Shown here: positions 1 through 64,000 of the stretch, piece after piece
Layout of the letters: every line of letters begins with the position of its first letter
Numbering within the stretch: position 1 is the stretch's first letter
Assembly: GCA_009777335.1 (NCBI GenBank)
Contig: WRMC01000009.1
Location: 48,482-112,481 of the forward strand
Reading direction: 5' to 3'
DNA length: 64,000 bases
DNA from: Treponema sp.
Lineage (GTDB): Bacteria > Spirochaetota > Spirochaetia > Treponematales > Breznakiellaceae
Made by a program: the position numbers and the translations under genes
The notes under the pieces: generated by a model
The model's input: the letters and a program-made list of their open reading frames with translations, nothing else
What the model was told of the DNA's origin: nothing
Database searches by the model: none

Positions 1-473
1 ACTCCCTGGGGGCAGGCCCCCCCTATAACGCCATCGAAAGCTTGGTCTGCATGGGGGCCTCGGTAGCCATGGCCCGGGGCGCCGCCGAAGCTGGGATGAA
101 ATACGCCATCACGGTAATTGGCGACTCCACCTTCCTCCATGGAGGTATCACCTGTCTGGTAGATGCGGTTCAGGCCAAGGCCCCCATGACGGTGATCATC
201 CTGGATAATGCGGTGGTGGCCATGACGGGCTGCCAGGAAACTATCATTCCATCGGAACAGCTGGCCTCCCTCATCAAGGGTCTGGGGGTCGAGGCAGAAC
301 ACGTGGTGGAACTGGAAGCTCTGGGGAGCAAGCTGGAAGAAAATGCGGCGAAGCTAAAAAAAGAAATCGAATACCGGGGAGTCTCGGTGGTGATCTTCCA
401 GAGAATCTGCATCGAAGCATTCCGAAAACAACGGCGCAGATCTTCCAGCGAATCTGCCGCAGCAGCTCAATAG
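1..473 (+). CDS. iorA: Indolepyruvate:ferredoxin oxidoreductase alpha subunit, C-terminal part (5' cut by window)
   Basis: This is the C-terminal end of IorA, the thiamine-diphosphate subunit that, with IorB, oxidatively decarboxylates aryl-pyruvates to aryl-acetyl-CoA with ferredoxin as acceptor. The reading frame is open from base 3. It shows the TPP-domain end: a GAGPP...MGAS stretch, the GDSTFLHGG metal/TPP loop and an NAVVAMTG segment, all typical of the family. It sits 12 bp before iorB. Odd point: the usual C-terminal 2x[4Fe-4S] ferredoxin-like domain is missing; after the TPP domain the protein ends in a short Arg/Ser/Ala tail (FRKQRRR...SAAAAQ) with no CxxCxxC motif. Either this is a shorter family variant or a related 2-oxoacid oxidoreductase. 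Confidence 0.85.
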   Translation, partial: SLGAGPPYNAIESLVCMGASVAMARGAAEAGMKYAITVIGDSTFLHGGITCLVDAVQAKAPMTVIILDNAVVAMTGCQETIIPSEQLASLIKGLGVEAEHVVELEALGSKLEENAAKLKKEIEYRGVSVVIFQRICIEAFRKQRRRSSSESAAAAQ

Positions 474-485
474 GAGTATCGTTCC

Positions 486-1079
486 ATGAAGTATGAAGTA
501 ATACTGTGCGGCGTAGGCGGCCAGGGGGTCTTATCGGTGGGGACCATCATCTCCGGAGCCGCCGTTGCTGAGGGCTACAATGTGCGTCAGTCAGAGGTAC
601 ACGGCATGGCCCAGCGGGGCGGAGCGGTCCTGGCCCATTTTAGGATCTCCGACAAAAACATAGCCTCCGATCTGGTACCCCAGGGAACGGCGGATCTTAT
701 CCTTTCCATGGAACCCCTGGAGGGGATCCGCTATGCCCCCTGGCTCTCACCCAAGGCAGGCAACAGCCAGGGGGGGGCCCTGGTAAGCGCCGCAGAACCC
801 CTGAACAATATTTCAAATTACCCCGACTTGGGGGAGATCCATAAAATTATTGAATCCTTTCCCATCTACCGGATAATCGAAGCCCAGGCCCTGGCGAAAG
901 AAGCGGGGCTGGCCCAGTCGGTAAACATGGTCATGGTGGGCGCAGCATCGATCTTCCTGCCCCTAAAAACCGAAACCCTGGAAAAGACCATTCAGGAAAC
1001 CTTTGCGGTCCGTTACAGCTCCACCGTGGAAGCAAACCTTAAGGCTTTCCACCTGGGAAGAGAAGCCTCTGCCAAATAA
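486..1079 (+). CDS. iorB: Indolepyruvate:ferredoxin oxidoreductase beta subunit
   Basis: 197 residues, normal for IorB, the gamma-type 2-oxoacid:ferredoxin oxidoreductase subunit. The N-terminus has the family signature GVGGQGVLSVGTII followed by the SEVHGMAQRGGAV block, and SMEPLEGIRY in the middle. It is cytoplasmic, with no signal or membrane segment. It follows iorA by 12 bp in the same operon with an upstream AGGAG, so the two subunits are made together. The complex would act in aromatic amino-acid fermentation or, in reverse, in aryl-pyruvate synthesis; which direction is used here cannot be seen. Confidence 0.93.
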   Translation: MKYEVILCGVGGQGVLSVGTIISGAAVAEGYNVRQSEVHGMAQRGGAVLAHFRISDKNIASDLVPQGTADLILSMEPLEGIRYAPWLSPKAGNSQGGALVSAAEPLNNISNYPDLGEIHKIIESFPIYRIIEAQALAKEAGLAQSVNMVMVGAASIFLPLKTETLEKTIQETFAVRYSSTVEANLKAFHLGREASAK

Positions 1080-1117
1080 AGAGACTATGCGGAAAGGCCC
1101 GGGAGTATCCAAGGACC

Positions 1118-1648
1118 ATGTCTAAAGAGGGGCTCAGAACAGCCATGAGAGAACGCTTGAACCTGTGCCGCCCTGGGGAGTTTCGTTCCCAGGGCCAGAA
1201 AGCCGCCGCCCTGCTAAGCGCTTCTTCGATCTGGGAACAATACCAAAGGGTCTCTGTTTTTTTATCCATGAAGAAGGAAATCCATACCCAATACATCCTG
1301 GAAGCCTCCAGGAAAGCCGGAAAGAAGGTCCTGGTCCCCGAGGTCCAGGGTGATACCATGATATTCACTCCCCTTAACCCAGAGGATGGGGAGGATACTG
1401 GTGCAGAGCCCCTCCTTTTGATCTGTCCCGGCCTTGCTTTTGACCTCCAGGGGGGCCGTCTTGGCCGGGGCCGGGGCTATTACGACCGCTACTTATCGAG
1501 CCTCTCCCTCACCGGCAGGCCCTATCTGGCCCTGGGGCTCTGCATGGATTTCCAGCTTGCCGATTCTATCCCCATGGAAGAACATGATATACCAATGGGA
1601 GCCCTGTTGACTGGGACTGGGCTTTACCTGGGATTGGGAGTAAAATAG
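1118..1648 (+). CDS. ygfA: 5-formyltetrahydrofolate cyclo-ligase
   Basis: 176 residues, matching the family, which converts 5-formyl-THF to 5,10-methenyl-THF using ATP (folate one-carbon pool repair). The C-terminal signature is clear: CPGLAFD...GGRLGRGRGYYDRYL near residues 104-128, the substrate/Mg-ATP loop. The N-terminal basic helix (MRERLNLCRPGEFRSQGQKAA) is also typical. It lies 38 bp after iorB in the same direction and 31 bp before the next gene, so it is probably co-transcribed. No unusual feature is seen apart from the lack of functional link to its fucose-related downstream neighbours. Confidence 0.92.
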   Translation: MSKEGLRTAMRERLNLCRPGEFRSQGQKAAALLSASSIWEQYQRVSVFLSMKKEIHTQYILEASRKAGKKVLVPEVQGDTMIFTPLNPEDGEDTGAEPLLLICPGLAFDLQGGRLGRGRGYYDRYLSSLSLTGRPYLALGLCMDFQLADSIPMEEHDIPMGALLTGTGLYLGLGVK

Positions 1649-1679
1649 AAGGATCATATGGAGTCTTAGGGAGCGAAGG

Positions 1680-2282
1680 ATGGGAAGAATAAAAAGTGCC
1701 TTGGAAATTGCCCTTGAAAAAACCGAATCTATCCAAAGTGACAAGGGGAGCATCGGACACTTCGAAGCCAAACAAAGGGGGAAAAAGCTCGCCGGTGAAT
1801 ACCTGGAAGGAGCCGTCTCATCCCTGGAGGGGGAATTTAAAGGTATCCCCAAGGAAGAACTGGTCGATGTAAAGCAGGGGATCTTTGATGTGCTCATTTC
1901 CCAGGTAAACCTGCCGGTAAGCAAGGATGATCTGGGCCGGATCGAAAAGGCAGGCACGGGGCTGCACTTCATCATCGGAGATAAACGGTTCGGAGATATC
2001 GTAAAACAGCTCGTCCAGATGATGAACCAATTTCTTGAAGAAGCGGCCCATTACGATGAGGCCCTAAAACAGCAGTATGCCCCAAAACTGCGGCAGAAAG
2101 AAGAAGAAATAGCCCGCCGCCTGGGCAGGCAGGTAAGCCTGGATCCCTTCCAGGACCCCGAATTCGTAAGTTTTTATAACCAGAACATAAATAACCTTAA
2201 AGATAACTATCAATCTGTCATTACCCAGGTCAGGGAAGAGGCCCATCGGCTCTTCGAAGAACTGGATTCGTTCAGGAACTAG
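1680..2282 (+). CDS. Unrecognised helical protein in iorAB-fucUI operon
   Basis: 200 residues, not assigned to a family from sequence. It is charged, without signal peptide or membrane segment. The composition (runs of E/K/Q, for example ALKQQYAPKLRQKEEEIARRLGRQ near residue 127) predicts a mostly helical, partly coiled-coil cytoplasmic protein. The start ATG follows GGGAGCGAAGG. The gene ends 2 bp before fucU, which implies translational coupling and a shared role or at least shared expression with fucose metabolism. No catalytic motif was seen. Confidence 0.7.
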   Translation: MGRIKSALEIALEKTESIQSDKGSIGHFEAKQRGKKLAGEYLEGAVSSLEGEFKGIPKEELVDVKQGIFDVLISQVNLPVSKDDLGRIEKAGTGLHFIIGDKRFGDIVKQLVQMMNQFLEEAAHYDEALKQQYAPKLRQKEEEIARRLGRQVSLDPFQDPEFVSFYNQNINNLKDNYQSVITQVREEAHRLFEELDSFRN

Positions 2283-2284
2283 CT

Positions 2285-2728
2285 ATGCTTATAGGAATAT
2301 CACCCCTCCTGGGACCAGAACTTCTAGACTCCCTGTATAGGATGGGTCATGGGGATGAACTCGTCCTGGCTGATGCCTTTTTTCCGGGCCACAGCCTCCA
2401 CAAACGGGTGATCCGCCTGGAGGGCCTTAAGATACCTGATCTATTGGAGGGGGTCCTGTCCCTGATCAACCTGGATTACGCAGACCCTCCGGTGATCATG
2501 ATGGCCCCCATGGCCCAGGACAAGCTGGATCCGAAGGTGGAGGAATCATACCGGGCCGTAATTGACAGACGCTGGCCGGGTACTCCTCCAACCGAAAGGA
2601 TAGATCGATTTGCATTCTATGAACGGGCACAAAAAGCTTTTTGCGTTGTCATGACCGGCGAGACCGCCACCTATGGCAATATTATATTAAAGAAGGGCGT
2701 TATCCCGGTCCTTGGGCCGGAACATTAA
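2285..2728 (+). CDS. fucU: L-fucose mutarotase (RbsD/FucU family)
   Basis: 147 residues, standard FucU length. It interconverts the anomers of L-fucose so that the isomerase downstream receives its preferred form. Family marks are the N-terminal [31 protein letters not shown] (catalytic His in MGHGD), the [15 protein letters not shown] helix and the C-terminal [13 protein letters not shown]. It is 2 bp downstream of the unrecognised gene and 11 bp upstream of fucI. Pairing with fucI favours fucose (or a related deoxysugar) over ribose as substrate. Confidence 0.92.
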
Positions 2729-2739
2729 AGGAGGAAGAT

Positions 2740-4554
2740 ATGGCACTGATCGATAGCTTAAAAATGAATGCTCCGGTAAACCGGTATAAAGGAGCTCTGC
2801 CTAAAATAGGAATCAGGCCCACCATTGACGGAAGGCGAAGGGGGGTCCGGGAATCTTTGGAAGAGGTCACCATGGGGATGGCCAAAGCTGCAGCCAAGCT
2901 CATCACGGAGCAGCTCAGGCACCCCAATGGTTCTTCCATTGAATGTATCATCGCCGACACCTGCATAGGCGGGGTGGCCGAAGCCGCAGCCTGCCAGGAA
3001 AAGTTTTCCCGGGAGAATGTAGGCATCACCCTTACGGTAACCCCCAGCTGGTGTTATGGCTCGGAGACCATGGATATGGATCCCCAAACGATAAAGGCAG
3101 TCTGGGGCTTTAACGGTTCTGACCGGCCCGGAGCTGTTTACCTGGCGGCGGTCCTGGCAGCCCACAACCAGAAGGGGCTCCCGGCCTTCGGCATCTATGG
3201 CCGGGATGTGCAGGATTTTTCGGATATCACCCGCATCCCCGGAGATGTGGAAGAAAAACTCCTTCGATTTACCCGGTCTGCCCTGGCAGCCCTCTGGATG
3301 CGGGGTAAAAGCTACCTCTCCATAGGGTCCGTCTCTATGGGAATCTCCGGATCCATCAGTGACGCAGATTTTTTCCAGGACTATCTGGGGATGCGGAACG
3401 AATATGTCGATATGTCTGAACTGGTGCGCCGCTTTCAGGAAAAGATCTACTCCGAAGGGGAATATAAACGGGCCCTGGAGTGGACCCTGGAGAATTGCAA
3501 GGAGGGGCCGGACAACAACGACCCCAAGGAGCAGCATAGCCGGAAGCAAAAGGACGAAGCCTGGAAAACCGTCGTAAAGATGGCCATCATAGTCAGGGAC
3601 CTCATGATAGGAAACCCGGACCTGCGCCGCAAGGGCCTGGCGGAAGAAGCCCTGGGCCATAATGCCATTCTGGCGGGTTTCCAGGGACAGCGCCAATGGA
3701 CCGATCACTTCCCCAACGGAGACTTCCTTGAGGCCATCCTGAATTCTTCCTTTGACTGGAACGGCATCAGGGCCCCTTACCTGGTGGCCACCGAAAATGA
3801 CAGCCTGAACGGAGCTACCATGCTCTTTGGCCACCTCCTGACCGGTACGGCCCAGATCTTCGCCGATGTGCGGACCTATTGGAGCCCCCAGGCCATAGAG
3901 CGGGTCACGGGCTGGAAGGCCGAAGGTCCGGCTTCCGGCGGCCTTATCCACCTGATTAACTCAGGGGCCGCTGCAGTAGACGGAACGGGCAAGCAAAGGA
4001 TCAATGGAAAACCGGGGATTAAACCTTTCTGGGACATTAGTCCCCAGGAAGCCGGGGCCTGTCTGGATGCGGTCAGCTGGCGTTATGCCAACCTGGGCTA
4101 TTTTAGGGGAGGCGGCTATTCATCAGACTTCTTAAGCGAAGGAGATATGCCCGTTACCATGAGCCGGATTAACCTTATTAAAGGAATGGGCCCCGTATTA
4201 CAGATCGCCGAAGGTTTTACCGTAACTATTCCTGATCATGTCCACGATGCCCTCGATAAGAGGACCGATCCCACCTGGCCCACCACCTGGTTTGCCCCCA
4301 GACTGGGAAGCTCAGGTCCCTTTAGGGATGTCTACTCGGTCATGGCTGCCTGGGGGGCAAACCACGGAGCGGTCTCATATGGCCACATAGGGGCAGATCT
4401 TATCAGCCTGGCCAGTATACTCCGGATTCCCGTTTGTATGCACAATGTGCCGGAAGAAGAGATCTACCGGCCCAGCTACTGGAACAGCTTTGGCATGGAC
4501 AAGGAAGGATCAGATTACCGGGCCTGTGCGGCCCTTGGACCTCTCTATGGGTAG
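2740..4554 (+). CDS. fucI: L-fucose isomerase
   Basis: 604 residues, close to the ~590 of E. coli FucI, converting L-fucose to L-fuculose with Mn2+. The start is the ATG at 2740, 6 bp after AAAGGAGGAAGAT; the frame is open further upstream but that part overlaps fucU. Family blocks include [21 protein letters not shown] at the N-terminus, the [13 protein letters not shown] segment, [42 protein letters not shown] (metal-ligand region with E, D), and the C-terminal [18 protein letters not shown]. It is the last gene of the operon; no fuculokinase or aldolase lies in the window, so the rest of the pathway must be elsewhere. Confidence 0.94.
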
Positions 4555-4616
4555 AAAGGCAATCAGGTAAAACCCCTGGGGTCTTTGGTGCTTAAATTCT
4601 TAATACATCCCCTTGC

Positions 4617-5579
4617 CTAGATAATGGTAATGTATACAAGGGTCTGATTTACCAGCTGGTAAGCTATCTCTCCAAATGTGATGGGGCCGGTAAATACATC
4701 CAGTTTTTTATGTTCCAGATCCCCGTAGAGAAAGTTTAAAATACAGTTGCAGGAAAACACTGCTTCTGTATTCTTATGTTCAGAAATATGGGAATTAAAC
4801 AAACCTTCATAATCTGATACAGACCTCGCCATTCTGTATTTAATTCCCTTAAACACAGGAGCATAAAAATTTACGACCCCATTTTCTATGGATTTGAATG
4901 ATATGTTTACATCATTTCCGGAATAATCACCCACAAGCGGCAACTTGGTGTCTATAGCGTTTTCGGCAATATAATCGGCTAAAACCGTATCTTTGCCATC
5001 GATTCGGCAGTTTTTTATTGAAAACCCTTCTTCAGTAAATTCTATTAAAGGCGATTCTGCATCCTGTTCAAAAATATTAATGATACTGACCGATACGGTT
5101 TTATCATCGGGGGTAAGCAAGTGGAGAGCCACTGCCTTATCCGTAAAACATTCCGCATTGCTTCCATTGACAGTTATGGGTGTTTGACCCTGTTTACCCA
5201 GGTTTAAACCCGATATCCATCCTACAATGTTGCGTAAAAACATATTAGTATAACCTGCTGCATTTTGGGCATATTCCCGGTGTACCGCACTATCAAAGGG
5301 AATGATCAAAATGGAAAAGCCGTTAGAAAATGCATCGTTGGTTACCTGGGGTATTTCATCTGCATTATAGGTCTTGATAAAGTAGTTTTTATAGGGAAAC
5401 TCTGTTACAAACAATAAATCTCCGGAAACCTTCCCGCCTTCGGTGGTCATAAAATATTCTGTGGACCCCCCTATCCATTTTCCCTTTGGCAGTTTTTTTA
5501 AGAGAGATTCGGTTCCGGAAATATGCAAGAGTTTCCCTTCTTCAATTAATTTAGATGTAGATTCAAATGACATTAACAT
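4617..5579 (-). CDS. Unrecognised 320-aa protein next to bacteriohemerythrin
   Basis: 320 residues with no signal peptide or membrane helix. The start ATG follows GGGGGGCTGAT. I do not recognise the family securely. The C-terminal part (CNCILNFLYGDLEHKK followed by GPITFGEIAYQLVNQTLVYI) is reminiscent of the end of FIST-type sensory domains, where a Cys-x-Cys segment precedes a GE...NQT block, but the N-terminal half does not show a clear FIST pattern. It starts 11 bp after the bacteriohemerythrin stop on the same strand, so the two are likely one transcript, suggesting a shared role in sensing or redox signalling. Function is inference only. Confidence 0.6.
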   Translation of the reverse strand: MLMSFESTSKLIEEGKLLHISGTESLLKKLPKGKWIGGSTEYFMTTEGGKVSGDLLFVTEFPYKNYFIKTYNADEIPQVTNDAFSNGFSILIIPFDSAVHREYAQNAAGYTNMFLRNIVGWISGLNLGKQGQTPITVNGSNAECFTDKAVALHLLTPDDKTVSVSIINIFEQDAESPLIEFTEEGFSIKNCRIDGKDTVLADYIAENAIDTKLPLVGDYSGNDVNISFKSIENGVVNFYAPVFKGIKYRMARSVSDYEGLFNSHISEHKNTEAVFSCNCILNFLYGDLEHKKLDVFTGPITFGEIAYQLVNQTLVYITII

Positions 5580-5590
5580 ATCAGCCCCCC

Positions 5591-6247
5591 TTAAAGACTC
5601 TTAATAATAACGTAATCTGCAGCCATAACTTTGCGGTTTTTTATAAGAAAGGCATTTATCACCTCAACGCATTTATGCACCGTTTCTTCTGATGAATTTT
5701 TCCCATAAATTTCTTTGAGATGGGTCAGAAGCATGGAAAAGGCAAGCTGCCTGAACTTTTTTACCCCCATGAGCAGCTTCTGTGTTTGCTGCGGAGTTAT
5801 TTTCATCTCATCAATCTTTTCTGCATAGTAAATACCGAATTTTTTGTCATCCACCGCCACATGGCTGGAAATCCATTCCATAAGGAAGCGGGCTAGGGAA
5901 TTGGGAACATATCTAACCCCGGATTGGAATTTCTTTTGATGTTCCAGGATGTTTATCATGAAATCTCTATGCTGTGCCTTATGGGCCGCTACATCCGCAT
6001 AGGCTGTTAGTTCAAATAGTTCTTCTTCATGGGAAAATATTTCCTTTGAATGGCTAACCATCATACGTATCGTATTTTTAAAGGAATCTTCAGCCACATC
6101 GACCCCTGTAGTACAGGCTTCGAACAGATCATTGGTCATACTAAGCAATTCTTTATGCTGGTCGTCTATTTTTTTTATCCCGACAACATAGTTATCATTC
6201 CAGCTTATCTTGTTAGAGACATTTGATTGTGAATCTCGAATGTTCAT
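5591..6247 (-). CDS. Bacteriohemerythrin (O2-binding di-iron protein)
   Basis: 218 residues. The hemerythrin four-helix domain is recognisable: W16NDNYVVGIKKIDDQH31KEL, then H66...SH73EEE, H89KAQH93 and H129VAVDD with the Asp ligand, i.e. the full set of His/Asp/Glu di-iron ligands. The family binds O2 (or NO) in sensing, transport or detoxification. It is longer than the ~130-residue single domain: about 75 extra helical residues at the C-terminus have no obvious motif. A strong ribosome site (GAGGAGGAAGCAC) precedes the ATG. It is co-transcribed with the downstream unrecognised gene. Confidence 0.88.
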   Translation of the reverse strand: MNIRDSQSNVSNKISWNDNYVVGIKKIDDQHKELLSMTNDLFEACTTGVDVAEDSFKNTIRMMVSHSKEIFSHEEELFELTAYADVAAHKAQHRDFMINILEHQKKFQSGVRYVPNSLARFLMEWISSHVAVDDKKFGIYYAEKIDEMKITPQQTQKLLMGVKKFRQLAFSMLLTHLKEIYGKNSSEETVHKCVEVINAFLIKNRKVMAADYVIIKSL

Positions 6248-6394
6248 GTGCTTCCTCCTCTTTATACAAGATTAATGCACCTTAGCTAGCTCCAATGGGG
6301 AGGGGCAGTGCCGCTGGCCTGCATGCGGATCTACCTATAGTACATAATATCACATTTTTGGGGAATTCCAATAAAACGCAAGGAAAAAAAGGGA

Positions 6395-6423
6395 TTGACA
6401 AAAACATCAAATTTTGCTAAATT
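6395..6423 (+). promoter_or_regulatory. Sigma-70 promoter of tRNA-Asn
   Basis: A consensus -35 TTGACA (6395-6400), a 17-nt spacer and a -10 TAAATT (6418-6423) end 10 bp before the first base of tRNA-Asn. The rest of 6248-6394 is non-coding leader shared with the divergent bacteriohemerythrin gene. Confidence 0.8.
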
Positions 6424-6433
6424 GGGGCTGTAA

Positions 6434-6506
6434 TCCCCTGTAGCTCAGCTGGCAGAGCAAGTGGCTGTTAACCACTGGGTCCGCAGTTCAAATCTGTGCG
6501 GGGGAG
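6434..6506 (+). tRNA. tRNA-Asn (anticodon GTT)
   Basis: A 73-nt cloverleaf is read directly: acceptor TCCCCTG/CGGGGGA (one G-T), anticodon stem AGTGG/CCACT around loop CTGTTAA (anticodon GTT), T-arm CGCAG-TTCAAAT-CTGTG and discriminator G. CCA is not encoded. Confidence 0.96.
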
Positions 6507-6515
6507 CATCAGCGA

Positions 6516-6562
6516 AACCGCTAATTCTTTATGTAGCAAGGAATTAGCGGTTCGTTTTTTTT
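6516..6562 (+). terminator. Rho-independent terminator of tRNA-Asn
   Basis: A perfect 12-bp stem AACCGCTAATTC / GAATTAGCGGTT with a 13-nt loop, followed by a run of eight T, begins 10 nt after the tRNA. Confidence 0.9.
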
Positions 6563-6578
6563 AAGGGGTACAACTATA

Positions 6579-7820
6579 ATGAGCCAACAAATCCGTGAGC
6601 CCATGAAAATTGAGCTAAAAATATTTTTTGCCATTGTTGGCTTAACCGGCCTTGCCATGGGCATGAGCGATGGGGTCATATCGAACTTTTTTAATGATGC
6701 CTACAATGTAACTACCGAAGAGAGGGGCTTTCTCGAGCTTCCCAGGGAGCTCCCGGGGGTTCTGCTCTTCCTCATCATTGCCTTTACCGCCAAGCTGGGG
6801 GATGTCCGGCTTGCCATCATCGCCCAAGCCCTCCTGGCCATAGGCGGGGCGATTCTGGGGCTCTTTACCCCATCCTTTGCCGTCATGTGTTTCTTTATCT
6901 TTACCCACTCCCTGGGGATGCATATGTTCATACCCCTGCAAGACAGCATAGGGATGTCCATCATAGGCAAGCAGGACATGGGTACCCGGATGGGCCAATA
7001 CGCGGGGATACGGACAGCCTTTGCCATGCTGGCAAGCATCATCATTTTCATAGGCTTTAGGGCCGATTTTTTCTCCTTTAAAACCCAGATTAAGCTGCCC
7101 TTTCTTATAGCTACCGTAGGTTTTATCGGGGTTTTCATCTTATTTATAGTGCTCTATGTAAAGTACAAGGTCCACGGACAGCCGAGGAAGAAGGAATTTC
7201 AGATCCTTTTTAGGAAGGAATATATCTCCTTCTACATCCTCGCCATTCTGGTGGGGGTCCACCGGCAGATTATGGTGGTCTATGGGCCCTGGGTTCTTAT
7301 AAGGATTTTAGGCCAGGGGGCCGATACCATGGCCCTCTTAAGCTTCGTAGGTGCCTTTGTAGGGATCTTTTTCCTCCCCGCCGTAGGCCGCTGGACCGAT
7401 AAGCTGGGGCCCAAGGTTATCCTCTTTGCCGAGGGGGTCCTCTTTATCCTGGTCTATGTTGCCTTTGGGTATATGAGTTATGGGTTCTCCAATGGCATCA
7501 TAGCTACCGTGGGTATCCCGGTCCTCCTTGTCTTTGCCCTCTATATTCTGGAACGGCTTACCATGCAGTTGAACATAGTCCGAAATATGTACCTGAGGTC
7601 CATAGCCGTAGACCCCGCAGATATTACCCCTACCCTGTCCACGGGGCTCAGTATGGATCATGTGGTGTCCATCGTCTGCGCCTACCTGGGGGGGCTGGTA
7701 TGGGTAAACTTCGGGTCCCAGTATGTCTTTTATGGGGCCGCAGCCTTCTCCATTATTAATGTGGTGGTCGCCCTCAGAATCAAAGGCCCCATGATAGCCC
7801 CCATGGTCATAAAAGCCTAA
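6579..7820 (+). CDS. Major facilitator superfamily transporter
   Basis: 413 residues with about 12 hydrophobic segments in the 6+6 MFS layout and a cytoplasmic loop (KYKVHGQPRKKEF) between halves. MFS-like loop motifs are present (AFTAKLGDVRLA after TM2; VGRWTDKLGPKVIL in the second half, the usual G-R-x-D-K-x-G pattern). The substrate cannot be deduced from the sequence. The N-terminus GLTGLAMGMSDGVISNFFNDAYNVT contains a family-like DG/N pair. It lies alone between two tRNA genes; the start has a weak AGGGG upstream. Confidence 0.85.
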   Translation: MSQQIREPMKIELKIFFAIVGLTGLAMGMSDGVISNFFNDAYNVTTEERGFLELPRELPGVLLFLIIAFTAKLGDVRLAIIAQALLAIGGAILGLFTPSFAVMCFFIFTHSLGMHMFIPLQDSIGMSIIGKQDMGTRMGQYAGIRTAFAMLASIIIFIGFRADFFSFKTQIKLPFLIATVGFIGVFILFIVLYVKYKVHGQPRKKEFQILFRKEYISFYILAILVGVHRQIMVVYGPWVLIRILGQGADTMALLSFVGAFVGIFFLPAVGRWTDKLGPKVILFAEGVLFILVYVAFGYMSYGFSNGIIATVGIPVLLVFALYILERLTMQLNIVRNMYLRSIAVDPADITPTLSTGLSMDHVVSIVCAYLGGLVWVNFGSQYVFYGAAAFSIINVVVALRIKGPMIAPMVIKA

Positions 7821-7850
7821 TTGACCTAGGGATCCATATTTTCTTATACT
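7821..7850 (+). promoter_or_regulatory. Sigma-70 promoter of tRNA-Pro(CGG)
   Basis: TTGACC (7821-7826), an 18-nt spacer and TATACT (7845-7850), 12 bp before the tRNA. It begins directly at the stop codon of the transporter. Confidence 0.75.
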
Positions 7851-7862
7851 GGCTTAACTAAA

Positions 7863-7935
7863 CGGGAAGTGGGATAGAGGCTAATCCGCCTGGTTCGGGA
7901 CCAGGAAATCGGGGGTTCAAATCCCCCCTTCCCGA
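7863..7935 (+). tRNA. tRNA-Pro (anticodon CGG)
   Basis: 73-nt cloverleaf: acceptor CGGGAAG/CTTCCCG, D-stem GGAT/ATCC, anticodon stem CCTGG/CCAGG around TTCGGGA (anticodon CGG), T-arm GGGGG-TTCAAAT-CCCCC, discriminator A. No encoded CCA. Confidence 0.95.
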
Positions 7936-8111
7936 AAAAAAATTCCGTAGGAATTTTTTATGGGGGGATTTGAACCGAAGGCGCGGCCCTGGAAGCCCGA
8001 AAGGGCTGTAAGGGTAAACCGCCAGGACGGCGGTTTAGCGCCGGAGGCGGGGTGGAAGGAGCAGACAGGATGTCTGCGACTGGAACCCAAATCCCCCCTT
8101 CCCGAAAAAAA
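7918..8111. repeat. tRNA-Pro 3'-end duplication enclosing a hairpin-rich element
   Basis: The 3' end of tRNA-Pro(CGG) plus its A-run (24 bp, 7918-7941) is repeated exactly at 8088-8111. An inverted copy of its T-arm lies at 7961-7975 (GGGGGGATTTGAACC). The ~140 bp between contain three perfect hairpins: AGCCC/GGGCT with a GAAA loop (7994-8007), TAAACCGCC/GGCGGTTTA (8015-8037), and GCAGACA/TGTCTGC (8061-8077). A 74-codon frame runs through it but has no ribosome site and follows the hairpins, so I do not call it a gene. It may be a mobile or structured RNA-like repeat associated with tRNA ends. Confidence 0.7.
7936..7958 (+). terminator. Terminator after tRNA-Pro(CGG)
   Basis: A-rich palindrome AAAAATTCC GTA GGAATTTTT immediately after the tRNA, ending in T; a typical short-loop terminator, bidirectional in appearance. 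Confidence 0.7.
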
Positions 8112-8165
8112 GGCTGCCCCTGATTACTTGAACCAAGTAGTCAGACAGACAGCCCACATGTTGAA

Positions 8166-8240
8166 CGGGAGCGACGGGACTTGAACCCGCGGTCTCCGGC
8201 TTGACAGGCCAGCGCGATAAACCAGCTTCGCTACGCCCCC
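8166..8240 (-). tRNA. tRNA-Asp (anticodon GTC)
   Basis: Minus-strand cloverleaf: acceptor GGGGGCG/CGCTCCC, anticodon stem CTGGC/GCCGG around CTGTCAA (anticodon GTC), T-arm GCGGG-TTCAAGT-CCCGT, discriminator G. Confidence 0.95.
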
Positions 8241-8251
8241 AACAGGGTTAT

Positions 8252-8280
8252 ATGCTAGCAAAACAGTGATAGAAAGTCAA
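8252..8280 (-). promoter_or_regulatory. Sigma-70 promoter of tRNA-Asp
   Basis: On the minus strand TTGACT (8275-8280), a 17-nt spacer and TAGCAT (8252-8257), about 12 bp before the tRNA. It overlaps the leader of the divergent PpiC/SurA-like gene. Confidence 0.65.
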
Positions 8281-8292
8281 GAGGAGCTACGA

Positions 8293-9819
8293 ATGGCATC
8301 TAAGGACAAAAGACAAAAAGAAAGCAAAGATGATTCCCTCAGCGCCGACATCATGAAACGGTTCAAAACTCGGCCCTTTCTCTATATTGGGTCCATCCTC
8401 ATCCTTATCATCATCACCATAGCCTTTGTATTCCTCCCTGCCCTGGGAACCGAATCCTTCGACGGCGGAGACATGGTTTTTGGCTACTATAACCGCACCC
8501 CCATACGGTTTGTCCAGGGGAACTACTTCCATCAGGTCTTTCAAAACATCACCAGGAACGTGAATTTATCTCCCGATGATCCCTTTTACTTCTTCCAGCT
8601 TGCAGAAGTCTGGAGGCTTGCCTTTGAACTTACCGTCATACACATAGGAATTTTGGATGAGGTGAACCAGGCAGGGTTTCTCATGCCGCCGGAGCTGGTT
8701 GACAGGGCCGTGGCGGAACTGCCCATCTTCCATGAGAATGGCCGCTTCTCCCCCGCCAGGTATAGGGCCATGGATAACAACAGCAGGATGACCCTGTGGC
8801 GGCAGGTCCAGGAAAGCCTCCTAAGCGACCAATACATAGGGGACCTTCAAAGTATTAGATCCCCATCAGGGGAAGCGGCCTTTATCGGAACCATGGCCTC
8901 GCCCCAGAGGAGCTTTGAAGTCGCGATTTTCCCCATCGATACCTACCCCGAATCGGAAGTGATTGCCTACGCCAACGCCAACTCAGAGCTATTCAGAAAT
9001 ACCCGCCTTTCGATGATCACCCTAGGGTCCGAGCGTGAAGCCCAGCAAATTCTAGAGAGCGTCCGGAACGGGGTCTCTACCTTCGAGGAAGCTGCCAGGA
9101 TTAACTCCCTGGACGGCTTTGCTGACCGGGGGGGAGACATGGGCCTACGGATGGTCTTTGAGCTCATCCCCGAACTCCCCAATCCCCAGGAAAGGGAACA
9201 GGTCTTGAACATGCCCCGGGGCGGCATAAGTGATCTATTAAGAGTAGGTTCCAGCTGGGCTTTTTTCCGCCTGGAAGAAGCTCCCCAAATGGCCAACCTC
9301 GAAGATGAGCTTACCAGAGACCGGGTCCGCAGCTACATGATGAACAATGTTCGGGGCCGCATCGAAGACTGGTTTTTAAGTGAAGCCGAAGACTTTGCCC
9401 GGGAAGCCCAGGACATAGGCTTTTCACAGGCCGCCTTTGTAAGAAATATCGCCTCCTATGAGTTTGGACCCATTCCCCTTAATTATGGTAACTCGGGGCT
9501 TTTTGACACCATCGAGGCGGCGGGGGTACCGGAACTCATGCACGCGGGGGATAATCAATTTTTCTGGAGACTGGCCTTTACGACCCCCCTTAATACCATC
9601 TCCAGGCCCCTGGTTGTGGATAACAATGTCATCGTCCTTCTCCCCCTGGAGGAACACGGAGCCCGCGAAGGAGACACTGAATACATAACGATTTACCTTC
9701 CCATGTGGGCAGGAGAAGCTCTGCAGTCGTCTTACCGGGACTACTTCCTGGTAAACGATAAATTCGATAACCGTTTTGAGGATACATTTTGGCGTCTCAT
9801 GAGCTGGGACATGTTCTAG
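8293..9819 (+). CDS. Membrane-anchored SurA/PpiC-type peptidyl-prolyl isomerase-like protein
   Basis: 508 residues. The start at 8293 is chosen over the upstream in-frame ATG at 8266 because GAGGAGCTACGA precedes it. A basic N-terminus (SKDKRQKESKDD) is followed by one membrane helix (FLYIGSILILIIITIAFVF, about residues 36-55), so most of the protein is periplasmic. A SurA_N-like helical chaperone region follows, then a parvulin-like segment (AQQILESVRNGVSTFEEAARINSLDGFADRGGDMG) at the expected place. It probably assists folding or release of exported and outer-membrane proteins. The stop overlaps the start of the downstream DUF115 gene by 31 bp. Confidence 0.75.
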   Translation: MASKDKRQKESKDDSLSADIMKRFKTRPFLYIGSILILIIITIAFVFLPALGTESFDGGDMVFGYYNRTPIRFVQGNYFHQVFQNITRNVNLSPDDPFYFFQLAEVWRLAFELTVIHIGILDEVNQAGFLMPPELVDRAVAELPIFHENGRFSPARYRAMDNNSRMTLWRQVQESLLSDQYIGDLQSIRSPSGEAAFIGTMASPQRSFEVAIFPIDTYPESEVIAYANANSELFRNTRLSMITLGSEREAQQILESVRNGVSTFEEAARINSLDGFADRGGDMGLRMVFELIPELPNPQEREQVLNMPRGGISDLLRVGSSWAFFRLEEAPQMANLEDELTRDRVRSYMMNNVRGRIEDWFLSEAEDFAREAQDIGFSQAAFVRNIASYEFGPIPLNYGNSGLFDTIEAAGVPELMHAGDNQFFWRLAFTTPLNTISRPLVVDNNVIVLLPLEEHGAREGDTEYITIYLPMWAGEALQSSYRDYFLVNDKFDNRFEDTFWRLMSWDMF

Positions 9820-11519
9820 AAGAAATACCCGCCCGGCGGGGTAAGACTATATCCTACAAGGGCCTTACCCTCCTCTCGCGGGTTGACCCCGTAGCCCAGG
9901 GAGAGCGCCTGGCCGCCGAAGTAGAGCCCCGGGAGTTCACCCTCTACCTTTGCCCTTCCCCCCTTTATGGTTATGGCTTATCGGTCCTTTTACCCAAGCT
10001 GCCCCCTAACTCGGCAATCCTCTGCATAGAGGGGGATGAGGCCCTGCTGGAACTAAGCTCCAGGGCCCTGGAAGACCTGCTTCAAAAATCCAGGGGCGAA
10101 TCCTCTGGACGCCAGGGAGGGCCTGCCCTGATCCTGGCGGCTGCTGCCTCACCGGAAGAACTGTGTACCCTGGTGCAAAAGGTATATGGAAAGCGCTTCT
10201 TCCGCCGCCTGGAATTGCTGCGTCTGGGGGGGGGCTGGCAGCTCCTTCCGGATCTATATAAAAACATTGAAGAGGCCCTCCAGAAGGAAATAAACCTGGA
10301 ATGGAGCAACGCCATGACCCTGATCCGTCTGGGCAGGCTTTATTCCCGGAACCTTATCCGAAACCTGGCCCTGCTTGATAGATCCCAATGGCTGGAAACC
10401 CTGGATTACGGTTCCGCTCCGGTTTTGGCCCTGGGAGCAGGCCCTTCTTTAGATGCAATGCTGGATGATCTCGCCGCCCACTCGGGGGGAAGCATCCCAG
10501 GCCCCCAGGATAGGCCCTATAAAATCATCTGTGCTGACACCTGTCTTCCGGCCCTAAACGAGAGGGAGCTCGTGCCGGATTTAGTAGTAGCCCTGGAATC
10601 ACAGTTTTGGAACCTCCGGGCCTTTAGCGGAGCCCAGGGGCGGCACATTTCTGCGGCCCTGGATGTTTCGGCCCTGCCCAGAAGCAGCCGGGTCTTATCG
10701 GGGACCAGGTACCTCTTTTCCACCCCCTGGACAGAATTGAACCTTTTAAGCCGGCTGGCAGATTCGGCTTTGTTACCCGAATCCATCATGCCCCTGGGTT
10801 CGGTGGGCCTCAACGTGGTAGCTCTGGCACTAGCCAAAAGCCGGGGGCCCATAATATGCTCGGGGCTGGATTTTTCCTTTACGATTGATGCCTACCATGC
10901 CCGGTCTACCCCCGGCCATATAGATGCTGCCAGGACCACAGACCGGTTTAAGAGCCTCTTCAATACCGCCGCGGTATTCAGGGAGGGGAGTTACAGCACC
11001 CTCTCAAAAACCGGCATTCCCGTTCGCAGCGACCCGGCCCTAAGGTCCTACCGGGAGCTCTTTGAAAGGGAGTTTGGGGGTAATACGAGACTGGCCGATG
11101 TATACGGCCCAGGGCTTCCCCTGGGAATACCAACGATTAGCTCCGCTGAAGCTTATGAACGCCTTATAGGAGAGGGGAAAGAGAAGAGCTCCCCCGAAGA
11201 AATTAATCCCCCTAAAGACCAGGGACAGATCACCGAAGCACTCATTGACTTCTGTACCAAGGAAAAGAATGCCCTCCTTACGATGAAGGATATGCTCACC
11301 GGTACCATCACCTTCGACAAGAACCGCCTTGAGGAGCTTTTGGATTATGCCGATTACCTTTGGGCCCATTTCCCCGAATGTGCCGGGGCTGCCGGTCAGA
11401 GGCCCTCTTCAGAAGACACAAACTTTCTAAAACGGGTTAGGGTAGAGATAGACCCCTTCCTTGTACTCTGGAACTTAAGCCTAAGGGATCTGGAAGAGAA
11501 AAGCCCTAGCTATAGCTGA
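9789..11519 (+). CDS. DUF115 (6-hydroxymethylpterin pyrophosphokinase MptE-like) protein
   Basis: 576 residues. The central domain matches the DUF115/MptE-like family: VLALGAGPSLDAMLDDL, then YKIICADTCLPALNERELVPDLVVALE and the C-terminal PLGSVGLNVVALALAKSRGPIICSGLDFSF. In spirochaetes and other flagellated bacteria such proteins are associated with motility and glycosylation loci (the motility accessory factor relation); the exact role here is unknown. The start is a TTG at 9789 preceded by TGAGG 7 nt upstream, overlapping the isomerase gene by 31 bp; no in-frame ATG is close. Its 3' end overlaps the convergent dehydrogenase by 14 bp. Confidence 0.75.
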   Translation: MASHELGHVLEEIPARRGKTISYKGLTLLSRVDPVAQGERLAAEVEPREFTLYLCPSPLYGYGLSVLLPKLPPNSAILCIEGDEALLELSSRALEDLLQKSRGESSGRQGGPALILAAAASPEELCTLVQKVYGKRFFRRLELLRLGGGWQLLPDLYKNIEEALQKEINLEWSNAMTLIRLGRLYSRNLIRNLALLDRSQWLETLDYGSAPVLALGAGPSLDAMLDDLAAHSGGSIPGPQDRPYKIICADTCLPALNERELVPDLVVALESQFWNLRAFSGAQGRHISAALDVSALPRSSRVLSGTRYLFSTPWTELNLLSRLADSALLPESIMPLGSVGLNVVALALAKSRGPIICSGLDFSFTIDAYHARSTPGHIDAARTTDRFKSLFNTAAVFREGSYSTLSKTGIPVRSDPALRSYRELFEREFGGNTRLADVYGPGLPLGIPTISSAEAYERLIGEGKEKSSPEEINPPKDQGQITEALIDFCTKEKNALLTMKDMLTGTITFDKNRLEELLDYADYLWAHFPECAGAAGQRPSSEDTNFLKRVRVEIDPFLVLWNLSLRDLEEKSPSYS

Positions 11520-12570
11520 TCACCACCTTCTTGGTCCCCGGTTTTTTTTCTTCCACCAGGGCAAAGGCCTGTATTATATCTTTAAAATCAAAGACATGGG
11601 AAATAAACTGGGCCGGCTCCAGGACCCCCTGGTTAATCCAGGCCATCACCTGGGCATGGGCCTCATACTCTTCGATCTTTAAGGGCCACTGAACAAATTG
11701 AATAGTCCAGTTATAGGGAGCCCTGCTCCAGTCCAGGTTCATTCCCAGTTCGGGAGAAATTCCATAACAGCAGATCTTCCCATTGTAATTTATCAACTCC
11801 ATGGCCTGGTTTATGAGGTCGTTAATCCCCACCGCATCTACCACCTTATCTATGCCCTGGGGAAAAAGCTTTTTCAGCTCCCCTCCCAAATTGGTCTTAA
11901 GGGGATTAAAGGCATAATCGGCTCCCATGGATGAGGCCAGGGCGGTTTTTTCATCATCTATATCGGTACAGATGACGGTCCCCAGGCCCAGGAGCTTGGC
12001 AAACTTGGTAAAGCAAAGACCCACCGGTCCCGCCCCCATGACAAGGAGGCTTTCGTTGGGGTTAAACTGGAAGCGCCGCATGGCACTGAGGACCTCTCTA
12101 AAGGTGACTATCATGGAGGCCTCGACGGGGTTCACCTTGTCACTGGGCTTTATGAGGGTTTGGGCGTAGTAGGCCTCACGGAACTCAGGAGAAGGAGGAC
12201 CCCAGCCCTCGGCCAGGTAGGCCTGGAGGTCTCCGATGATGGCATACTCAGAGAAGGACCCAAACCCCGAATAGTTGCCGTCCAGAGGTTCATCTATAAA
12301 GGGGAGGAGTACCAGATCGCCGGGTTTAAAACTCCTTACCTGGTCTCCGACTTCTACCACCCTGCCCACTCCTTCGTGACCGAGAATAGCCGGGTAGTTA
12401 TGAAAATTCTTAAAGGTTCCATGGATAATTTTTAGGTCCGTTCCATTACAGATGCCGCAGCTTTCCATTTTGACCAGGGCCTGGCAGCGGTTATATTTCG
12501 GAAGAGGGACTTCTTTAATATGCAATGCATGACCGGCGTCTACAACCAAGGTTTTCATCGTATCTTTCAT
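11506..12570 (-). CDS. Medium-chain (zinc-type) alcohol/polyol dehydrogenase
   Basis: 354 residues with the MDR layout: GroES-like N-domain with CGICNGTDLK (catalytic zinc Cys), ILGHEGVGRVVEVG (GHE motif), and a Rossmann domain with MGAGPVGLCFTKFAKLLG and an acidic IDD after the second strand, suggesting NAD preference. The four-Cys structural zinc lobe of classical ADH is absent. Substrate unknown. It starts 4 bp after the guaA stop with the ribosome site GGGAG inside the end of guaA, so it is translationally coupled to purine genes. Why a dehydrogenase is tied to guaBA is unclear. Confidence 0.85.
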   Translation of the reverse strand: MKDTMKTLVVDAGHALHIKEVPLPKYNRCQALVKMESCGICNGTDLKIIHGTFKNFHNYPAILGHEGVGRVVEVGDQVRSFKPGDLVLLPFIDEPLDGNYSGFGSFSEYAIIGDLQAYLAEGWGPPSPEFREAYYAQTLIKPSDKVNPVEASMIVTFREVLSAMRRFQFNPNESLLVMGAGPVGLCFTKFAKLLGLGTVICTDIDDEKTALASSMGADYAFNPLKTNLGGELKKLFPQGIDKVVDAVGINDLINQAMELINYNGKICCYGISPELGMNLDWSRAPYNWTIQFVQWPLKIEEYEAHAQVMAWINQGVLEPAQFISHVFDFKDIIQAFALVEEKKPGTKKVVISYS

Positions 12571-12574
12571 CTTC

Positions 12575-13570
12575 CTACTCCCATTCTATGGTGGCCGGAG
12601 GTTTGTTGGACACATCATAGGTGACCCTGCAAATTTCCGGTATACGGCTGGTGATGAGGCTGGAAATTTCTATGATGTCCCTTGTTTCAAAGGGGAAGAC
12701 CTCTGCGGTCATGGCATTGGTACTGGTGATAGCCCTCAGGGCAAGGACCCAGCCGAAATTCCTTGTCCCTTCCAGGATACCTACCGAACGCAGGGGGAGC
12801 AGGACCGCAAAGGCCTGCCAGATTTCGTCATACAGGGCCTTGCCGCTTTTACCCTTTCGTTTCTTTAATTCCTCGATAAAGATGGCATCGGCCTCCCGGA
12901 GGATATCGCAGCGTTCCTTGCTCACCTCCCCCAATACCCGCACCGCCAGACCCGGGCCGGGAAAGGGATGCCGGTTAATCACCTCATCTCCTAAGCCGAG
13001 AAAGCGGCCCAGGGCGCGGACATCATCCTTGTAGAGGGCTGCAAAGGGCTCGATGATGAGGCCCCTCTGGCGTTTTTCCTCCACCAGGGGACTCCCCACA
13101 TTATGATGGCTCTTAACGAGTCCTGCCTTCTCTTTCCCCGTACCGCTCTCTATGACATCGGGGTAGATGGTCCCCTGGGCCAAAAAGCAGCTATCGGGAA
13201 GCCCCAGCTTGGCACATTCGGCTTCCTGGACCTGGATAAACATATCACCTATGGCTTTACGCTTGGCCTCCGGGTCCTCAACCCCCTTTAGGGCCCCCAG
13301 GAAGGAGTCCTCGCAGGAGATAATATGGAGATGCTTGGCCCCCAGCTTTTCAAGCTGATTCCGGACAAAACCAGTTTCGCCCTTCCGCATAAGCCCCGTG
13401 TCCATATACATCAGGTGGACCTGGGCCGGATCCAGGGTCTTTAAAAGCAGGGCTCCCAGGACGGTAGAATCTACCCCTCCAGAGATAAGGAGTAAGACCG
13501 GTTCACTGCCAAGCTTCTCCCGTAAAGAAGATCCTGTTTCATCTGCAAATTGCTGCCACTTTAGTTCCAT
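12575..13570 (-). CDS. guaA: GMP synthase ATP-pyrophosphatase subunit (no glutaminase domain)
   Basis: 331 residues. It has the PP-loop SGGVDSTVLGALL near residue 32, the YMDTGLMRKGE segment, the SHHNVG...EPFAALYKDDVR region and the C-terminal dimerisation part ending NKPPATIEWE, all of GMP synthase. The enzyme aminates XMP to GMP. The N-terminal class-I glutamine amidotransferase domain (~200 residues) normally fused in bacteria is absent. The ATG at 13570 is chosen because AGGAGGG precedes it; the longer frame to 13633 only overlaps guaB. It must use ammonia or a separate GATase, as in the two-subunit archaeal enzymes. Confidence 0.88.
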   Translation of the reverse strand: MELKWQQFADETGSSLREKLGSEPVLLLISGGVDSTVLGALLLKTLDPAQVHLMYMDTGLMRKGETGFVRNQLEKLGAKHLHIISCEDSFLGALKGVEDPEAKRKAIGDMFIQVQEAECAKLGLPDSCFLAQGTIYPDVIESGTGKEKAGLVKSHHNVGSPLVEEKRQRGLIIEPFAALYKDDVRALGRFLGLGDEVINRHPFPGPGLAVRVLGEVSKERCDILREADAIFIEELKKRKGKSGKALYDEIWQAFAVLLPLRSVGILEGTRNFGWVLALRAITSTNAMTAEVFPFETRDIIEISSLITSRIPEICRVTYDVSNKPPATIEWE

Positions 13571-13586
13571 GGGTAAGCTTTCCCTC

Positions 13587-15023
13587 CTAGGACCGGGAAT
13601 AATTTGGGGCCTCGTGGGTGATCGTAAGATCATGGGGATGACTCTCCCTTAGGCCCGCGGCGCTGATCTTTACAAATTTCCGGTAAGCTTTGAGCTGTTC
13701 TATATCGGCACAGCCGCAGTAGCCCATACCCTTTCTGAGGCCGGCAATGAGCTGATGCAGATAGTTTCGAAGCTCCCCCTTATAGGGAACCCTTCCTTCT
13801 ATACCCTCGGGGGCAATGATCTCATCCTTGTTCATCTGGTAGCGGTCTCCTGAGCCTTCTTCAATGGCCCCCAGGCTTCCCATGCCCCGGATCTCCTTGT
13901 AGATCCTTCCGTCAAAGATGATCTCCTGACCAGGGCTCTCTTTAAGCCCCGCAAAGAGGTTCCCTATCATCACCACGCTGGCTCCGGCGCCCAGGGCCTT
14001 GGTGATATCCCCGGAGAATTTTATCCCCCCGTCGGCAATCACGGGGATATCGTTTTTGGATGCCTCTTCGGCGCAATCCAGGATGGCCGTAAACTGGGGT
14101 ACCCCTATCCCTGCCACCACCCTGGTGGTACAGGTGGAGCCGGGGCCTACGCCGACCTTGACCGCATCGGCCCCCGCATCGATGAGCCGCCGGGTGCCCT
14201 CCCGGGTTACCACGTTGCCTCCGATGACGGGGATTTCAAATTCCTTTTTAATAGCGCTGATGGCATCCAGAACGTTTTTTGAATCCCCATGGGCCGTATC
14301 GAGGACTACAAAATCTACCCGGGCCATTTTTAAGAGGGGAAGCCGTACCTGGTAATCCTGGGGGGACACGGCGGCCCCCACGATGAGCCGTCCTGATTGG
14401 TCGGTGGCTGCATGGGGATAGAGTTCCCTCTTTTCCATGTCCCGGACCGTGATAAGTCCCGTAAGCCGGTCCTGATCATCTACCACCGGAAGCTTTTCGA
14501 TCCGGTGCTTATCGAACTTTTCCCGGGCGCTGGCCTCTGAGGCCTGGCCATGTTCGACGATCAGCTTGGTGGTCATCACATCACTCACCTTGAGGGAATC
14601 GTTCTTACAGAACCGCAGATCCCTTCCGGTGATGATTCCCACCAGCTTATCTTCCCCGTTTAATACCGGAGCACCGGAAACTCCATACTTGCTCAGGAGC
14701 AGTTTCACATCCCCTATGAGGGCCGAATCTCTGACGGTGATGGGGTTTTCGATGATCCAGTTCAGGTAACGTTTTACATTACCCACCTGGCGGGTCTGCT
14801 CTTCGGGGCTCAGGTTCCGGTGTATCACCCCGGCGCCCCCTTCCAGAGCCAGAGCTATGGCCAGCTTTTCTTCGGTCACCGTGTCCATGGCGGCCGAAAT
14901 AACGGGAACATTGAGCTGTATGCCCCCCCCCAGCCTGGTAACCACGCTGCAGTCCCTGGGGAGCACTTCCGAGTAACCCGGAGCAAGCAGAACATCGTCA
15001 TAGGAATAAGCTTCTTGGAACAT
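13587..15023 (-). CDS. guaB: IMP dehydrogenase
   Basis: 478 residues. The TIM-barrel has the catalytic loop [13 protein letters not shown] with the active Cys, the [20 protein letters not shown] strand and the [19 protein letters not shown] phosphate-binding region. Two CBS domains are inserted after the N-terminal strands ([15 protein letters not shown]... and [12 protein letters not shown]...). It oxidises IMP to XMP, the committed step of GMP synthesis, directly feeding the guaA product 16 bp downstream. A strong site GGGAGGATCTAA precedes the ATG. First gene of the guaB-guaA-dehydrogenase operon. Confidence 0.96.
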
Positions 15024-15124
15024 TTAGATCCTCCCTTGGTCTTTTGTGAGAAAGTGTATTGTATGGATTTTATAAAAAATGAGGCCTTCCATGTTCCACT
15101 ATTACATAAAGGCCCCCGGTATGT

Positions 15125-16066
15125 CTAGCCTTGCAGGGTGGTAAAAAGCCGGAGGAAAAGCTTATCCCGATGGACCCTATACACATAGCGGATAGGATGC
15201 CGGGCAGGGTCAAAGCTGTAGTGGTGATCGTACTGGGGAATGGGGCTGGGGCAGAGGTAGTCTTCCATGTAGGTATCATCATCCAGGAGCCAGCCCACGG
15301 CGCTCACATCCCAGATAACTCTGGTCCAGGTGGGGATCTTTTCATCCTCCAGGGCCTGGGCGGCGGTGGTATCCAGAAGATAATTGGAGAGGGAATTTTT
15401 ACCCCTCAGGTGATGCTCCAGCTCCGGGCCCGAGGTTCTGAGTTCTGAGACCACCCCCATGCAGGGCAGCTGTACCACCGCGATGCCGGAACCAAAGACC
15501 ACCCGGGCGGCAGCCACGTCCTGACGCATGTTAAACTCCGCCGTATCGGGCCAATGGTGGGCATGTCCCCCCAGCCAAATGACCACCATGCGATTAATAA
15601 TCTCCGGCTGCAGGAGGATAGCCGAAGCCACATTGGTGATGGCCCCAATAGCCACACAGTAGAGGGGCCGCTCTTCGGTGTAGCCCAGGGCCAGTTCGGC
15701 CAGGGCCCGGGCAGAGGGGGAGTCCACCGGGTCCCTCTCGTTGGATAGGAAGGAGGAAGAGCCCTTCATAACCAGGGGGATTAGATCCTCCCGGTTCATC
15801 AAACCCAGGACCCGGCGGATCTCGTCGTAGCTCTTCTCCATCCCATCTCCGGGGGAAGATGATTTGTTATTCAGAAAGGGAGCAGCATGGATCCCCCGGA
15901 GCTGCATCTTTCCCTTAGACTCTTCGCATAGTTTTACCAGGAAGGCCAGGGCATACTGATCGTCGATTTCGTTGTAGGTATCGGTGTCGAGGATCACATC
16001 GATGGGAAGGCTGGGCTTGGCCAGACGTTTGAGGAAGAGAGGATCATCCTGTTTGTTTAGATTCAT
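15125..16066 (-). CDS. Inosine/uridine-type nucleoside hydrolase
   Basis: 313 residues of the nucleoside hydrolase fold. The Ca2+-binding motif is present near residue 27 (DTDTYNEIDDQYAL, a variant of DxDxxxDD), as is the AIGAITNVASAI strand and GGHAHHWPDTAEFNMRQD with substrate-contacting N and H. It cleaves the N-glycosidic bond of nucleosides giving ribose and base. Its ATG overlaps the upstream ADP-ribosylglycohydrolase stop by 4 bp, so the two are coupled. The divergent ribokinase nearby would phosphorylate the ribose released. Confidence 0.87.
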   Translation of the reverse strand: MNLNKQDDPLFLKRLAKPSLPIDVILDTDTYNEIDDQYALAFLVKLCEESKGKMQLRGIHAAPFLNNKSSSPGDGMEKSYDEIRRVLGLMNREDLIPLVMKGSSSFLSNERDPVDSPSARALAELALGYTEERPLYCVAIGAITNVASAILLQPEIINRMVVIWLGGHAHHWPDTAEFNMRQDVAAARVVFGSGIAVVQLPCMGVVSELRTSGPELEHHLRGKNSLSNYLLDTTAAQALEDEKIPTWTRVIWDVSAVGWLLDDDTYMEDYLCPSPIPQYDHHYSFDPARHPIRYVYRVHRDKLFLRLFTTLQG

Positions 16067-18204
16067 GGGAGCCCCCTAAGGGATAGTTTGGTGAAAGCCG
16101 TCCGGCTTCCGTTGCGGTTGGAAAAACCCAGGGCACCCCTCAGGTAGGGTTTATCCTGGTCGGTGTAGTTGATACATTCCTTTCCGTCCACCCAGGCTTT
16201 TATCACCTTTCCCTGGCACTCAACTTTTATGGTATAGGTTTTTCCCAGTTCCCAGGCAAAGGGCTTTTCTTCTAAAAGACGGTACCCGTCTTCGTTTTTA
16301 TAGAGGCAGAATTTGCCCCCCTCGTCAAAACCCAGGGCATAGGACCGGATGGCCCCCTGGACCCGGACATTCACCGAGTGCTCCTCCCCAAAGAGGGGCC
16401 TTAGGCAAAACTCGGCGGTATAATCGGTCCAATCATGGTGCCCCGTGTAGACCTCCGCAAAGTCCGCCGAGGAAAGGTGGGCCTCCTCCCCTTCTATATA
16501 AAAGAGCCCCTTAAGACGGGTGCACTGCATGATCTCTTTCTTGCGGCCCGACCAGACATCCAGGGAGCTGGGAGAAAAACTCATTGAGTACTGGGGCTCC
16601 CCGGAAAATACCAGTTGGTCTACCAGGCAGGCCAGGTCCCCGGACCAGCCGAGTTCGGTTTCAAAGGCCCAGCCCGCTTCGTCGATTAATCCCCCTTCGA
16701 TAAAGGGAATGGTACAGCATAGGTCATACCATATTCCTTTTTCGAGATGAACCTTCTCTCCCTCGATGATGTTGCCAGTGCTGGCATCCCTGGCGTACAT
16801 AAAGCCATGGCAGGGCTGGCCGTCGGGGGGAATGAACACGGAGCCCCCTATGGTCTGACCGGGATAAAGGATGGGAGAGAAACTGGGGTCGTAACGGCTG
16901 TCGTGAAAGTCCTGGGAGGTATAGTAGGTTTTTTTGTACACATAGACCCGCTCCCCCGCCATGACTGGCCGGGCATGGACCCTCAGACTGGCCTTCCCGC
17001 TCCGGGCCTCTTCGGTGCTGTTCCTTAGCTCCGACACAAAGGTCCGGCCTCCGCTGGAAGACCTCACCCTTATGGCATGGGTGGACCCGGGGAATTCAAA
17101 GTGACAGCTATCTCTTAGGTTGGCCTGGCTGAGGATCTCCTTCCACTCCGGGGGGTAGGCCTCACCGGCCAGGTCCCAGGCCTGTTTGGCCATGTAGAGG
17201 GCCGACCCGGGGATGTCCAGGATGTTCATGGAACCCATGACGCTGGAGCAGATATAAAAATCGTTTATGGGAAGACGCCAGGTATCGTGATCAATGCCCT
17301 CCAGACCCACCAGGACCCCCATGATGGTAGCCACATTCCCCACATTGCAGTCCGTGTCCCAGCCGCACATGTTACAAATATGGAGGGTCTCGGAAAAGTC
17401 CCCCTTCCCGTAAAGGAGGGAGAGGATCATCACCGCACTGTTGGGGATAATGTGGCAGTTCCCCGGATACTTATCGTAGCCGAAGTTTTCAAAAATATAA
17501 CGATAGCAGTCTCTCCAGTTATCGGGATGTTTTTTATGAAAATCCCTCACCGCTTCGGCGACCCGGCGGTACTCGCAGTCAGCGGGTAAATATGCCAGCC
17601 CCTTGCTGATAATTGCCTCTATGCTCTTTTCTTCAAAGGCCAAGGCTATGGCTGCGGCGATAAAGATCCCCCCGTAGATGCCGTTCCCTCCATGGGTCAC
17701 CGAAGCAGCCTTCTCCGCCAGCCGGGCCGCCAGATCGGGGTTCCCCGGACAGACCAGGCCCCAGGTATCGATAAAAATCTGGCCCCCTATCTGCTCCGCC
17801 ACGGTGGCTCCATTTAGCTCCACACTGCCGCTCTGGGGGGCGGGGATTCCGTTGCGTAAGTTTAGGTAGGCCGTGTGCTCCGTAGAGATGCCGTAGCCCC
17901 CCCACCAGAAAAATCCGTGCTCATAGGGGGCGTAATTAAGGAGGGTCTCCCCCACGGCCTGGGCGCTTAGATCCTTCCCCTGGCCACTATCCTCCAGGGC
18001 CCGGAGGAAAAAGACCGGGCCGTTGCTGTCGTCGTCGGCGGCGAAGTCCCGGTAATCCAGGGGGTAGCGGCGGAGTTCTCCGTAGACCCTCTGTATCTTG
18101 TCGTAGGTCCAGCCCTCTATGGGGGCCCCCAGCCGGATTCCGATTATTTTTGCGAGCCAGCCCGCATAGATTTTTTCAATATATTCATTCTTCATGGTAC
18201 TCAT
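16063..18204 (-). CDS. ADP-ribosylglycohydrolase-family protein with C-terminal lectin-like domain
   Basis: 713 residues, two parts. Residues ~1-330 are an ADP-ribosylglycohydrolase fold (ARH): GWLAKIIGIRLGAPIEGW, the FAADDDSNGPVFFLRALE metal loop and the C-terminal GWDTDCNVGNVATIMGVL metal-binding block. Residues ~390-713 are beta-rich and end in a segment like family-16/DUF1080 carbohydrate-binding jelly rolls (YTAEFCLRPL...GKTYTIKVECQGKVIKAWVDGKE). No signal peptide, so cytoplasmic. Overlap with the nucleoside hydrolase suggests joint release of ribose or ADP-ribose from N-glycosides. The substrate may be a nucleoside or glycoside rather than protein ADP-ribose. Confidence 0.8.
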   Translation of the reverse strand: MSTMKNEYIEKIYAGWLAKIIGIRLGAPIEGWTYDKIQRVYGELRRYPLDYRDFAADDDSNGPVFFLRALEDSGQGKDLSAQAVGETLLNYAPYEHGFFWWGGYGISTEHTAYLNLRNGIPAPQSGSVELNGATVAEQIGGQIFIDTWGLVCPGNPDLAARLAEKAASVTHGGNGIYGGIFIAAAIALAFEEKSIEAIISKGLAYLPADCEYRRVAEAVRDFHKKHPDNWRDCYRYIFENFGYDKYPGNCHIIPNSAVMILSLLYGKGDFSETLHICNMCGWDTDCNVGNVATIMGVLVGLEGIDHDTWRLPINDFYICSSVMGSMNILDIPGSALYMAKQAWDLAGEAYPPEWKEILSQANLRDSCHFEFPGSTHAIRVRSSSGGRTFVSELRNSTEEARSGKASLRVHARPVMAGERVYVYKKTYYTSQDFHDSRYDPSFSPILYPGQTIGGSVFIPPDGQPCHGFMYARDASTGNIIEGEKVHLEKGIWYDLCCTIPFIEGGLIDEAGWAFETELGWSGDLACLVDQLVFSGEPQYSMSFSPSSLDVWSGRKKEIMQCTRLKGLFYIEGEEAHLSSADFAEVYTGHHDWTDYTAEFCLRPLFGEEHSVNVRVQGAIRSYALGFDEGGKFCLYKNEDGYRLLEEKPFAWELGKTYTIKVECQGKVIKAWVDGKECINYTDQDKPYLRGALGFSNRNGSRTAFTKLSLRGLP

Positions 18205-18298
18205 GTCAGCTATTAGAGTTTATTGAATAGGCCTTGTCAATTGACTTGTCCCTACCCTGCCTCTGGGTTATGGTGATACTATTACAGAAGGAGCAGCT

Positions 18299-19186
18299 AT
18301 GAAAATCCTCGTGTATGGTTCCCTCAATATAGATCTGGTCTTTTCGGTGGACCATATAGTGCAGCCGGGTGAAACCATCTCATCCAGGGCCCTGGTCAAA
18401 AGTGCCGGGGGCAAGGGGGCCAACCAGGCGGCTGCCCTGGGCAAGGCGGGGATGGAAGTATACATGGCCGGTAAAATTGGCGAAGACGGCCGGTTTATCC
18501 TGGATCTCCTGGAATCTTATGGGGTGAACACCAGCAAAGTCAGGGTCTATGGGGGAGCCTCGGGGCAGGCCCTCATCCAGGTGGATAGGGGGGGGCAAAA
18601 TTCCATAGTCCTCTATGGGGGAGGGAACGCCGAGATCCAGGCCGAAGAGATTCCCCTGGTCCTGGAAACCTTTGGCCCCGGAGATGGAATCCTGCTTCAA
18701 AACGAGATCCCCCACATAGCTGAAATAATAAGGCAAGCTAAAGAGAGGGGTATGAAAGTTTACTTTAACCCCTCTCCTTTTGATGAAAAAATCCTGGCCC
18801 TCCCCCCTGAAGCATTGGAAGCGGTGGATCTCTTTTTTGTAAATGAAATAGAAGGGGCCCTGCTGGCCGATCTGGGGGACAAGGCCCCTCCTGACCGGAT
18901 CATGGAGGCCCTCTGCGCCAAATTCCCCGGGGCCGAGATCATCCTTACGGTGGGGAAAGAAGGGGCCTATTATGGCCTGGGCCCCGAGAGGGAGAGGGGG
19001 CTCTCACCCCCGGTGGAGGCGGTGGATACCACCGGCGCCGGGGACACCTTTACGGGCTACTATATCGCCGCCAGGGCAGAGCAGCCGGTGAAGGAGGCCC
19101 TCGCCCTCGCCTGCAGAGCTGCTTCTATGGCGGTGGCCCGCAAGGGTGCCATGGAAGCCATTCCCTTTAAGGCCCAGCTATTATAA
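18299..19186 (+). CDS. rbsK: Ribokinase (PfkB family)
   Basis: 295 residues. It has the N-terminal GSLNIDLVFSVD and GGKGANQAAALGKAG (PfkB signature 1) and the C-terminal VDTTGAGDTFTGYYIAA (signature 2, with catalytic D and anion hole GAGD). It phosphorylates ribose to ribose-5-phosphate. AGAAGGAGCAGCT precedes the ATG. It is divergent from the nucleoside hydrolase/ADP-ribosylglycohydrolase pair across a 94-bp gap, forming a salvage group. The 3' end overlaps the convergent phosphatase by 6 bp. Other PfkB sugars or nucleosides cannot be excluded. Confidence 0.88.
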   Translation: MKILVYGSLNIDLVFSVDHIVQPGETISSRALVKSAGGKGANQAAALGKAGMEVYMAGKIGEDGRFILDLLESYGVNTSKVRVYGGASGQALIQVDRGGQNSIVLYGGGNAEIQAEEIPLVLETFGPGDGILLQNEIPHIAEIIRQAKERGMKVYFNPSPFDEKILALPPEALEAVDLFFVNEIEGALLADLGDKAPPDRIMEALCAKFPGAEIILTVGKEGAYYGLGPERERGLSPPVEAVDTTGAGDTFTGYYIAARAEQPVKEALALACRAASMAVARKGAMEAIPFKAQLL

Positions 19187-20314
19187 ACCTGCGAGCTTTT
19201 GGCTGAGGGCGTTGACCTGAGCCCGGCTAAGCCCCACCACATTCAAGAGGTACCGTTCAGCGGCAGCGGTGGTTCCCCCGGGGCGAGGTATGGTCCCTCC
19301 GTTAAAATCGGCCAGGATATCCCACATGATTCCGGCGATGAGATCGTACCGTGCCTCATCCCTGGTCACCCCAAAAAAGTTTTCATAGCTGAGCATATAA
19401 TCATTGACTATGGCTTCAGGATCTGCTCCCATCAAAGCAGCAAAGAGGGCTGTTACTACTCCGGCCCGGTCCTTCCCTTCGTTGCAATGAATGAGGAAGG
19501 GGGGATTGTTTTCCAGCATAAACTCTATGCCTGTCTTTAGCTTTCCCGCAAAATCTGATGCCTTATAATCTATGCCCATGCCCAGGGAGATTATCCTCCC
19601 CTGGGTGATAAAGGTCTGGTACCAGGGTACATTGGCAGCCCGGATAGGTAGCTCATGGGGATGATCTGCCAGGTTGATCACCGTCACTATCCTTGCCTGC
19701 TCAGCCAGTCGGCGGGCATAGGGGGCCCTGGATGCCATCTCACCTTCGTTCAGGGCCGGATGGGTGCTTCTATAGATCACATTGGCCCCTATGTTACCAA
19801 GCCGGGCTTCCCTAAAGTTAGCAAAGACGATATCGCTGGAGTAATCATCCCGGTCATTGCTGCGAATGAGGGTTCTGATTTCCAGCTCCGCCAGATAGGC
19901 ACCCCGGCCCGCTAGGTTAATAGTAACGGGGCTTCCTTCTGTCACCGAGAAATTTTCGGCAAAATTCCCCATGTTGACCGCCAGCATGCTTACATTGGCG
20001 GTGGGATGAAGCCGTACCAGGGCCTGGCCCGAATCTACATCGGAGTAACTGCTTACTATGGGGACGATTCCGTTGAAAGAGCCGGCACGTAAGTTTACCG
20101 TATCACCCAGTGCAAATCCCGCCGAAGTCACATCCTCGGCACTCAGATCCAGGGTTATGTTCCCAAACCTATCCACCGTTGCAACGGTGCCGGAAATCGA
20201 GAGCCCCTCTCCCCGGCCCGGCTGGGTACTCGTACATGCCGGGAGTATTATTAAGGCCAGGAGCCCTATACACAAAAAAACGGTCCCTTTAATAGACGAT
20301 ATAAATTTATTCAT
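19181..20314 (-). CDS. Lipoprotein tyrosine-protein phosphatase
   Basis: 377 residues from the ATG at 20314 (GGAGGAAAAT before it). The N-terminus is a lipoprotein signal peptide with lipobox L-P-A-C (LLALIILPACTS, Cys about residue 22). Residues ~35-130 resemble the C-terminal barrel of SAM-hydroxide adenosyltransferases (GTVATVDRFGNITLDLS). The second half is a protein tyrosine phosphatase of the Tyr/Ser PTP (Y_phosphatase3-like) type with H276-C277NEGKDR283, the CX5R loop. It would act outside the inner membrane, on host or periplasmic phosphotyrosine or lipid phosphates. The two-domain secreted arrangement is uncommon. Confidence 0.8.
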   Translation of the reverse strand: MNKFISSIKGTVFLCIGLLALIILPACTSTQPGRGEGLSISGTVATVDRFGNITLDLSAEDVTSAGFALGDTVNLRAGSFNGIVPIVSSYSDVDSGQALVRLHPTANVSMLAVNMGNFAENFSVTEGSPVTINLAGRGAYLAELEIRTLIRSNDRDDYSSDIVFANFREARLGNIGANVIYRSTHPALNEGEMASRAPYARRLAEQARIVTVINLADHPHELPIRAANVPWYQTFITQGRIISLGMGIDYKASDFAGKLKTGIEFMLENNPPFLIHCNEGKDRAGVVTALFAALMGADPEAIVNDYMLSYENFFGVTRDEARYDLIAGIMWDILADFNGGTIPRPGGTTAAAERYLLNVVGLSRAQVNALSQKLAGL

Positions 20315-20363
20315 ATTTTCCTCCAATCCTAGTGTACCATGCTCCAGGGCTGAGAGGTATCCC

Positions 20364-21254
20364 TTATAGGGAAAAAAATTCCTCCAGGAAGGCGGCAGCT
20401 CCCTCTTCTTCATGGGAGCCAATAAGGTGATCCGCGGCGGCTTTTACCTCCTCCTTGGCACTGAGGGGAGCCAGAGAGAAGCCCGCCGCCTGGAACATGG
20501 GAAGATCATTTTCTTCATCCCCAAAGGCCAGAACCTCTTCCGGCACCAGGGAATGAAAATCCATCACCTTCTTTAAGCCATAGCCCTTAGAGACCTGGGC
20601 ATCCATCACTTCCAGAAAATTCCGCTGGGTCTGGGCTATATAGACAGAGCTGCCCAGTTGGGCTTCCAGGCGGGATCGTATGACCGCACAGATCTCCGGT
20701 TCGGCCAAAAACATGGACTTCACACAGCCAGGAAGCCCCGGCCGGGCAAGGGCCTCTTCCAGGTTTCCCAGTTCTGCCCGGATCGCTGCCCGCTTAAAAT
20801 ACTGCTCCCTTTCCTCCCTATCTTTTTCGGTTATGAAGTGGATCTCCGGTCTGCCCTCAAAGCCAGGAAAAAAGACCTGGTTATACACCCCCAGTTCCCG
20901 GGAAAGGGCCAGGCATACCTCCGCCGCCTTTAGATCCAAGAGGGTGGTGCTTAGATAGGTGCCCTTCCCCGGATCCGCCACTATGGCGCCGTTAAAATAG
21001 ATCATGGGCCCCTCCAGGCCCAGAGCCAGACGGTAGGGTTCTGCCGATAGGATGGCCCTGCCGGTGGCAATGATCGCCTGGATCCCCCGTTCTGCACAGG
21101 CCTTCACGGCCCTGATGGTCCTATCGCTTAAGACAGCTCCCGGGCCAAGGATGGTGCCATCCAGGTCCAGAGCCAGGGCTCGAATACGGCCCGGTTCTGC
21201 CCTTCTGGTACTTGATTGTTTTGATGTGATAGTCATGCCATCAATATATCCCAT
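20364..21254 (-). CDS. HAD-superfamily (Cof-type) phosphatase
   Basis: 296 residues. Motif I is ALDLDGTILGPG (nucleophile Asp), motif II ATGRAIL, the C2-type cap lies between, and the C-terminal FGDEENDLPMFQAAG is motif IV. Cof/YidA relatives dephosphorylate sugar phosphates or flavin/pyridoxal phosphates; the substrate is not predictable. It lies 49 bp upstream of the phosphatase lipoprotein in the same direction. No clear ribosome site precedes either the ATG at 21254 or that at 21236, so the exact start is uncertain. Confidence 0.85.
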   Translation of the reverse strand: MGYIDGMTITSKQSSTRRAEPGRIRALALDLDGTILGPGAVLSDRTIRAVKACAERGIQAIIATGRAILSAEPYRLALGLEGPMIYFNGAIVADPGKGTYLSTTLLDLKAAEVCLALSRELGVYNQVFFPGFEGRPEIHFITEKDREEREQYFKRAAIRAELGNLEEALARPGLPGCVKSMFLAEPEICAVIRSRLEAQLGSSVYIAQTQRNFLEVMDAQVSKGYGLKKVMDFHSLVPEEVLAFGDEENDLPMFQAAGFSLAPLSAKEEVKAAADHLIGSHEEEGAAAFLEEFFSL

Positions 21255-21283
21255 TACCAGGATCTAGGAAATATAAGCGGAGC

Positions 21284-21322
21284 AAAAAAAACCGTTGCCG
21301 AAAAGGAGGAAAACGGCAACGG
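21284..21322 (-). terminator. Rho-independent terminator after the NlpC/P60 operon
   Basis: Perfect 9-bp stem CCGTTGCCG (21292-21300) / CGGCAACGG (21314-21322) with a 13-nt loop; on the minus strand it is followed by eight T. A second G7/C7 hairpin (21404-21428) lies nearer the stop codon. Confidence 0.85.
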
Positions 21323-21450
21323 CAGGAAAAAATGGAGGAGGTCTAAAAGAAGCATCTCTCATAAGAACAGGTTTTGTGCCCGCTCTTTAACATACAACAA
21401 CCACCCCCCCAGGAAGTTACAGGGGGGGAAATAAATATATTGAGTCAGTC

Positions 21451-22626
21451 TTAATTTCCCAGACGCCAGAGGTACCGGAATCCGGTAGAAAATCTGAGAT
21501 TGGCGGTCATGTCGGGGCTAAACCGGAACCTCCCTTCTCCCCAGGAATAGGGCTGCCAGGCCAGTTCTCCATAGAGGGAAAAGAGACCGGGGCTGCCAGG
21601 AATGCTGGGGCTGATGGATCCGGATATGCCGGTCTCCCATCGCCAGGCCTGGCCTCCCTGGTAATGACGGTTTCCGTCCGCCAGTTCCAGGTTAGGATCA
21701 CCCAGGGTAAAAGCGGGTCCCCCAAAGACCTGGAAGGTATCGGTCCCCGCCGAGAAGGTGAGAGGAAGCCGGAAGACATCCAGGGCCCTGTCCCAGGAGG
21801 GCCGGAACTCCAGGCCCATGCGGTACTGGGATGTTTTGTACCCCAGGGTAGCCAGCATGGAGAAGCCCCGAAAGGCCTCCTGGTTCCCCTGGGAGTAGCC
21901 TCCCCAGTTCCAGCCGGCCCCTACTCCGCCAAAGAAGCCCGGTTGATCCCATGAGGGAACTGAAGCAGGAGGCCGGGCAGAACCAGGGGGAGCAGTCGTA
22001 CCCGGGCCTGGACCCCCGGAGGAACTGCCGCCTATAGCACCGGGGCCCGTAGCGGCCAGGGCGGGACCCCGGCCTGTGGCAACGACCCGGGCGGCATCAT
22101 CATTCCAGGGGAGGGCCCGTCCCGCCCCCAGGTAGGTGCGGCTCCAGTAGGCCTCATCGAGCCGGGAATAGAGAACCCCTGTCCTTGGTCCCTCAGAGGC
22201 GGAATGGATAAAACGCCCGCCGCCGGCGTAGATCCCCACATGGGATACCCGGCTTCCGACGGTGACAAAAAAAACCAGATCCCCCGGCTGGAGCTCCGAG
22301 CGGGGGATCGTAGCCGCCCAGGCATAGAGGGTCTCGGTGGTCCGGGGAACGGAAATACCCAGGGCATCGGAAAAGCTAAGATAGACGAGACCTGAGCAAT
22401 CCAGGCCCCGGCGATCCAGGCCCCCCATCCGGTAGGGGGTGCCCAGGTAATCTTCGGCGGTGGAGATGAGGCTCAAGCGGGCTGTTCCGGCAACTCCCCC
22501 CTGGAGGGCCGTCCCCTGGAGGGGTATGTTGGCATGGCCCGGGAGAGGAAGAAGGAGCTGGGCCAGGAGGAGGAGGCATACAAGCAGCTTCATAGGCCTG
22601 TATAAAAGAACCTTGGTCTTTCCCAT
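21451..22626 (-). CDS. Secreted NlpC/P60 peptidase with C-terminal outer-membrane-barrel-like region
   Basis: 391 residues from the ATG at 22626, which has GAGG 6 nt upstream and starts 1 nt after the MBL gene stop. Signal peptide: basic start, LLVCLLLLAQLLLPLP, cleavage after GHA (residue ~32). Residues 50-165 are an NlpC/P60 cysteine peptidase with LDC77SGLV, SH129VGIY and H141, cutting peptidoglycan stem peptides. A P/G/A/S-rich linker (~175-222) follows. The last ~165 residues alternate hydrophobic and polar with many aromatics and end in FRYLWRLGN, like an outer-membrane beta-barrel. This combination is unusual. Last gene of a four-gene operon. Confidence 0.8.
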   Translation of the reverse strand: MGKTKVLLYRPMKLLVCLLLLAQLLLPLPGHANIPLQGTALQGGVAGTARLSLISTAEDYLGTPYRMGGLDRRGLDCSGLVYLSFSDALGISVPRTTETLYAWAATIPRSELQPGDLVFFVTVGSRVSHVGIYAGGGRFIHSASEGPRTGVLYSRLDEAYWSRTYLGAGRALPWNDDAARVVATGRGPALAATGPGAIGGSSSGGPGPGTTAPPGSARPPASVPSWDQPGFFGGVGAGWNWGGYSQGNQEAFRGFSMLATLGYKTSQYRMGLEFRPSWDRALDVFRLPLTFSAGTDTFQVFGGPAFTLGDPNLELADGNRHYQGGQAWRWETGISGSISPSIPGSPGLFSLYGELAWQPYSWGEGRFRFSPDMTANLRFSTGFRYLWRLGN

Positions 22627-22627
22627 T

Positions 22628-23542
22628 TTAGGCCTCGATGCAAAGGCCCTCACGGGCCATAATGATTTCTTGAATGGGGCTTTTTTTCAGTTTTTTCTGG
22701 TACCGTTTTTCCAGGACCTCCAACTGGGCATCGCTGCGGCCGGGATCATGGTGAAAGAAGACCAGCTTTTTAACCCCCCCCATGGCCGCCGCCTCCATGG
22801 CAAACTCATAAGTGGAATGGCCCCATCCGGTGTAACGCTGATACTCGGCGGCACTGTACTGGGCATCGTGGATGAGGATGTCGGCGCCGGAAAAAAAGTG
22901 CATGAGCCCCTCATTTTCTCCCATGGCGGCGGCTTCTCCTTCCAGGGCGGCTTCTTCGTTATACCCCGGATCCTTGGGATCCACGGGAAAGAGGTTCCTA
23001 AAGGGCTCATGGTCATAAATCGTAACAATGGACTTCCCCTGGTACTCAAAGCGAAAACCCAGACAGAGGATGGGATGGTTCAGGAGCTTGGTCGACACCT
23101 TTAGACCATCACCCATGTCGAGGGTGGTTTCGGTGAGTTCATGGTACTCAATGTCTGCGGCCAGTTCACTCTGCCGCACAGGCCAATATCGGTACGAGAG
23201 GAGATCCCCGATAATGGCAGAGAGGGTATCATCGTTATAGGAGAGGGGCCCCCGGATCCGCAGCTTCGAGCCGGGGATAAAAATCGGGGTAAACATGGGA
23301 AACCCCATGATATGATCCAGATGGGTATGGGAAAGAAAGATGTCCAGGTCAGGGGGGCGGTTCTTAAAATCCTTGGCCAAAAGGAAATCCCCCAGGGGTT
23401 TTACTCCCGTGCCCAGGTCTACTATGACCAGCCGCTTTCCGGCACGAATTTCAAGACAGGAAGTGTTACCCCCGAATTGAACGGTCCTTTGCCCTGGACA
23501 GGGGATGGATCCCCGGACTCCCCAAAATCGAACACTTAACAT
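22628..23542 (-). CDS. Metallo-beta-lactamase-fold hydrolase
   Basis: 304 residues. It begins with MLSVRFWGVRGSIPCPG and has the H72-T-H74-L-D76-H77 metal motif, later D (TIYDHEP), ILIHDAQY and GHSTYE with further ligands, and a final FFHHDPGRSD. This pattern fits the cyclic-nucleotide-phosphodiesterase/ribonuclease-Z-like branch often found beside signalling genes. Substrate unknown; cyclic nucleotide or phosphodiester cleavage is inferred. It sits 21 bp after the HDOD gene and is coupled to the NlpC/P60 gene. Confidence 0.85.
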   Translation of the reverse strand: MLSVRFWGVRGSIPCPGQRTVQFGGNTSCLEIRAGKRLVIVDLGTGVKPLGDFLLAKDFKNRPPDLDIFLSHTHLDHIMGFPMFTPIFIPGSKLRIRGPLSYNDDTLSAIIGDLLSYRYWPVRQSELAADIEYHELTETTLDMGDGLKVSTKLLNHPILCLGFRFEYQGKSIVTIYDHEPFRNLFPVDPKDPGYNEEAALEGEAAAMGENEGLMHFFSGADILIHDAQYSAAEYQRYTGWGHSTYEFAMEAAAMGGVKKLVFFHHDPGRSDAQLEVLEKRYQKKLKKSPIQEIIMAREGLCIEA

Positions 23543-23563
23543 GCAATACTCCGATTAACGATT

Positions 23564-24439
23564 CTAACCTACCCTAAGAAACAGCTCAGCCTCTTCGATT
23601 TCATCATGCACCTGCCCATCTATATCCTCAAAGACCTGGTCCTGATCTATGCCCAGGGTCTCCCACACCAGGGGCGGAAGAGCCTGGGGATGGCGGTTTC
23701 CGGAAAACCCTATCCGCGATGAGGTTGAATAATAGTTTGCCACAGCCACGGTATAGAGGAGTTCCCGGTACTCCCCTGAGTAATCGGCATAATCATGGTG
23801 ATGGATGATCACATCTCCCACGGGGCCATGGAGGGACCAGGCATCGACGATAAGAGCCCCGGCCCTGGAATGGGTCCATTTGATTAAACCCTCTTCAGCC
23901 TCATGGAGGGCCTTCCCCTCCCGGTCGGCCATGACAATGCAGCGAAGGTAATTTTTTGCCAGCACTCCGTTTAAGGCGACCTTGCCAAGATCGTGGAGCA
24001 GCCCGGCGGCAAAGTACTCCTCTGCATGCATGACATCGATTCCCCGGATCCTCGCCAAAAGCTTGGCTGCAATGCCCACGCACAGGGAATGCCGCCAAAG
24101 ACCTTCTATGCTCAGGCTCGGGTCTTTGCTCTTATCGGTCCTATAATTTGCCTGATAAAATCCGATGATGGCCGTAGAGAGGGCCAGGTTTTTTACGGTG
24201 TTCATTCCGAGCATAACCATAGCTCTGGCCAGGCTGGTCACCGGCTGGCCTGCCCTAAAGTAAGCGGAGTTAACAAGCTTTAGAACCCTCCCCACCAGAA
24301 TGGGGTCTAAAGAAACTACATGATTCAAATCTGCGGGACTGGTATTGGGATCGTTACAGACCTCCAAAATCTTATTCACCGAAGTAGGAAGGCTGGGCAT
24401 GGTTTTTATAAAGTCGTGTAAAGATCCGGCTATATCCAT
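23564..24439 (-). CDS. HDOD-domain signalling protein
   Basis: 291 residues, almost entirely an HDOD domain: MPSLPTSVNKILEVCNDPNTSPADLNHVVSLDP, KLVNSAYF, then the remnant HD region GLLHDLGK and IIHHHDYAD. HDOD proteins are helical regulators in signal transduction, usually catalytically inactive against cyclic-di-GMP. No membrane segment. It is located 3 bp after the LamG/FN3 protein stop and is expressed from that operon. Confidence 0.88.
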   Translation of the reverse strand: MDIAGSLHDFIKTMPSLPTSVNKILEVCNDPNTSPADLNHVVSLDPILVGRVLKLVNSAYFRAGQPVTSLARAMVMLGMNTVKNLALSTAIIGFYQANYRTDKSKDPSLSIEGLWRHSLCVGIAAKLLARIRGIDVMHAEEYFAAGLLHDLGKVALNGVLAKNYLRCIVMADREGKALHEAEEGLIKWTHSRAGALIVDAWSLHGPVGDVIIHHHDYADYSGEYRELLYTVAVANYYSTSSRIGFSGNRHPQALPPLVWETLGIDQDQVFEDIDGQVHDEIEEAELFLRVG

Positions 24440-24442
24440 GAA

Positions 24443-26113
24443 TTATGGCCCATACCCCTGCCGCGGCGGATCTGCCTCCAGGGCCAGATTTCTGAGGGGC
24501 CGGGCAGATACCTCCCGGGAAAACTCCCCCGGTTCGGGATGAAGGGGATCAGACTCGCCGTAGGCTGCCACTGTAAAGTGATAGAGGGTGCCGTTCTGCA
24601 GCCCCTCAATGCGTATGCTGGTCCGGTTACCCACATCAATGGGTGAAGGTCTTACCATGGACTCGATTATAGCATGAACTCCAAAATATTCCCCCCTGGT
24701 GGTGCCGTAATATACCACGTAGCCCTGGAGGTCCCGGGAGGGCACGGCCCGCCATGAAAGCTCCACAGCCCCATCCATGGGGACCGCAAAAACCTGGGTA
24801 GGAGGCGGAGGAGGTTCCGCACCATGATAGACTATCCTGATTTCCGACAGGTAGGGGGAGCTTTCGCCATCTATGCCGGGGTAAAATTCGGCAGCCACTT
24901 GAATATACCGGCCCCGGATTCCCGTAAGATCCCGGCCGCTTTGAATGGGTATCCAGGGGGCATCCCGTAATAAGAATGGATTAGCCCCGCAGCGGTAGTA
25001 AAACACTATCTCCGCATGATCGGAAAACCGCAGAGGTCCCGATCCTGCATACTCATTCTGAAGCCCCTGGGAGCTGGAGGTCCAGCCTCCAAAGGCATCT
25101 ATGCGCTGGATCCGGCTAAAGGAATGGCCCAGATCCAGGGGACGGGTTTCGAGCCTCCCCGCTCTGGGGGCATATGAAGTAAGGCTTGCGGGTTCTACAA
25201 AGCCCCGGTATATCCGGAACTCATCCAGCATCCCGGTGAAATAGCTCCCCAGGGTAATCCGGCTATCTTCTCCTATCCGGGGGCTAAACACTTCGCCCCC
25301 CTCCCCTCCCGTAGAGGTGGCATAGCTAATGGCTTCCACCCTGCCATCCACCAGGTATTCCAGGAGCCCCAGATCCGCATCAAAGCGAATGAGGTGATGA
25401 CTCCATGTCCGGGGAAGAAGCACAGGCCCGACCAGGGTAAGGGACATCCTGGATTCGCCCCCGGGGGAAAAGAAAAAATCATCGAAGGACCAATGAACCC
25501 TGTTTCGTTCTATACTGCAATGGATGCTCTGCTCTTCGATAGACCCCGAGACCCCCTGCCTGAGGGAGGGGGCAGCAGCCACCGTGGCAGATACCAGAGA
25601 CATGATAATTTCACCGTTTTGAAGATTCTGGGGAAAAAGCCAAAACTCGATGGTAAAATCTCTGACATGATTATGGGAAGCAAAGAGGGCATTCCTTCCA
25701 GGTCTTATGGTAAAGCTCTGATCCTGGGTTCGGCCATTAAAAAGGGCCGCCCCTGATCCTATCCTACTAAGGGGACGGGGAGCCGCGGCGGTATCAAAGG
25801 AGGGGTCCACCCTGTAGCGGCCCATGGAATCGGTATAGCTCAAGGGGTGAGCTTCATCAAAGGAGAGGGCCAGATCGAGGAGAGCCCCCGAAGAGCCAGG
25901 AAACCGGTCATTATACACGGCGCTGGAAAGGAGCATCACAGGCTGGGGCCGTATGTTGGGGGCTTCGCTAAGTCCCTGCCGGGTCTCCAGCATATCCCAG
26001 GAAGAGTCGGCCCCTATGACGAGGGTCCTTTCTCCCAATCCGTATGCTCTACCGTATAAGAGGAAAAAGCAATACAATACCAGTATGGCGATGGGTTTGT
26101 GTTTCATATCCAT
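24443..26113 (-). CDS. Exported LamG-like/fibronectin-III surface protein
   Basis: 556 residues from ATG 26113 (MDMKHKPIAILVLYCFFLLYGRAYG is a signal peptide). The frame is open to 26158 but that overlaps uvrC. Residues ~105-260 are a LamG/concanavalin-type jelly roll (FTIEFWLFPQNLQNGEIIMSLVS... LTLVGPVLLPRTWSHHLIRFDADLGLLEYLVDGR...ITLGSYFTGMLDEFRIYRGF). A discoidin-like region follows, then a fibronectin type III domain near residues 450-545 (PPTQVFAVPMDGAVELSWRAV...YVVYYGTT...LQNGTLYHFTVAAYG). It likely binds carbohydrate at the cell surface or periplasm. First gene of the operon ending with the NlpC/P60 protein; divergent from uvrC. Confidence 0.72.
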   Translation of the reverse strand: MDMKHKPIAILVLYCFFLLYGRAYGLGERTLVIGADSSWDMLETRQGLSEAPNIRPQPVMLLSSAVYNDRFPGSSGALLDLALSFDEAHPLSYTDSMGRYRVDPSFDTAAAPRPLSRIGSGAALFNGRTQDQSFTIRPGRNALFASHNHVRDFTIEFWLFPQNLQNGEIIMSLVSATVAAAPSLRQGVSGSIEEQSIHCSIERNRVHWSFDDFFFSPGGESRMSLTLVGPVLLPRTWSHHLIRFDADLGLLEYLVDGRVEAISYATSTGGEGGEVFSPRIGEDSRITLGSYFTGMLDEFRIYRGFVEPASLTSYAPRAGRLETRPLDLGHSFSRIQRIDAFGGWTSSSQGLQNEYAGSGPLRFSDHAEIVFYYRCGANPFLLRDAPWIPIQSGRDLTGIRGRYIQVAAEFYPGIDGESSPYLSEIRIVYHGAEPPPPPTQVFAVPMDGAVELSWRAVPSRDLQGYVVYYGTTRGEYFGVHAIIESMVRPSPIDVGNRTSIRIEGLQNGTLYHFTVAAYGESDPLHPEPGEFSREVSARPLRNLALEADPPRQGYGP

Positions 26114-26156
26114 GTTCTCTCTATTATATCGGTACATTTTTAGGACAGATTGACCC

Positions 26157-28133
26157 ATGGAACTCGACAGGGACAGTAAAAACAGGGAGCACCTCAGGGA
26201 ATATGTCAGGGAAGCACCCCTTTCACCGGGGGTCTATCTATGGAAGGATGAAGAGAACCGCATCATCTATGTGGGAAAGGCCCGGCTCCTAAAAAACCGG
26301 CTCTCCTCATATTTTTCCCGGACCAGGGATGTGAAAACCGCCGCCCTGATGCGCCATAGCCGGTCCATAGAGACCATCATGGTGTCAAATGAGTATGAGG
26401 CCCTGCTATTAGAAAACACCCTGATAAAACAGCATAGCCCCAAGTACAATATTTCCCTGAAGGATGGAAAAACCTACCCGGTAGTCCGGATCAGCACCGG
26501 AGATTACCCCCGGATTTTCCGGACCCGGTTCATAGTCGAAGACGGGAGCCTCTACTTCGGGCCCTTTGCCAACATCCAGGGCCTGGACAGAACCATGGAG
26601 CTCATCGAAAAGCTCTTTCCCCTAAGAAAATGCAGGACCCTAAAAAAAAGAAACAATCCCTGCATGTACTATCATATAGGCCGCTGCCTGGCCCCCTGCT
26701 GCGGGAAAGCTGATCAGAAAGAATATGCAGCCCAGGTTGAACGGGTCCGTAAACTCCTGGACGGTGAATCATCGGAGTTAATAAAGGAACTCCATGGGAG
26801 CATGAACAGGGCAGCCCAATCATTGCGGTATGAAGAAGCGGCGGATATCCGGAATGCCATCCGGGCCATAGAGGGACTTAACGAAACGAACTCGGTGATC
26901 GATTTTGATGGGGAAAGCCGGGACTACATAGCCTGGGCGGAAGAAGGAATCTTCACCGCCTTTTCGGTTCTCTCCTTCCGGGGAGGCCGCATGACCGGCC
27001 AGGAGCTTTACAGCTCCCGTTCTGCGGCGGATGAAGATGATGCCCTGGAGACCTTTATAAGCGCCTACTATGATATCACCCGGCCTCCTCCGCCCCGGGT
27101 ATACCTGCCCAAGCTGGGAGAAGCTTTGCAAGCCCAAAAGGGAGAAACCGAGGGGGACTTTTCATTACTCCGCTACTTTGAGGAGCAGTTTGGCTCGGTG
27201 CCTGAGTTTCTTATCCCCTCGGAGAAACGCCACCTGGCCGCCATCGCCATGGCCCACCAGAACGCCCAGGAAGAGCTGCGGCGGCGGCTTAAGGAACGGG
27301 GTGCCGGACCGGCTCTGGAGGAGCTGCAGCGTCTCTTAAACCTAAAGAAACGCCCCGAAAGGATGGAGGGCTTCGATGTATCCCACCTGGGGGGAAAGTA
27401 TACGGTGGCATCCCTCATCAGTTTTAAGAATGGAATCCCGGATCGAAAAAATTACCGCCACTACAAACTGAAAACCCTGGGGGGCAAAATCGATGATTAT
27501 GCCGCCATCACCGAGGTGGTCAAACGCCGTTACTCCCGGCTTCTGCGGGAGAACCTGGAACTGCCTGACCTGATCCTCATTGACGGCGGCCTGGGCCAGG
27601 CGAATGCCGCCCAGGGGGTGATAGATGAGCTGGGCCTTCCCTGTGAGGTTGCAGCCCTGGCAGAGCGGAATGAAGACATATGGCTCCCCGGACAGAGGGA
27701 AGCCATTAAGCTCTCGAAAAGGACCGAGGCCCTCAAGGTCCTTCAGCACCTGCGGGATGAGACCCACCGTTTCGCCAGGATATTGCACACCAAGCTAAGA
27801 ACCAGGGATCTTACTTTTTCATTGATTCAATCTGTAGAGGGGATAGGCCCCAAACGGGGAGCGGAATTAATGAAAATTTACGGAAGCGTAGAAAACATTG
27901 CCCAGGCCAGTCCAGCCGACATTGCAGAAAAGATCCGGATTTCCGAAACCGCCGCCCTCTCTTTACGGTCCGCCTTGATCCTGGCCCTGGAAGACAGGAA
28001 TGCCAAGAAGCCGGTGAAACAAAACAGGGCCTCCAGGGCGGCGGCCCTTGCTGATATCGCCGCGGAGGATCCGCCGAAGTACCCTCTTAGCGGGCTTCCA
28101 TCAGAACCCTCAGATCCTCCGCTTCACCCCTGA
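26157..28133 (+). CDS. uvrC: Excinuclease ABC subunit C
   Basis: 658 residues. The N-terminal GIY-YIG nuclease has PGVYLWKDEENRIIYVGKA, followed by a Cys-rich CRTLKKRNNPCMYYHIGRCLAPCCGK segment. The UVR domain is AAQSLRYEEAADIRNAI, then the RNase H-like domain (MEGFDVSHLGG...LILIDGGLGQANAA), and C-terminal helix-hairpin-helices (SVEGIGPKRGAELMKIYGS). It makes both incisions in nucleotide excision repair. The C-terminus has ~45 extra residues rich in A/P/S. The last 47 bp overlap the convergent sigma factor gene. Confidence 0.96.
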   Translation: MELDRDSKNREHLREYVREAPLSPGVYLWKDEENRIIYVGKARLLKNRLSSYFSRTRDVKTAALMRHSRSIETIMVSNEYEALLLENTLIKQHSPKYNISLKDGKTYPVVRISTGDYPRIFRTRFIVEDGSLYFGPFANIQGLDRTMELIEKLFPLRKCRTLKKRNNPCMYYHIGRCLAPCCGKADQKEYAAQVERVRKLLDGESSELIKELHGSMNRAAQSLRYEEAADIRNAIRAIEGLNETNSVIDFDGESRDYIAWAEEGIFTAFSVLSFRGGRMTGQELYSSRSAADEDDALETFISAYYDITRPPPPRVYLPKLGEALQAQKGETEGDFSLLRYFEEQFGSVPEFLIPSEKRHLAAIAMAHQNAQEELRRRLKERGAGPALEELQRLLNLKKRPERMEGFDVSHLGGKYTVASLISFKNGIPDRKNYRHYKLKTLGGKIDDYAAITEVVKRRYSRLLRENLELPDLILIDGGLGQANAAQGVIDELGLPCEVAALAERNEDIWLPGQREAIKLSKRTEALKVLQHLRDETHRFARILHTKLRTRDLTFSLIQSVEGIGPKRGAELMKIYGSVENIAQASPADIAEKIRISETAALSLRSALILALEDRNAKKPVKQNRASRAAALADIAAEDPPKYPLSGLPSEPSDPPLHP

Positions 28134-28932
28134 GTTTTTTCAGGGCCTTCAGTTCTATCTGCCGTACCGTTTCGGTGGAAAGACCCATCTTGCTGCTTAT
28201 TCCCCTTAGGGTATGGTACTTTGCACCCTTAAGCTGGTAACGGTACATTAAAATCCTTCGTTCCCTCTCTTTCAGATTGTTTAATACCCTAAGAGTGGCA
28301 TCCCGGGAACTCTTACGCAGAAGCTCCCTTTCGGGACTGTAGGTATAATCCCCATAGCTCTCCATGAGGGGTCTGGGATCATTCCGGCCCTCTGCTCCAT
28401 CGTAGGACAAGACATCGTAAGAGTAGCTCAACATAGCCCTGACATCATCTTTTGAAACATTAATTTCCTGAGCAATCTCTTCGATCTTGGGCTGACGCAT
28501 GTGGATCTGGTTTAACGAATAGTTGGCCCTCTGGATCTTCCTGAGAAGCTCTTCCTTTCGGTGGGGTATCCGGATGGTTCTATGCTTGTTGGACAAGTAC
28601 CTGGAAATAGCTTGGCGGATCCACCAGGCCGCATAGGTAGCAAAACGGACTTCCTTTTGGTAGTCATACTTATCCACCGCCTGCATGAGACCCATATTTC
28701 CTTCCTGGATCAGATCCATGAGGGACAGCTTTGAACTAAGGTAGCCCTTGGCGATCTTGATCACCAGCCGGAGATTGGCTTCGATCATCTGCTGCCGGGC
28801 AGCATCATCCCCATCCTGGATCCGTCTGGAAAGCTCCAGTTCCTTTTCAAAGGACAATAGGGGGATCCCCCGGATCCGCTGATAGTAGGCCTGTAGGATC
28901 TCATCGTCGATCATTTTCCTGTTATGTTTCAC
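28087..28932 (-). CDS. Sigma-70 family RNA polymerase sigma factor (RpoS/RpoD type)
   Basis: 281 residues with regions 1.2 to 4.2 and no region 1.1. Region 1.2: DEILQAYYQRIRGIPLLSFEKELELSRRI. Region 2: NLRLVIKIAKGYLSS, LSLMDLIQEGNMGLMQAVDKYDY and FATYAAWWIRQAISRYLS. Region 3: SLNQIHMRQPKIEEIAQEINVS. Region 4: LNNLKERERRILMYRYQ and ISSKMGLSTETVRQIELKALKKLR. The length and lack of 1.1 fit a group 2 alternative factor (general stress or stationary-phase) rather than the housekeeping one. It is monocistronic and overlaps uvrC by 47 bp. Confidence 0.9.
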   Translation of the reverse strand: MKHNRKMIDDEILQAYYQRIRGIPLLSFEKELELSRRIQDGDDAARQQMIEANLRLVIKIAKGYLSSKLSLMDLIQEGNMGLMQAVDKYDYQKEVRFATYAAWWIRQAISRYLSNKHRTIRIPHRKEELLRKIQRANYSLNQIHMRQPKIEEIAQEINVSKDDVRAMLSYSYDVLSYDGAEGRNDPRPLMESYGDYTYSPERELLRKSSRDATLRVLNNLKERERRILMYRYQLKGAKYHTLRGISSKMGLSTETVRQIELKALKKLRGEAEDLRVLMEAR

Positions 28933-29137
28933 GTTCTGCTCCTACTATATTAGTAGCAAAATCCGTGCCAACTTAGGCTGTTTATAAAAGAAATTTCTTA
29001 ATTCTTTATATTATAAGGAATTAGCTAGAGAGAAATTTTAGGGTTTATTTAGATTCACCCCAAAGTGTATGAAATTTGATACATCACAGTAGGGGGGTGT
29101 ATGGAAATTTGGACGTCCCTGTGATATATTTCCTCCC

Positions 29138-29806
29138 ATGATTGAGTACATAGTGCCGGGCAATATAGATCATCGCATCCTCGCTAAGGCCTCGGCACTC
29201 TTGCAGGAGGGGGGAACCCTGGCCCTGCCCACAGACACCAGCTGGAGTGTGGTCTGCTCAATGAACTCCAGGGAGGGAATAAAAAAACTTAAAGCCCTGT
29301 CCAAGGAAAAAAATGAGCGGCTCTTTACCCTCCTCTGTTCCGATATTTCCCAGTTTGGTGAATTCTGCAGCCTGGACAACACCAGGTTCAGACTCATTAA
29401 ACGGCTCACCCCCGGCCCCTATGTGTTCATCCTCAAAACCCTCCTGGGCACCGAAAAGGCCCTGGGGCTTCGCCGCCGGGAAGTTGGGGTACGCCTTCCC
29501 GATTACCCGGTGCCCCTGGCACTGATCGATTTCCTCGGCTGCCCCCTCTACGGCATCACCGCAAAAAGAACCATGTCCCACAACAATGAATATTTTGATG
29601 ATGATCCGGAAGATGAGGAGGGTTTTTCTGCCTTCTACCGGGAAGAGACCCTCTTTGACGGAGGCTGGGAGTTGGAAGACATCCAGGGCCTGGATCTGGT
29701 CCTAGATCCGGGGGAGGAACGATCAAGAATTTTTTCCACGGTCCTGGATCTGGGGAACCCGGAGGTGGAGGTGCTCCGTCAGGGAGCCGGCCCCTGGCCC
29801 GTCTAA
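29138..29806 (+). CDS. Threonylcarbamoyl-AMP synthase-like protein (Sua5/YciO/YrdC family)
   Basis: 222 residues. YrdC-domain marks are LLQEGGTLALPTDTSWSVVCSMNSREGIKKLKALSKEKNERLFTLLCSD (Lys/Arg ATP site), RLTPGPYVFILK and VGVRLPDYPVPLALI. The family makes threonylcarbamoyl-AMP for the t6A modification of ANN-decoding tRNAs, or (YciO branch) has a weaker related activity; T-D-T-S-W in place of TDTVYGL points toward YciO. No obvious ribosome site is present. The 205 bp upstream hold AT-rich inverted repeats (for example TGTAT...ATACA near 29066-29082), which could be regulatory. Confidence 0.85.
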   Translation: MIEYIVPGNIDHRILAKASALLQEGGTLALPTDTSWSVVCSMNSREGIKKLKALSKEKNERLFTLLCSDISQFGEFCSLDNTRFRLIKRLTPGPYVFILKTLLGTEKALGLRRREVGVRLPDYPVPLALIDFLGCPLYGITAKRTMSHNNEYFDDDPEDEEGFSAFYREETLFDGGWELEDIQGLDLVLDPGEERSRIFSTVLDLGNPEVEVLRQGAGPWPV

Positions 29807-29842
29807 AAAGTAAAAATCGCCGATACTATATATACTTATATT

Positions 29843-31378
29843 ATGGAAAAGAACTGGTTCCGGGTTGTATTTAGGCGGCGTCTTCTCATCACCTTTCTGA
29901 TCCTGACCCAGCTAGCCTTTATCCTCTTTGTTATAGCCGGCACCCACTTTGTTGTCCGTTATGTAGATTTCTTTCTCCAGGGCTTTAGTCTCATCGTATG
30001 TTTTTACATCCTTAATAAAAAAGAAAAATCGGCCTACAAGCTCACCTGGATCTTTCTGATCCTCCTCTTCCCCATCTTCGGGGGCCTGGTCTATGCCTTC
30101 TTTCACGTCCAGTTAAGTCCCAGGAAGCTCCGGCGTCAGATGGCAGAGGTTGATCATCAAATAAAACCCCTTTTTTCTATCCCCGCAGATTCCCTGCCGG
30201 ACCTCGCCCTGGAACACCGGGAATGTCTGCCCCAGGCCCAATATTTACAGAACCATGCGGGGTACCCGGTCTACCAAAGAACCAGGTCGCTCTACTTTGA
30301 ATCGGGGGAGGGGTTCTACGAGCAGGCCATGATAGAAATGGAGAAGGCCGAAAAATATATCTTCCTCGAGTTCTTCATCCTCCGCCAGGGAAAGATGCTG
30401 GACCCCATTCTGGACCTCTTGGAAAGAAAATCCCGCCTGGGGCTTGATGTGCGGATCATCTATGATGATTTGGGATGCTTTATGTCCCTGCCCCCCAATT
30501 TTAAAACTTATTTGGAAGGGAGGGGAATTAAGACCATGATTTTTAATCCCTTTAAACCCATCCTATCAACCCTTCAGAACAATCGGGATCACCGGAAGAT
30601 AGTTTCCATAGATGGAAAGGTAGCCTTTACCGGGGGCATGAACCTGGCTGATGAATACATCAATGCCCGGGAACGTTTTGGCCACTGGAAGGATGCGGCT
30701 ATCATGATAGAGGGAGAAGCAGCCTGGAGCTTAACCCTCATTTTTCTTCACATGTGGAATTTAGAGAAAAAGGTAAAGGAGGAGTTCAGGGACTTTTACC
30801 CCTGGAATGAAGAAGCCTGTACCATAGAGTCCGATGGCTTTGTTCAGCCCTATGCCGACAGCCCCATTGACGAAGAAAATGTGGGGGAGCATGTATACAT
30901 CCAGATCATAAACAATGCAAAAGAGTATGTGTACATTAGCACCCCCTATTTGATCATAGATGACAACCTTCTTTCGGCCCTTTCCTTGGCTGCCAAGAGC
31001 GGAGTTGATGTGCGGATCATTACCCCCTACCGCTGGGATAAATGGTTCATGGCCATAGTTTCGCGATCCTATTACAGGCAGCTCATCATTTCGGGGGTAA
31101 AAATTTATGAGTACACCAAGGGTTTTAATCATTCCAAAACCTTTGTGTCTGATGATCGGGTGGCCACCGTGGGAACCACAAACCTGGACTTCCGGAGCCT
31201 TTACCTCCACTTTGAATGCGGAGTCTGCCTCTATAAGACATCGGCGGTGGGGGCCGTAAAAAACGACTTCCAGAATCTGATCCTGGTGAGCCGCCAGATC
31301 AGTCTCAGAGATTGTGCCCGGAACACGGCCCAGCGGATCTTCCAGGATGTCCTTCGGCTCTTTGCCCCCCTCATGTAG
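29843..31378 (+). CDS. cls: Cardiolipin synthase (phospholipase D type)
   Basis: 511 residues. The N-terminus has two membrane helices (LLITFLILTQLAFILFVIAG and LTWIFLILLFPIFGGLVYAFF). Two HKD motifs follow: DHRKIVSIDGKVAFTGGMN and NHSKTFVSDDRVATVGTTN, each with HxKxxxxD. It joins two phosphatidylglycerols into cardiolipin at the inner membrane. Length is normal. Last intact host gene before the prophage. Confidence 0.93.
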   Translation: MEKNWFRVVFRRRLLITFLILTQLAFILFVIAGTHFVVRYVDFFLQGFSLIVCFYILNKKEKSAYKLTWIFLILLFPIFGGLVYAFFHVQLSPRKLRRQMAEVDHQIKPLFSIPADSLPDLALEHRECLPQAQYLQNHAGYPVYQRTRSLYFESGEGFYEQAMIEMEKAEKYIFLEFFILRQGKMLDPILDLLERKSRLGLDVRIIYDDLGCFMSLPPNFKTYLEGRGIKTMIFNPFKPILSTLQNNRDHRKIVSIDGKVAFTGGMNLADEYINARERFGHWKDAAIMIEGEAAWSLTLIFLHMWNLEKKVKEEFRDFYPWNEEACTIESDGFVQPYADSPIDEENVGEHVYIQIINNAKEYVYISTPYLIIDDNLLSALSLAAKSGVDVRIITPYRWDKWFMAIVSRSYYRQLIISGVKIYEYTKGFNHSKTFVSDDRVATVGTTNLDFRSLYLHFECGVCLYKTSAVGAVKNDFQNLILVSRQISLRDCARNTAQRIFQDVLRLFAPLM

Positions 31379-31399
31379 ATCCGGATTAAACCCAGTAAA

Positions 31400-31428
31400 T
31401 TGACCTTCCCCCCCATAGCAGGTATAGT
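31400..31428 (+). promoter_or_regulatory. Promoter of the interrupted host tRNA-Pro(TGG)
   Basis: TTGACC (31400-31405), 17-nt spacer, TATAGT (31423-31428), 13 bp before the tRNA 5' end. With the tRNA broken, it now reads toward the integrase. Confidence 0.75.
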
Positions 31429-31441
31429 ATGAAATGACACC

Positions 31442-31479
31442 CGGAGGGTAGGATAGTGGCTATTCCGCGTGGTTTGGGA
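31442..31479 (+). pseudogene. 5' half of host tRNA-Pro(TGG), left prophage junction (attL)
   Basis: The sequence reads as acceptor CGGAGGG, D-arm GGAT...TTCC, anticodon 5' stem CGTGG and loop TTTGGGA (anticodon TGG). It then continues GCAAATTGCC instead of the required CCACG 3' stem, with no 3' half following. It is therefore a tRNA-Pro split right after the anticodon loop, with phage DNA (integrase) immediately downstream. The 3' half would be at attR, beyond this window. A 9-bp inverted repeat TAAGTCTAT/ATAGACTTA (31497-31521), a possible integrase arm site, lies next to it. Confidence 0.75.
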
Positions 31480-31561
31480 GCAAATTGCCGATAATATAAG
31501 TCTATGCAATATATAGACTTACGGGCTGGCAAGCGCCCAAAAGGTCAAGTGGAGGTCAATT

Positions 31562-32839
31562 TTGAATTACCATGCCTTTAAAAAGCCAAAAAAACTGAAA
31601 AACGGTAAGAAGGTCTATCGCTGGTACTATTACTGGATAGACGATACCGGAAAGCAGATCCAAAAGTCCTGCGGAACCAAGGTCAAAAACCGCCAGCAGG
31701 CTGAGGACTATATCCGCACCCTTCCCCCGCCGCCAAGGTCAGCCACGCCAGCCGATGGCAAGTCCAGCGGTATTTATGCAGTACCGGCCCGGCGGCAGAA
31801 TAACAACGACCTGCTGGTGCGGGAAATAGCCGAGACCATGTACCTTCCGGGGAGTCCGCACCTCCAGCGCCGCCAGCAACTCAAAAAATCAACGAGTAAA
31901 GAGGTCGCCATCGCAGGCAGGGTTTTTATGAAGCACATCGTGACGGTATGGGGAGATCGTATGCTCCGCTCCCTGGAACTGGACGAGGTTATGAATTACC
32001 TGTTTTCTGTGAAGCTCTCTGGCTCGTGGAAAAATCAATATATTTCACACCTGAATGAAATATACCAAGAAGCGCAATTCCTGGGCTGCAAGATATACAA
32101 GCCCACATTCCCATCCATCGGGCGTGAATATAACAAAGCGGACATTTTTTCAGAAAAGGAACTTGAGCAACTTTTCAAACCAGAGCATTTTTCCCATGAC
32201 TTTTATCTGTTTTTCCTGACGGCGCTTTCCGGCGGCCTCCGGCTGGGCGAGATACGAGGGCTCAGGGTGAAGCAGATCGTTTTTGAAATTAAGGCCGTTA
32301 TTATAGACGGCTTTATGAAAGACGATTATACCACCCGGACGGTTTACAATAAGCGAGGCACACCAGAACACCCGAAACTCCGTGTCGTCCCCTACCCCGA
32401 TTTTACCCTCGACCTGCTAAAGCAGCATATAGAGCGCTCCGGCGCAGGCGGCGATGACTTTGTTTTCACATATAACGATCTGCCGATATCGAAATCTATG
32501 GCATCAAGGGCTTTTACCGTGGCTTTGATAAATGCAGGGCTTACATGGGATATAGAAACCTTAAAAGAAAAGAAATACTGGAAAAACGGCCATATTACGA
32601 TAAAGCGCCATATTATCCCTGACGGACGGCGCTTCATCTCCCACTCGCTCCGGTATACCTACATCACCCGCATGAGCCGATATATGCCAGCCGAGGACTT
32701 GTTAAAGCTGACAGGTCACGATTCCAAGGGAATGGTCGATTACTACAACAGGACTAATTTGGAAATGCTACTCTCAAAAATCCCGAAGGTCGCAGATGCA
32801 ACCAGCGCCCTACTCCCGCAGGCTATTGGCAAAACTTAA
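31562..32839 (+). CDS. int: Phage integrase (tyrosine recombinase)
   Basis: 425 residues. The TTG start at 31562 is supported by GGAGG 6 nt upstream. N-terminal arm-binding part YRWYYYWIDDTGKQIQKSCGTK; core-binding region ~85-180; catalytic domain with R227 (GGLRLGEIRGL), H361-S-L-R364, H386 (TGHDSKG) and Y394/Y395 (VDYYNR). It integrates and excises the prophage at the tRNA-Pro site directly upstream. Transcription may come in part from the surviving tRNA promoter. No excisionase is obvious next to it, although a HTH_17 protein lies at 36797-37039. Confidence 0.93.
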   Translation: MNYHAFKKPKKLKNGKKVYRWYYYWIDDTGKQIQKSCGTKVKNRQQAEDYIRTLPPPPRSATPADGKSSGIYAVPARRQNNNDLLVREIAETMYLPGSPHLQRRQQLKKSTSKEVAIAGRVFMKHIVTVWGDRMLRSLELDEVMNYLFSVKLSGSWKNQYISHLNEIYQEAQFLGCKIYKPTFPSIGREYNKADIFSEKELEQLFKPEHFSHDFYLFFLTALSGGLRLGEIRGLRVKQIVFEIKAVIIDGFMKDDYTTRTVYNKRGTPEHPKLRVVPYPDFTLDLLKQHIERSGAGGDDFVFTYNDLPISKSMASRAFTVALINAGLTWDIETLKEKKYWKNGHITIKRHIIPDGRRFISHSLRYTYITRMSRYMPAEDLLKLTGHDSKGMVDYYNRTNLEMLLSKIPKVADATSALLPQAIGKT

Positions 32840-32842
32840 AAT

Positions 32843-32915
32843 TCGGGGAGAGGGGATTCGAACCCCTGATCTCCAGTTCCCAAAACTGGTGGACTAGCCA
32901 CTGTCCGACCCCCCG
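32843..32915 (-). tRNA. Phage-borne tRNA-Pro (anticodon TGG)
   Basis: Complete minus-strand cloverleaf, 73 nt: acceptor CGGGGGG/CTCCCCG (one G-T), D-stem GGAC/GTCC, anticodon stem CCAGT/ACTGG around TTTGGGA (anticodon TGG), T-arm AGGGG-TTCGAAT-CCCCT, discriminator A. It has the same anticodon as the interrupted host gene but a divergent body, so it is a phage gene that likely replaces the lost host tRNA. Confidence 0.95.
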
Positions 32916-32925
32916 GCGCTGTTAT

Positions 32926-32954
32926 ATCTTACCTGTTTTTTTCTTTAGGATCAA
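32926..32954 (-). promoter_or_regulatory. Promoter of phage tRNA-Pro(TGG)
   Basis: On the minus strand TTGATC (32949-32954), 17-nt spacer, TAAGAT (32926-32931), 10 bp before the tRNA. It supports expression from the prophage independent of other phage genes. Confidence 0.7.
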
Positions 32955-33491
32955 TGGACAGGCTATCTGTAACAGCGCCGGAACCCTGCATGGCCATAAG
33001 CCACCACCTCGGCACGTCCGCGCCCCCATGATGTATATACCTTGAAATTACCGAAGCACCGCCGAAACCGTAACACGGGCAGGCCCAGCACAGCACTCCG
33101 CAGGGAAATTGCGTCGACGCAGGCGCTTCCCCCTTCCCCAGCCAGTGCATTTGCTTGTTTGTACAGTATCCTTTAGGGTGTTACACGTTACACTTTTTTA
33201 TTTAAAATAAGTTAATATACTAGGAAATAAAAAATATGTATTTTACTCTCTGGAGAGTAAAGACTAATAAATTTAATATATAGAAATAGGACTGTAAAAC
33301 AGGATTAAAAGCGTAACTCGTAACAACCGCACGGCTGGGAGAATTTAGGTACTGTGCCGCCCCCCCGCCGGGGGTGCAATTATTCGGCGAGCCCTGCTTT
33401 CTAGGATTTGCCTGCCGGATTTTTTTCCAAGGCAACAAAAAAGCAATTATTGTTAATAGCTTGTGTTGCTCCCTGGGTTTATTATTCCGGT
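32955..33491. other. Non-coding left-end prophage region
   Basis: About 540 bp without a convincing gene. It is G+C-rich to ~33170, then AT-rich. It holds one copy of the TTGCGTCGACGCA palindrome (33109-33121), a near-perfect 20-bp palindrome TTTACTCTC TG GAGAGTAAA (33242-33261) that could be an operator, and a C7/G5 hairpin near 33360. A 73-codon minus frame (32929-33150) has no ribosome site and runs through the tRNA promoter, so it is not called. No repressor gene is seen. Confidence 0.5.
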
Positions 33492-34208
33492 ATGGCAGAG
33501 GTAATCCCGGCAGAATACGCCAGAATTTGCGGCGTGGCTCCGTCCGTGATATCACGGAAAATCCAAAATAAAACCCTGATAAAGAACGCCGCAGGTATGC
33601 TGGACACCGAAAATCCAGTGAACGCCCGGTATATGGCGAAGCGGCGGCTCAAGAGCAATAACAAGGCGCTGGAGTCTGTCGACGTGAAGGATGATCCAAA
33701 GCCCGACCCGGTAGACTTCACCCGCCTGACCGACCATGAAATATCCGAATATGCAGGGCTTCCGCAGCGCCTGCTAGGGTTTACGCTCCGGCAGCTTGTA
33801 ACCCAATTCAAGGGCCTGCCCGGAATGCAGGAGTACGTGAAGATGCTCAAGGATTTATCCGCAGCGGACGAGCGGGATCAGAAGGTCAGGGAGCGCCGCC
33901 TGCAGCTCATCGAGAAGGACTTTGTAATTGCACGGCTGGTGCAGTACCTGGACATTTTAATGAAACAACTCCTTGAATATCCCGAATCTACCGTCGACGA
34001 AATAATCGCCCTCGTACAGGCCCAAGGCGGCGCAGCGAGGCTGGAGGTAAGCCGAAAGCTGGAGGTGGGTATTTCCAAAATCATAAAGGACTCCAAAGAC
34101 CAGCTTATAAAGGAACTGAGCGGACTCCGGGCCAAGTACCAGGACGCTGACGGGCTGGATCAAAAAATAAGAGATACCGTGGCCGAAGCTATGGAGGATG
34201 GGGAATAA
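33492..34208 (+). CDS. Terminase small subunit (Nu1-like)
   Basis: 238 residues from ATG 33492. The N-terminus is a winged-HTH-like DNA-binding segment (IPAEYARICGVAPSVISRKIQNKTLIKNAAGMLD) as in lambda gpNu1-type small terminases, followed by a K/R-rich linker and long helices. It should recognise the packaging site and load the large subunit encoded 9 bp downstream. An in-frame ATG at 33408 would add 28 hydrophobic residues, not typical of the family, and no good ribosome site helps decide. Confidence 0.72.
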   Translation: MAEVIPAEYARICGVAPSVISRKIQNKTLIKNAAGMLDTENPVNARYMAKRRLKSNNKALESVDVKDDPKPDPVDFTRLTDHEISEYAGLPQRLLGFTLRQLVTQFKGLPGMQEYVKMLKDLSAADERDQKVRERRLQLIEKDFVIARLVQYLDILMKQLLEYPESTVDEIIALVQAQGGAARLEVSRKLEVGISKIIKDSKDQLIKELSGLRAKYQDADGLDQKIRDTVAEAMEDGE

Positions 34209-34217
34209 AGCAACATC

Positions 34218-36248
34218 ATGACTGCCACAGATACACTTTACCGAAATGAGGTCTTTTCAGGTGACATTGATTTTTTAGTGGAACACCTCGGCAAGATCAC
34301 CGATTCTCTGCACCATGAACTGCCCAGCGAATTTATAGAGCGGGTGCGCTATTTAACCAGCGACCTCACGCCGTTCCCTGGAAAGTTCTCCTTTGAGAAG
34401 TTCCCCTACTTCCGGGAGATCGTCGACTGCTTCAGTCCCATCGACCCCACGCAAGAAATAGTTTTAATGAAGGGCGCTCAAATGGGAGCCACCACCGCCG
34501 TCCTTGAGACCGTTCTGCTTTATAACATTATGAGTGATGCCAAGGCGCAGATGTACGTCACCGCAGACGCAGGGCTTATGAAGACCTCAGTGCAGGTGCG
34601 GATCGAAAAGATGATCGATAATGCCGGAGCCCGTGACCTTATATTTTCACAAAGCCGGAAACGCAAGGGCAGCCGGAACACAGGGGACACCGCCATCGCT
34701 AAAGAATACCCCGGCGGATACCTGCACTGCTTTGGAGGCCGCAGTCCGGCCCGGTTCCGTGGCATCTCCTACCCCTGCGCCCTGGCCGATGAGGTGGATG
34801 CATTTCCTGACTCTATTCCAAAAGAGGGAACGGTCATCGACCTCGTGCGGAACCGCACTAAAGCATACACAGGCAGCAAGCGTAAAATCCTCTGGACTTC
34901 CACGCCGCTTATAAAGCAGACATCAAAGGTCGATAAACTTTACCTTGACGGCGACCAGCGCAAATTTCTCGTGCCGTGCAAGCACTGCGGGACTCCCCAG
35001 GAACTGGTCTGGCATGGAAAAAATGAGGACGGCTATACCTGGGGAATTATATGGGAAAACGACGAAGACTCCAATCCTATACTGGAGACCGTGGCATACA
35101 AGTGCAGCAACCCGGACTGCGCCAAGACCATGAAGAACTATGACAAGGCCGTGATAATTCCACGCGGGGAATGGAAGCCCACCGCAAAGCCCATCGCTCC
35201 CAACCGCAGATCTTACCACGTCACGCCGATCTACAACCCGCCCGGTATGTACTCCTGGGAGGATATGGTTCTGCAGTGGGCAGAATGCTGGGACTTGAAA
35301 ACCAACCGCCTGAAGGATAAAGAGAAATACAGGGTGTTCAGAAATACCACCCAGGGCCTCACCTTCGAAGAGCTAGGCGGGAAACAAATCGAATATGAAA
35401 GAGCAATCCAGTTCCGGCGCACGGGCTTCATAATTACAAATGACGAGTCCGGCCTTATCGCCCGTGGCGTTCCCAACGATCTCGCCCTGCAGGATTCCGG
35501 CTCCCCTATCCTCATTATAGCAGCATCTGTCGATGTACAGAACGACAGGCTCTTCGTCGACGTGAAAGGTTACAGTGTGGGTGGTGTAACTTGGACTTTA
35601 GAGTTTATTGAATTGGAGGGGAACACCGCCGATTTTAATGGAGTATGGGATCGGCTTGATACCATTATTAGTGACAAGCGGTACATAGGAACGGACGGCA
35701 AGGTTTACCGGATACAAATTACCATGATCGACTCCGGCCATAATACCGAGTATGTATACGAATATGTCAAACGGCACTCCGGCGGCGTGTTTGCCTGTAA
35801 GGGCAAAGACTACCTGATCAACGGCGAGACATACCAATTCTTCAGTCCCAGCGCCCAGGAAAAAATCGGGTTTCGGAATGCCCTGCATATAAGTACCGGA
35901 AAATTAAAAGACAAGATTAGTAATGCCATGACCTCGTCGTTTTGGGTAACAGGCCAGCCCCAGCCGTGGTGGTATCCCAACTTCAGGGAAGATGCCCGTG
36001 ACGATTATTTCAAACAGTTTGAGGCCGAAAGCCGAGAGGAAAAAAGGGATGCTATTACTAAGCAGTTTCGGGGATATATTTGGAAGCAGAAATTCGGACA
36101 GGACAACCACGCCCTGGACTGTTATGTTTACAATTTAGCGGCGCTAGAGCTTGCCGCCGAATACTGGTGCAAGGAACACCTCGGCCTGCCAACGCTGGAC
36201 TGGACGGCCTTTTGGGAGCTTGCAAAGCAGGGCGAGTTTTATCAATAA
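34218..36248 (+). CDS. Terminase large subunit (lambda GpA family)
   Basis: 676 residues, normal for GpA-type terminases. ATPase: KGAQMGAT (residues 85-92, deviant Walker A) and ALADEVD (Walker B, D192-E193). A zinc-finger-like pair CKHC...CSNPDC lies around residue 255-300. The nuclease domain in the C-terminal half has VDVQNDRLFVDVKGYSVGG and a late FGQDNHALDCYVYNLAA. It translocates DNA into the prohead and cuts it. The GpA type predicts cos ends. Confidence 0.93.
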   Translation: MTATDTLYRNEVFSGDIDFLVEHLGKITDSLHHELPSEFIERVRYLTSDLTPFPGKFSFEKFPYFREIVDCFSPIDPTQEIVLMKGAQMGATTAVLETVLLYNIMSDAKAQMYVTADAGLMKTSVQVRIEKMIDNAGARDLIFSQSRKRKGSRNTGDTAIAKEYPGGYLHCFGGRSPARFRGISYPCALADEVDAFPDSIPKEGTVIDLVRNRTKAYTGSKRKILWTSTPLIKQTSKVDKLYLDGDQRKFLVPCKHCGTPQELVWHGKNEDGYTWGIIWENDEDSNPILETVAYKCSNPDCAKTMKNYDKAVIIPRGEWKPTAKPIAPNRRSYHVTPIYNPPGMYSWEDMVLQWAECWDLKTNRLKDKEKYRVFRNTTQGLTFEELGGKQIEYERAIQFRRTGFIITNDESGLIARGVPNDLALQDSGSPILIIAASVDVQNDRLFVDVKGYSVGGVTWTLEFIELEGNTADFNGVWDRLDTIISDKRYIGTDGKVYRIQITMIDSGHNTEYVYEYVKRHSGGVFACKGKDYLINGETYQFFSPSAQEKIGFRNALHISTGKLKDKISNAMTSSFWVTGQPQPWWYPNFREDARDDYFKQFEAESREEKRDAITKQFRGYIWKQKFGQDNHALDCYVYNLAALELAAEYWCKEHLGLPTLDWTAFWELAKQGEFYQ

Positions 36249-36250
36249 AA

Positions 36251-36427
36251 CTATGCCAGCCCAGCCCAGGAGTCAACCACCTTTTTAGCTTCCGCTGGTT
36301 TGTAATTAAAAAAACGGCACAGGTATTCCCATGCGCCATCCCATGCGATTTCTTTTTTCAAAAAAGCCACCCGCATCTGATCCACCGTCTCATACGGATT
36401 ATTTACCCGCACACTGTCGTCAAACAT
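36251..36427 (-). CDS. Small phage protein (58 aa), end of minus operon
   Basis: A 58-residue frame starting MFDDSVRVNNPYETVDQMRV and ending KKVVDSWAGLA. GAAGGAG lies 6 nt before the ATG, inside the end of the upstream gene, with which it overlaps by 8 bp, so it is translationally coupled. A mixed-charge, probably helical cytoplasmic protein; no family recognised. It ends 3 bp from the terminase stop. Confidence 0.65.
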   Translation of the reverse strand: MFDDSVRVNNPYETVDQMRVAFLKKEIAWDGAWEYLCRFFNYKPAEAKKVVDSWAGLA

Positions 36428-36800
36428 TTTCTACTCCTTCAATAAATAAAAATCCGGTCTGTGATGTATTCTTATATGAACCATCGGCCTTTCGGGGAGC
36501 CCCTTCTAATTCCCAAACGTGCATCTCATTTTTTGAAAAGAAGGTTCCCCAATGATTACTCGTTCTGAGAAAAGCCATCCTCCCCTCTATTATCCCAAGG
36601 CGGTATTCAGAAGCCTGCTTCCTATTGTGACTTTGCGATTTATGTATTTTTCTTGTGCTTGCCGTGCTAGGCCCGCCATCACACAGGAAGGTAAAGGTTA
36701 GGATTTTGTTTTCATGGATTTTATCCACGGCTTCCTTGTTTTCTTTGTAGAATTTATTTGCCTCTTTCCAATCGGCTTTCATTTTTTCCATAAAGTTCAT
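36420..36800 (-). CDS. Phage protein of unknown function (126 aa)
   Basis: 126 residues. Helical, charged N-terminus (MEKMKADWKEANKFYKENKEAVDKIHENK), then a segment with FLCDGGPSTASTRKIHKSQSH and HWGTFFSKNEMHVWELEG. No known domain recognised. GGGGAAG precedes the ATG. The ATG overlaps the upstream stop (ATGA), and the 3' end overlaps the next gene by 8 bp. Confidence 0.65.
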   Translation of the reverse strand: MNFMEKMKADWKEANKFYKENKEAVDKIHENKILTFTFLCDGGPSTASTRKIHKSQSHNRKQASEYRLGIIEGRMAFLRTSNHWGTFFSKNEMHVWELEGAPRKADGSYKNTSQTGFLFIEGVENV

Positions 36801-37039
36801 TTCTTATCTTCCCCTTTTGGCCAGCGCCGTCCGGCGCTCGGCCTAGTGCGGAACCGCAGAACATCGTCACGGAAAATTAAAAACTGGTATCGGTTCCCCC
36901 TGCCTATAGTGCGGATGCCATTATCAGCGCACCAGTTCTGCACCGTGCGTGGAGTGCATTTCTCTCCCGCAGAGACGGTTTCCACATCAGCGGGCCAGCC
37001 ATCGAAGGTATCAATCCAGTCAGGTTTTTCTTCAGCCAT
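36797..37039 (-). CDS. Small HTH DNA-binding protein (excisionase-like)
   Basis: 80 residues. The middle reads as a MerR/HTH_17-type winged helix: SAGEKCTPRTVQNWCADNGIRTIGRGNRYQFLIFRDDVLRF, with the TPRTVQNW recognition helix and R..N.Y.F wing, as in phage excisionases and small regulators. It could serve as excisionase for the integrase or as regulator of this minus-strand operon; position alone does not decide. Confidence 0.7.
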   Translation of the reverse strand: MAEEKPDWIDTFDGWPADVETVSAGEKCTPRTVQNWCADNGIRTIGRGNRYQFLIFRDDVLRFRTRPSAGRRWPKGEDKK

Positions 37040-37045
37040 AAATAA

Positions 37046-37288
37046 TTATATATCATAATGGCTAGTGGTATACCCAGCCGCCTTTGCATTGGCATCTGTG
37101 GCCACGCTCCGGTAAAGGCTAGAGCCACAGGGAAGCAGCCCCCGGCGCACCTGCTCCCTGAGCCATATACCAGCAGCCACCCTTGAATAATCGTCCGTAA
37201 AGGCTATGGTATCACCCAGCTCGCCAGACTCATCGGCAGGCCCCAGCACCTCAAAGAGCGTCATTTTATCGCCGTACATATTAAGCAT
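37046..37288 (-). CDS. Small phage protein (80 aa)
   Basis: 80 residues from ATG 37288 (GGGGAGG 6 nt upstream), overlapping the upstream stop by 8 bp. It starts MLNMYGDKMTLFEVLGPADE and includes AAGIWLREQVRRGLLPCG. No family recognised. The tight coupling with its neighbours supports a real gene. Confidence 0.62.
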   Translation of the reverse strand: MLNMYGDKMTLFEVLGPADESGELGDTIAFTDDYSRVAAGIWLREQVRRGLLPCGSSLYRSVATDANAKAAGYTTSHYDI

Positions 37289-37532
37289 TAACAGCCTCCC
37301 CATATACGCTGTCAAACCTTGCATGGTCGTATGAGTAATAGTCTATAGTTCCAGTGGTGTCAAATTTTACAAGATACTCCTTTTTTAATTCGCAGAATAC
37401 CTTGAAGTTTACCGCCCACAAGCGAGCCCCATCCTTGCGCTCAACCCACGCCCGATTACCAACATAATCATGAACGAGGCTGGCTCCCTCTTTTAACGAA
37501 GCCAGCGTTTTTTCAAATCCGTATGTTCTCAT
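37281..37532 (-). CDS. Small phage protein (83 aa)
   Basis: 83 residues from ATG 37532 (G-rich ribosome site GGGGGGTGCAGG). Starts MRTYGFEKTLASLKEGASL; beta-rich centre (VNFKVFCELKKEYLVKFDTT). No family recognised. It lies 13 bp after the upstream small gene. Confidence 0.6.
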   Translation of the reverse strand: MRTYGFEKTLASLKEGASLVHDYVGNRAWVERKDGARLWAVNFKVFCELKKEYLVKFDTTGTIDYYSYDHARFDSVYGEAVNA

Positions 37533-37545
37533 CCTGCACCCCCCC

Positions 37546-37737
37546 CTATGATCCCACCGTAATACTACGGAAGCCAAGCTCCCGTGCCTTTGCTATAGCC
37601 TGCTTTTTTGCCTCGGTATATGTTCCAGTGAAAGCGTGTGGCTCATCTTTACTGCCCATGTAAAAAATCCAGCGCCCGAATCCTCTCGGCTGCTTGAGCC
37701 ATACGTTGTAATATTCCCTTGTTTCTACCCTTACCAT
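37546..37737 (-). CDS. Small phage protein (63 aa)
   Basis: 63 residues beginning MVRVETREYYNVWLKQPRGF, with an AGGAGG site 5 nt before the ATG. A basic helical C-terminal half (TEAKKQAIAKARELGF). No family recognised. Confidence 0.62.
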   Translation of the reverse strand: MVRVETREYYNVWLKQPRGFGRWIFYMGSKDEPHAFTGTYTEAKKQAIAKARELGFRSITVGS

Positions 37738-37746
37738 TCCGTCCTC

Positions 37747-38001
37747 CTAATTTCCAAATGTTCTGATCGCATTAAAGTTCTTGTCGGTTCCCTTGGGTGT
37801 AAAGCCCTCGTTTGCCAACGCCCAAAGGATATCGTTTGCCGTGTTCCCTGCTTCGGAACAACCCTGCCGTGCCGCCTTGATAAGCTCAGGAAGCGCCGCC
37901 AGGCAAGCGTCAAATTCGGGCTGTGTTGAAGTCCCAAACTTCCCAAGAACCATCTCCTTCCCCTCGGCATCAATAAACACGTTTTCTTGTCTTTTATTCA
38001 T
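37747..38001 (-). CDS. Small phage protein (84 aa)
   Basis: 84 residues from ATG 38001 (AAAGGAG 6 nt upstream), overlapping the upstream stop by 8 bp. Starts MNKRQENVFIDAEGKEMVLG; a Cys-containing helix FDACLAALPELIKAARQGCSEAG follows. No family recognised. Confidence 0.62.
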   Translation of the reverse strand: MNKRQENVFIDAEGKEMVLGKFGTSTQPEFDACLAALPELIKAARQGCSEAGNTANDILWALANEGFTPKGTDKNFNAIRTFGN

Positions 38002-38209
38002 TTTCCGCTCCTTTATTAATTCCCAAAAAATTGAGAATCTCGTCAAGCTGTTCTAAAACGTGGCCAGCGTCCCCAACGTGACCCCAGTTTACTTCTTCAG
38101 GGCTGTACCCCAGGTGATTTTGGATAAAATCGCTCAGGGTTCCGGCTTTTTCGCTTGCCTCTGCAATTTTGCCTATAAAAGCGTTCAGGGCATCTTCGTT
38201 ATTTTTCAT
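37994..38209 (-). CDS. Small phage protein (71 aa), first gene of minus operon
   Basis: 71 residues, acidic and helical (MKNNEDALNAFIGKIAEASE...LDEILNFLGINKGAENE), preceded by AAAGGAGAGG. It is the promoter-proximal gene of the eight-gene minus-strand operon that ends at 36251. No family recognised. Confidence 0.65.
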   Translation of the reverse strand: MKNNEDALNAFIGKIAEASEKAGTLSDFIQNHLGYSPEEVNWGHVGDAGHVLEQLDEILNFLGINKGAENE

Positions 38210-38244
38210 AAAATCCTCTCCTTTGCCTTTCGGCTTATATTATA

Positions 38245-38274
38245 ATTATAGCACCATAGCGAAAAATAAGTCAA
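38245..38274 (-). promoter_or_regulatory. Strong sigma-70 promoter of the minus-strand small-gene operon
   Basis: On the minus strand TTGACT (38269-38274), 18-nt spacer, TATAAT (38245-38250), about 36 bp before the first ATG. It is the best promoter match inside the prophage, so this operon could be expressed in the lysogen or early. Confidence 0.75.
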
Positions 38275-38420
38275 GTCTTTTTTCAAAAAAAATCAAAAAA
38301 AATGCAGATTTTTTTTGAAATGGTACACGTCCATGTAGTAGTTTGGGGAAATCCGGCCTAATTTGTAAAATTTTCCGGCGCTTAATAGCTTGTATATACC
38401 CCTGCCAATAAAATGCGTTC

Positions 38421-38726
38421 ATGGCAGTAATTGAGGAAGGGCATCCGGCCCTATCCGGCTCGGCAGCGGAATCCTGGGCTGACCTTGTAAAAAATAGCAA
38501 GATAATCCTCTATGAATTAGACAAGGCAATCCTAGCCCTGACACGGGAGGGCCTAAAGAGCTTCACCCTTAATACAGGACAGACCACCCACAACGTCACC
38601 CCCCTCGACCTCCCCGTTTTAATTCAGCGCCGCAAAGACCTCATAGATCAAATTGAGCGCATGGATGCCCAGGCTCAGGCCGAGGCAACTCCCCCATCGC
38701 TGGTGCAGGTGGTTCCCAAATGCTAA
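38421..38726 (+). CDS. Head-tail joining protein, gpW-like
   Basis: 101 residues. Helical N-terminus ([66 protein letters not shown]) matches the plan of small gpW-type proteins: a basic beta hairpin between two helices, ending in a long helix. In lambda, gpW is encoded exactly here, between terminase and portal, and closes the filled head. The start has no clear ribosome site, and its last 7 bases overlap the portal start. Confidence 0.68.
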
Positions 38727-40474
38727 GACACAATATGATGCCGAGCGGAAATCCAAAAGAACTGGACGACGTCCTCGCATACTTTGTACGGAACGCCATC
38801 GACGACGTGTTTGACGGCGATACCTTTGACAATTCATTCGGCCCCACCCGGAACTACCTGTGGGAAAATGGCGTGGATTACTACACGCTCCGGCACAGGT
38901 CAATCCAACTTTACATCGAGAACCCTTACGTGTCCGGCATCATAAACCGGATGCTTCGGAACGAGATATTCACCGGAATAATACCGGAGGCGACCCCGCT
39001 GGCTTCCGTTATCTGGCCGGACATGGAACAGCGAGACAGGGAAAAACTGGCAACGGACTATTCGGAAAAAATGACCGAGGCTTTCCGGCTCTATGCTTCG
39101 GACTGCACGGTCTTCGATTATCGAGAGGAGCTTACCTTCGGGGAATTCCAAAACCAATGCCGCCTTGAGTCCATGCTTTGCGGTGACGGCATCATTGTAT
39201 CCCATATAAACCAGCGCACCAGGCTTCCCTGCTGGGATTGGATCAACGGCAACTATATAATGACCGACCCCGAATACAGAGTTCCCAAAGGCCACAGGGT
39301 GGTTCACGGCGTGGAACTCGACAGCCAGGGCAGGCACGTTGCATACCATGTGCGGGAGTTTGACGGCGAGAATATATCTTTCAAACGAATCCCTGTCACA
39401 GGGAAAAAATCCGGCAGGCAGATCTCCTGGATGATTTACGGCGGGGACAAGCTCCTCAACAGCGTGAGAGGCATTCCCCTTCTTGGAAATATCCTTTATA
39501 TGCTCAAAGACCTGGACAGGTACAAGAACGCCGAACTGCGAGCGGCGGTGGTAAACAGCCTCCTCCCCATGTTTATCTCAAGGGAAAAAGAGGGAACTCC
39601 GGCGCGGGGAGTCATTGACGGCATGGGCAGGTACAACGCACCCGATGCCGGAACTCCAGCTTCGGTCGAGGCGGAAAAGAAAGCCTCCGCCGATACCCAG
39701 CAGGCGCAGGACTCCCATCAGCCAACCGCCGCCCTGCTCCCCGGCACGGTCATGGACAGGCTCGCGCCCGGCGAGAAACCCGTCAGCTTTGATACCCAGC
39801 GCCCGAATGTCAATTATGGAAACTTTGAACGGATCATCCTTTCCGGCATAGCATGGTCAAGAGGTATCCCGCCCGAAACGGTGATCATGCAATACACCAG
39901 CAGCTACTCCGCAGGCCGCCAGGCTAATAATGAATATCAGATAAACCTCAAATACCTGACCTTTAAACACGCCAAGGATATCGGTCAGATTATATACTCA
40001 GAATTTACTATTCAGTCCGCCCTGCTGGGCCAGCTTGATCTTCCAGGGTTCTTGAACTGCGTTTTTGAACCGGCGCAGTGGAAGCTCCGAGGAGCTTGGC
40101 TCAAATGCGAATGGTCTGGTCTCTCAAGGCCGTCCGTGGATATTCAAAAAGAAACGAACGCCATGAGAACCCTGCTGCAAATGGGAGTCATTACCCACGA
40201 CATGGTCGCTCGCCAGTTCAGCGGCCTCGACTTCAGGGCAGTGCAAAACAAGCTGGAGATAGAGCGGGAGCTTATGGACAGCCACGGTTTTAAGCCCACA
40301 TATTCCTCGGAAAAAAACGGTCAAACACAAACCACGCCGGAAGAGGAAGATAAATCCGAGGACTTACTAGCAGCCGAACAGGAGATCGAAGAGTATCTAG
40401 CAAACGGAAGCGCAGAGCTTCGTGAACTTTGGGACAACTACCAGGACGTTCTTGCGTCGACGCAAGTGCGATGA
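38720..40474 (+). CDS. Portal protein (lambda gpB family)
   Basis: 584 residues, consistent with lambda-type portals. Marks are [33 protein letters not shown] near residue 55, [68 protein letters not shown] and [13 protein letters not shown]. It forms the ring through which DNA enters the head. The C-terminal ~60 residues are acidic ([20 protein letters not shown]). The last codons lie over a copy of the TTGCGTCGACGCAA palindrome. Confidence 0.92.
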
Positions 40475-40497
40475 CTTTATAGGGGAGGGGCTGATTG

Positions 40498-41304
40498 ATG
40501 AATGAAGAATTGCTAGAGCTTGGGTTTTGGAGAGCCTTTTGGATTTCGGTAAAAAGCAACCCCGAAGTTCTAAGGGCTTTTATTATAGGCTCGTTCACCG
40601 TTGTTATTTTTATCTTGCTCATGGTCGCATCCAAACTCCGGCTATTTAAAAACTTTTCGCTTGGGAAGACCGGATTGTCTGTACAGGCAAAGGAAAAAGA
40701 AAAAGAGAAGGAGTTCCAATCAGGCAACCTGGAACATCTTGTCAGGGATAATATTCAAAAGCTGGACGCGGAGCTTTTAGAATTTGCAATGGAAAAAGCC
40801 AAGCTGCTCCGGCGCAGCCTGGCCATTGAACTCCACCAAGGTATAAAGTGTTCAGCGATTCGCAAGAGCCTCTCGTCCGCTTTGCGATATCCGCTCTTTG
40901 AAGCTTCGTTCAGAAATAATTTTAAATATGTATTGAGGCCGGAAAATTCCCAATATTATATTGAGCGCCTCTTGAAAGAAATCTCTTATGAATATGAAGA
41001 ATTTGCAATTGAACACGCAATCTCCTACTGTCCAAATGATGAAGATAAGAAATGCCCCTGCATACCATTATGGGAAAATATAAAAAATACCTTGGAAGAC
41101 AAACTAATCGAAGATTGGGCCAATGCAATCCGGCAAAAAAATATTGATATTTGTAATAAAAAAATCGATGTCTATCGCAATTTTATCAAATCGTTTGAGG
41201 AACTCGGCGACACCACAAAGGTCAAGGTTTTTGAACACTGCATCGATAAGAACCGTGGTTACATCGAGGCTTTCATACGAAAGCCCGGATTGAGAGAAAA
41301 TTAA
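40498..41304 (+). CDS. Unrecognised single-pass membrane protein (moron)
   Basis: 268 residues from ATG 40498 (AGGGGAGGGG upstream). One membrane helix (AFIIGSFTVVIFILLMVASKL, about residues 27-47), then a lysine/glutamate-rich stretch and a long helical cytoplasmic part with a CPNDEDKKCPC segment. No family recognised. It sits between portal and lipase-like genes, where lambda has the protease, so it is an insertion in the head module and may act on the host (for example exclusion), which is only inference. Confidence 0.6.
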   Translation: MNEELLELGFWRAFWISVKSNPEVLRAFIIGSFTVVIFILLMVASKLRLFKNFSLGKTGLSVQAKEKEKEKEFQSGNLEHLVRDNIQKLDAELLEFAMEKAKLLRRSLAIELHQGIKCSAIRKSLSSALRYPLFEASFRNNFKYVLRPENSQYYIERLLKEISYEYEEFAIEHAISYCPNDEDKKCPCIPLWENIKNTLEDKLIEDWANAIRQKNIDICNKKIDVYRNFIKSFEELGDTTKVKVFEHCIDKNRGYIEAFIRKPGLREN

Positions 41305-41322
41305 TTCCAGGAGGGAATAAAA

Positions 41323-42042
41323 ATGATTGAATGGAAACCAGGAAAAGCACACTTTGACTACCTGCGGTCTCGCCCCTATATTCGCTTACCAAGCAACACA
41401 AGCTACCTAATCGAAAAGCACGGCGATGTTCTATATATCTGCTTTGAGGAAACATCCGGCTGTACCAAGCAGGCCCAAGCAGACGACTGGGCAGCGAACC
41501 TGAATTTTTTCCCCAAGAAATTTGATGTTTTTCCCGGCAGTAAAATAAGGGCCCACGATGGTCTGGCACGGCAGTACCTGGAAGTGCGACAGGAAATCCT
41601 CGATCTCCTATACAGCGGGAAATACAAACAAATATATGTCGGCGGTTTTTCCCAGGGCGCTGGTTTAACCACCGCCTGCGTACAGGACATCGGGTTCCGC
41701 ATTGACAGGGACAAGCTCAATATCGAAGTACTCGGTATCAGCTACAGCGGGCCGAGGTTCTTTAGCCTTTGGAAGGCAGGGCTTATAAAGAAAGCCGTCA
41801 AAAACAGGCTCCTGACTATTAAAGGGAGGTGGGACCCGGTAGTTTATGTGCCTTTCAAACGAATGCCGACCTTCTTTACCTTCAGGTGGTCGCCATTCAA
41901 GCTCCGGCTCTGCTGGCCACGCCTGACCTTTTGGGGAGACTACGGCAAGGTGACATGGATCGGAAAAATACTCCGGCCATTTCCTTTACAACATGATCCA
42001 GCGCAGGTAGGTAAAAACCTGCTCGATAAATACGGGTGTTAG
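41323..42042 (+). CDS. Lipase class 3-like alpha/beta hydrolase
   Basis: 239 residues. The nucleophile elbow VGGFS110QGAG fits GxSxG, followed by a helix. RWD171PVVYVP resembles the class 3 lipase Asp motif (D-P-V-x-x-x-P), and H224 (PLQHDP) is suitably placed as catalytic His, so a full triad can be proposed. No signal peptide. GGAGGG lies before the ATG. A lipase-like enzyme next to holin and peptidase genes could help open the spirochaete envelope during lysis; modification of host lipids is the alternative. Confidence 0.68.
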   Translation: MIEWKPGKAHFDYLRSRPYIRLPSNTSYLIEKHGDVLYICFEETSGCTKQAQADDWAANLNFFPKKFDVFPGSKIRAHDGLARQYLEVRQEILDLLYSGKYKQIYVGGFSQGAGLTTACVQDIGFRIDRDKLNIEVLGISYSGPRFFSLWKAGLIKKAVKNRLLTIKGRWDPVVYVPFKRMPTFFTFRWSPFKLRLCWPRLTFWGDYGKVTWIGKILRPFPLQHDPAQVGKNLLDKYGC

Positions 42043-42057
42043 ATGCAAGGGGAAATT

Positions 42058-42420
42058 ATGGCTGACGAAAAATGGTCAACGAGTAAATTTTTTATAGGGA
42101 TCGCCAAGGTGATAATAAACATGGCCACCGCCTCATGGGTGGTTTACACGCTTATAGCCTACACGATACTCCAGAAGATTTTTATTGCAACCAACGGCGA
42201 ACTGAACGCTTATTTAACATCCCCAGTGATGATCATCTTGGTTTCCGGCTGGGTGGTCGTGTCTGTGATTATGGGATGTAACCTGCAACGAGCCGTCTCT
42301 ACTATGGTCGAGAATGCAAAAATAACAGCGGAGATAAAAGCTGGTGCATCGCTCAGTAAAAATATAAATCTAACAGGTACTGCTGATGCCGCCCAAATTG
42401 TCGAGGCGGCAAAAAGATAA
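42058..42420 (+). CDS. Holin-like two-helix membrane protein
   Basis: 120 residues from ATG 42058 (AAGGGGAAATT upstream). Two membrane helices (ASWVVYTLIAYTILQKIFIA and SPVMIILVSGWVVVSVIMGC) with a short loop and a polar C-terminal tail. Its size and position just before a peptidoglycan peptidase suggest a class II holin; there is no sequence signature to prove it. Confidence 0.6.
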   Translation: MADEKWSTSKFFIGIAKVIINMATASWVVYTLIAYTILQKIFIATNGELNAYLTSPVMIILVSGWVVVSVIMGCNLQRAVSTMVENAKITAEIKAGASLSKNINLTGTADAAQIVEAAKR

Positions 42421-42432
42421 TAGGAGTAAAAA

Positions 42433-43065
42433 ATGAAAATCAACGTTTCAGAGGGCAAGCCAAACTTCTCACAGAGAAACAATGAGCGAGACCCCCACGG
42501 CGCTTGCAACGTCACAAGCATGGTCATGGCGTTATTCTATCTCGGATACGAATTCCCGAAAGGGAAATATGAGCAGCCGGAAGATAACCTGCACGATCAC
42601 ATCTCCAACAACCCCGAATGCGTAAAGTACTGCGCCGACTTTGTTTCAAAGAACCCCTGGGCAGCAGGCATCCCCGCTATGCAAATTCATGACCTGCTTT
42701 CATGGTGTACAAACCACTGGATGGGCAACCGGATCACGACCTTTTCAACCAACCGCTCCATGCCGAACATCCTTGCAGAACTGAGAGGAGGCAGGCCAGT
42801 AGTTTTATCTGGCGATTTTCCCTTTACAACATCAAAGGGAGTAAAAACAACCCTCGGACACATTGTCGTGCTGGTCGGCGCAGAATGGGATGAGGGAAAC
42901 TCCGGCAACCCTGACCGGATAATTATCGATGACCCATACGGCAACACGATCAATAACTTTCAAGGATCAGGGAACGATGTCGTTTTATCCTTTGAGCAAT
43001 TCGTCAAGTGGTTCAAGCCCCACAACTCCGCAACAGCGAAGTGGGGACATTTTTTTATTAAATAA
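42433..43065 (+). CDS. C39-like cysteine peptidase (putative endolysin)
   Basis: 210 residues. Papain-like/C39 arrangement: C25 in PHGACNVTSMVMAL, H143 in LGHIVVLVGAEWD and D167 in IIIDDPYGN, with the conserved GRPVVLSGDFP strand between. Such enzymes cleave peptide cross-links. No signal peptide, so it would depend on the holin-like protein encoded 12 bp upstream. AGGAG precedes the ATG. It forms the core of a lysis cassette with the two overlapping membrane genes downstream. Confidence 0.72.
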   Translation: MKINVSEGKPNFSQRNNERDPHGACNVTSMVMALFYLGYEFPKGKYEQPEDNLHDHISNNPECVKYCADFVSKNPWAAGIPAMQIHDLLSWCTNHWMGNRITTFSTNRSMPNILAELRGGRPVVLSGDFPFTTSKGVKTTLGHIVVLVGAEWDEGNSGNPDRIIIDDPYGNTINNFQGSGNDVVLSFEQFVKWFKPHNSATAKWGHFFIK

Positions 43066-43075
43066 CGGAGGAGCC

Positions 43076-43492
43076 ATGAATGAAAAAGGGAAAAAAAATC
43101 TTTTCATTATTATTTTTTGTATTGCTGGCCTGCTTACCGCAGGCTCTCTTTGCTTCGGAGCATACCACAGAAACAAGCACGTCAATCTACGAGACACCCT
43201 TGATGCCGCAAACGCCGGAGAACTACAACGGCAACTCGGACTCGTTACCGATGAGCTTGAGCGAGCCAGAGCAGAGATTATTGAATCCCAACAATCCGTG
43301 GAGCGACTTGAGGATATTGATCAGCGAAGGCTTGCAGGGATTGAGCGAATCGAACGAAGCGCTGAATCAATTGGAGTGGGAATTATCAACGCTAAGAGCG
43401 GAAACGAGCGAGCAGAGATTGCTATACGAGGAATCGCAGAGATTATTGACATCCTTGAGGACGAATTTGGAAGAGGCGCTGTGGGCGATTGA
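43076..43492 (+). CDS. Putative i-spanin-like membrane coiled-coil protein
   Basis: 138 residues from ATG 43076, 5 nt after GGAGG. N-terminal anchor FIIIFCIAGLLTAGSLCFGAY (residues 10-30) and then a long coiled coil (GELQRQLGLVTDELERARAEIIESQQSVERL...), the plan of Rz-type inner-membrane spanins. It overlaps the next gene in another frame over its last 413 of 417 bases; the two ATGs are only 4 nt apart. Both products look protein-like, so a shared spanin locus is proposed, but one frame could be spurious. Confidence 0.6.
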   Translation: MNEKGKKNLFIIIFCIAGLLTAGSLCFGAYHRNKHVNLRDTLDAANAGELQRQLGLVTDELERARAEIIESQQSVERLEDIDQRRLAGIERIERSAESIGVGIINAKSGNERAEIAIRGIAEIIDILEDEFGRGAVGD

Positions 43493-43760
43493 CGTTGCCG
43501 TTGACCGAATGGAAGATGCAGAAGCCTACGCATGGTGGATTGACGGCCAGAACGAATTATTAAGGCAGCAAGTCCAGCAATACAAGAGATCGGCGAGGAC
43601 AGGGTTTATCTTCGGAGGCCTGTCATTCGGAATAGGAACGCCGCTGATCATTGAAGGTATCAGAGCAGACAATAAAACGATGCTATGGTCGGGCGCTGGG
43701 GTTTTGGGAGTAGGCACTCTTGTATGGCTCGCAGGCCATTTAATATTTCAATGGTGGTAA
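43080..43760 (+). CDS. Putative o-spanin-like exported coiled-coil protein, overlapping frame
   Basis: 226 residues. Signal peptide MKKGKKIFSLLFFVLLACLPQALFA with a possible lipobox L-L-A-C at residue 18 or cleavage after LFA. A Pro/Ser-rich part (ETPLMPQTPENYNG) is followed by a coiled coil (LSESNEALNQLEWELSTLRAETSEQRLLYEESQRLL) and two C-terminal hydrophobic helices (TGFIFGGLSFGIGTPLII and GAGVLGVGTLVWLAGHLIF). The C-terminal helices are unlike a classical Rz1, so the spanin assignment is tentative. Its first 413 bases are shared with the gene at 43076. Confidence 0.62.
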   Translation: MKKGKKIFSLLFFVLLACLPQALFASEHTTETSTSIYETPLMPQTPENYNGNSDSLPMSLSEPEQRLLNPNNPWSDLRILISEGLQGLSESNEALNQLEWELSTLRAETSEQRLLYEESQRLLTSLRTNLEEALWAIDVAVDRMEDAEAYAWWIDGQNELLRQQVQQYKRSARTGFIFGGLSFGIGTPLIIEGIRADNKTMLWSGAGVLGVGTLVWLAGHLIFQWW

Positions 43761-43767
43761 AGGAGAG

Positions 43768-43785
43768 AATTGCGTCGACGCAATT
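43768..43785. repeat. Perfect 18-bp palindrome, one of three copies of a shared 13-mer
   Basis: AATTGCGTCGACGCAATT lies between the spanin-like genes and the DUF4406 gene. The core TTGCGTCGACGCA recurs at 33109-33121 and 40452-40464 (there as a 16-bp palindrome CTTGCGTCGACGCAAG). All three lie in the prophage, at gene ends or in intergenic DNA. Confidence 0.85.
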
Positions 43786-43797
43786 AACAGGTGACAA

Positions 43798-44178
43798 ATG
43801 ACCATTTATGTTTCCGGCGCTATTACCGGAATGCCACAGGACAATAAACACGCGTTCAATAACGCCTGCTCCCAAATTAAAAGAATCGCAAAAAAGCACG
43901 GACTGCAGACCACGGTAAAGACTATCAACCCCATCAAGATAGGAAAGCAGGTCAGGACATACTTCGAAAAGTATCACCAGAGAGACCCGGAGTGGGCTGA
44001 TTATATGCGCTCCTGTATAAAAAAGCTCTGCGGAGCCGACTGTGCCTATTTCCTGCCCGATTGGGCAGGGAGTGACGGTGCATCGCTGGAGAGGCACATT
44101 GTAAAACGGCTGGGTATGCCGTGTCTGGATACCATGGACGATCTTGAAAGAATTTTGACCAAATCTGCAGGTAGTTAA
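43798..44178 (+). CDS. DUF4406 / nucleoside 2-deoxyribosyltransferase-like protein
   Basis: 126 residues. N-terminal MTIYVSGAITGMPQDNKHAFNNA is the DUF4406 signature (Y-x-S-G-x-I-T-G..N), and SDGASLERHIVKRLGMPC fits the substrate-binding end (S..A..E...A..LG). Relatives resemble nucleoside deoxyribosyltransferases and occur widely in phages, possibly in nucleotide metabolism. AGGTGA lies before the ATG, just after the 18-bp palindrome. Confidence 0.78.
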   Translation: MTIYVSGAITGMPQDNKHAFNNACSQIKRIAKKHGLQTTVKTINPIKIGKQVRTYFEKYHQRDPEWADYMRSCIKKLCGADCAYFLPDWAGSDGASLERHIVKRLGMPCLDTMDDLERILTKSAGS

Positions 44179-44218
44179 TAGCTCTGATCTTGATTTGGCT
44201 TCTAAAATCGGAGGTACT

Positions 44219-45340
44219 ATGAAAACCGTCACTATAGACGATGTAATTGGATATGACTGGTGGTCAGACTCCGGCATAACCGCAAAAAAGGTCAAACAGC
44301 AACTTGAGGGACTTCTTGACGGCGAGGAGATTTATGTAGAAATAAACTCCCCCGGCGGTTCCGTATATGAGGGTGCTGTTATATTTAATCTCCTGCGGGA
44401 TCACGCAAAAACCCACCCTGTATCGGTGCGGATAAACTGCATGGCCTTGAGCATGGCTTCGTACATTGCTCTTGCGGCCAGAACCGTGAATAAAAATTCC
44501 ATTATAACCGTATGTGACAATTCTATCGTCATGATCCACAACCCCTGGATGTATACATGGGGAGATTACCGCGAGCTTGCAAAGGACTCTGAGTACTTAG
44601 AAAAGCTGGCGGCGATGTACGGATCGGTTCACGCCTATGTATCTGGTCAGAGCGATCAGGACATACGCAAGGCAATGGACGAGGAGAGTTTTTATATCGG
44701 CAAAGAGATCATCGAGGCCGGATTTGCAAATACCTTTGACACAATAGTACAAGAGGACGACGATGCCAGCGGCATGGAGCCCGAAGGCAGAGATAATAAA
44801 ATCATCAACGCAAAATTTGCGGCTAACAAGGCAATGGATAACGCCCGTGCCGCAGGTCAAAAAGACGGCACTACATACCGAAGCGAACTCGAAAAAGCCG
44901 TCGCACTTAATCCAGTGATCAAGCCGCCCGCTGCGGCGAGCGCAGGCGGAGAAAAAATATCTGGTGGAGGAGGTAATATGAAACCAGAAGAACTGTTAGC
45001 TCAAAACAAAGCCTGCTACGATGCGGTTTTCGCTCTTGGCGAAAAGGCCGCACTGGAAAAAGAGCGGGCGAGAGTTAATGCCCACATACTGCTGGGCAAG
45101 GAGGCGGGATCACTTGATACCGCCGTGAAGTACATTGAAAGCGGCGAGTCCAGCATGGACGAAAAAATCCGTGCCGAGTACCTTGCACTTTCAATGAAGA
45201 ACAACCGCCTTCAGGCGCGTGATGACGACGACCCCGGCGACATCAATGTGGGTTCCGAAGGCGAGGCTGACGAGAAAGATATCGCCCAGGCTTTCCGTGC
45301 AGGTGTTCAGGGTAAGGAACTCAAGGGAGGCAAGAAATGA
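44219..45340 (+). CDS. ClpP-type head maturation protease (lambda C-like) with internal scaffold
   Basis: 373 residues from ATG 44219 (GGAGGTACT upstream). The N-terminal ~175 residues are a ClpP/S49-like serine peptidase: VEINSPGGSVYEGAVIFNLL, ALS79MASYIA with the nucleophile, MIH107NPW, and GKEIIEAGFANTF. The C-terminal ~120 residues are charged and helical, as in scaffold extensions. An in-frame ATG at 44978 with a strong ribosome site produces that part alone. The protease would remove scaffold and N-terminal segments during capsid maturation. A lambda C/Nu3 type locus. Confidence 0.9.
   Translation: MKTVTIDDVIGYDWWSDSGITAKKVKQQLEGLLDGEEIYVEINSPGGSVYEGAVIFNLLRDHAKTHPVSVRINCMALSMASYIALAARTVNKNSIITVCDNSIVMIHNPWMYTWGDYRELAKDSEYLEKLAAMYGSVHAYVSGQSDQDIRKAMDEESFYIGKEIIEAGFANTFDTIVQEDDDASGMEPEGRDNKIINAKFAANKAMDNARAAGQKDGTTYRSELEKAVALNPVIKPPAAASAGGEKISGGGGNMKPEELLAQNKACYDAVFALGEKAALEKERARVNAHILLGKEAGSLDTAVKYIESGESSMDEKIRAEYLALSMKNNRLQARDDDDPGDINVGSEGEADEKDIAQAFRAGVQGKELKGGKK
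44978..45340 (+). CDS. Nested scaffold protein (lambda Nu3-like), internal start in the protease gene
   Basis: The ATG at 44978 is in frame with the protease and is preceded by GGTGGAGGAGGTAAT, one of the best ribosome sites in the prophage, which would be pointless inside a gene unless used. The product (120 residues) is highly charged and helical (ALEKERARVNAHILLGKEAG...DEKIRAEYLALSMKNNRLQARDDDD), like scaffolding proteins. The lambda C/Nu3 pair has the same design. It is an inference from this signal. Confidence 0.68.
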   Translation: MKPEELLAQNKACYDAVFALGEKAALEKERARVNAHILLGKEAGSLDTAVKYIESGESSMDEKIRAEYLALSMKNNRLQARDDDDPGDINVGSEGEADEKDIAQAFRAGVQGKELKGGKK

Positions 45341-45711
45341 GCGGAGTAAACTTTGGCACTACCGAAAGCAAAGCCCTGCAGCTTGGTAATAACAAGTTTG
45401 AGCAGGGAACGATTAGTGTTGCGGCGAAAGCAACCGTCAAGGCCGGAACCATCCTGAAAAGAGACGGCGATAAAAAATTCGCTGTCGCCGTTGCAGGCGA
45501 TGCTCCCGTGGGACTGGTTCCCTTTGACATGGTAAATGACAAAGACGCAGCCAAAGACCTCGGCTTCCGTGCAATCATTGGCGGTGAAGTACGAAGGGAT
45601 ATGGTGAACCTTAATGGCGCACCTATAACCAGCGTAATCGCTGACAGCCTCCGAGATCGCTGCGGTATTATCGCGGTCGATACCACCGACGTTTCCAGGG
45701 TGAGCCCCTAA
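45337..45711 (+). CDS. Head decoration protein (gpD-like)
   Basis: 124 residues, small beta-rich protein with A/V/K-rich AAKATVKAGTILKRDGDKKFAVAVAGDAPVGLVPFD, the pattern of lambda gpD-type decoration proteins. It is placed between scaffold and major capsid genes as in lambda, and overlaps the protease stop by 4 bp. It stabilises the expanded capsid. Confidence 0.82.
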   Translation: MSGVNFGTTESKALQLGNNKFEQGTISVAAKATVKAGTILKRDGDKKFAVAVAGDAPVGLVPFDMVNDKDAAKDLGFRAIIGGEVRRDMVNLNGAPITSVIADSLRDRCGIIAVDTTDVSRVSP

Positions 45712-45729
45712 CACATAAGGAGAGATACT

Positions 45730-46833
45730 ATGGCGAAAGATATGCCCGATCTGCTTCAGCAGGTCGTCGAGATGTACCAGCAAGAGCCGGACATTAAAAA
45801 AATGGGATTCCTTAGCTCGCTCTTTAAGACGAGACCGGAGTCCTTCACTGACGTAAACAAGATCAGCATGGACATGGTTTACGGCGGGAACGACATGGCC
45901 CCCGTGGTGAGAGACCTTAGCACCGGAGCCGTGGTGATTACCATTGACAAATTCGGAAACATGGAAGTTCCATTTCCGGTCTACTCTTTGGAAACCCCTG
46001 TGGACATTACCCAGCTCATGGATCGCTTACCAGGCGAGAGCGCCTTTGTTACCCAAAGGGTGCAATGGCACGGACGCATGGCAGCGAAGATCAAAGAGGG
46101 AACCAACAAGCACATCCGCATGATAAAAAATGCGATGGAGTATCAGGCGGCACAGGTTCTCACTACCGGAAAGTGTACCCTCACCGACGAGGATGGGAAC
46201 GAAATCAACGAGCTTGATTACAAAATCCCTGAAGCACACTTCCCCGAAGTGGCCACCTCATGGGACAGCGCAAACGCAAAGCCCATCGACGACCTCAATA
46301 ACCTTGACGATGTTATGCGCCCAGCAGCGCAGTGCGACATCCTCAATTATATCATGGGCAAGGACGCATGGCGGTACTTCCTGGCAAACGAACAGGTCGC
46401 CAAACACCTTGACAAAAACGTCCTCAACACCCTGCAGATATCCCCGCAGATGCGGGACAAGGGTGCGGCATATCTCGGCAAGCTCAATCTGGACGGCAGG
46501 GAGCGGCTCTTTTGGGGATATGATGCAACATACAACCCCTGGAAGCAGCCAAACAAGACCGAGTACTTTCTCGACCCAAACAAAGTCATCGCACTTCCTG
46601 CCTATGAGAACATCGACTTCCGGCGCTATTTCGGCGGTATCCCTAACATCAAACTCGACCCTGTATTCGACCCGCTCTTCGGAAACAAGATCACGGTCGA
46701 GGGCGAGTACGATTTCAAAATCCGCATCTGGTTTGATGAGGATGCCGAAACCTACAAAGGCCGCACCAGGAGCCGCCCGCTCTTCGTTCCGGCATCGCGC
46801 TTGCGCTTAGGCTGCATGACAGTCAAATCATAG
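45730..46833 (+). CDS. Major capsid protein (lambda gpE family)
   Basis: 367 residues, HK97-fold gpE type. Typical parts are FTDVNKISMDMVYGGNDMAPVVRDLSTGAV, the PVYSLETPVDITQLMDRLPGE block, LTDEDGNEINELDYKIP, and the C-terminal IALPAYENIDFRRYFGGIPNIK...RPLFVPASRLRLGCMTVKS. It builds the head shell. AAGGAGAG lies upstream of the ATG. Confidence 0.92.
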   Translation: MAKDMPDLLQQVVEMYQQEPDIKKMGFLSSLFKTRPESFTDVNKISMDMVYGGNDMAPVVRDLSTGAVVITIDKFGNMEVPFPVYSLETPVDITQLMDRLPGESAFVTQRVQWHGRMAAKIKEGTNKHIRMIKNAMEYQAAQVLTTGKCTLTDEDGNEINELDYKIPEAHFPEVATSWDSANAKPIDDLNNLDDVMRPAAQCDILNYIMGKDAWRYFLANEQVAKHLDKNVLNTLQISPQMRDKGAAYLGKLNLDGRERLFWGYDATYNPWKQPNKTEYFLDPNKVIALPAYENIDFRRYFGGIPNIKLDPVFDPLFGNKITVEGEYDFKIRIWFDEDAETYKGRTRSRPLFVPASRLRLGCMTVKS

Positions 46834-46843
46834 GAGGACGTGG

Positions 46844-47494
46844 ATGTATATTGTCGCCACAGGATATTCGTTTGTTACCGCCCGCGGCGTATTGTCGCCG
46901 GGCGATGAGATTACCGAGAAGGACTTTGAAAAAAAAGAAACCTTTTTGAAAAAGGTCAACCAGGGCCGGATCATAGCCGGAAAATCAAAGGTAGTACTTG
47001 AGAAAGAAGCAGCCGAGGTAAAAAAGGTCGCCGACCAGGAGGCCTCCGAAGCTGAAGCCAAAAGACTCAAGCAGGCCAAAGAGGACGCTGACCTGAAGGT
47101 TACCACTGCCGAGGCCGCCCTGCAAAAAGCCAAGGAGACACACGCCACAGCACAGGAAGCCGCCAACAAGCTGGCCAGTGAAATTCTGGCAAAGCAGAAG
47201 CCGCAGATCGAGGCTCTTGAAAAGAAAATTCAGGATTGCGAAAAGGCTGTCAATGAAGCCACCTCCGCTTTTGAAAAAGCGAAGCCGGAACATAAAGAGG
47301 GAGCCGAAAACAACCTGAAGCTCGCAGAAGAAACACTCAATGCGGCAAAGGGTGAACTTGAAAAAGTAAAAGCCGATGCCGAAACACCCGAACTCAAGAA
47401 GGCGCTGGAGGAGGCCGAGCGGACTGCGGAGGTCATTATTGACGCAGAAGCAAACCTCGCCGAAGCCAAAGACGCTGTGTCGAGGGTGGTTTAA
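46844..47494 (+). CDS. Long coiled-coil head/connector-region protein
   Basis: 216 residues. The first ~50 residues (MYIVATGYSFVTARGVLSPGDEITEKDF) are a small folded part; residues ~55-215 are one A/E/K-rich coiled coil (for example ADLKVTTAEAALQKAKETHATAQEAANKL). It follows the major capsid gene by 10 bp, where lambda has FI (packaging accessory). A functional equivalence is possible but the sequence does not show it. Unusually repetitive composition for this spot. Confidence 0.65.
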   Translation: MYIVATGYSFVTARGVLSPGDEITEKDFEKKETFLKKVNQGRIIAGKSKVVLEKEAAEVKKVADQEASEAEAKRLKQAKEDADLKVTTAEAALQKAKETHATAQEAANKLASEILAKQKPQIEALEKKIQDCEKAVNEATSAFEKAKPEHKEGAENNLKLAEETLNAAKGELEKVKADAETPELKKALEEAERTAEVIIDAEANLAEAKDAVSRVV

Positions 47495-47496
47495 CA

Positions 47497-47862
47497 ATGC
47501 AGAACCTGCGGGAAATCGCTAATAAGTATTTGGAAAAAACTCTTGAGAATCCAAAAAGGGCAGGGACTCCGTATACTATTATCGACCCGCAGGGAACCCG
47601 CCATCCGGTCACCGGAACCGTGGGTGACATTTCCCTTGTCGTTGATGCGGCGACAGGGGAAGCCATGCAAGGACGCACTATAATTGCCACCTGTTTAATA
47701 AAAAGAATTCCGGCTCTGCCACGCCGAGGCTGGCAGGCCGAGGTTCCTAACCTCGCAGGGGAAATTCAAAAGTTTTTCATTCATGAGGTGCAGCCTGATA
47801 ATACCATCGGGCTTTATTACTTTTCTTTAGGTCACGATTTTAACAAGGAGGCGGCAGCGTGA
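47497..47862 (+). CDS. Head-tail connector-like protein
   Basis: 121 residues. Helical start (LREIANKYLEKTLENPKRAG) then beta strands (YTIIDPQGTRHPVTGTVGDISLVVD...GRTIIATCLIKRI...GEIQKFFIHEV) as in FII-type or similar joining proteins. The family is not securely recognised; the role is inferred from position between capsid and tail genes. It overlaps the next gene by 4 bp (GTGA). Confidence 0.58.
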   Translation: MQNLREIANKYLEKTLENPKRAGTPYTIIDPQGTRHPVTGTVGDISLVVDAATGEAMQGRTIIATCLIKRIPALPRRGWQAEVPNLAGEIQKFFIHEVQPDNTIGLYYFSLGHDFNKEAAA

Positions 47863-48533
47863 ATGAACCGCAGGTAACTGAACTGGAAGAAGCGCAGGAT
47901 AATGTAGAAATAGTGCGTGACCAGTTAGCCGCAATCCTATCGCTAGAATTACAAAACCAATTTGAACTCGCAAAAAACGAAGGCAAGCCAACTGCCGATT
48001 ATGATATTAAAATATATGTCGAGAATTCCCGCCCATACGATACTATAGACGACGAGGCGGTTTCCCTTGTGAACATCGTTTTACAAGAGGTGACCACTCC
48101 CCACGGGAACCCACGGATGGGAGCGCAAAAATCGCAGGCTATTTTCCATTTATACTGCACAGCCAACGGCAACACCACAGGTGATTTCCGTGATGACCAG
48201 AGTGCATCGTTCAGGGCGTGGAGAATCATGCGCCTTGTGCGCCGCATACTTATGTCCGAACAGTATACCTACCTCGGCATGAGAAAAACTGTCACCTCTC
48301 GGACTATTACCAAGATGGAAGCCGGAACCCCCAACGTACAGGCGGCGCAGGCTTTTACCGTAATCCGAGCGCACCTGGAGGTGCAATACACAGAGAGTTA
48401 TATCGGCGGCCCGTCCGCTCCATTCGAAGGATACGATTTCGAAGTATCGCCCGACGACGGTCAGGTGATAGCAAAACCCAGCCTTATTGACCGGGTAACC
48501 GGACTAGCAAATAACAACTCAGAGGAGGAGTAA
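47859..48533 (+). CDS. Tail completion/terminator-like protein
   Basis: 224 residues starting with GTG 47859 (AAGGAGGCGGCAGC upstream). Acidic N-terminus, then an alpha/beta core (DYDIKIYVENSRPYDT...VSLVNIVLQEV...AIFHLYCTANG...FRAWRIMRLVRRILMSEQYTYLGM). The place directly before the sheath gene and the pattern of a tail terminator fit a gp37-like role in capping the tail. The family assignment is inference. Confidence 0.6.
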   Translation: MNEPQVTELEEAQDNVEIVRDQLAAILSLELQNQFELAKNEGKPTADYDIKIYVENSRPYDTIDDEAVSLVNIVLQEVTTPHGNPRMGAQKSQAIFHLYCTANGNTTGDFRDDQSASFRAWRIMRLVRRILMSEQYTYLGMRKTVTSRTITKMEAGTPNVQAAQAFTVIRAHLEVQYTESYIGGPSAPFEGYDFEVSPDDGQVIAKPSLIDRVTGLANNNSEEE

Positions 48534-48534
48534 A

Positions 48535-49998
48535 ATGTTACCAGCATCGGCAATATCCCGCGTCACAGGCGTGAACGTGGAATACCGCAACTTCAATGCA
48601 GGAGCTGCAGGGTTTCTACCGCAGCGCCTTGCTGTAATCGGTGTCGGCAATGACGATGCCGTTTACGAAACAAAAAAGCACGAGGCAATCGGATCGTCCG
48701 ATGCCATCGCCAGAAGGTACGGATACGGCTCGCCATTACACTTGGCGGCCCGGCAGCTATTTCCTGACGGTGGTGGAGGAGCGAATTTTCCTGTCACCTT
48801 CTTTCCTTTAAGGAAAGCCAGCGGGAGCGCCGCAGCCAAGGGCGCAGTAAGCTGCGAAGGACTGGCAACCGCAGCGGGAAGCGGCACGATATCTATCGGC
48901 GGCATCGATGTGGAATTTGCCATTCTCGAAGGACAGACACCAGCCGAAATACTGGCCGCTATGAAAGAGCGCATCGCAGGCAAACTTGAAATGCCTGTCT
49001 TTGCCGGAGCCATCGCGGACGATGAGCTTCCGCTCACTTCCAAGTGGAGCGGGGACACCGGAAATGACATCACCATCGAGATCGAAGTCAAAGCCTCCGG
49101 CGTTACCTTCGAAATCGTAAAAATGAAAGGTGGCGCTGTAGACCCGGATGTTGACCCTTCACTTAAAGCTATCGGCGGGATTTGGGAGTCCTTTATACTC
49201 TCCTGTTTTTCGTATAACAAACCGTCCAGGCTCAACACATACCTGACCTTCGGGGAAGGGCGCTGGAGTGAGATGGAAAAAATGGGATGCCTTGTCGCCC
49301 ACGGCTGCACGGACGATTACGAAACCCGCACCGCCCTGACCGATGAGCGCAAACACGACTTCATCAACTTTTTAGTCCCAGGCGTGGGAAGCCCTGAAAT
49401 CCCCTTTGTTATTGCCGCCCGCGGAATTGTAAACATCATGAACGTGGCAAACAGCAACCCGCCGCATAACAACTACGGTGTGTTAACCGGACTCAAGGCC
49501 GGCCCGGACGAGGCACAGGAATCATACCTTGTAAGAAACAACTCAATCGGCAAGGGGGCCAGTACCGGACTCAAGAGCGGAAGCGTTATCGAGCTAAACG
49601 ATATCGTGACCATGTGGCATCCCGATGACGAGTCCATAAAGTCCCGCCGCTATGTGGTGGATATGATCAAACTCCAGAATGTGGTCTTTAACGTAAGGAT
49701 GATTATGGAAGCCTCGACGGTAAAGGGCGCTCCACTTGTGCCGGATATAAACCCAACCAAAAACCCAAGGGCAATCCAGCCCAAGACCATCAGGACGGCA
49801 ATGATGAACCTCTCCAACGATCTGGCAGAGTTCACCATCCTTGCAGAATCGGAATTTACCAAGAAAAATCTCGTGGTAAAAATCAGCAGCATGAACCCGA
49901 AGCGCATGGACATCCAATTTCCGTGCAAACTTTCAGGGAACGTCGAGGTTACTAGCACCGACATATTCTTTGGCTTCTTCCTGGGTGAAGCGGCTTAA
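48535..49998 (+). CDS. Contractile tail sheath protein (Mu gpL-like)
   Basis: 487 residues, size of Mu gpL. Marks include FLPQRLAVIGVGNDDAVYETKKHEAIGSSDAIARRYGYGSPLHLAARQLFP, then the GDTGNDITIEIEV region and a conserved C-terminal domain with PKTIRTAMMNLSNDLAEFTILAESEFTKKNLVVKI. Presence of a sheath shows the phage is a myovirus type with contractile tail. Confidence 0.9.
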   Translation: MLPASAISRVTGVNVEYRNFNAGAAGFLPQRLAVIGVGNDDAVYETKKHEAIGSSDAIARRYGYGSPLHLAARQLFPDGGGGANFPVTFFPLRKASGSAAAKGAVSCEGLATAAGSGTISIGGIDVEFAILEGQTPAEILAAMKERIAGKLEMPVFAGAIADDELPLTSKWSGDTGNDITIEIEVKASGVTFEIVKMKGGAVDPDVDPSLKAIGGIWESFILSCFSYNKPSRLNTYLTFGEGRWSEMEKMGCLVAHGCTDDYETRTALTDERKHDFINFLVPGVGSPEIPFVIAARGIVNIMNVANSNPPHNNYGVLTGLKAGPDEAQESYLVRNNSIGKGASTGLKSGSVIELNDIVTMWHPDDESIKSRRYVVDMIKLQNVVFNVRMIMEASTVKGAPLVPDINPTKNPRAIQPKTIRTAMMNLSNDLAEFTILAESEFTKKNLVVKISSMNPKRMDIQFPCKLSGNVEVTSTDIFFGFFLGEAA

Positions 49999-50015
49999 TA
50001 CAAGGAGGATAAATT

Positions 50016-50396
50016 ATGGCAGCAGGGCCAGCAGAATCTATTGTCATCGCCGGACGGCGATTTGCGTGTAACGCAGACGATGATGTAACCGTTCAGCTTC
50101 CAGGCTATACAAACGAAACAAAAATGCACGGCGATGGCGGCGCACACGTTTCAAAAAGCCGGAAGCCGGGAAAAATCAGCGGACTCAATGTGGTCATCGA
50201 CCACGAGAACGACGACCTTGAGTTTCTTCAGGAACACGCCGATAGGCATGACTACCTGGATATATCGCTCACCCTTTGCGATGGGCGAGTGTATGCAGGG
50301 AGTATGCAGATCACGGGCGACTCCACCGCAGAGGGAACGAAAGAGGGCTTTGCACCAGTGGAACTGGAAGGCCCGACACTGGAAGCCCAGGGATAA
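50016..50396 (+). CDS. Tail tube protein (Mu gpM-like)
   Basis: 126 residues, beta-rich, following the sheath by 17 bp with AAGGAGG upstream. SIVIAGRRFACNADDDVTVQLPGYTNETKMHGDGGAH and DISLTLCDGRVYAGSMQITGDSTAEGTKEGFAPVELEG follow the tube-protein pattern (a barrel with a long hairpin). It would form the inner tube. Confidence 0.85.
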   Translation: MAAGPAESIVIAGRRFACNADDDVTVQLPGYTNETKMHGDGGAHVSKSRKPGKISGLNVVIDHENDDLEFLQEHADRHDYLDISLTLCDGRVYAGSMQITGDSTAEGTKEGFAPVELEGPTLEAQG

Positions 50397-50411
50397 AACA
50401 AGGAGACAATC

Positions 50412-50882
50412 ATGCGTGAAGATGACGACATAGAAAATCTAGATGAAGAGACATCGGCTGACGACTCCGGCTTCTCCTTTGAGGAGCAGGAGTTTCGAAG
50501 CTACTGCGAAGCCAACGAGTTTGACTATGATGAACTCGGCATGGACGAGGACAGCCGCAGGGATTTTGTAAAAATTAAAAAGCGGTTCATGAAGGCTGTC
50601 AAGGAAAAAAGGATCGTGGTGGATGGGGAAAAAATCATCTACACCGTATCAGATAGATCTCCAAAGGATATGGCGGGAACTAAACTTACTATTTCCCGCC
50701 CCAACGGGCGCACCCTGTTAGCAATGGACGGCCACAAAGATACACAGCAACAAACAAAGCTGATGTCTTACATGGCCGCCCTTTGCAGAATACCCAGGAA
50801 CGAAATCAGCAAGATATCGTCACTGGATAAAAAAGATCATCAGATCATTCAGGATGTGGCTATACTTTTTTTAACCGAATAG
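50412..50882 (+). CDS. Tail assembly chaperone, short form
   Basis: 156 residues, acidic N-terminus (EDDDIENLDEETSADDSGF), then KLTISRPNGRTLLAMDG...TKLMSYMAALCRIPRNEISKISSLDKKDHQIIQDVAILF, as in Mu gp41-type chaperones. Its position between tube and tape measure is diagnostic. It ends shortly after a T TTT TTA slippery heptamer (50867-50873) and has a long frameshift form (see the next entry). It protects the tape measure during tail assembly. Confidence 0.85.
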   Translation: MREDDDIENLDEETSADDSGFSFEEQEFRSYCEANEFDYDELGMDEDSRRDFVKIKKRFMKAVKEKRIVVDGEKIIYTVSDRSPKDMAGTKLTISRPNGRTLLAMDGHKDTQQQTKLMSYMAALCRIPRNEISKISSLDKKDHQIIQDVAILFLTE

Positions 50883-51082
50883 TCTCCGAAGTGGCGGTCG
50901 GAGGCAAGCGTCAGCGCAAATTGGGAATAGAATGGGTGGCGTACCAATTGAGACAAATATATGCAGACTACAACTTAAGCATTCCCATGCAAAAAATCTC
51001 CATAGAGGAGATTCGCTTCTTTTATATGCCAATGATAGAGAGTCTGTGCCGGATTCAAAGGGCTTCAAGGGATGGCAAGTAA
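50412..51082 (+). CDS. Tail assembly chaperone, -1 frameshift long form
   Basis: A -1 shift at the heptamer T TTT TTA (50867-50873, zero-frame codons CTT TTT TTA) leads from residue 154 into a 69-residue frame ending at 51082, giving 223 residues; the extension contains GIEWVAYQLRQIYADYNL. A 7-bp stem (TCTCCGA 50883-50889 / TCGGAGG 50898-50904, one T-G) with 8-nt loop starts 9 nt after the heptamer. The -1 frame begins exactly there and has no ribosome site of its own. This is the G/GT-type arrangement of tailed phages. Confidence 0.78.
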
Positions 51083-53921
51083 ATATGCGATGGAGACAGT
51101 TTTTTCACTCATCGATAAGGTCAGCCGTCCCCTTGACAAGATCGGCATAAAATCAAAAACCGTTACGAAAAAACTCCAGAAAGATTTTGTTGCCGCACAG
51201 AAACGCCTTGACAACTTTGGCAAGGCTATCGTCAAGTGGGGAAAACGTGCGGCGCTTGCCGCCGCCGCCGCAGTAACGGCCTGGGCAGGATTAGGTGTAA
51301 AAAACGCACTCACTCTTGCGGACACGATGGCAAAGATAGGCCACGCCGCAAATATCACAGGCCCACCGCTGGAGCAATTACAAAAAGACCTAACTAATGT
51401 CGCAAATAGCGCAGGGCTTGCGGTTAACGAACTGGCAGAGATTGCAAACACATCAATTCTTTCAGGTATCGCTGCCGAAAGCGCCGCAGAATTTTCATCT
51501 ATTGTCGCAAGGACAGCCAGAATAACCGATGCATCTTCGGATCAAATTGTCGATGGCCTGACAACTGTTCTGAACGCTTATGGGATGAGCGGCGATGAAG
51601 CGGCACGTATTTCCGGCATGATGATCAACGCCAATAGATTTGGCAAAACATCATTTCAAGATATGGCAACCGGAATGCGGAATGTAATTCCAGCCGCCGC
51701 CGCCCTTGGAGTAAGCACCGAGGACGTATTCGCATCCATTACAACGCTGACGGCCCAGGGCCTGACAACCAGAGATGCGATGAGAACTATGGGCGATTCA
51801 TTCAGCGCAATTAAAAGACCGTCAAGGGAAGCTGCCGCTCTTGCGCAGCGCCTTGGAATAGATTTTTCCGAGGCGGCTTTACGCAGTAAGGGCTTCGCTG
51901 GCTTCATGGAAGATATACGGCAAAGGACAGGTGGCAACACCCAATTATTAGAGACATTATTCGGCAGCGAGAGAACAGCACGGTCGATGAGCATTCTCAC
52001 AACAACGGGCGCAGAAGCTTTTAGCGAAGCCCTCGGCATAATGTCAAACTCACTGGAAACAGTAGACACTGAATTCGCAAGGATAACCAATACCCCCGCA
52101 GAACGCTGGCGCATGGCTGTCAATAAAATCCAGAACGCTGGAGTCAGCCTGGGTGCAACTATCCTCCCCGTGGTGGAGCGGGTGATCGGCAAGGTCACCG
52201 AGATCGCCGACAGGCTCACCCAGGTAGACTTTAGCCAGTACACCGGAATAATTGATAAAGTATTCCAAAAAATAGAACGGCTGGCCGGAGGCTTTATAAA
52301 TATCCTGAAGCTGGCGTGGAATTTCCGAGGCGTGATAATCGCCGTGGTCGCCGCCCTCGCCCTGTATCACGGAGCGCTTATGGCAGTGGCGCTTTACACA
52401 AAGCTATATGGAGTGATCAAAGGCGTGGCCACAGCCGCAACCTTCGCATTCACCCTTGCAACGAAAGGAAGCGCCGCCGCTCTTGCAGTACTCAAGGCCG
52501 GAACTATTGCATATAACATTGTTTCAAAGGCATTTGCAATCGCCGCCAAAATAGCCACGGCAGCGCAGTGGGCGCTGAACATTGCAATGATGGCTAATCC
52601 GATAGGGCTTATTATAGCGGCGGTTATCGCTCTGATCGCAGTCATTGTTTTACTTGCCAAAAACTGGAAAAAGATCACCACCGCTATAAAAAACAATACT
52701 GAAAAAGTACTCGCGGTCTTGACTATTCTATTTTTTCCCCTCGGCATGATTATTTCGATGATAAGGGAGATTGTTTCTAATTGGGAAAATATAAAAAACG
52801 CAATTTCCGGCTCCGGCCTTCTCGATGCAATAAAAAACATCGGTGCATCTATCAAGAACTTTATACAACCCGCAATCGACTGGTTTATCGGCGTGTGGGA
52901 AAAAGTAAAAGCATCTGTTTCCGGCTTTTTCAGAACCATAGGAGACGCAATTAAAAACTTTTTCACTCCGGTAATAAACTGGATCACCGGAGTATGGCAG
53001 GCGGTAAGCAATGCGGTGGTCGGAGTCTTTAGAAATATCTGGAATGCCGTCAGCACTTTCCTTGAGCCGATCTTCTCGTGGATATCGGAAACATGGCAAA
53101 AAATAGTCTCGTTCTTTAAGGACAGCGCCCTGATAAATGCAATCAAAGTCATCGGCGGGACTTTGCTTTCCGGCATCCTCGCTCCAATACAGGGACTTTT
53201 AGAAATACTCTCCTATATACCCGGACTCGGACACCTCGCCGGAAGGGGAAGGGATAAAATACAGGAACTCCGCAACAACCTGACGGGAAGGGGATCAGAA
53301 GCCAATGCCGTGCCTGCGGCAGCAGCCGAGGAGCTTTCCCCGCTGGGCAACACGCCGCAGGTGAACGTCACACCGGATGTGAATTTTGCAGACTTCGATT
53401 TATCTGGCGCTATGGGGCCAACAGCCGGACGCTCAGGGCTTCACGGCGTGGTCGATATTTCCGGCGGCGGCGGAACGCCTGTTATTCCAAACTATACCAG
53501 CGGAGATACCCCTGGAACCTACACAGCCACAGCAACGAGGACACCCTCCATATCCGTACAGGAGACAATCAATACCGCCGCTTCCGGCATGACAGCCGTT
53601 CTACAGGAAATATTGGCATCCACCAGAGCCATAGAAGCGACCTCGGTGCAGGTGCTTACAGCGCTGAACGTTCCGGCCACGATCACCCTCACCGTTCCCC
53701 AGCGCCCCATAAACTCCGGCAGGCCGGAGCGTGAGCGGGCAGACAGGGAAGATCCCCGCAATATCCCGCCTGTAACCAGCGATGAGCGCATGGCATACAG
53801 TATGAGGGAAACCAGGGAAACCCTGGGCATCGAAGTGTCCGCCTCCCGTGGAACCGAAGCACGGATCGTGCGCCGCCCACGCTCGCCAAATATCCAACTC
53901 GTTAATTCGGGAGGGAACTAA
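51072..53921 (+). CDS. Tape measure protein (TP901 type)
   Basis: 949 residues. N-terminal coiled region, then PhageMin_Tail/TP901 core (SSDQIVDGLTTVLNAYGMSGDEAARISGMM...FGKTSFQDMATGMRNVIPAAAALGVSTEDVFASITTLTAQG), and hydrophobic segments in the middle (residues ~415-555: GVIIAVVAALALYHGALMAVALY, MANPIGLIIAAVIALIAVIVLLA), followed by W-rich repeats and a Pro/Gly C-terminus. Its length sets tail length (about 140 nm at 0.15 nm/residue, a rule of thumb). It overlaps the long chaperone form by 11 bp. Confidence 0.93.
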   Translation: MASKYAMETVFSLIDKVSRPLDKIGIKSKTVTKKLQKDFVAAQKRLDNFGKAIVKWGKRAALAAAAAVTAWAGLGVKNALTLADTMAKIGHAANITGPPLEQLQKDLTNVANSAGLAVNELAEIANTSILSGIAAESAAEFSSIVARTARITDASSDQIVDGLTTVLNAYGMSGDEAARISGMMINANRFGKTSFQDMATGMRNVIPAAAALGVSTEDVFASITTLTAQGLTTRDAMRTMGDSFSAIKRPSREAAALAQRLGIDFSEAALRSKGFAGFMEDIRQRTGGNTQLLETLFGSERTARSMSILTTTGAEAFSEALGIMSNSLETVDTEFARITNTPAERWRMAVNKIQNAGVSLGATILPVVERVIGKVTEIADRLTQVDFSQYTGIIDKVFQKIERLAGGFINILKLAWNFRGVIIAVVAALALYHGALMAVALYTKLYGVIKGVATAATFAFTLATKGSAAALAVLKAGTIAYNIVSKAFAIAAKIATAAQWALNIAMMANPIGLIIAAVIALIAVIVLLAKNWKKITTAIKNNTEKVLAVLTILFFPLGMIISMIREIVSNWENIKNAISGSGLLDAIKNIGASIKNFIQPAIDWFIGVWEKVKASVSGFFRTIGDAIKNFFTPVINWITGVWQAVSNAVVGVFRNIWNAVSTFLEPIFSWISETWQKIVSFFKDSALINAIKVIGGTLLSGILAPIQGLLEILSYIPGLGHLAGRGRDKIQELRNNLTGRGSEANAVPAAAAEELSPLGNTPQVNVTPDVNFADFDLSGAMGPTAGRSGLHGVVDISGGGGTPVIPNYTSGDTPGTYTATATRTPSISVQETINTAASGMTAVLQEILASTRAIEATSVQVLTALNVPATITLTVPQRPINSGRPERERADREDPRNIPPVTSDERMAYSMRETRETLGIEVSASRGTEARIVRRPRSPNIQLVNSGGN

Positions 53922-55342
53922 TGGCAACAATCAAAGACGGCAAATACACGGCCCCCAGCGGCGGTGAGCATATATTTTCTTATGGCGATGTGAGCAGGGA
54001 AACCGAACTCAAGACTGGAGTTTATACCTATCCCATGCGGGATGGAGCCAGGGTACAGCACCAGGGCAAGGGAGCCACTACGTTCCCGCTGACCTGCATT
54101 TTCCACGGCGCAGACTGCATGGAGCAGGCCAGCGCATTTGAGGATGCGCTCATCGAGCGTGATACAGGGGAACTCCAGCACCCGATTTATGGCACATTCA
54201 AGGTAAAGCCCACCGGAAATATCGTGCGTGACGATAAGCTGGTGACAAGTGCAAACCAGTCCACGGTAACCGTGACCTTTACCGAGTCCATCGAAAATGA
54301 TGACGAAAACACCATGAACGAGGTCGCCGCCGATACCATTGCCGAAAACCACGAGGCATTCGAAGATATCACCGCCGAGGACTTTGCCGAAAGCATCGCC
54401 GCCATCGAATCGGTGAGTGAACAACTGGCAATCGAGGCGGCACTGGAAGCGCAAACCCAATCCATGATCGATAACCTCCAGCCTATAGCATCCTCGGACA
54501 AGAAGTCCTTTGCGGACTGGCTCGCCTCGGCAAATGAACTCAAGGACTCAATAAAAAAAATGTATGATAAAGGAATCAAGACAGCCAGAAGCGTTGAGAA
54601 TACCTACGTCAAGGCGCTCAACGTGGCCCGGCTTACGCTGCGGATTGCAAAACTCCCCGCCAGGCTCTCTGTCAACCTATCGCAAAAACTCCAAGGCTAT
54701 GCTGGACTGACAGCAGTACTCATTAATCAGTTCCGCAACGACCCATTCGAAATAAAAAAAATCAAAAACGCTTATTCCTCTGCAGTGCTTGGACTTTCCG
54801 GCGCTGTAGCTTCCATCGCTTCAGGCGCTGCCATAAGCACAGCCCAGGCCGCAGCTTCCCCCGGCAATAGCTCTGTAACCAATACAAGGGCGAGCGCCTC
54901 CGGCGACTCTTCGGACAGCGATATACCCGCAGGCGCTTCCGGCGCAGGCTATACCGCCGCCACAAGCAACTCCGGCACGGCATCCCGTGAGGAAGCCGTG
55001 GAAACCGCCAGCGCTATAATCGGAATGCTGGAGGATATGACAGCCTTTGGGGACTCCAAGACATCGCAGAACGCCTTTGTAGACGCAAACGCCGCCAGCT
55101 ATATGGCGCTCAATATGCTGGTATATCAAAGCGCCCAGCTTATAATGAACGCATCCTTTGCGCTCCCTATGCAGAGAACGTTCACCACGGATCGAGATCG
55201 TCAGGTGATAGAATTATGCGCCGAATTATACGGCACAGTGGACTGCCTTGACGAGTTTATTGTATCAAACAATTTCAACATCGATGAGATAGAACTCCTG
55301 CCTATGGGAACGAAGGTGACGCATTATGTCCAGAGTGCATAG
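53921..55342 (+). CDS. Baseplate/DNA-circularisation N-terminal protein (Mu gpN-like)
   Basis: 473 residues. The N-terminal ~130 residues match DNA_circ_N (SYGDVSRETELKTGVYTYPMRDGARVQHQGKGATTFPLTCIFHGAD... TVTVTFTES). The centre has an Ala/Ser/Gly-rich linker (AVASIASGAAISTAQAAASPGNSS) and a helical C-terminus. In Mu gpN forms the baseplate hub with gpP. The ATG overlaps the tape-measure stop (TAATG). Confidence 0.82.
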   Translation: MATIKDGKYTAPSGGEHIFSYGDVSRETELKTGVYTYPMRDGARVQHQGKGATTFPLTCIFHGADCMEQASAFEDALIERDTGELQHPIYGTFKVKPTGNIVRDDKLVTSANQSTVTVTFTESIENDDENTMNEVAADTIAENHEAFEDITAEDFAESIAAIESVSEQLAIEAALEAQTQSMIDNLQPIASSDKKSFADWLASANELKDSIKKMYDKGIKTARSVENTYVKALNVARLTLRIAKLPARLSVNLSQKLQGYAGLTAVLINQFRNDPFEIKKIKNAYSSAVLGLSGAVASIASGAAISTAQAAASPGNSSVTNTRASASGDSSDSDIPAGASGAGYTAATSNSGTASREEAVETASAIIGMLEDMTAFGDSKTSQNAFVDANAASYMALNMLVYQSAQLIMNASFALPMQRTFTTDRDRQVIELCAELYGTVDCLDEFIVSNNFNIDEIELLPMGTKVTHYVQSA

Positions 55343-56612
55343 AGTCAGGCAGGGCGACACCCTCGGCTCCATCGCCGTGCGGTATTTGGGATCATCCTCA
55401 AAGTGGCCAAGGATAACCGGAGCCAACCCGCAACTCGCAGAGCGCCGGAAAGCCTCGGACGGTTCCCCGCTTATCTTTGAAGGCGATGACTTGATTATAC
55501 CAGAGGACGAGACTGCATCCCGCCCGACCAGCGCCTATACCGCCACCGAAACAATAGCACTCTCCGATAGCGAGCAGGACATAGAAATAAAAATTGACGG
55601 CAAAAAATACACAGGCTTCACCGGATACGAATTAAACCTCGCCTATGATACCTTTGACACATTTAGCTTTACTGCGCCGTATAACGAGGCAATGGTCGAA
55701 TTGCGGGATGCAATCGTACCATTCGCATTCAAACCAGTGGAGATATTTTACGATGGAGTTTTGGTACTCAAGGGAACCCTACTCACGCCCGACCCTGAAC
55801 TGTCTGACAAGTCCGGCGAGATAACCCTGCAGGGATACCCTATCTGCGGCATCCTCAACGACAGCATGATCCCGCCCACTAAATACCCACTTGAGTGCTG
55901 GGGAATAAATATGCGTGGCATTGCCGATGCCGCCTGCGAACCTTACAACGTGCCAGTACTGTTTGACGGCGATATCGGCCCGGACTTCACCGAGGTGAGT
56001 ATTGAGCCGACTGAAAAAATCATGGACTTTTTAACCAAGCTCGCAAAGCAACGCAACCTTTTATTTACCAACACCGAAAAAGGCGAACTTCTATTTTTTG
56101 AGGCAAAGCAAGAGAGAGCCTTTGTTTCTTTTTCCGAAGGCAAACTTCCCCTGCTCGGAATAAAACCCAAATTTGCAGCGCAAGCATTTTATTCGCACAT
56201 CACAGGGTTTACCAAAACCGACTCGGACTATCCGTCCTTTTCGTACACCCTGGAGAATAAGTATTTAATCAACAAAGGAATTATGCGCCATCACTCGGTG
56301 ACCATTGATGATGCCGAAAACCTCGGCGACCTTGAAAATTCCGTCAAAGCATACGCAGGCCGGATGTTCGCAGATTGTGTGGCTTACGAACTGGAAGCGG
56401 ACGGACACCATAACCCTGACGGTGAGCGATATGCAAAAGGCATGACTGTGTGCGTCCTGGCTCCAACGGCCATGATTACAAAAGAGACTAATTTTATCGC
56501 CCGGAATATAAAGCTGGTACGGACAGCCGAAACAGGGAAAACCACAACAATCACCCTAATCCTTCCCGGCTCGTATATAGGGAATTTACCGGAGGCATTT
56601 CCGTGGGAATAG
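55326..56612 (+). CDS. Baseplate hub protein with N-terminal LysM (Mu gpP-like)
   Basis: 428 residues. A LysM/tail-X domain opens the protein (VHRVRQGDTLGSIAVRYLGSSSKWPRITGAN, residues 4-33, to DLIIP). The rest is the late-control-D/gpP hub fold (IEIKIDGKKYTGFTGYELNLAYDTFDTFSFTAPY...GYPICGILNDSM...KIMDFLTKLAKQRNLLFTN...). In many phages tail X and gpP are separate; here they are fused. It overlaps gpN by 17 bp and the next gene by 10 bp. Confidence 0.85.
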   Translation: MSRVHRVRQGDTLGSIAVRYLGSSSKWPRITGANPQLAERRKASDGSPLIFEGDDLIIPEDETASRPTSAYTATETIALSDSEQDIEIKIDGKKYTGFTGYELNLAYDTFDTFSFTAPYNEAMVELRDAIVPFAFKPVEIFYDGVLVLKGTLLTPDPELSDKSGEITLQGYPICGILNDSMIPPTKYPLECWGINMRGIADAACEPYNVPVLFDGDIGPDFTEVSIEPTEKIMDFLTKLAKQRNLLFTNTEKGELLFFEAKQERAFVSFSEGKLPLLGIKPKFAAQAFYSHITGFTKTDSDYPSFSYTLENKYLINKGIMRHHSVTIDDAENLGDLENSVKAYAGRMFADCVAYELEADGHHNPDGERYAKGMTVCVLAPTAMITKETNFIARNIKLVRTAETGKTTTITLILPGSYIGNLPEAFPWE

Positions 56613-57346
56613 GATTTAATATCATAGGCCGAAAGATCGGCGAAGGCATAGAGAGCCTTGTGAAGCTGGTTTTCGAAGCTCGCAAAGGTGACAACCGCAG
56701 CGCCCTGCTGTACAACAGCGCAGGCGAGGACTCCGTGCCGCTGGATAATGAGCGCCTTATACTTGCGAAGATTGACGGTAACGGTAAATATATCGCCGTG
56801 GGCGTTTTAACCCTATCTCAGGGAGCCAACCCTGGCGAAAAAATATATTTTAGCAGAGACAATAAACCAGTAGAGGACGCATCGATTGTCGCCAAGATAT
56901 CCATGCTCAACGACGGCTCCATTACGATTGACACTGACACGGAAACCACTGGAGAGGCGACAGGTGATTATAAACGAATTATAAAAGGAGAGACAAAAGT
57001 AATTGAACGAAAAGACAGGTCGTACCTTAATGAGGCGAATGCAACCGAAGAGGTAAAGAAAAACTATAAACACAAATCCGATAATACCGACCTGGAATCT
57101 AATCAACCAATGGGAATAAAAGGAACAGAGACGCTGTTAGGAGCGGACGTTCTTCAGGTTTTTTTTCAAGACGTAAAAAAAGCAGTGAACCGAAACCCTG
57201 TTATTATTCCCCCAGCGCCGTGGCCGCCGGGGGCTCCAGTCCCCCCCGTGCCTCCGCTTATCAATATGCACCTGAAAGGTGTGTGGACTGATATCGCTGC
57301 CGCCGCAGACAAGGCGATAGCCTCGTGCAAAAAGGCACTGAAGTAG
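56603..57346 (+). CDS. Baseplate spike/assembly protein (Mu gp45-like)
   Basis: 247 residues from GTG 56603 (ACCGGAGG before it). The first ~125 residues (RSALLYNSAGEDSVPLDNERLILAKIDGNGKYIAVGV...GEKIYFSRDNKPVEDASIVAKISMLNDGSITIDTDT) have the OB-fold and beta-helix-like pattern of gp45 (spike) proteins. A charged linker and a proline-rich part (PPAPWPPGAPVPPVPPLIN) follow. Together with gp46 and gp47 below this fixes the baseplate order of Mu. Confidence 0.72.
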   Translation: MGIGFNIIGRKIGEGIESLVKLVFEARKGDNRSALLYNSAGEDSVPLDNERLILAKIDGNGKYIAVGVLTLSQGANPGEKIYFSRDNKPVEDASIVAKISMLNDGSITIDTDTETTGEATGDYKRIIKGETKVIERKDRSYLNEANATEEVKKNYKHKSDNTDLESNQPMGIKGTETLLGADVLQVFFQDVKKAVNRNPVIIPPAPWPPGAPVPPVPPLINMHLKGVWTDIAAAADKAIASCKKALK

Positions 57347-57354
57347 GAGTTTAT

Positions 57355-57567
57355 ATGGCAATGTCACCAGCGGGAATGGCAGACGAAATTTTCAAAGCGA
57401 TGGAGGCTGTTTACGGCGACATGACGGAGGGTAAAGCAGAGACCATGAAATACCTGACCACATTCTCTACAGGAATAATAAAACACCTGATAGAAAATAC
57501 AGACGTTATCCCAGGGACTCTTGTAGTTTCCGGCGTTCCGGTAACAGGCACAGGAAAGGTAACATGA
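57355..57567 (+). CDS. Small baseplate-region protein (70 aa)
   Basis: 70 residues from ATG 57355 (TAGGAGTTT upstream). MAMSPAGMADEIFKAMEAVYGD...VIPGTLVVSGVPVTGTGKVT; helical first half, glycine/valine C-terminus. No family recognised. It overlaps the gp46 start by 4 bp. Confidence 0.62.
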   Translation: MAMSPAGMADEIFKAMEAVYGDMTEGKAETMKYLTTFSTGIIKHLIENTDVIPGTLVVSGVPVTGTGKVT

Positions 57568-58034
57568 ACCTACAAACCTTTGAAGGCGACCTGCTGTTAT
57601 TCGATACCGTGGACGGCGGTGACGTTGCCATTGCTGATGGCTTTTTTATCAGCGACAGGGCGCTTGACACCGCCGTATATCTCTCCCTCTTCGGCGGGAA
57701 TAAAGAGGACAACGGCAAGGTAAAAAACCGGAAAACATGGTGGGGAAATACCCTGCGTGGAGTCAGTGAAAACCAGAAGCTGGTTTCACGCTTCCAGGCG
57801 ATTATATTCGGCCTGCCCATGACCACTAAAAACATTCTGGACGCAGAGGAGGCGGCACGGCTTGACCTTGAGTGGCTTATCAGCGAAAAGCTGGCCGATG
57901 AGATTGTTGCGGACGGCAGAGCGGTTTCAAACAAGCGCTTTGACCTAAAGATACAAATAACATCAGGGGAAAAAATTATTTTTAAGAATACCTATGCAGT
58001 ACCCTGGAAGGCAGGTTCAAATGTCGCAGTTTAA
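57564..58034 (+). CDS. Baseplate wedge protein (Mu gp46-like)
   Basis: 156 residues. Gp46 signature: ALDTAVYLSLFGGNKEDNGKVKNRKTWWGNTLRG, then the C-terminal lysozyme-family-like wedge portion (ARLDLEWLISEKLADEI). It lies directly before gp47 as in Mu and P2-like phages, and overlaps it by 14 bp. Confidence 0.85.
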   Translation: MNLQTFEGDLLLFDTVDGGDVAIADGFFISDRALDTAVYLSLFGGNKEDNGKVKNRKTWWGNTLRGVSENQKLVSRFQAIIFGLPMTTKNILDAEEAARLDLEWLISEKLADEIVADGRAVSNKRFDLKIQITSGEKIIFKNTYAVPWKAGSNVAV

Positions 58035-59238
58035 AAATAAAACCATAGAAGAAATTAGAGACCTCATAATCAATGCGGTAAAAAGCAAATTTAATGTGGT
58101 GTTCAGGCTTATTTCAAAGTCTTTTCTATTTACTATAGCAACCGTTATGGCAGGAGTTTTCGTTACCTGCTATAAACAAATCGCCTGGGTTTTTCTTCAG
58201 TTATTCCCTGAAAGTGCATACTGGAAAACGGTCACTGCGCTGGGTATACCAATCCGGCCACTGGTAAAATGGGGAGTCCTCATCGGAGTAGGGGAGCCAC
58301 GCCAGGGAACACAGTGGAGGGGAATAATCAACGTCACCACCTCCGGCTCCGGCACTCTTGTTGCAGGCGCACAGCTAAAAAGCGACACCACAGGGAGCCT
58401 GTACATAACCGAGGAGAGCGTGGCCACGGACAGCCCTGTGATAAGCGTTCCGGCGCTTTGTGTTGATACAGGCCGCACAGGGAACCTAGAAAAAGGCGAT
58501 ATTATCAGCTTTGTATCACCGCTCGGAAATGTCCAAAAGGACGCCACTGTGGGCGCTGTGAGCGCTTACGGGCAAGATTCCGAAACCGAGTCCGAGTACA
58601 GGGCTCGTGTTGTCAGGCGGTTCCGCTCCCCGCCGCAGGGAGGCTCCCTGTCCGATTATCAAATATGGTCTTGCGACGTGCCGGGTGTTCTGAACGCATA
58701 CCCATACAGCGACCCGGACTCGGCAGCGGGTGTCCTTGTATTCGTTGCAGGCGCTCCAGCGCAGTTTCCACACCGCATACCTACCTCCGACCTTTTAAAG
58801 CAGGTCGGCGAAGCCTGCACCTATGATCCTATTACCGGAAGGCAGAACCGCAAGCCCGTGACAGCCGTCCTCGACCCAGCGTTTGACCTATCATACGAAA
58901 ACATCCGCCCGATCACCCGCAGGCTGTACACGGTAAGAGTTAACGGGATGGTCGGAGTGCCTGTTTTGGAATTTGCAAACATAGCCAAGCCAGCCATTGA
59001 AAATTATTTTCTTGAGCGTGAGCCGTATATCCGAGGGCTTTCCGATGACAATAACAAACTCAACGCTGTATCAAGAAACAATGTCACCAGCGTGGTGGAT
59101 CAGATGTCTATATCGCTCAAGGCCGAGTTTGACAGCGTTTCCCTTGAGCGTAACGGCGCAGTAATAGCCAACGACACCCTCGGCATGGGAGAGCTTGCCG
59201 AGCTTCAGCAGCTTTATGTGAACGGAGTGCCTGTATGA
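58021..59238 (+). CDS. Baseplate J-like protein (Mu gp47)
   Basis: 405 residues from ATG 58021. BaseplateJ features: QGTQWRGIINVTTSGSGTLVAGAQLKSDTTGSLYITEES, ETESEYRARVVRRFRSPPQGGSLSDYQIWSCDVPGVLNAYPY and VLVFVAGAP. It forms part of the wedge around the tube. Upstream frame up to 57994 belongs to gp46. A hydrophobic patch near residue 38-54 (FTIATVMAGVFVTCYKQIAWVFL) is unusual for this family. Confidence 0.85.
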   Translation: MSQFKNKTIEEIRDLIINAVKSKFNVVFRLISKSFLFTIATVMAGVFVTCYKQIAWVFLQLFPESAYWKTVTALGIPIRPLVKWGVLIGVGEPRQGTQWRGIINVTTSGSGTLVAGAQLKSDTTGSLYITEESVATDSPVISVPALCVDTGRTGNLEKGDIISFVSPLGNVQKDATVGAVSAYGQDSETESEYRARVVRRFRSPPQGGSLSDYQIWSCDVPGVLNAYPYSDPDSAAGVLVFVAGAPAQFPHRIPTSDLLKQVGEACTYDPITGRQNRKPVTAVLDPAFDLSYENIRPITRRLYTVRVNGMVGVPVLEFANIAKPAIENYFLEREPYIRGLSDDNNKLNAVSRNNVTSVVDQMSISLKAEFDSVSLERNGAVIANDTLGMGELAELQQLYVNGVPV

Positions 59239-59948
59239 GCGGAAAATTCTTTGATGCCATAAAAACGTTATTTCCACGATCACGAGCCTTTGAGTTATTT
59301 GCGGATAATTCAAAGCGCAGGCTTGTCAAAGGATTTTCAGAGCTGCCGGAAAATATCCGCACAGAACTAGAACTTGTTTACTTCGACCTATTTCCAGACA
59401 CAACCCGTTTCCCTGAACGGTGGGAAGAGGTCTTTGCGCTTTTTTTCACGGATGCCGAATTGCCGAAGCGCCGGAACATAATCGATGCCATGTGGAAAAT
59501 GATCTCCGGCCACCAGGGACTTGAGTTTTTACAAACTATGCTGCACAGCATCGATAAAGGACTGCGTGTCGTGGAAAATATCCCTGTCAGCAACCCCCGG
59601 CACTCCGGCATTACATTAATAGCTGTCTGTGGACACCCAAAAATGAAATGCGGGAACCGGAAAGCCGTCTGCGGATACCGCGAAGGACGCGAGGACTTTA
59701 TACCGTCCATTATAAAAAATGACGTGACCACAGAATATAACATTCCCGAAGACAGCAGATATTGGGAAAACTGCTTTTTTATCTGTGCATCGGTAAGGCG
59801 AAGCCCTCGCAGAAATATACTCTATGTGGAGCCATACAAACTAAGCGCCGTCTGGCGCAACTTTATTGAATTTTTAATTCTCAAGGTAAAACCAGCGCAT
59901 ACAACCGCCATCGTCTTTATCGACTGGCAAGAAGGAGAAACGATATGA
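59235..59948 (+). CDS. Baseplate/tail protein, gp48-like
   Basis: 237 residues, overlapping gp47 by 4 bp. FPRSRAFELFADNSKRRLVKGFSELPENIRTELELVYFDLFPDTTRFPERWEEVFAL is the DUF2313/gp48-like start (small helical wedge component). The C-terminus has NPRHSGITLIAVCGHPKMKCG and SPRRNILYVEPYKLSAVWRNFIEF. It links the baseplate to the fibre genes that follow. Confidence 0.75.
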   Translation: MSGKFFDAIKTLFPRSRAFELFADNSKRRLVKGFSELPENIRTELELVYFDLFPDTTRFPERWEEVFALFFTDAELPKRRNIIDAMWKMISGHQGLEFLQTMLHSIDKGLRVVENIPVSNPRHSGITLIAVCGHPKMKCGNRKAVCGYREGREDFIPSIIKNDVTTEYNIPEDSRYWENCFFICASVRRSPRRNILYVEPYKLSAVWRNFIEFLILKVKPAHTTAIVFIDWQEGETI

Positions 59949-60718
59949 TAAAACTTGATTTTTCGTATTCGGTCTATGTAGACATCAATCACCCAAACCA
60001 CCCAGGCGGTGCGGCTATAAATACCTCATCGGATAATGAAGAGGATGGAACCCCCATCTTCGCCGATCTGGTGAACGACCTGCGTGGATGGATGGAGGCG
60101 GCTATAGTAGACGCTCGCAAGTCCTTTGTAGTCAGCGGGAACACGGAGCGCCCAGGCGCATCGGATGTGCTGGACGCATTAAAAGTAATTATAGCGAGGA
60201 TGATAGACAACAACGTCTCCCCGCAGATGATTTTATCACGGCTCATAACCGTGGACGGAGTAGGGAGTGGCCTCGATGCCGACCTGCTCGGTGGATACCC
60301 GCCGGAATACTACCTCCGGTCAGGAGCCACAGGGTTTATGGTAACCCACGTTTCAGGCCCCGCCACGGTTATTCCCTGGCCAGAACTGAACATCGAATAT
60401 GTCCCCACTGGCACTTACGCTGCAATTATTACAGCCCACGGAAATTATCCCGATTATATCTCGTTTCCCTATGAGGCAAAAAATGACGGCCTCCATGTTT
60501 ACCCGCATCGGCTTGAGAACGGGAAGCTCGTGGCCGGAACCGGAATGAAAAAATGGGGAATTGACAAATGGGGAACAGGTAAAACTTATGTCCCCGGAAG
60601 GAAATGGGGAATCGGAACATGGGGAAGCGATAAATGGAGCGCTTCAAGATCGGTAGGTGGAGAAGCGTGGGGAGTTTATGGCCCCATGCCCATCAATATA
60701 CAAGTCAAGGAGGTATAA
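59945..60718 (+). CDS. Tail fibre protein with Trp-Gly repeats
   Basis: 257 residues. Tail-fibre signature SRLITVDGVGSGLDADLLGGYPPEYYLRSG near residues 98-127. The C-terminal ~60 residues hold spaced Trp-Gly units (KWG-ID, KWG-TG, KWG-IG, TWG-SD, AWG-VY), suggesting a repetitive beta region. It overlaps gp48 by 4 bp. It probably attaches the fibre or tip carrying the variable protein. Confidence 0.75.
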   Translation: MIKLDFSYSVYVDINHPNHPGGAAINTSSDNEEDGTPIFADLVNDLRGWMEAAIVDARKSFVVSGNTERPGASDVLDALKVIIARMIDNNVSPQMILSRLITVDGVGSGLDADLLGGYPPEYYLRSGATGFMVTHVSGPATVIPWPELNIEYVPTGTYAAIITAHGNYPDYISFPYEAKNDGLHVYPHRLENGKLVAGTGMKKWGIDKWGTGKTYVPGRKWGIGTWGSDKWSASRSVGGEAWGVYGPMPINIQVKEV

Positions 60719-60720
60719 GC

Positions 60721-60999
60721 ATGGTAGGATTGCCACTCAGCTTATCCACAAAACAAGACTGGCTCAACGCAGTAGATTATGCGAAAGCCAAAGGAGAAGG
60801 GAAAGGCACGATGCAAACACGCCTTTCAGAATTAAAGAACAATTCGAAGATGCTGGTTCTAAAGGCCGGAGCCGAAAAAAAGCCGCCCGAAGAGCAGACT
60901 CCAGAGGACTTCAAGTCCGTGGATGATCCGAACTGTGAAAAAATCCGGCTCGGTTTCACGGATGCCGAAATCGATCAGCTTATAGGAGGGCTTAATTAA
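60721..60999 (+). CDS. Small tail-fibre-associated protein
   Basis: 92 residues from ATG 60721 (CAAGGAGGTATAAGC upstream). Helical and charged (KQDWLNAVDYAKAKGEGKGTMQTRLSELKNNSKMLVLKAG...KIRLGFTDAEIDQLIGGLN). No family recognised; location suggests a fibre-assembly chaperone or a subunit holding the variable tip. Its stop overlaps the next ATG (TAATG), i.e. coupled translation with the DGR target. Confidence 0.65.
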   Translation: MVGLPLSLSTKQDWLNAVDYAKAKGEGKGTMQTRLSELKNNSKMLVLKAGAEKKPPEEQTPEDFKSVDDPNCEKIRLGFTDAEIDQLIGGLN

Positions 61000-62186
61000 T
61001 GCTCAAACTTTTTAAAGACCTTGTAGACGACGCGACTGTCGCAACAATCCCCGAAAGCTTAGGACGCCAAACGCCCTATTTAACAAAACGTGATCCCTTC
61101 CTGTATGCAGCCAATCGCCTGGTACTCGCCGAGGGCTGTTCGTTCAACATCTTTGACGGCCAGGCCTGGCGGCAAATTGTAAATAGGGCAGCGATAGACT
61201 TTAACCCGGCCAGTATGCTGGACACCGGAGGCCAGTTTAACGTGGGCTGGGATTATTATGTATATATCTGTCTGGACAGCGAAGGGGAGCCTGTGATTGT
61301 AGTTTCCGCAAACTCCACATTCCCCTTCGGATATACAGCACAGAACTCCCGGAAGATCGGCGGTTTCCATTACGGGCATATCCGGCACGTCTCTGATGAC
61401 GGGCTTTATATCCCCGTGGACTCTGCCGGAACGAAGCGTGGCACATTCGGAACGATCTGGCAGCAGAACGTGAGCGTGGGTATAATTCCAAACTCCGTGT
61501 GGGACTTGGTAAACCGCCCAGGCTGTGCGCCAGAGGGTATGGTAAAGGTGGGCAAGCATTGGGTGGATATATACCTCTCCAGCGCCGCCGAAGCCATAGT
61601 CCTGGAAGGCTCCGGCCTCAGCATTGCTTCCGGCAAATTACAGTCCAAGTATGGCCAGATTCCGGTCACCGGAACCGAAGGTCTGAACTGGTACGGCTTC
61701 GCAGAACTTGCAGGGCTGGCCGGAAAAAGAATGCTCTCCTATGGGGAGTGGATCGCCGCCGCCCGCGATAACCCGCAGGGTGAGAACGGCGCTGATAACT
61801 TTGGCTGGACTAAGACTACCAACACCGCCCGATACCGCACAGGGTGCAACGTCGATGCAAACGGAGGCTTTATCGCCGGAGGCGGCGTGAAGCCCTTTGC
61901 AGTCAGCGCCCTGAACATCGTGGATGCTGTAGGAAACGTCTTTGAATGGCTCGACGAGTTTACCTACAGGCCGGATGGTACAGGCAACACCTGGGCGTAC
62001 CACGATGTTCTAGGCGCAGGCAAAGGGCAGGCTTACCTATACCACAACCAGGGACTTGTCGCCCTCCGTGCTGGTGGGCGCTGGCACAGTGGCGTGCACG
62101 CTGGGTGTCGTTGCGTGCTTGCGATCGACTTCCCGTGGAACGTGATCACGCACGATGGTGTCCGGCTGGCCTGTGACGCAGCGTAA
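60999..62186 (+). CDS. DGR-diversified tail-tip protein (C-type-lectin/FGE fold)
   Basis: 395 residues. N-terminal ~190 residues look like a tail-fibre shaft (QRYSF-like beta strands: YVYICLDSEGEPVIVVSANSTFPFGYTAQN). Residues ~195-395 are a CLec/formylglycine-enzyme-type domain: YGEWIAAARDNPQ, GGGVKPFAVSALNIVDAVGNVFEWLDE (311-320) and the ending GGRW...GVRLACD. The 3' 106 bp are the variable repeat, covering residues 358-393. Variable positions are 361, 363, 364, 367, 374, 376, 377, 383, 385 and 386, with 381 unchanged from the template. Presumed receptor-binding protein like Mtd of Bordetella phage BPP-1. Confidence 0.9.
   Translation: MLKLFKDLVDDATVATIPESLGRQTPYLTKRDPFLYAANRLVLAEGCSFNIFDGQAWRQIVNRAAIDFNPASMLDTGGQFNVGWDYYVYICLDSEGEPVIVVSANSTFPFGYTAQNSRKIGGFHYGHIRHVSDDGLYIPVDSAGTKRGTFGTIWQQNVSVGIIPNSVWDLVNRPGCAPEGMVKVGKHWVDIYLSSAAEAIVLEGSGLSIASGKLQSKYGQIPVTGTEGLNWYGFAELAGLAGKRMLSYGEWIAAARDNPQGENGADNFGWTKTTNTARYRTGCNVDANGGFIAGGGVKPFAVSALNIVDAVGNVFEWLDEFTYRPDGTGNTWAYHDVLGAGKGQAYLYHNQGLVALRAGGRWHSGVHAGCRCVLAIDFPWNVITHDGVRLACDAA
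62072..62177 (+). repeat. DGR variable repeat (VR)
   Basis: 106 bp aligned without gaps to the template at 62616-62721. The 12 differences are all at template A (A to C five or six times, to G and T otherwise) and occur only in codons that are AAC or AAT in the template. The last 21 bp (GGTGTCC...TGTGAC) are identical, the expected initiation-of-mutagenic-homing region. Confidence 0.95.
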
Positions 62187-62194
62187 GCTGCGTC
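62175..62194 (+). promoter_or_regulatory. DGR hairpin at the VR 3' end
   Basis: Perfect inverted repeat: stem GACGCAGC (62175-62182), loop GTAA, stem GCTGCGTC (62187-62194). It starts in the last three VR bases; the stop codon TAA lies in the loop. An 8-bp GC-rich stem with tetraloop after the VR is a known cis element of DGR retrohoming. Confidence 0.8.
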
Positions 62195-62203
62195 TGGTAT
62201 CTG

Positions 62204-62611
62204 ATGCTCGGAAATTCTGGTTTTTATTCTGAGGCAGCGAGGTTTGAGCGAGCCCCGCAAGGGAATGTCGCCAACCTCGCATTGTTTCAGAAGTTCACAG
62301 ATTTTATAGATTATTTTGAGCCAATCGTCATGAGGTTTCCACGGTACGAGCAGAATATATTATGTGCAAACATAAGAAGCTGTATGTACCGAATAATGGA
62401 ATTAATAATTGTGACTAACGCAAGCAAGAACCGTGTCGCTGGCTGGCATTATATAGACGTGCAAATAGAAATATTACGCACCTATATACGCCGGGCAAGG
62501 GCGAAAGGCTCAAAGTACCTTTCGAAGAGGAGCCATGAGACGGCTGCAAAAAAACTCTCGGAAGTAGGTCGCATATTAGGCGGCCTGATAAACAAGACAA
62601 AGGGTGGCTGA
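62204..62611 (+). CDS. avd: DGR accessory variability determinant
   Basis: 135 residues. The core ALFQKFTDFIDYFEPIVMRFPRYEQNILCANIRSCMYRIMELIIVTNAS...IEILRTYIRRARAKG...SEVGRILGGLINKTKGG is the Avd/23S-insertion four-helix bundle; strongly basic at the end, as Avd binds the RT and template RNA as a pentamer. The start is uncertain: the first ~25 residues have no homologous look and the ATG at 62204 has a poor ribosome site. Located between variable gene and TR, the order of the Bordetella phage DGR. Confidence 0.85.
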   Translation: MLGNSGFYSEAARFERAPQGNVANLALFQKFTDFIDYFEPIVMRFPRYEQNILCANIRSCMYRIMELIIVTNASKNRVAGWHYIDVQIEILRTYIRRARAKGSKYLSKRSHETAAKKLSEVGRILGGLINKTKGG

Positions 62612-62615
62612 TGCA

Positions 62616-62721
62616 TGGTGGGAACTGGAACAATGGCGTGAACGCTGGGTGTCGTTGCGTGAATGCGAACAACTTCCCGTGGAACGTGAACACGAACAAT
62701 GGTGTCCGGCTGGCCTGTGAC
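62616..62721 (+). repeat. DGR template repeat (TR)
   Basis: 106-bp template. In the VR frame it contains 11 AAY codons (AAC or AAT) and no other A except one ACG and the final GAC. It starts 4 bp after the avd stop. Base A62615, just outside, may be an additional mutable position (C in VR). It is transcribed as RNA and reverse-transcribed with adenine-specific errors. Confidence 0.95.
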
Positions 62722-62883
62722 AATTTTCTTTATTGCAAAATAAAGATGTGTTTACGATTACGGTCGTGGGCGCAGTGGCAATCCTAAAGGGAATAACGTC
62801 AGATCGGCAATCCTCTCCTATGCGACAGGAGAAAGTAAGCTGGTGACCGCGCCTACGGGCGCGGCACTTTTAATAGAGGAATC
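62722..62883 (+). ncRNA. Structured spacer of the DGR RNA between TR and RT
   Basis: The spacer after TR is expected to be needed for cDNA priming. Perfect hairpins: TCTTTATT/AATAAAGA with GCAA tetraloop (62727-62746), TCTCCT/AGGAGA (62814-62832) and CCGCGCC/GGCGCGG with TACG loop (62847-62864), plus a direct repeat GGCAATCCT at 62777 and 62806. AGAGGA (62875-62880) is the ribosome site of the RT. Confidence 0.7.
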
Positions 62884-63933
62884 ATGGGTAAATTGTACGA
62901 GCGGATATGCGAATTTGAGAATCTATATGAAGCCGCAATAAAAGCCGCTCGTGGCAAGCGGTATAAGAATTCTGTCCTGCGCTTTTTCAACGAGGGACTT
63001 GAGGACAATCTATTTCAAATCCAGCAGGAGCTTATGGATAAAACATACCGCCTCGGCGAGTTTAGAAAGTTCATCGTGTATGAACCCAAGAAGCGGGAAA
63101 TAGCAGCCCTGCCATTCCGAGACCGGATTGTTCAAATAGCGCTTTGCAATATCATCGAGCCGCTATTTGACACCCGGTATATTTTCGATACCTATGCCTG
63201 CAGGGAAGGCAAGGGAACCCATGCGGCAGCGAGACGGCTTTCTTATTTTATAGGGAAGCCGGACGCACGGCTGTACCTCAAGTGCGACATACACAAGTAC
63301 TTTCACTCCATCGATATAGAGCGCTTGATGGACGTAATTAAAAAGCGGTATATACCGGACGACGATGATGTTATGTGGCTCATCGATTTGATATTAAGGG
63401 CAGACTACCAGGGAGCGGGAATAAAAATCGGTAATCGGTTCTCCCAGCTTGCCGCCAATGCGTTTCTTGCGGAACTGGACTTTCAATTAAAAGTGCGCCT
63501 GCAGGTTCCGTACTATATCAGGTACATGGACGATTTCATTGTCCTTGGCAATTCGAAGGCAAGGCTCAAAGCCATCCTGAAGATCGCCGAGGCATTTGTA
63601 GAGGGAAGGCTGGGACTAAAGCTGAATGATAAAACACGGATTGACTCCGTGCGGAACGGCATCGACTTTGTAGGGTTCAGGGTGTTTCCCCGGAATAAAA
63701 TAATAAAGAAGGGGAGCATGAACCGGACAGCCGGAGTGTTCCGAGCATGGAGAAACGGAAAGATGACTGATGAAAAATATCTGGCTTCAATTGGCTCGCG
63801 GTGCGGCCACGCAGTGGGAACGGCCTCATACCAGTTCTATAACAAGATTTTACTCAAGTCCCTTCAGGTGGCTTTATCTCCCGATAGAATTGGGGGGGGG
63901 GGGGGGAAAAGAAGGACTCTTATACCCTTTTAG
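62884..63933 (+). CDS. DGR reverse transcriptase
   Basis: 349 residues as read. RT motifs: KPDARLYLKCD135IHKYFHSID (catalytic D), the DGR hallmark IGNRFSQ (182-188, SQ where group II and retroviral RTs have SP), YIRYMDD (YMDD 214-217), FVGFRVF and a C-terminal thumb. It copies TR RNA with adenine mutagenesis. The sequence from about residue 337 runs into a 15-G homopolymer (63892-63906) and low-complexity DNA, so the real C-terminus is probably lost or corrupted. Confidence 0.95.
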   Translation: MGKLYERICEFENLYEAAIKAARGKRYKNSVLRFFNEGLEDNLFQIQQELMDKTYRLGEFRKFIVYEPKKREIAALPFRDRIVQIALCNIIEPLFDTRYIFDTYACREGKGTHAAARRLSYFIGKPDARLYLKCDIHKYFHSIDIERLMDVIKKRYIPDDDDVMWLIDLILRADYQGAGIKIGNRFSQLAANAFLAELDFQLKVRLQVPYYIRYMDDFIVLGNSKARLKAILKIAEAFVEGRLGLKLNDKTRIDSVRNGIDFVGFRVFPRNKIIKKGSMNRTAGVFRAWRNGKMTDEKYLASIGSRCGHAVGTASYQFYNKILLKSLQVALSPDRIGGGGGKRRTLIPF

Positions 63934-64000
63934 GGCGGAAACAACAAACTCCCTAGTCCCATTCAAAAATAAACCCCCCCCCCAAAAACAACCCAAAAAC
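63892..64000. other. Low-complexity degraded contig end
   Basis: G15 run, then A/C-rich and homopolymer sequence (AAAACAACCC-like), unlike the rest of the window. It looks like a sequencing or assembly artefact rather than biology. No features should be inferred from it. Confidence 0.7.

Follow-up and report, generated by a model that had tools for sequence, protein, structure and literature searches.

A predicted contractile-tailed spirochaete prophage with a diversity-generating retroelement of the BPP-1 type and a hairpin at the stop codon of the variable gene

The window, i.e., the whole stretch of 64,000 nucleotides that was analysed, contained near its right end a cassette of four parts on the forward strand. 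The first was a gene for a variable protein (VP; 60999–62186, 395 aa), a homologue of Mtd and a predicted receptor-binding protein of the tail tip, the 3' end of which carried the variable repeat (VR; 62072–62177). This was followed by the accessory variability determinant (Avd; 62204–62611, 135 aa), the template repeat (TR; 62616–62721) and the reverse transcriptase of a diversity-generating retroelement (DGR RT; 62884–63933). VR and TR formed a direct repeat of 106 nt with 89% identity. Avd was identified by PF22296 (5.8e-25), by NCBIfam model NF033474, which scored above its cut-off, and by a PDB match to BPP-1 Avd (1e-5), while the RT matched PF00078 (4.8e-18) and phrog_1423 (1.4e-107). 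The order VP-avd-TR-RT, which an earlier note on this DNA had likened to that of phage BPP-1, was evident from the window sequence and its open reading frames. A TR/VR pair, an RT of the DGR group, Avd and a C-type-lectin target with its VR at the C-terminal end were all present, as in a BPP-1-type DGR. The spacer between TR and RT (62722–62883) was delimited by position only; by analogy with BPP-1, it may form the 3' portion of the DGR transcript.

Both RT motifs that had been claimed for the cassette, IGNRFSQ and YMDD, were found, and the best PDB match of the RT was the BPP-1 enzyme (8ub7_A), which scored 181 bits where the second-best match reached 65. In a tree of 58 DGR and four group II RTs, which addressed a refuting condition named in the earlier note, the RT grouped with the 57 other DGR sequences and apart from the group II RTs (SH-aLRT 100 for the split, in a quick tree with long branches). 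The possibility that the enzyme belongs to a group II intron or a defence system was rejected, given this separation and the fact that all NCBIfam matches lay below their cut-offs; PADLOC returned matches to other RT models, the best being a generic RT model. The right end of the window is also the end of the contig (base 112481), and a poly-G run near 63893 resembles an artefact of assembly; about 15 codons at the end of the RT frame are therefore probably not real, and the stretch after about 63890 was treated as a contig-end artefact. The RT of locus L003, 86% identical, stops within about ten residues of this point, and the RT in the window is therefore nearly complete. A D12 methylase adjoining the RT in L003 had no match in the window's genome.

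The cassette was preceded, on the same strand, by genes of a prophage. These included a tyrosine integrase (31562–32839; PF00589, 4.3e-13), a GpA-type terminase large subunit (34218–36248; PF05876, 1.1e-53; PF20454, 5.8e-41), the sheath of a contractile tail (48535–49998; phrog_165, 7.4e-81), a tape-measure-type minor tail protein (51072–53921; PF10145, 1.3e-28), a gp46-like baseplate protein (57564–58034; phrog_180 baseplate wedge, 1.6e-18; PF07409, 2.5e-5, below its cut-off), a baseplate J-like protein (57994–59238; PF04865, 8.8e-27) and, upstream of VP, a possible tail-fibre gene (59945–60718; phrog_26525 tail fiber, a weak match at 0.0004). The start of the provirus in IMG/VR computes to 31562, the first base of the integrase gene, which abuts the 3' end of a tRNA-Pro (32843–32915, minus strand); the draft holds one tRNA-Pro match. 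The spirochaete host named previously was supported. The label 'Mu-type' was appropriate for the tail only; the part seen had a tyrosine integrase, a GpA-type terminase, a lambda-type portal and capsid E. No MuA-type transposase occurred among the larger frames scanned between 31562 and 63933, the right part of the prophage lying past the contig end.

Structure prediction of the VP, which the earlier note had proposed as a check, gave a model with the Mtd fold, extending past the lectin domain. The protein matched Mtd over residues 6–395, and 11 variable positions coincided with those of BPP-1 Mtd. On the basis of genome position, fold and these coinciding positions, VP is predicted to be a receptor-binding protein, and its variable tip may bind the host surface. 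A known spirochaete DGR, that of Treponema denticola, likewise has a C-type-lectin target, TvpA; the text drawn upon here describes predicted lipoprotein targets and, so far as it extends, no link to phage genes (PMC4891356). It was considered whether the target in the window might be a cell-surface protein of this kind rather than a phage tail protein, as the lectin fold is common to VP and TvpA and the host is a spirochaete. However, TvpA matched only the lectin part of VP (residues 172–394), whereas the match to Mtd was of near-full extent; the first cysteine of VP was residue 47, so that, judged from sequence alone, there was no N-terminal lipobox; and baseplate genes lay immediately 5' of VP. 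A TvpA-like cellular target was rejected on cysteine position and the Mtd match, and is extremely improbable.

VR differed from TR at 12 of 106 nucleotides, and all 12 mismatches fell on TR adenines; with 24 adenines in TR, the chance of this is approximately (24/106)^12, or near 2e-8. Across 145 loci, 1750 of 1828 VR/TR mismatches were at adenines of the 3' copy, a count that derived from 191 fetched loci plus the window, with pairs taken irrespective of adenine share (8 VP frames ran off the locus and some genomes were duplicated across two collections, e.g., L019/L112). A list of 93 pairs, six of them identical throughout and likely to be one source each, included near-identical relatives that diverged in VR alone, and such divergence was nearly always at adenines. 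L249 and L250 differed at one of 1050 sites in VP upstream of VR, whereas the final 150 nt contained 19 differing sites, every one of them a TR adenine. An invariant VR, which the earlier note had said would count against its reading, was therefore not what the relatives displayed. For the window's own phage, no second copy with a different VR was found, the sole other copy being the same assembly in IMG/VR.

These observations make it very probable that the locus is a BPP-1-type DGR on a predicted contractile-tailed spirochaete prophage, varying the lectin-like tip of a predicted receptor-binding protein. RT and Avd are predicted to copy the TR RNA with errors at adenines, the cDNA likely replacing VR, whereby the VP tip would vary and the remainder stay constant. 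Transcription, reverse transcription and homing would operate in the window's phage; mutagenic retrohoming is suggested, indirectly, by the VR divergence between near-identical relatives. Alternatively, VR was diversified in the past and the cassette is now inactive within the prophage. The right part of the phage lies beyond the contig, the end of the RT is lost in the artefact, and three relatives (L009, L013 and L014) possess Mtd with no DGR nearby, all of which would suit a silent element; yet no mismatch lay outside adenines, as decay would produce, and the Avd and RT frames were both open, and we regard this alternative as improbable. In G. caldarium (L009), whose Mtd is an orphan, it was also considered whether the TR found on contig C74 might have this protein as another target; the idea was rejected, as many mismatches were non-adenine.

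BPP-1 is a podophage. Its mtd-avd-TR-brt cassette has the gene order, the Mtd fold and the RT and Avd relatedness in common with the window, although VP is about 29% identical over 79% of its length and the RT 39%. Chromohalobacter phage YPCBV-1, its host taken from its name, has nearly the same layout at its tail end (baseplate V, gp46, gp47, DUF2313, two small genes, Mtd-like VP, Avd and RT), and its VP is 36% identical to that of the window. Among the RTs of the phage collection, the DGR-type enzyme of Bacillus phage BalMu-1 was the nearest (41%). It is encoded towards the end of a genome that also has genes for a contractile tail; no match to VP was found in BalMu-1 at E 1e-5.

The VR 3' end was marked by a G+C-rich inverted repeat, a perfect hairpin of GACGCAGC-GTAA-GCTGCGTC with an 8-bp stem (62175–62194, forward strand), which is a putative homing hairpin. 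It began three bases inside VR, its loop held the VP stop codon (62184–62186), and its DNA fold was -10.6 kcal/mol (z = -4.64). The target hairpin consensus of phage DGRs, as given in the portion of Guo et al. 2011 used here (PMC3240598), has a GRNA loop and lies 4–34 bp after VR; the window's hairpin had neither this loop nor this spacing, although such a hairpin does not in itself define a DGR. In BPP-1 itself, the hairpin (8 bp, GAAA loop) starts with the final base of the stop codon, whereas here the stop codon is inside the loop. Nanoarchaeal (DUSEL4) DGR hairpins lie within the target gene, under protein and DNA constraint together, according to the available part of that account (PMC4372165); their GRA loops are in frame, in contrast to the stop-codon loop and non-coding 3' arm of the window.

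A hairpin of the stop-codon type at the VR edge was present in 15 of 15 loci of the lineage examined first, comprising 11 rows of one RT-tree node, L092 (a near-copy of L093), and L011, L101 and L104, the last three having been added as VP relatives after hairpins had already been seen in part of the data. A set of 28 lineage loci found later (32 given, of which four ran off) was a cleaner test; 22 had the hairpin and six did not. It occurred in 1 of 104 other Mtd-DGR loci and at 4 of 301 other stops in the same sources, both sets including spurious frames and near-copies. Some results weigh against a homing role: two of the six, L242 and L248, had no perfect stop hairpin and their VRs were diversified nonetheless; the weaker hairpin of L006 was no more stable than shuffled sequences (z = -0.83); and four changes of the trait were needed on the VP tree. 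The lineage hairpin breaks the loop and spacing rules of BPP-1, yet the VRs of the lineage diversify.

The stop-codon hairpin may play the part that the homing hairpin has in BPP-1, as a variant characteristic of these related phages. A stronger proposal, to which we give an even chance, is that the lineage has rebuilt the DGR homing site by fusing the hairpin directly to the variable gene where it ends. The machinery would then read a loop formed by the stop codon with no gap to VR, whereas BPP-1 requires a GRNA-type loop and a spacer. In such a site, the 5' arm would code for the last residues, the loop would be the stop codon, and the 3' arm would match the coding arm as it changed. The hairpin could instead act in RNA, as a terminator, a translation-stop element or an element that couples VP to avd. 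The stop codon lies within it, several relatives have a CTGTTTT-like stretch 3' of it, and the diversification of L242 and L248 can be read in this way. An RNA role nevertheless appears rather unlikely, given the rarity of the hairpin at other stops in the same sources, its absence from L014, in a clade with no DGR nearby, and its location where BPP-1 needs a homing hairpin (in the portion of PMC3240598 cited above). The terminator reading failed for the window, where the hairpin was not among eight terminator-like sites, themselves about twice the shuffled mean.

The type of DGR that switches tropism is now placed in phages of spirochaetes, for which, to our knowledge, few phages are known. 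The phage may benefit by keeping pace with spirochaete surfaces that change or differ. The lineage is also a natural test of what a DGR target needs, known almost only from BPP-1, as it keeps the stem, alters loop and spacing, and offers many natural stems with matching arms. The target-recognition step would then become directly testable in a second lineage.

The four parts of a diversity-generating retroelement (DGR) were found at the right end of the window in the order claimed by the earlier note, the reading of which was right in substance as a whole. The gene for the variable protein (VP, 395 aa; 60999–62186), an Mtd homologue and predicted tail-tip receptor-binding protein, was followed by the accessory gene avd (62204–62611), the template repeat (TR; 62616–62721) and the reverse transcriptase (RT; 62884 to approximately 63890). 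The other copy of the 106-nt repeat, the variable repeat (VR; 62072–62177), lay within the 3'-terminal part of the VP gene; it differed from TR at 12 sites over 106 nt, and the TR base was A at each. The window is the final 64 kb of its contig (112481 bases), in a draft genome of 2.16 Mb (G000). Poly-G and then poly-C runs were present close to the contig end (63890–64000), which look like an assembly artefact that gave the RT frame a spurious terminus; the last 15 or so codons of this frame are probably not real, because the contig ends in the apparent poly-G artefact. Comparison with the relative loci L003 and L006 showed that the RT lacks about ten residues or fewer. An A+T-rich hairpin 3' of the TR (62727–62746; TCTTTATT-GCAA-AATAAAGA; -4.7 kcal/mol, z = -1.79) had comparable counterparts in L003, L006, L088 and L101, and may belong to the DGR RNA.

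Repeats at the VP end were sought irrespective of bases in 192 loci (191 fetched relatives plus the window). The VP stop was present in 184, and 145 of these had a repeat; in the 39 without one, some contigs ended and others had approximately 6 kb to spare (e.g., L009, L013 and L014). Among 1828 mismatches across the 145 loci, 1750 fell at A in the 3' copy and 15 at A in the 5' copy, where A made up 21% of 3'-copy bases. At least 80% of mismatches were at A in 141 loci, the exceptions being L060, L092, L116 and L142. Pairs of relatives sharing at least 85% identity numbered 93. In 8 of them, pairs identical along their whole length excluded, the regions outside the repeats differed by less than 1%; pooled over these 8, VR differences affected 112/196 TR-A sites versus 8/759 other sites, while the TR differed at 11 sites and the remainder at 29/11376. 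When the last 150 nt of VP were compared with the preceding 1050 nt in pairs from the window's own phage lineage, L092/L093 showed 10 differences (all TR-A) and 0 respectively, L249/L250 showed 19 (all TR-A) and 1, and L223/L226 showed 18 (16 at TR-A) and 13. Pair differences were concentrated at TR-A of the VP end, and therefore close kin of the window's phage diversify; an invariant VR, which the earlier note had named as evidence against its reading, was not what the relatives displayed, as L249/L250 illustrate. No second copy of the window's own phage is known, and the evidence of diversification comes from these relatives. The TRs of the near-identical phages L092 and L093 differed at 5 non-adenine sites at which the VRs retained the older bases; this is either a changed TR awaiting copying into VR, or an assembly mix-up.

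Upstream of the cassette were a tyrosine integrase (starting at 31562), a GpA-type terminase, a lambda-type portal, capsid E, a head maturation protease, a tail sheath, a tape-measure-type protein, and baseplate hub, gp46-like and baseplate J genes. The earlier note speaks of a Mu-type tail phage; the tail is Mu-like in type, but the head and integration genes seen are not. An IMG/VR provirus of 32372 bases was derived from the same assembly, and the 7935 bases compared were identical to the window; its length places its start at 31562. The integrase adjoined the 3' end of tRNA-Pro(TGG), the two together spanning 31562–32915, and phage genes occurred beyond the tRNA also. The gene preceding VP was closed by a W-G-rich repeat (KWGIDKWGTGK..; 60536–60649). 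In L003 (6063–8967) and L006 (8914–13633), the RT was followed 3' by a D12 adenine methylase, split over two ORFs in L006, and by a PAPS-reductase-domain gene, with two further DNA methylases in this region of L006. In the annotation of Chromohalobacter phage YPCBV-1, the tail end is laid out almost identically and likewise has an Mtd-like VP, an Avd and an RT.

The proposed spirochaete host was supported by three matches in G000 to FlaA (PF04620), which we take to be spirochaete-specific and which had 0 matches in 14 control genomes, and by the VP clade (30 rows), where 8 of 9 named genome records (L006–L014) belonged to Spirochaetota. The exception, L007, was labelled Anaerolineae; mis-binning is possible, since it shares a run with L008, a Spirochaeta MAG. 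L009 came from a MAG named Gracilinema caldarium, classified in Breznakiellaceae, Spirochaetota; G012, of the same family as G000, had two VP genes in the same positions as in that genome. Within the family (195 genomes searched), full-length VP was found in G000 and G012, and not in the three other genomes of the genus of G000; across the order it occurred in 6/390 genomes (G000, G012, G221, G293, G307 and G335), with partial or weak matches in 10 more. Mtd homologues without a nearby TR were seen in spirochaete genomes at L009 (5995–7185; the second Mtd of its genome, the other being DGR-bearing), L013 (6001–7200) and L014 (5929–7116); possible readings are remnants or fixed tail proteins. 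The VPs of L004 and L005 were nearly identical in the C-terminal part and different in the N-terminal part, suggesting that the portion expected to join the protein to the tail has been exchanged. One contig (45619 bases) carried L011, L200 and L201: VP lay at one of its ends and two VR/TR-like copies lay at the opposite end, as might be seen if a circular phage genome had been linearised inside the DGR. A second RT match in G000 had an internal stop (L207; C18, 278–700), and a congeneric genome contained an RT with 41% identity (L209; G194, C132); a quick scan found no adenine-biased repeat pair beside either.

As a DGR, the element is another member of an already known class, and its novelty lies in a hairpin at the VP stop codon. 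In the portions of the literature available, tail-protein variation by phage DGRs is well known (PMC8144416), the DGRs of T. denticola act on predicted lipoproteins resembling TvpA and showed no link to phage genes (PMC4891356), and no spirochaete phage DGR was met among open-library listings of DGR papers; the present element may be in the catalogue of Roux et al. 2021. According to PMC3240598, efficient homing in Bordetella phage BPP-1 needs an inverted repeat just 3' of VR; the phage DGRs shown there have G+C-rich stems of 7–10 bp with GRNA loops, 4–34 bp after VR, and homing fell near background when the BPP-1 loop GAAA was replaced by CTTT, and was reduced when the 4-bp spacer was deleted. 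In an E. coli reconstitution the inverted repeat was important, not strictly required (PMC12875486). The nearest precedent found was in nanoarchaeal DGRs, whose hairpins lie inside the target gene and have GRA loops (PMC4372165; PMC5006420). The window hairpin, GACGCAGC-GTAA-GCTGCGTC (62175–62194), starts 3 bases inside VR and holds the stop codon TAA within its loop (-10.6 kcal/mol as single-stranded DNA, z = -4.64); none of this kind was found in the available text of four papers on DGR hairpins (PMC3240598, PMC5006420, PMC4372165 and PMC3521204).

In 15/15 lineage loci, a perfect stem of 5 bp or more carried a loop overlapping the VP stop; ten different stems were represented by our own count. 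Swapping flanks between loci gave a mean of 3.1/15 and a maximum of 13, the latter because some flanks are near-identical; stop hairpins occurred in 1.7% of letter-shuffled flanks, at 4/301 other ORF stops of the same sources and in 1/104 other Mtd-DGR loci. In the RT tree, all 11 rows of one starred node had the hairpin, and in the sister node 0/7 rows had it. Another scan, combined with a search of genomes, added 28 loci with a complete VP end, of which 22 had the hairpin (stems including GCAAATGC/GCATTTGC and GCAAACGC/GCGTTTGC). Stems of at least 6 bp near the stop occurred in 27/94 other Mtd DGRs, 20 with a GRNA loop, and in 12/25 spirochaete-clade loci, all 12 over the stop and 0 with a GRNA loop. 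A CTGTTTT- or CTGGTAT-like stretch followed the 3' arm in many lineage members (L010, L012, L088, L104 and others). L014, in the VP clade, had neither a nearby TR nor the hairpin. The hairpin was absent from six of the 28 added loci (L232, L235, L240, L253, L242 and L248), of which L242/L248 have diversified (19/19 differences at TR-A); that of L006 was no more stable than shuffles (z = -0.83), and the trait requires 4 changes on the VP tree. On these grounds, the role of the hairpin is one that we infer. The stop-codon hairpin itself sets the window's DGR apart as a variant of the known DGR class.
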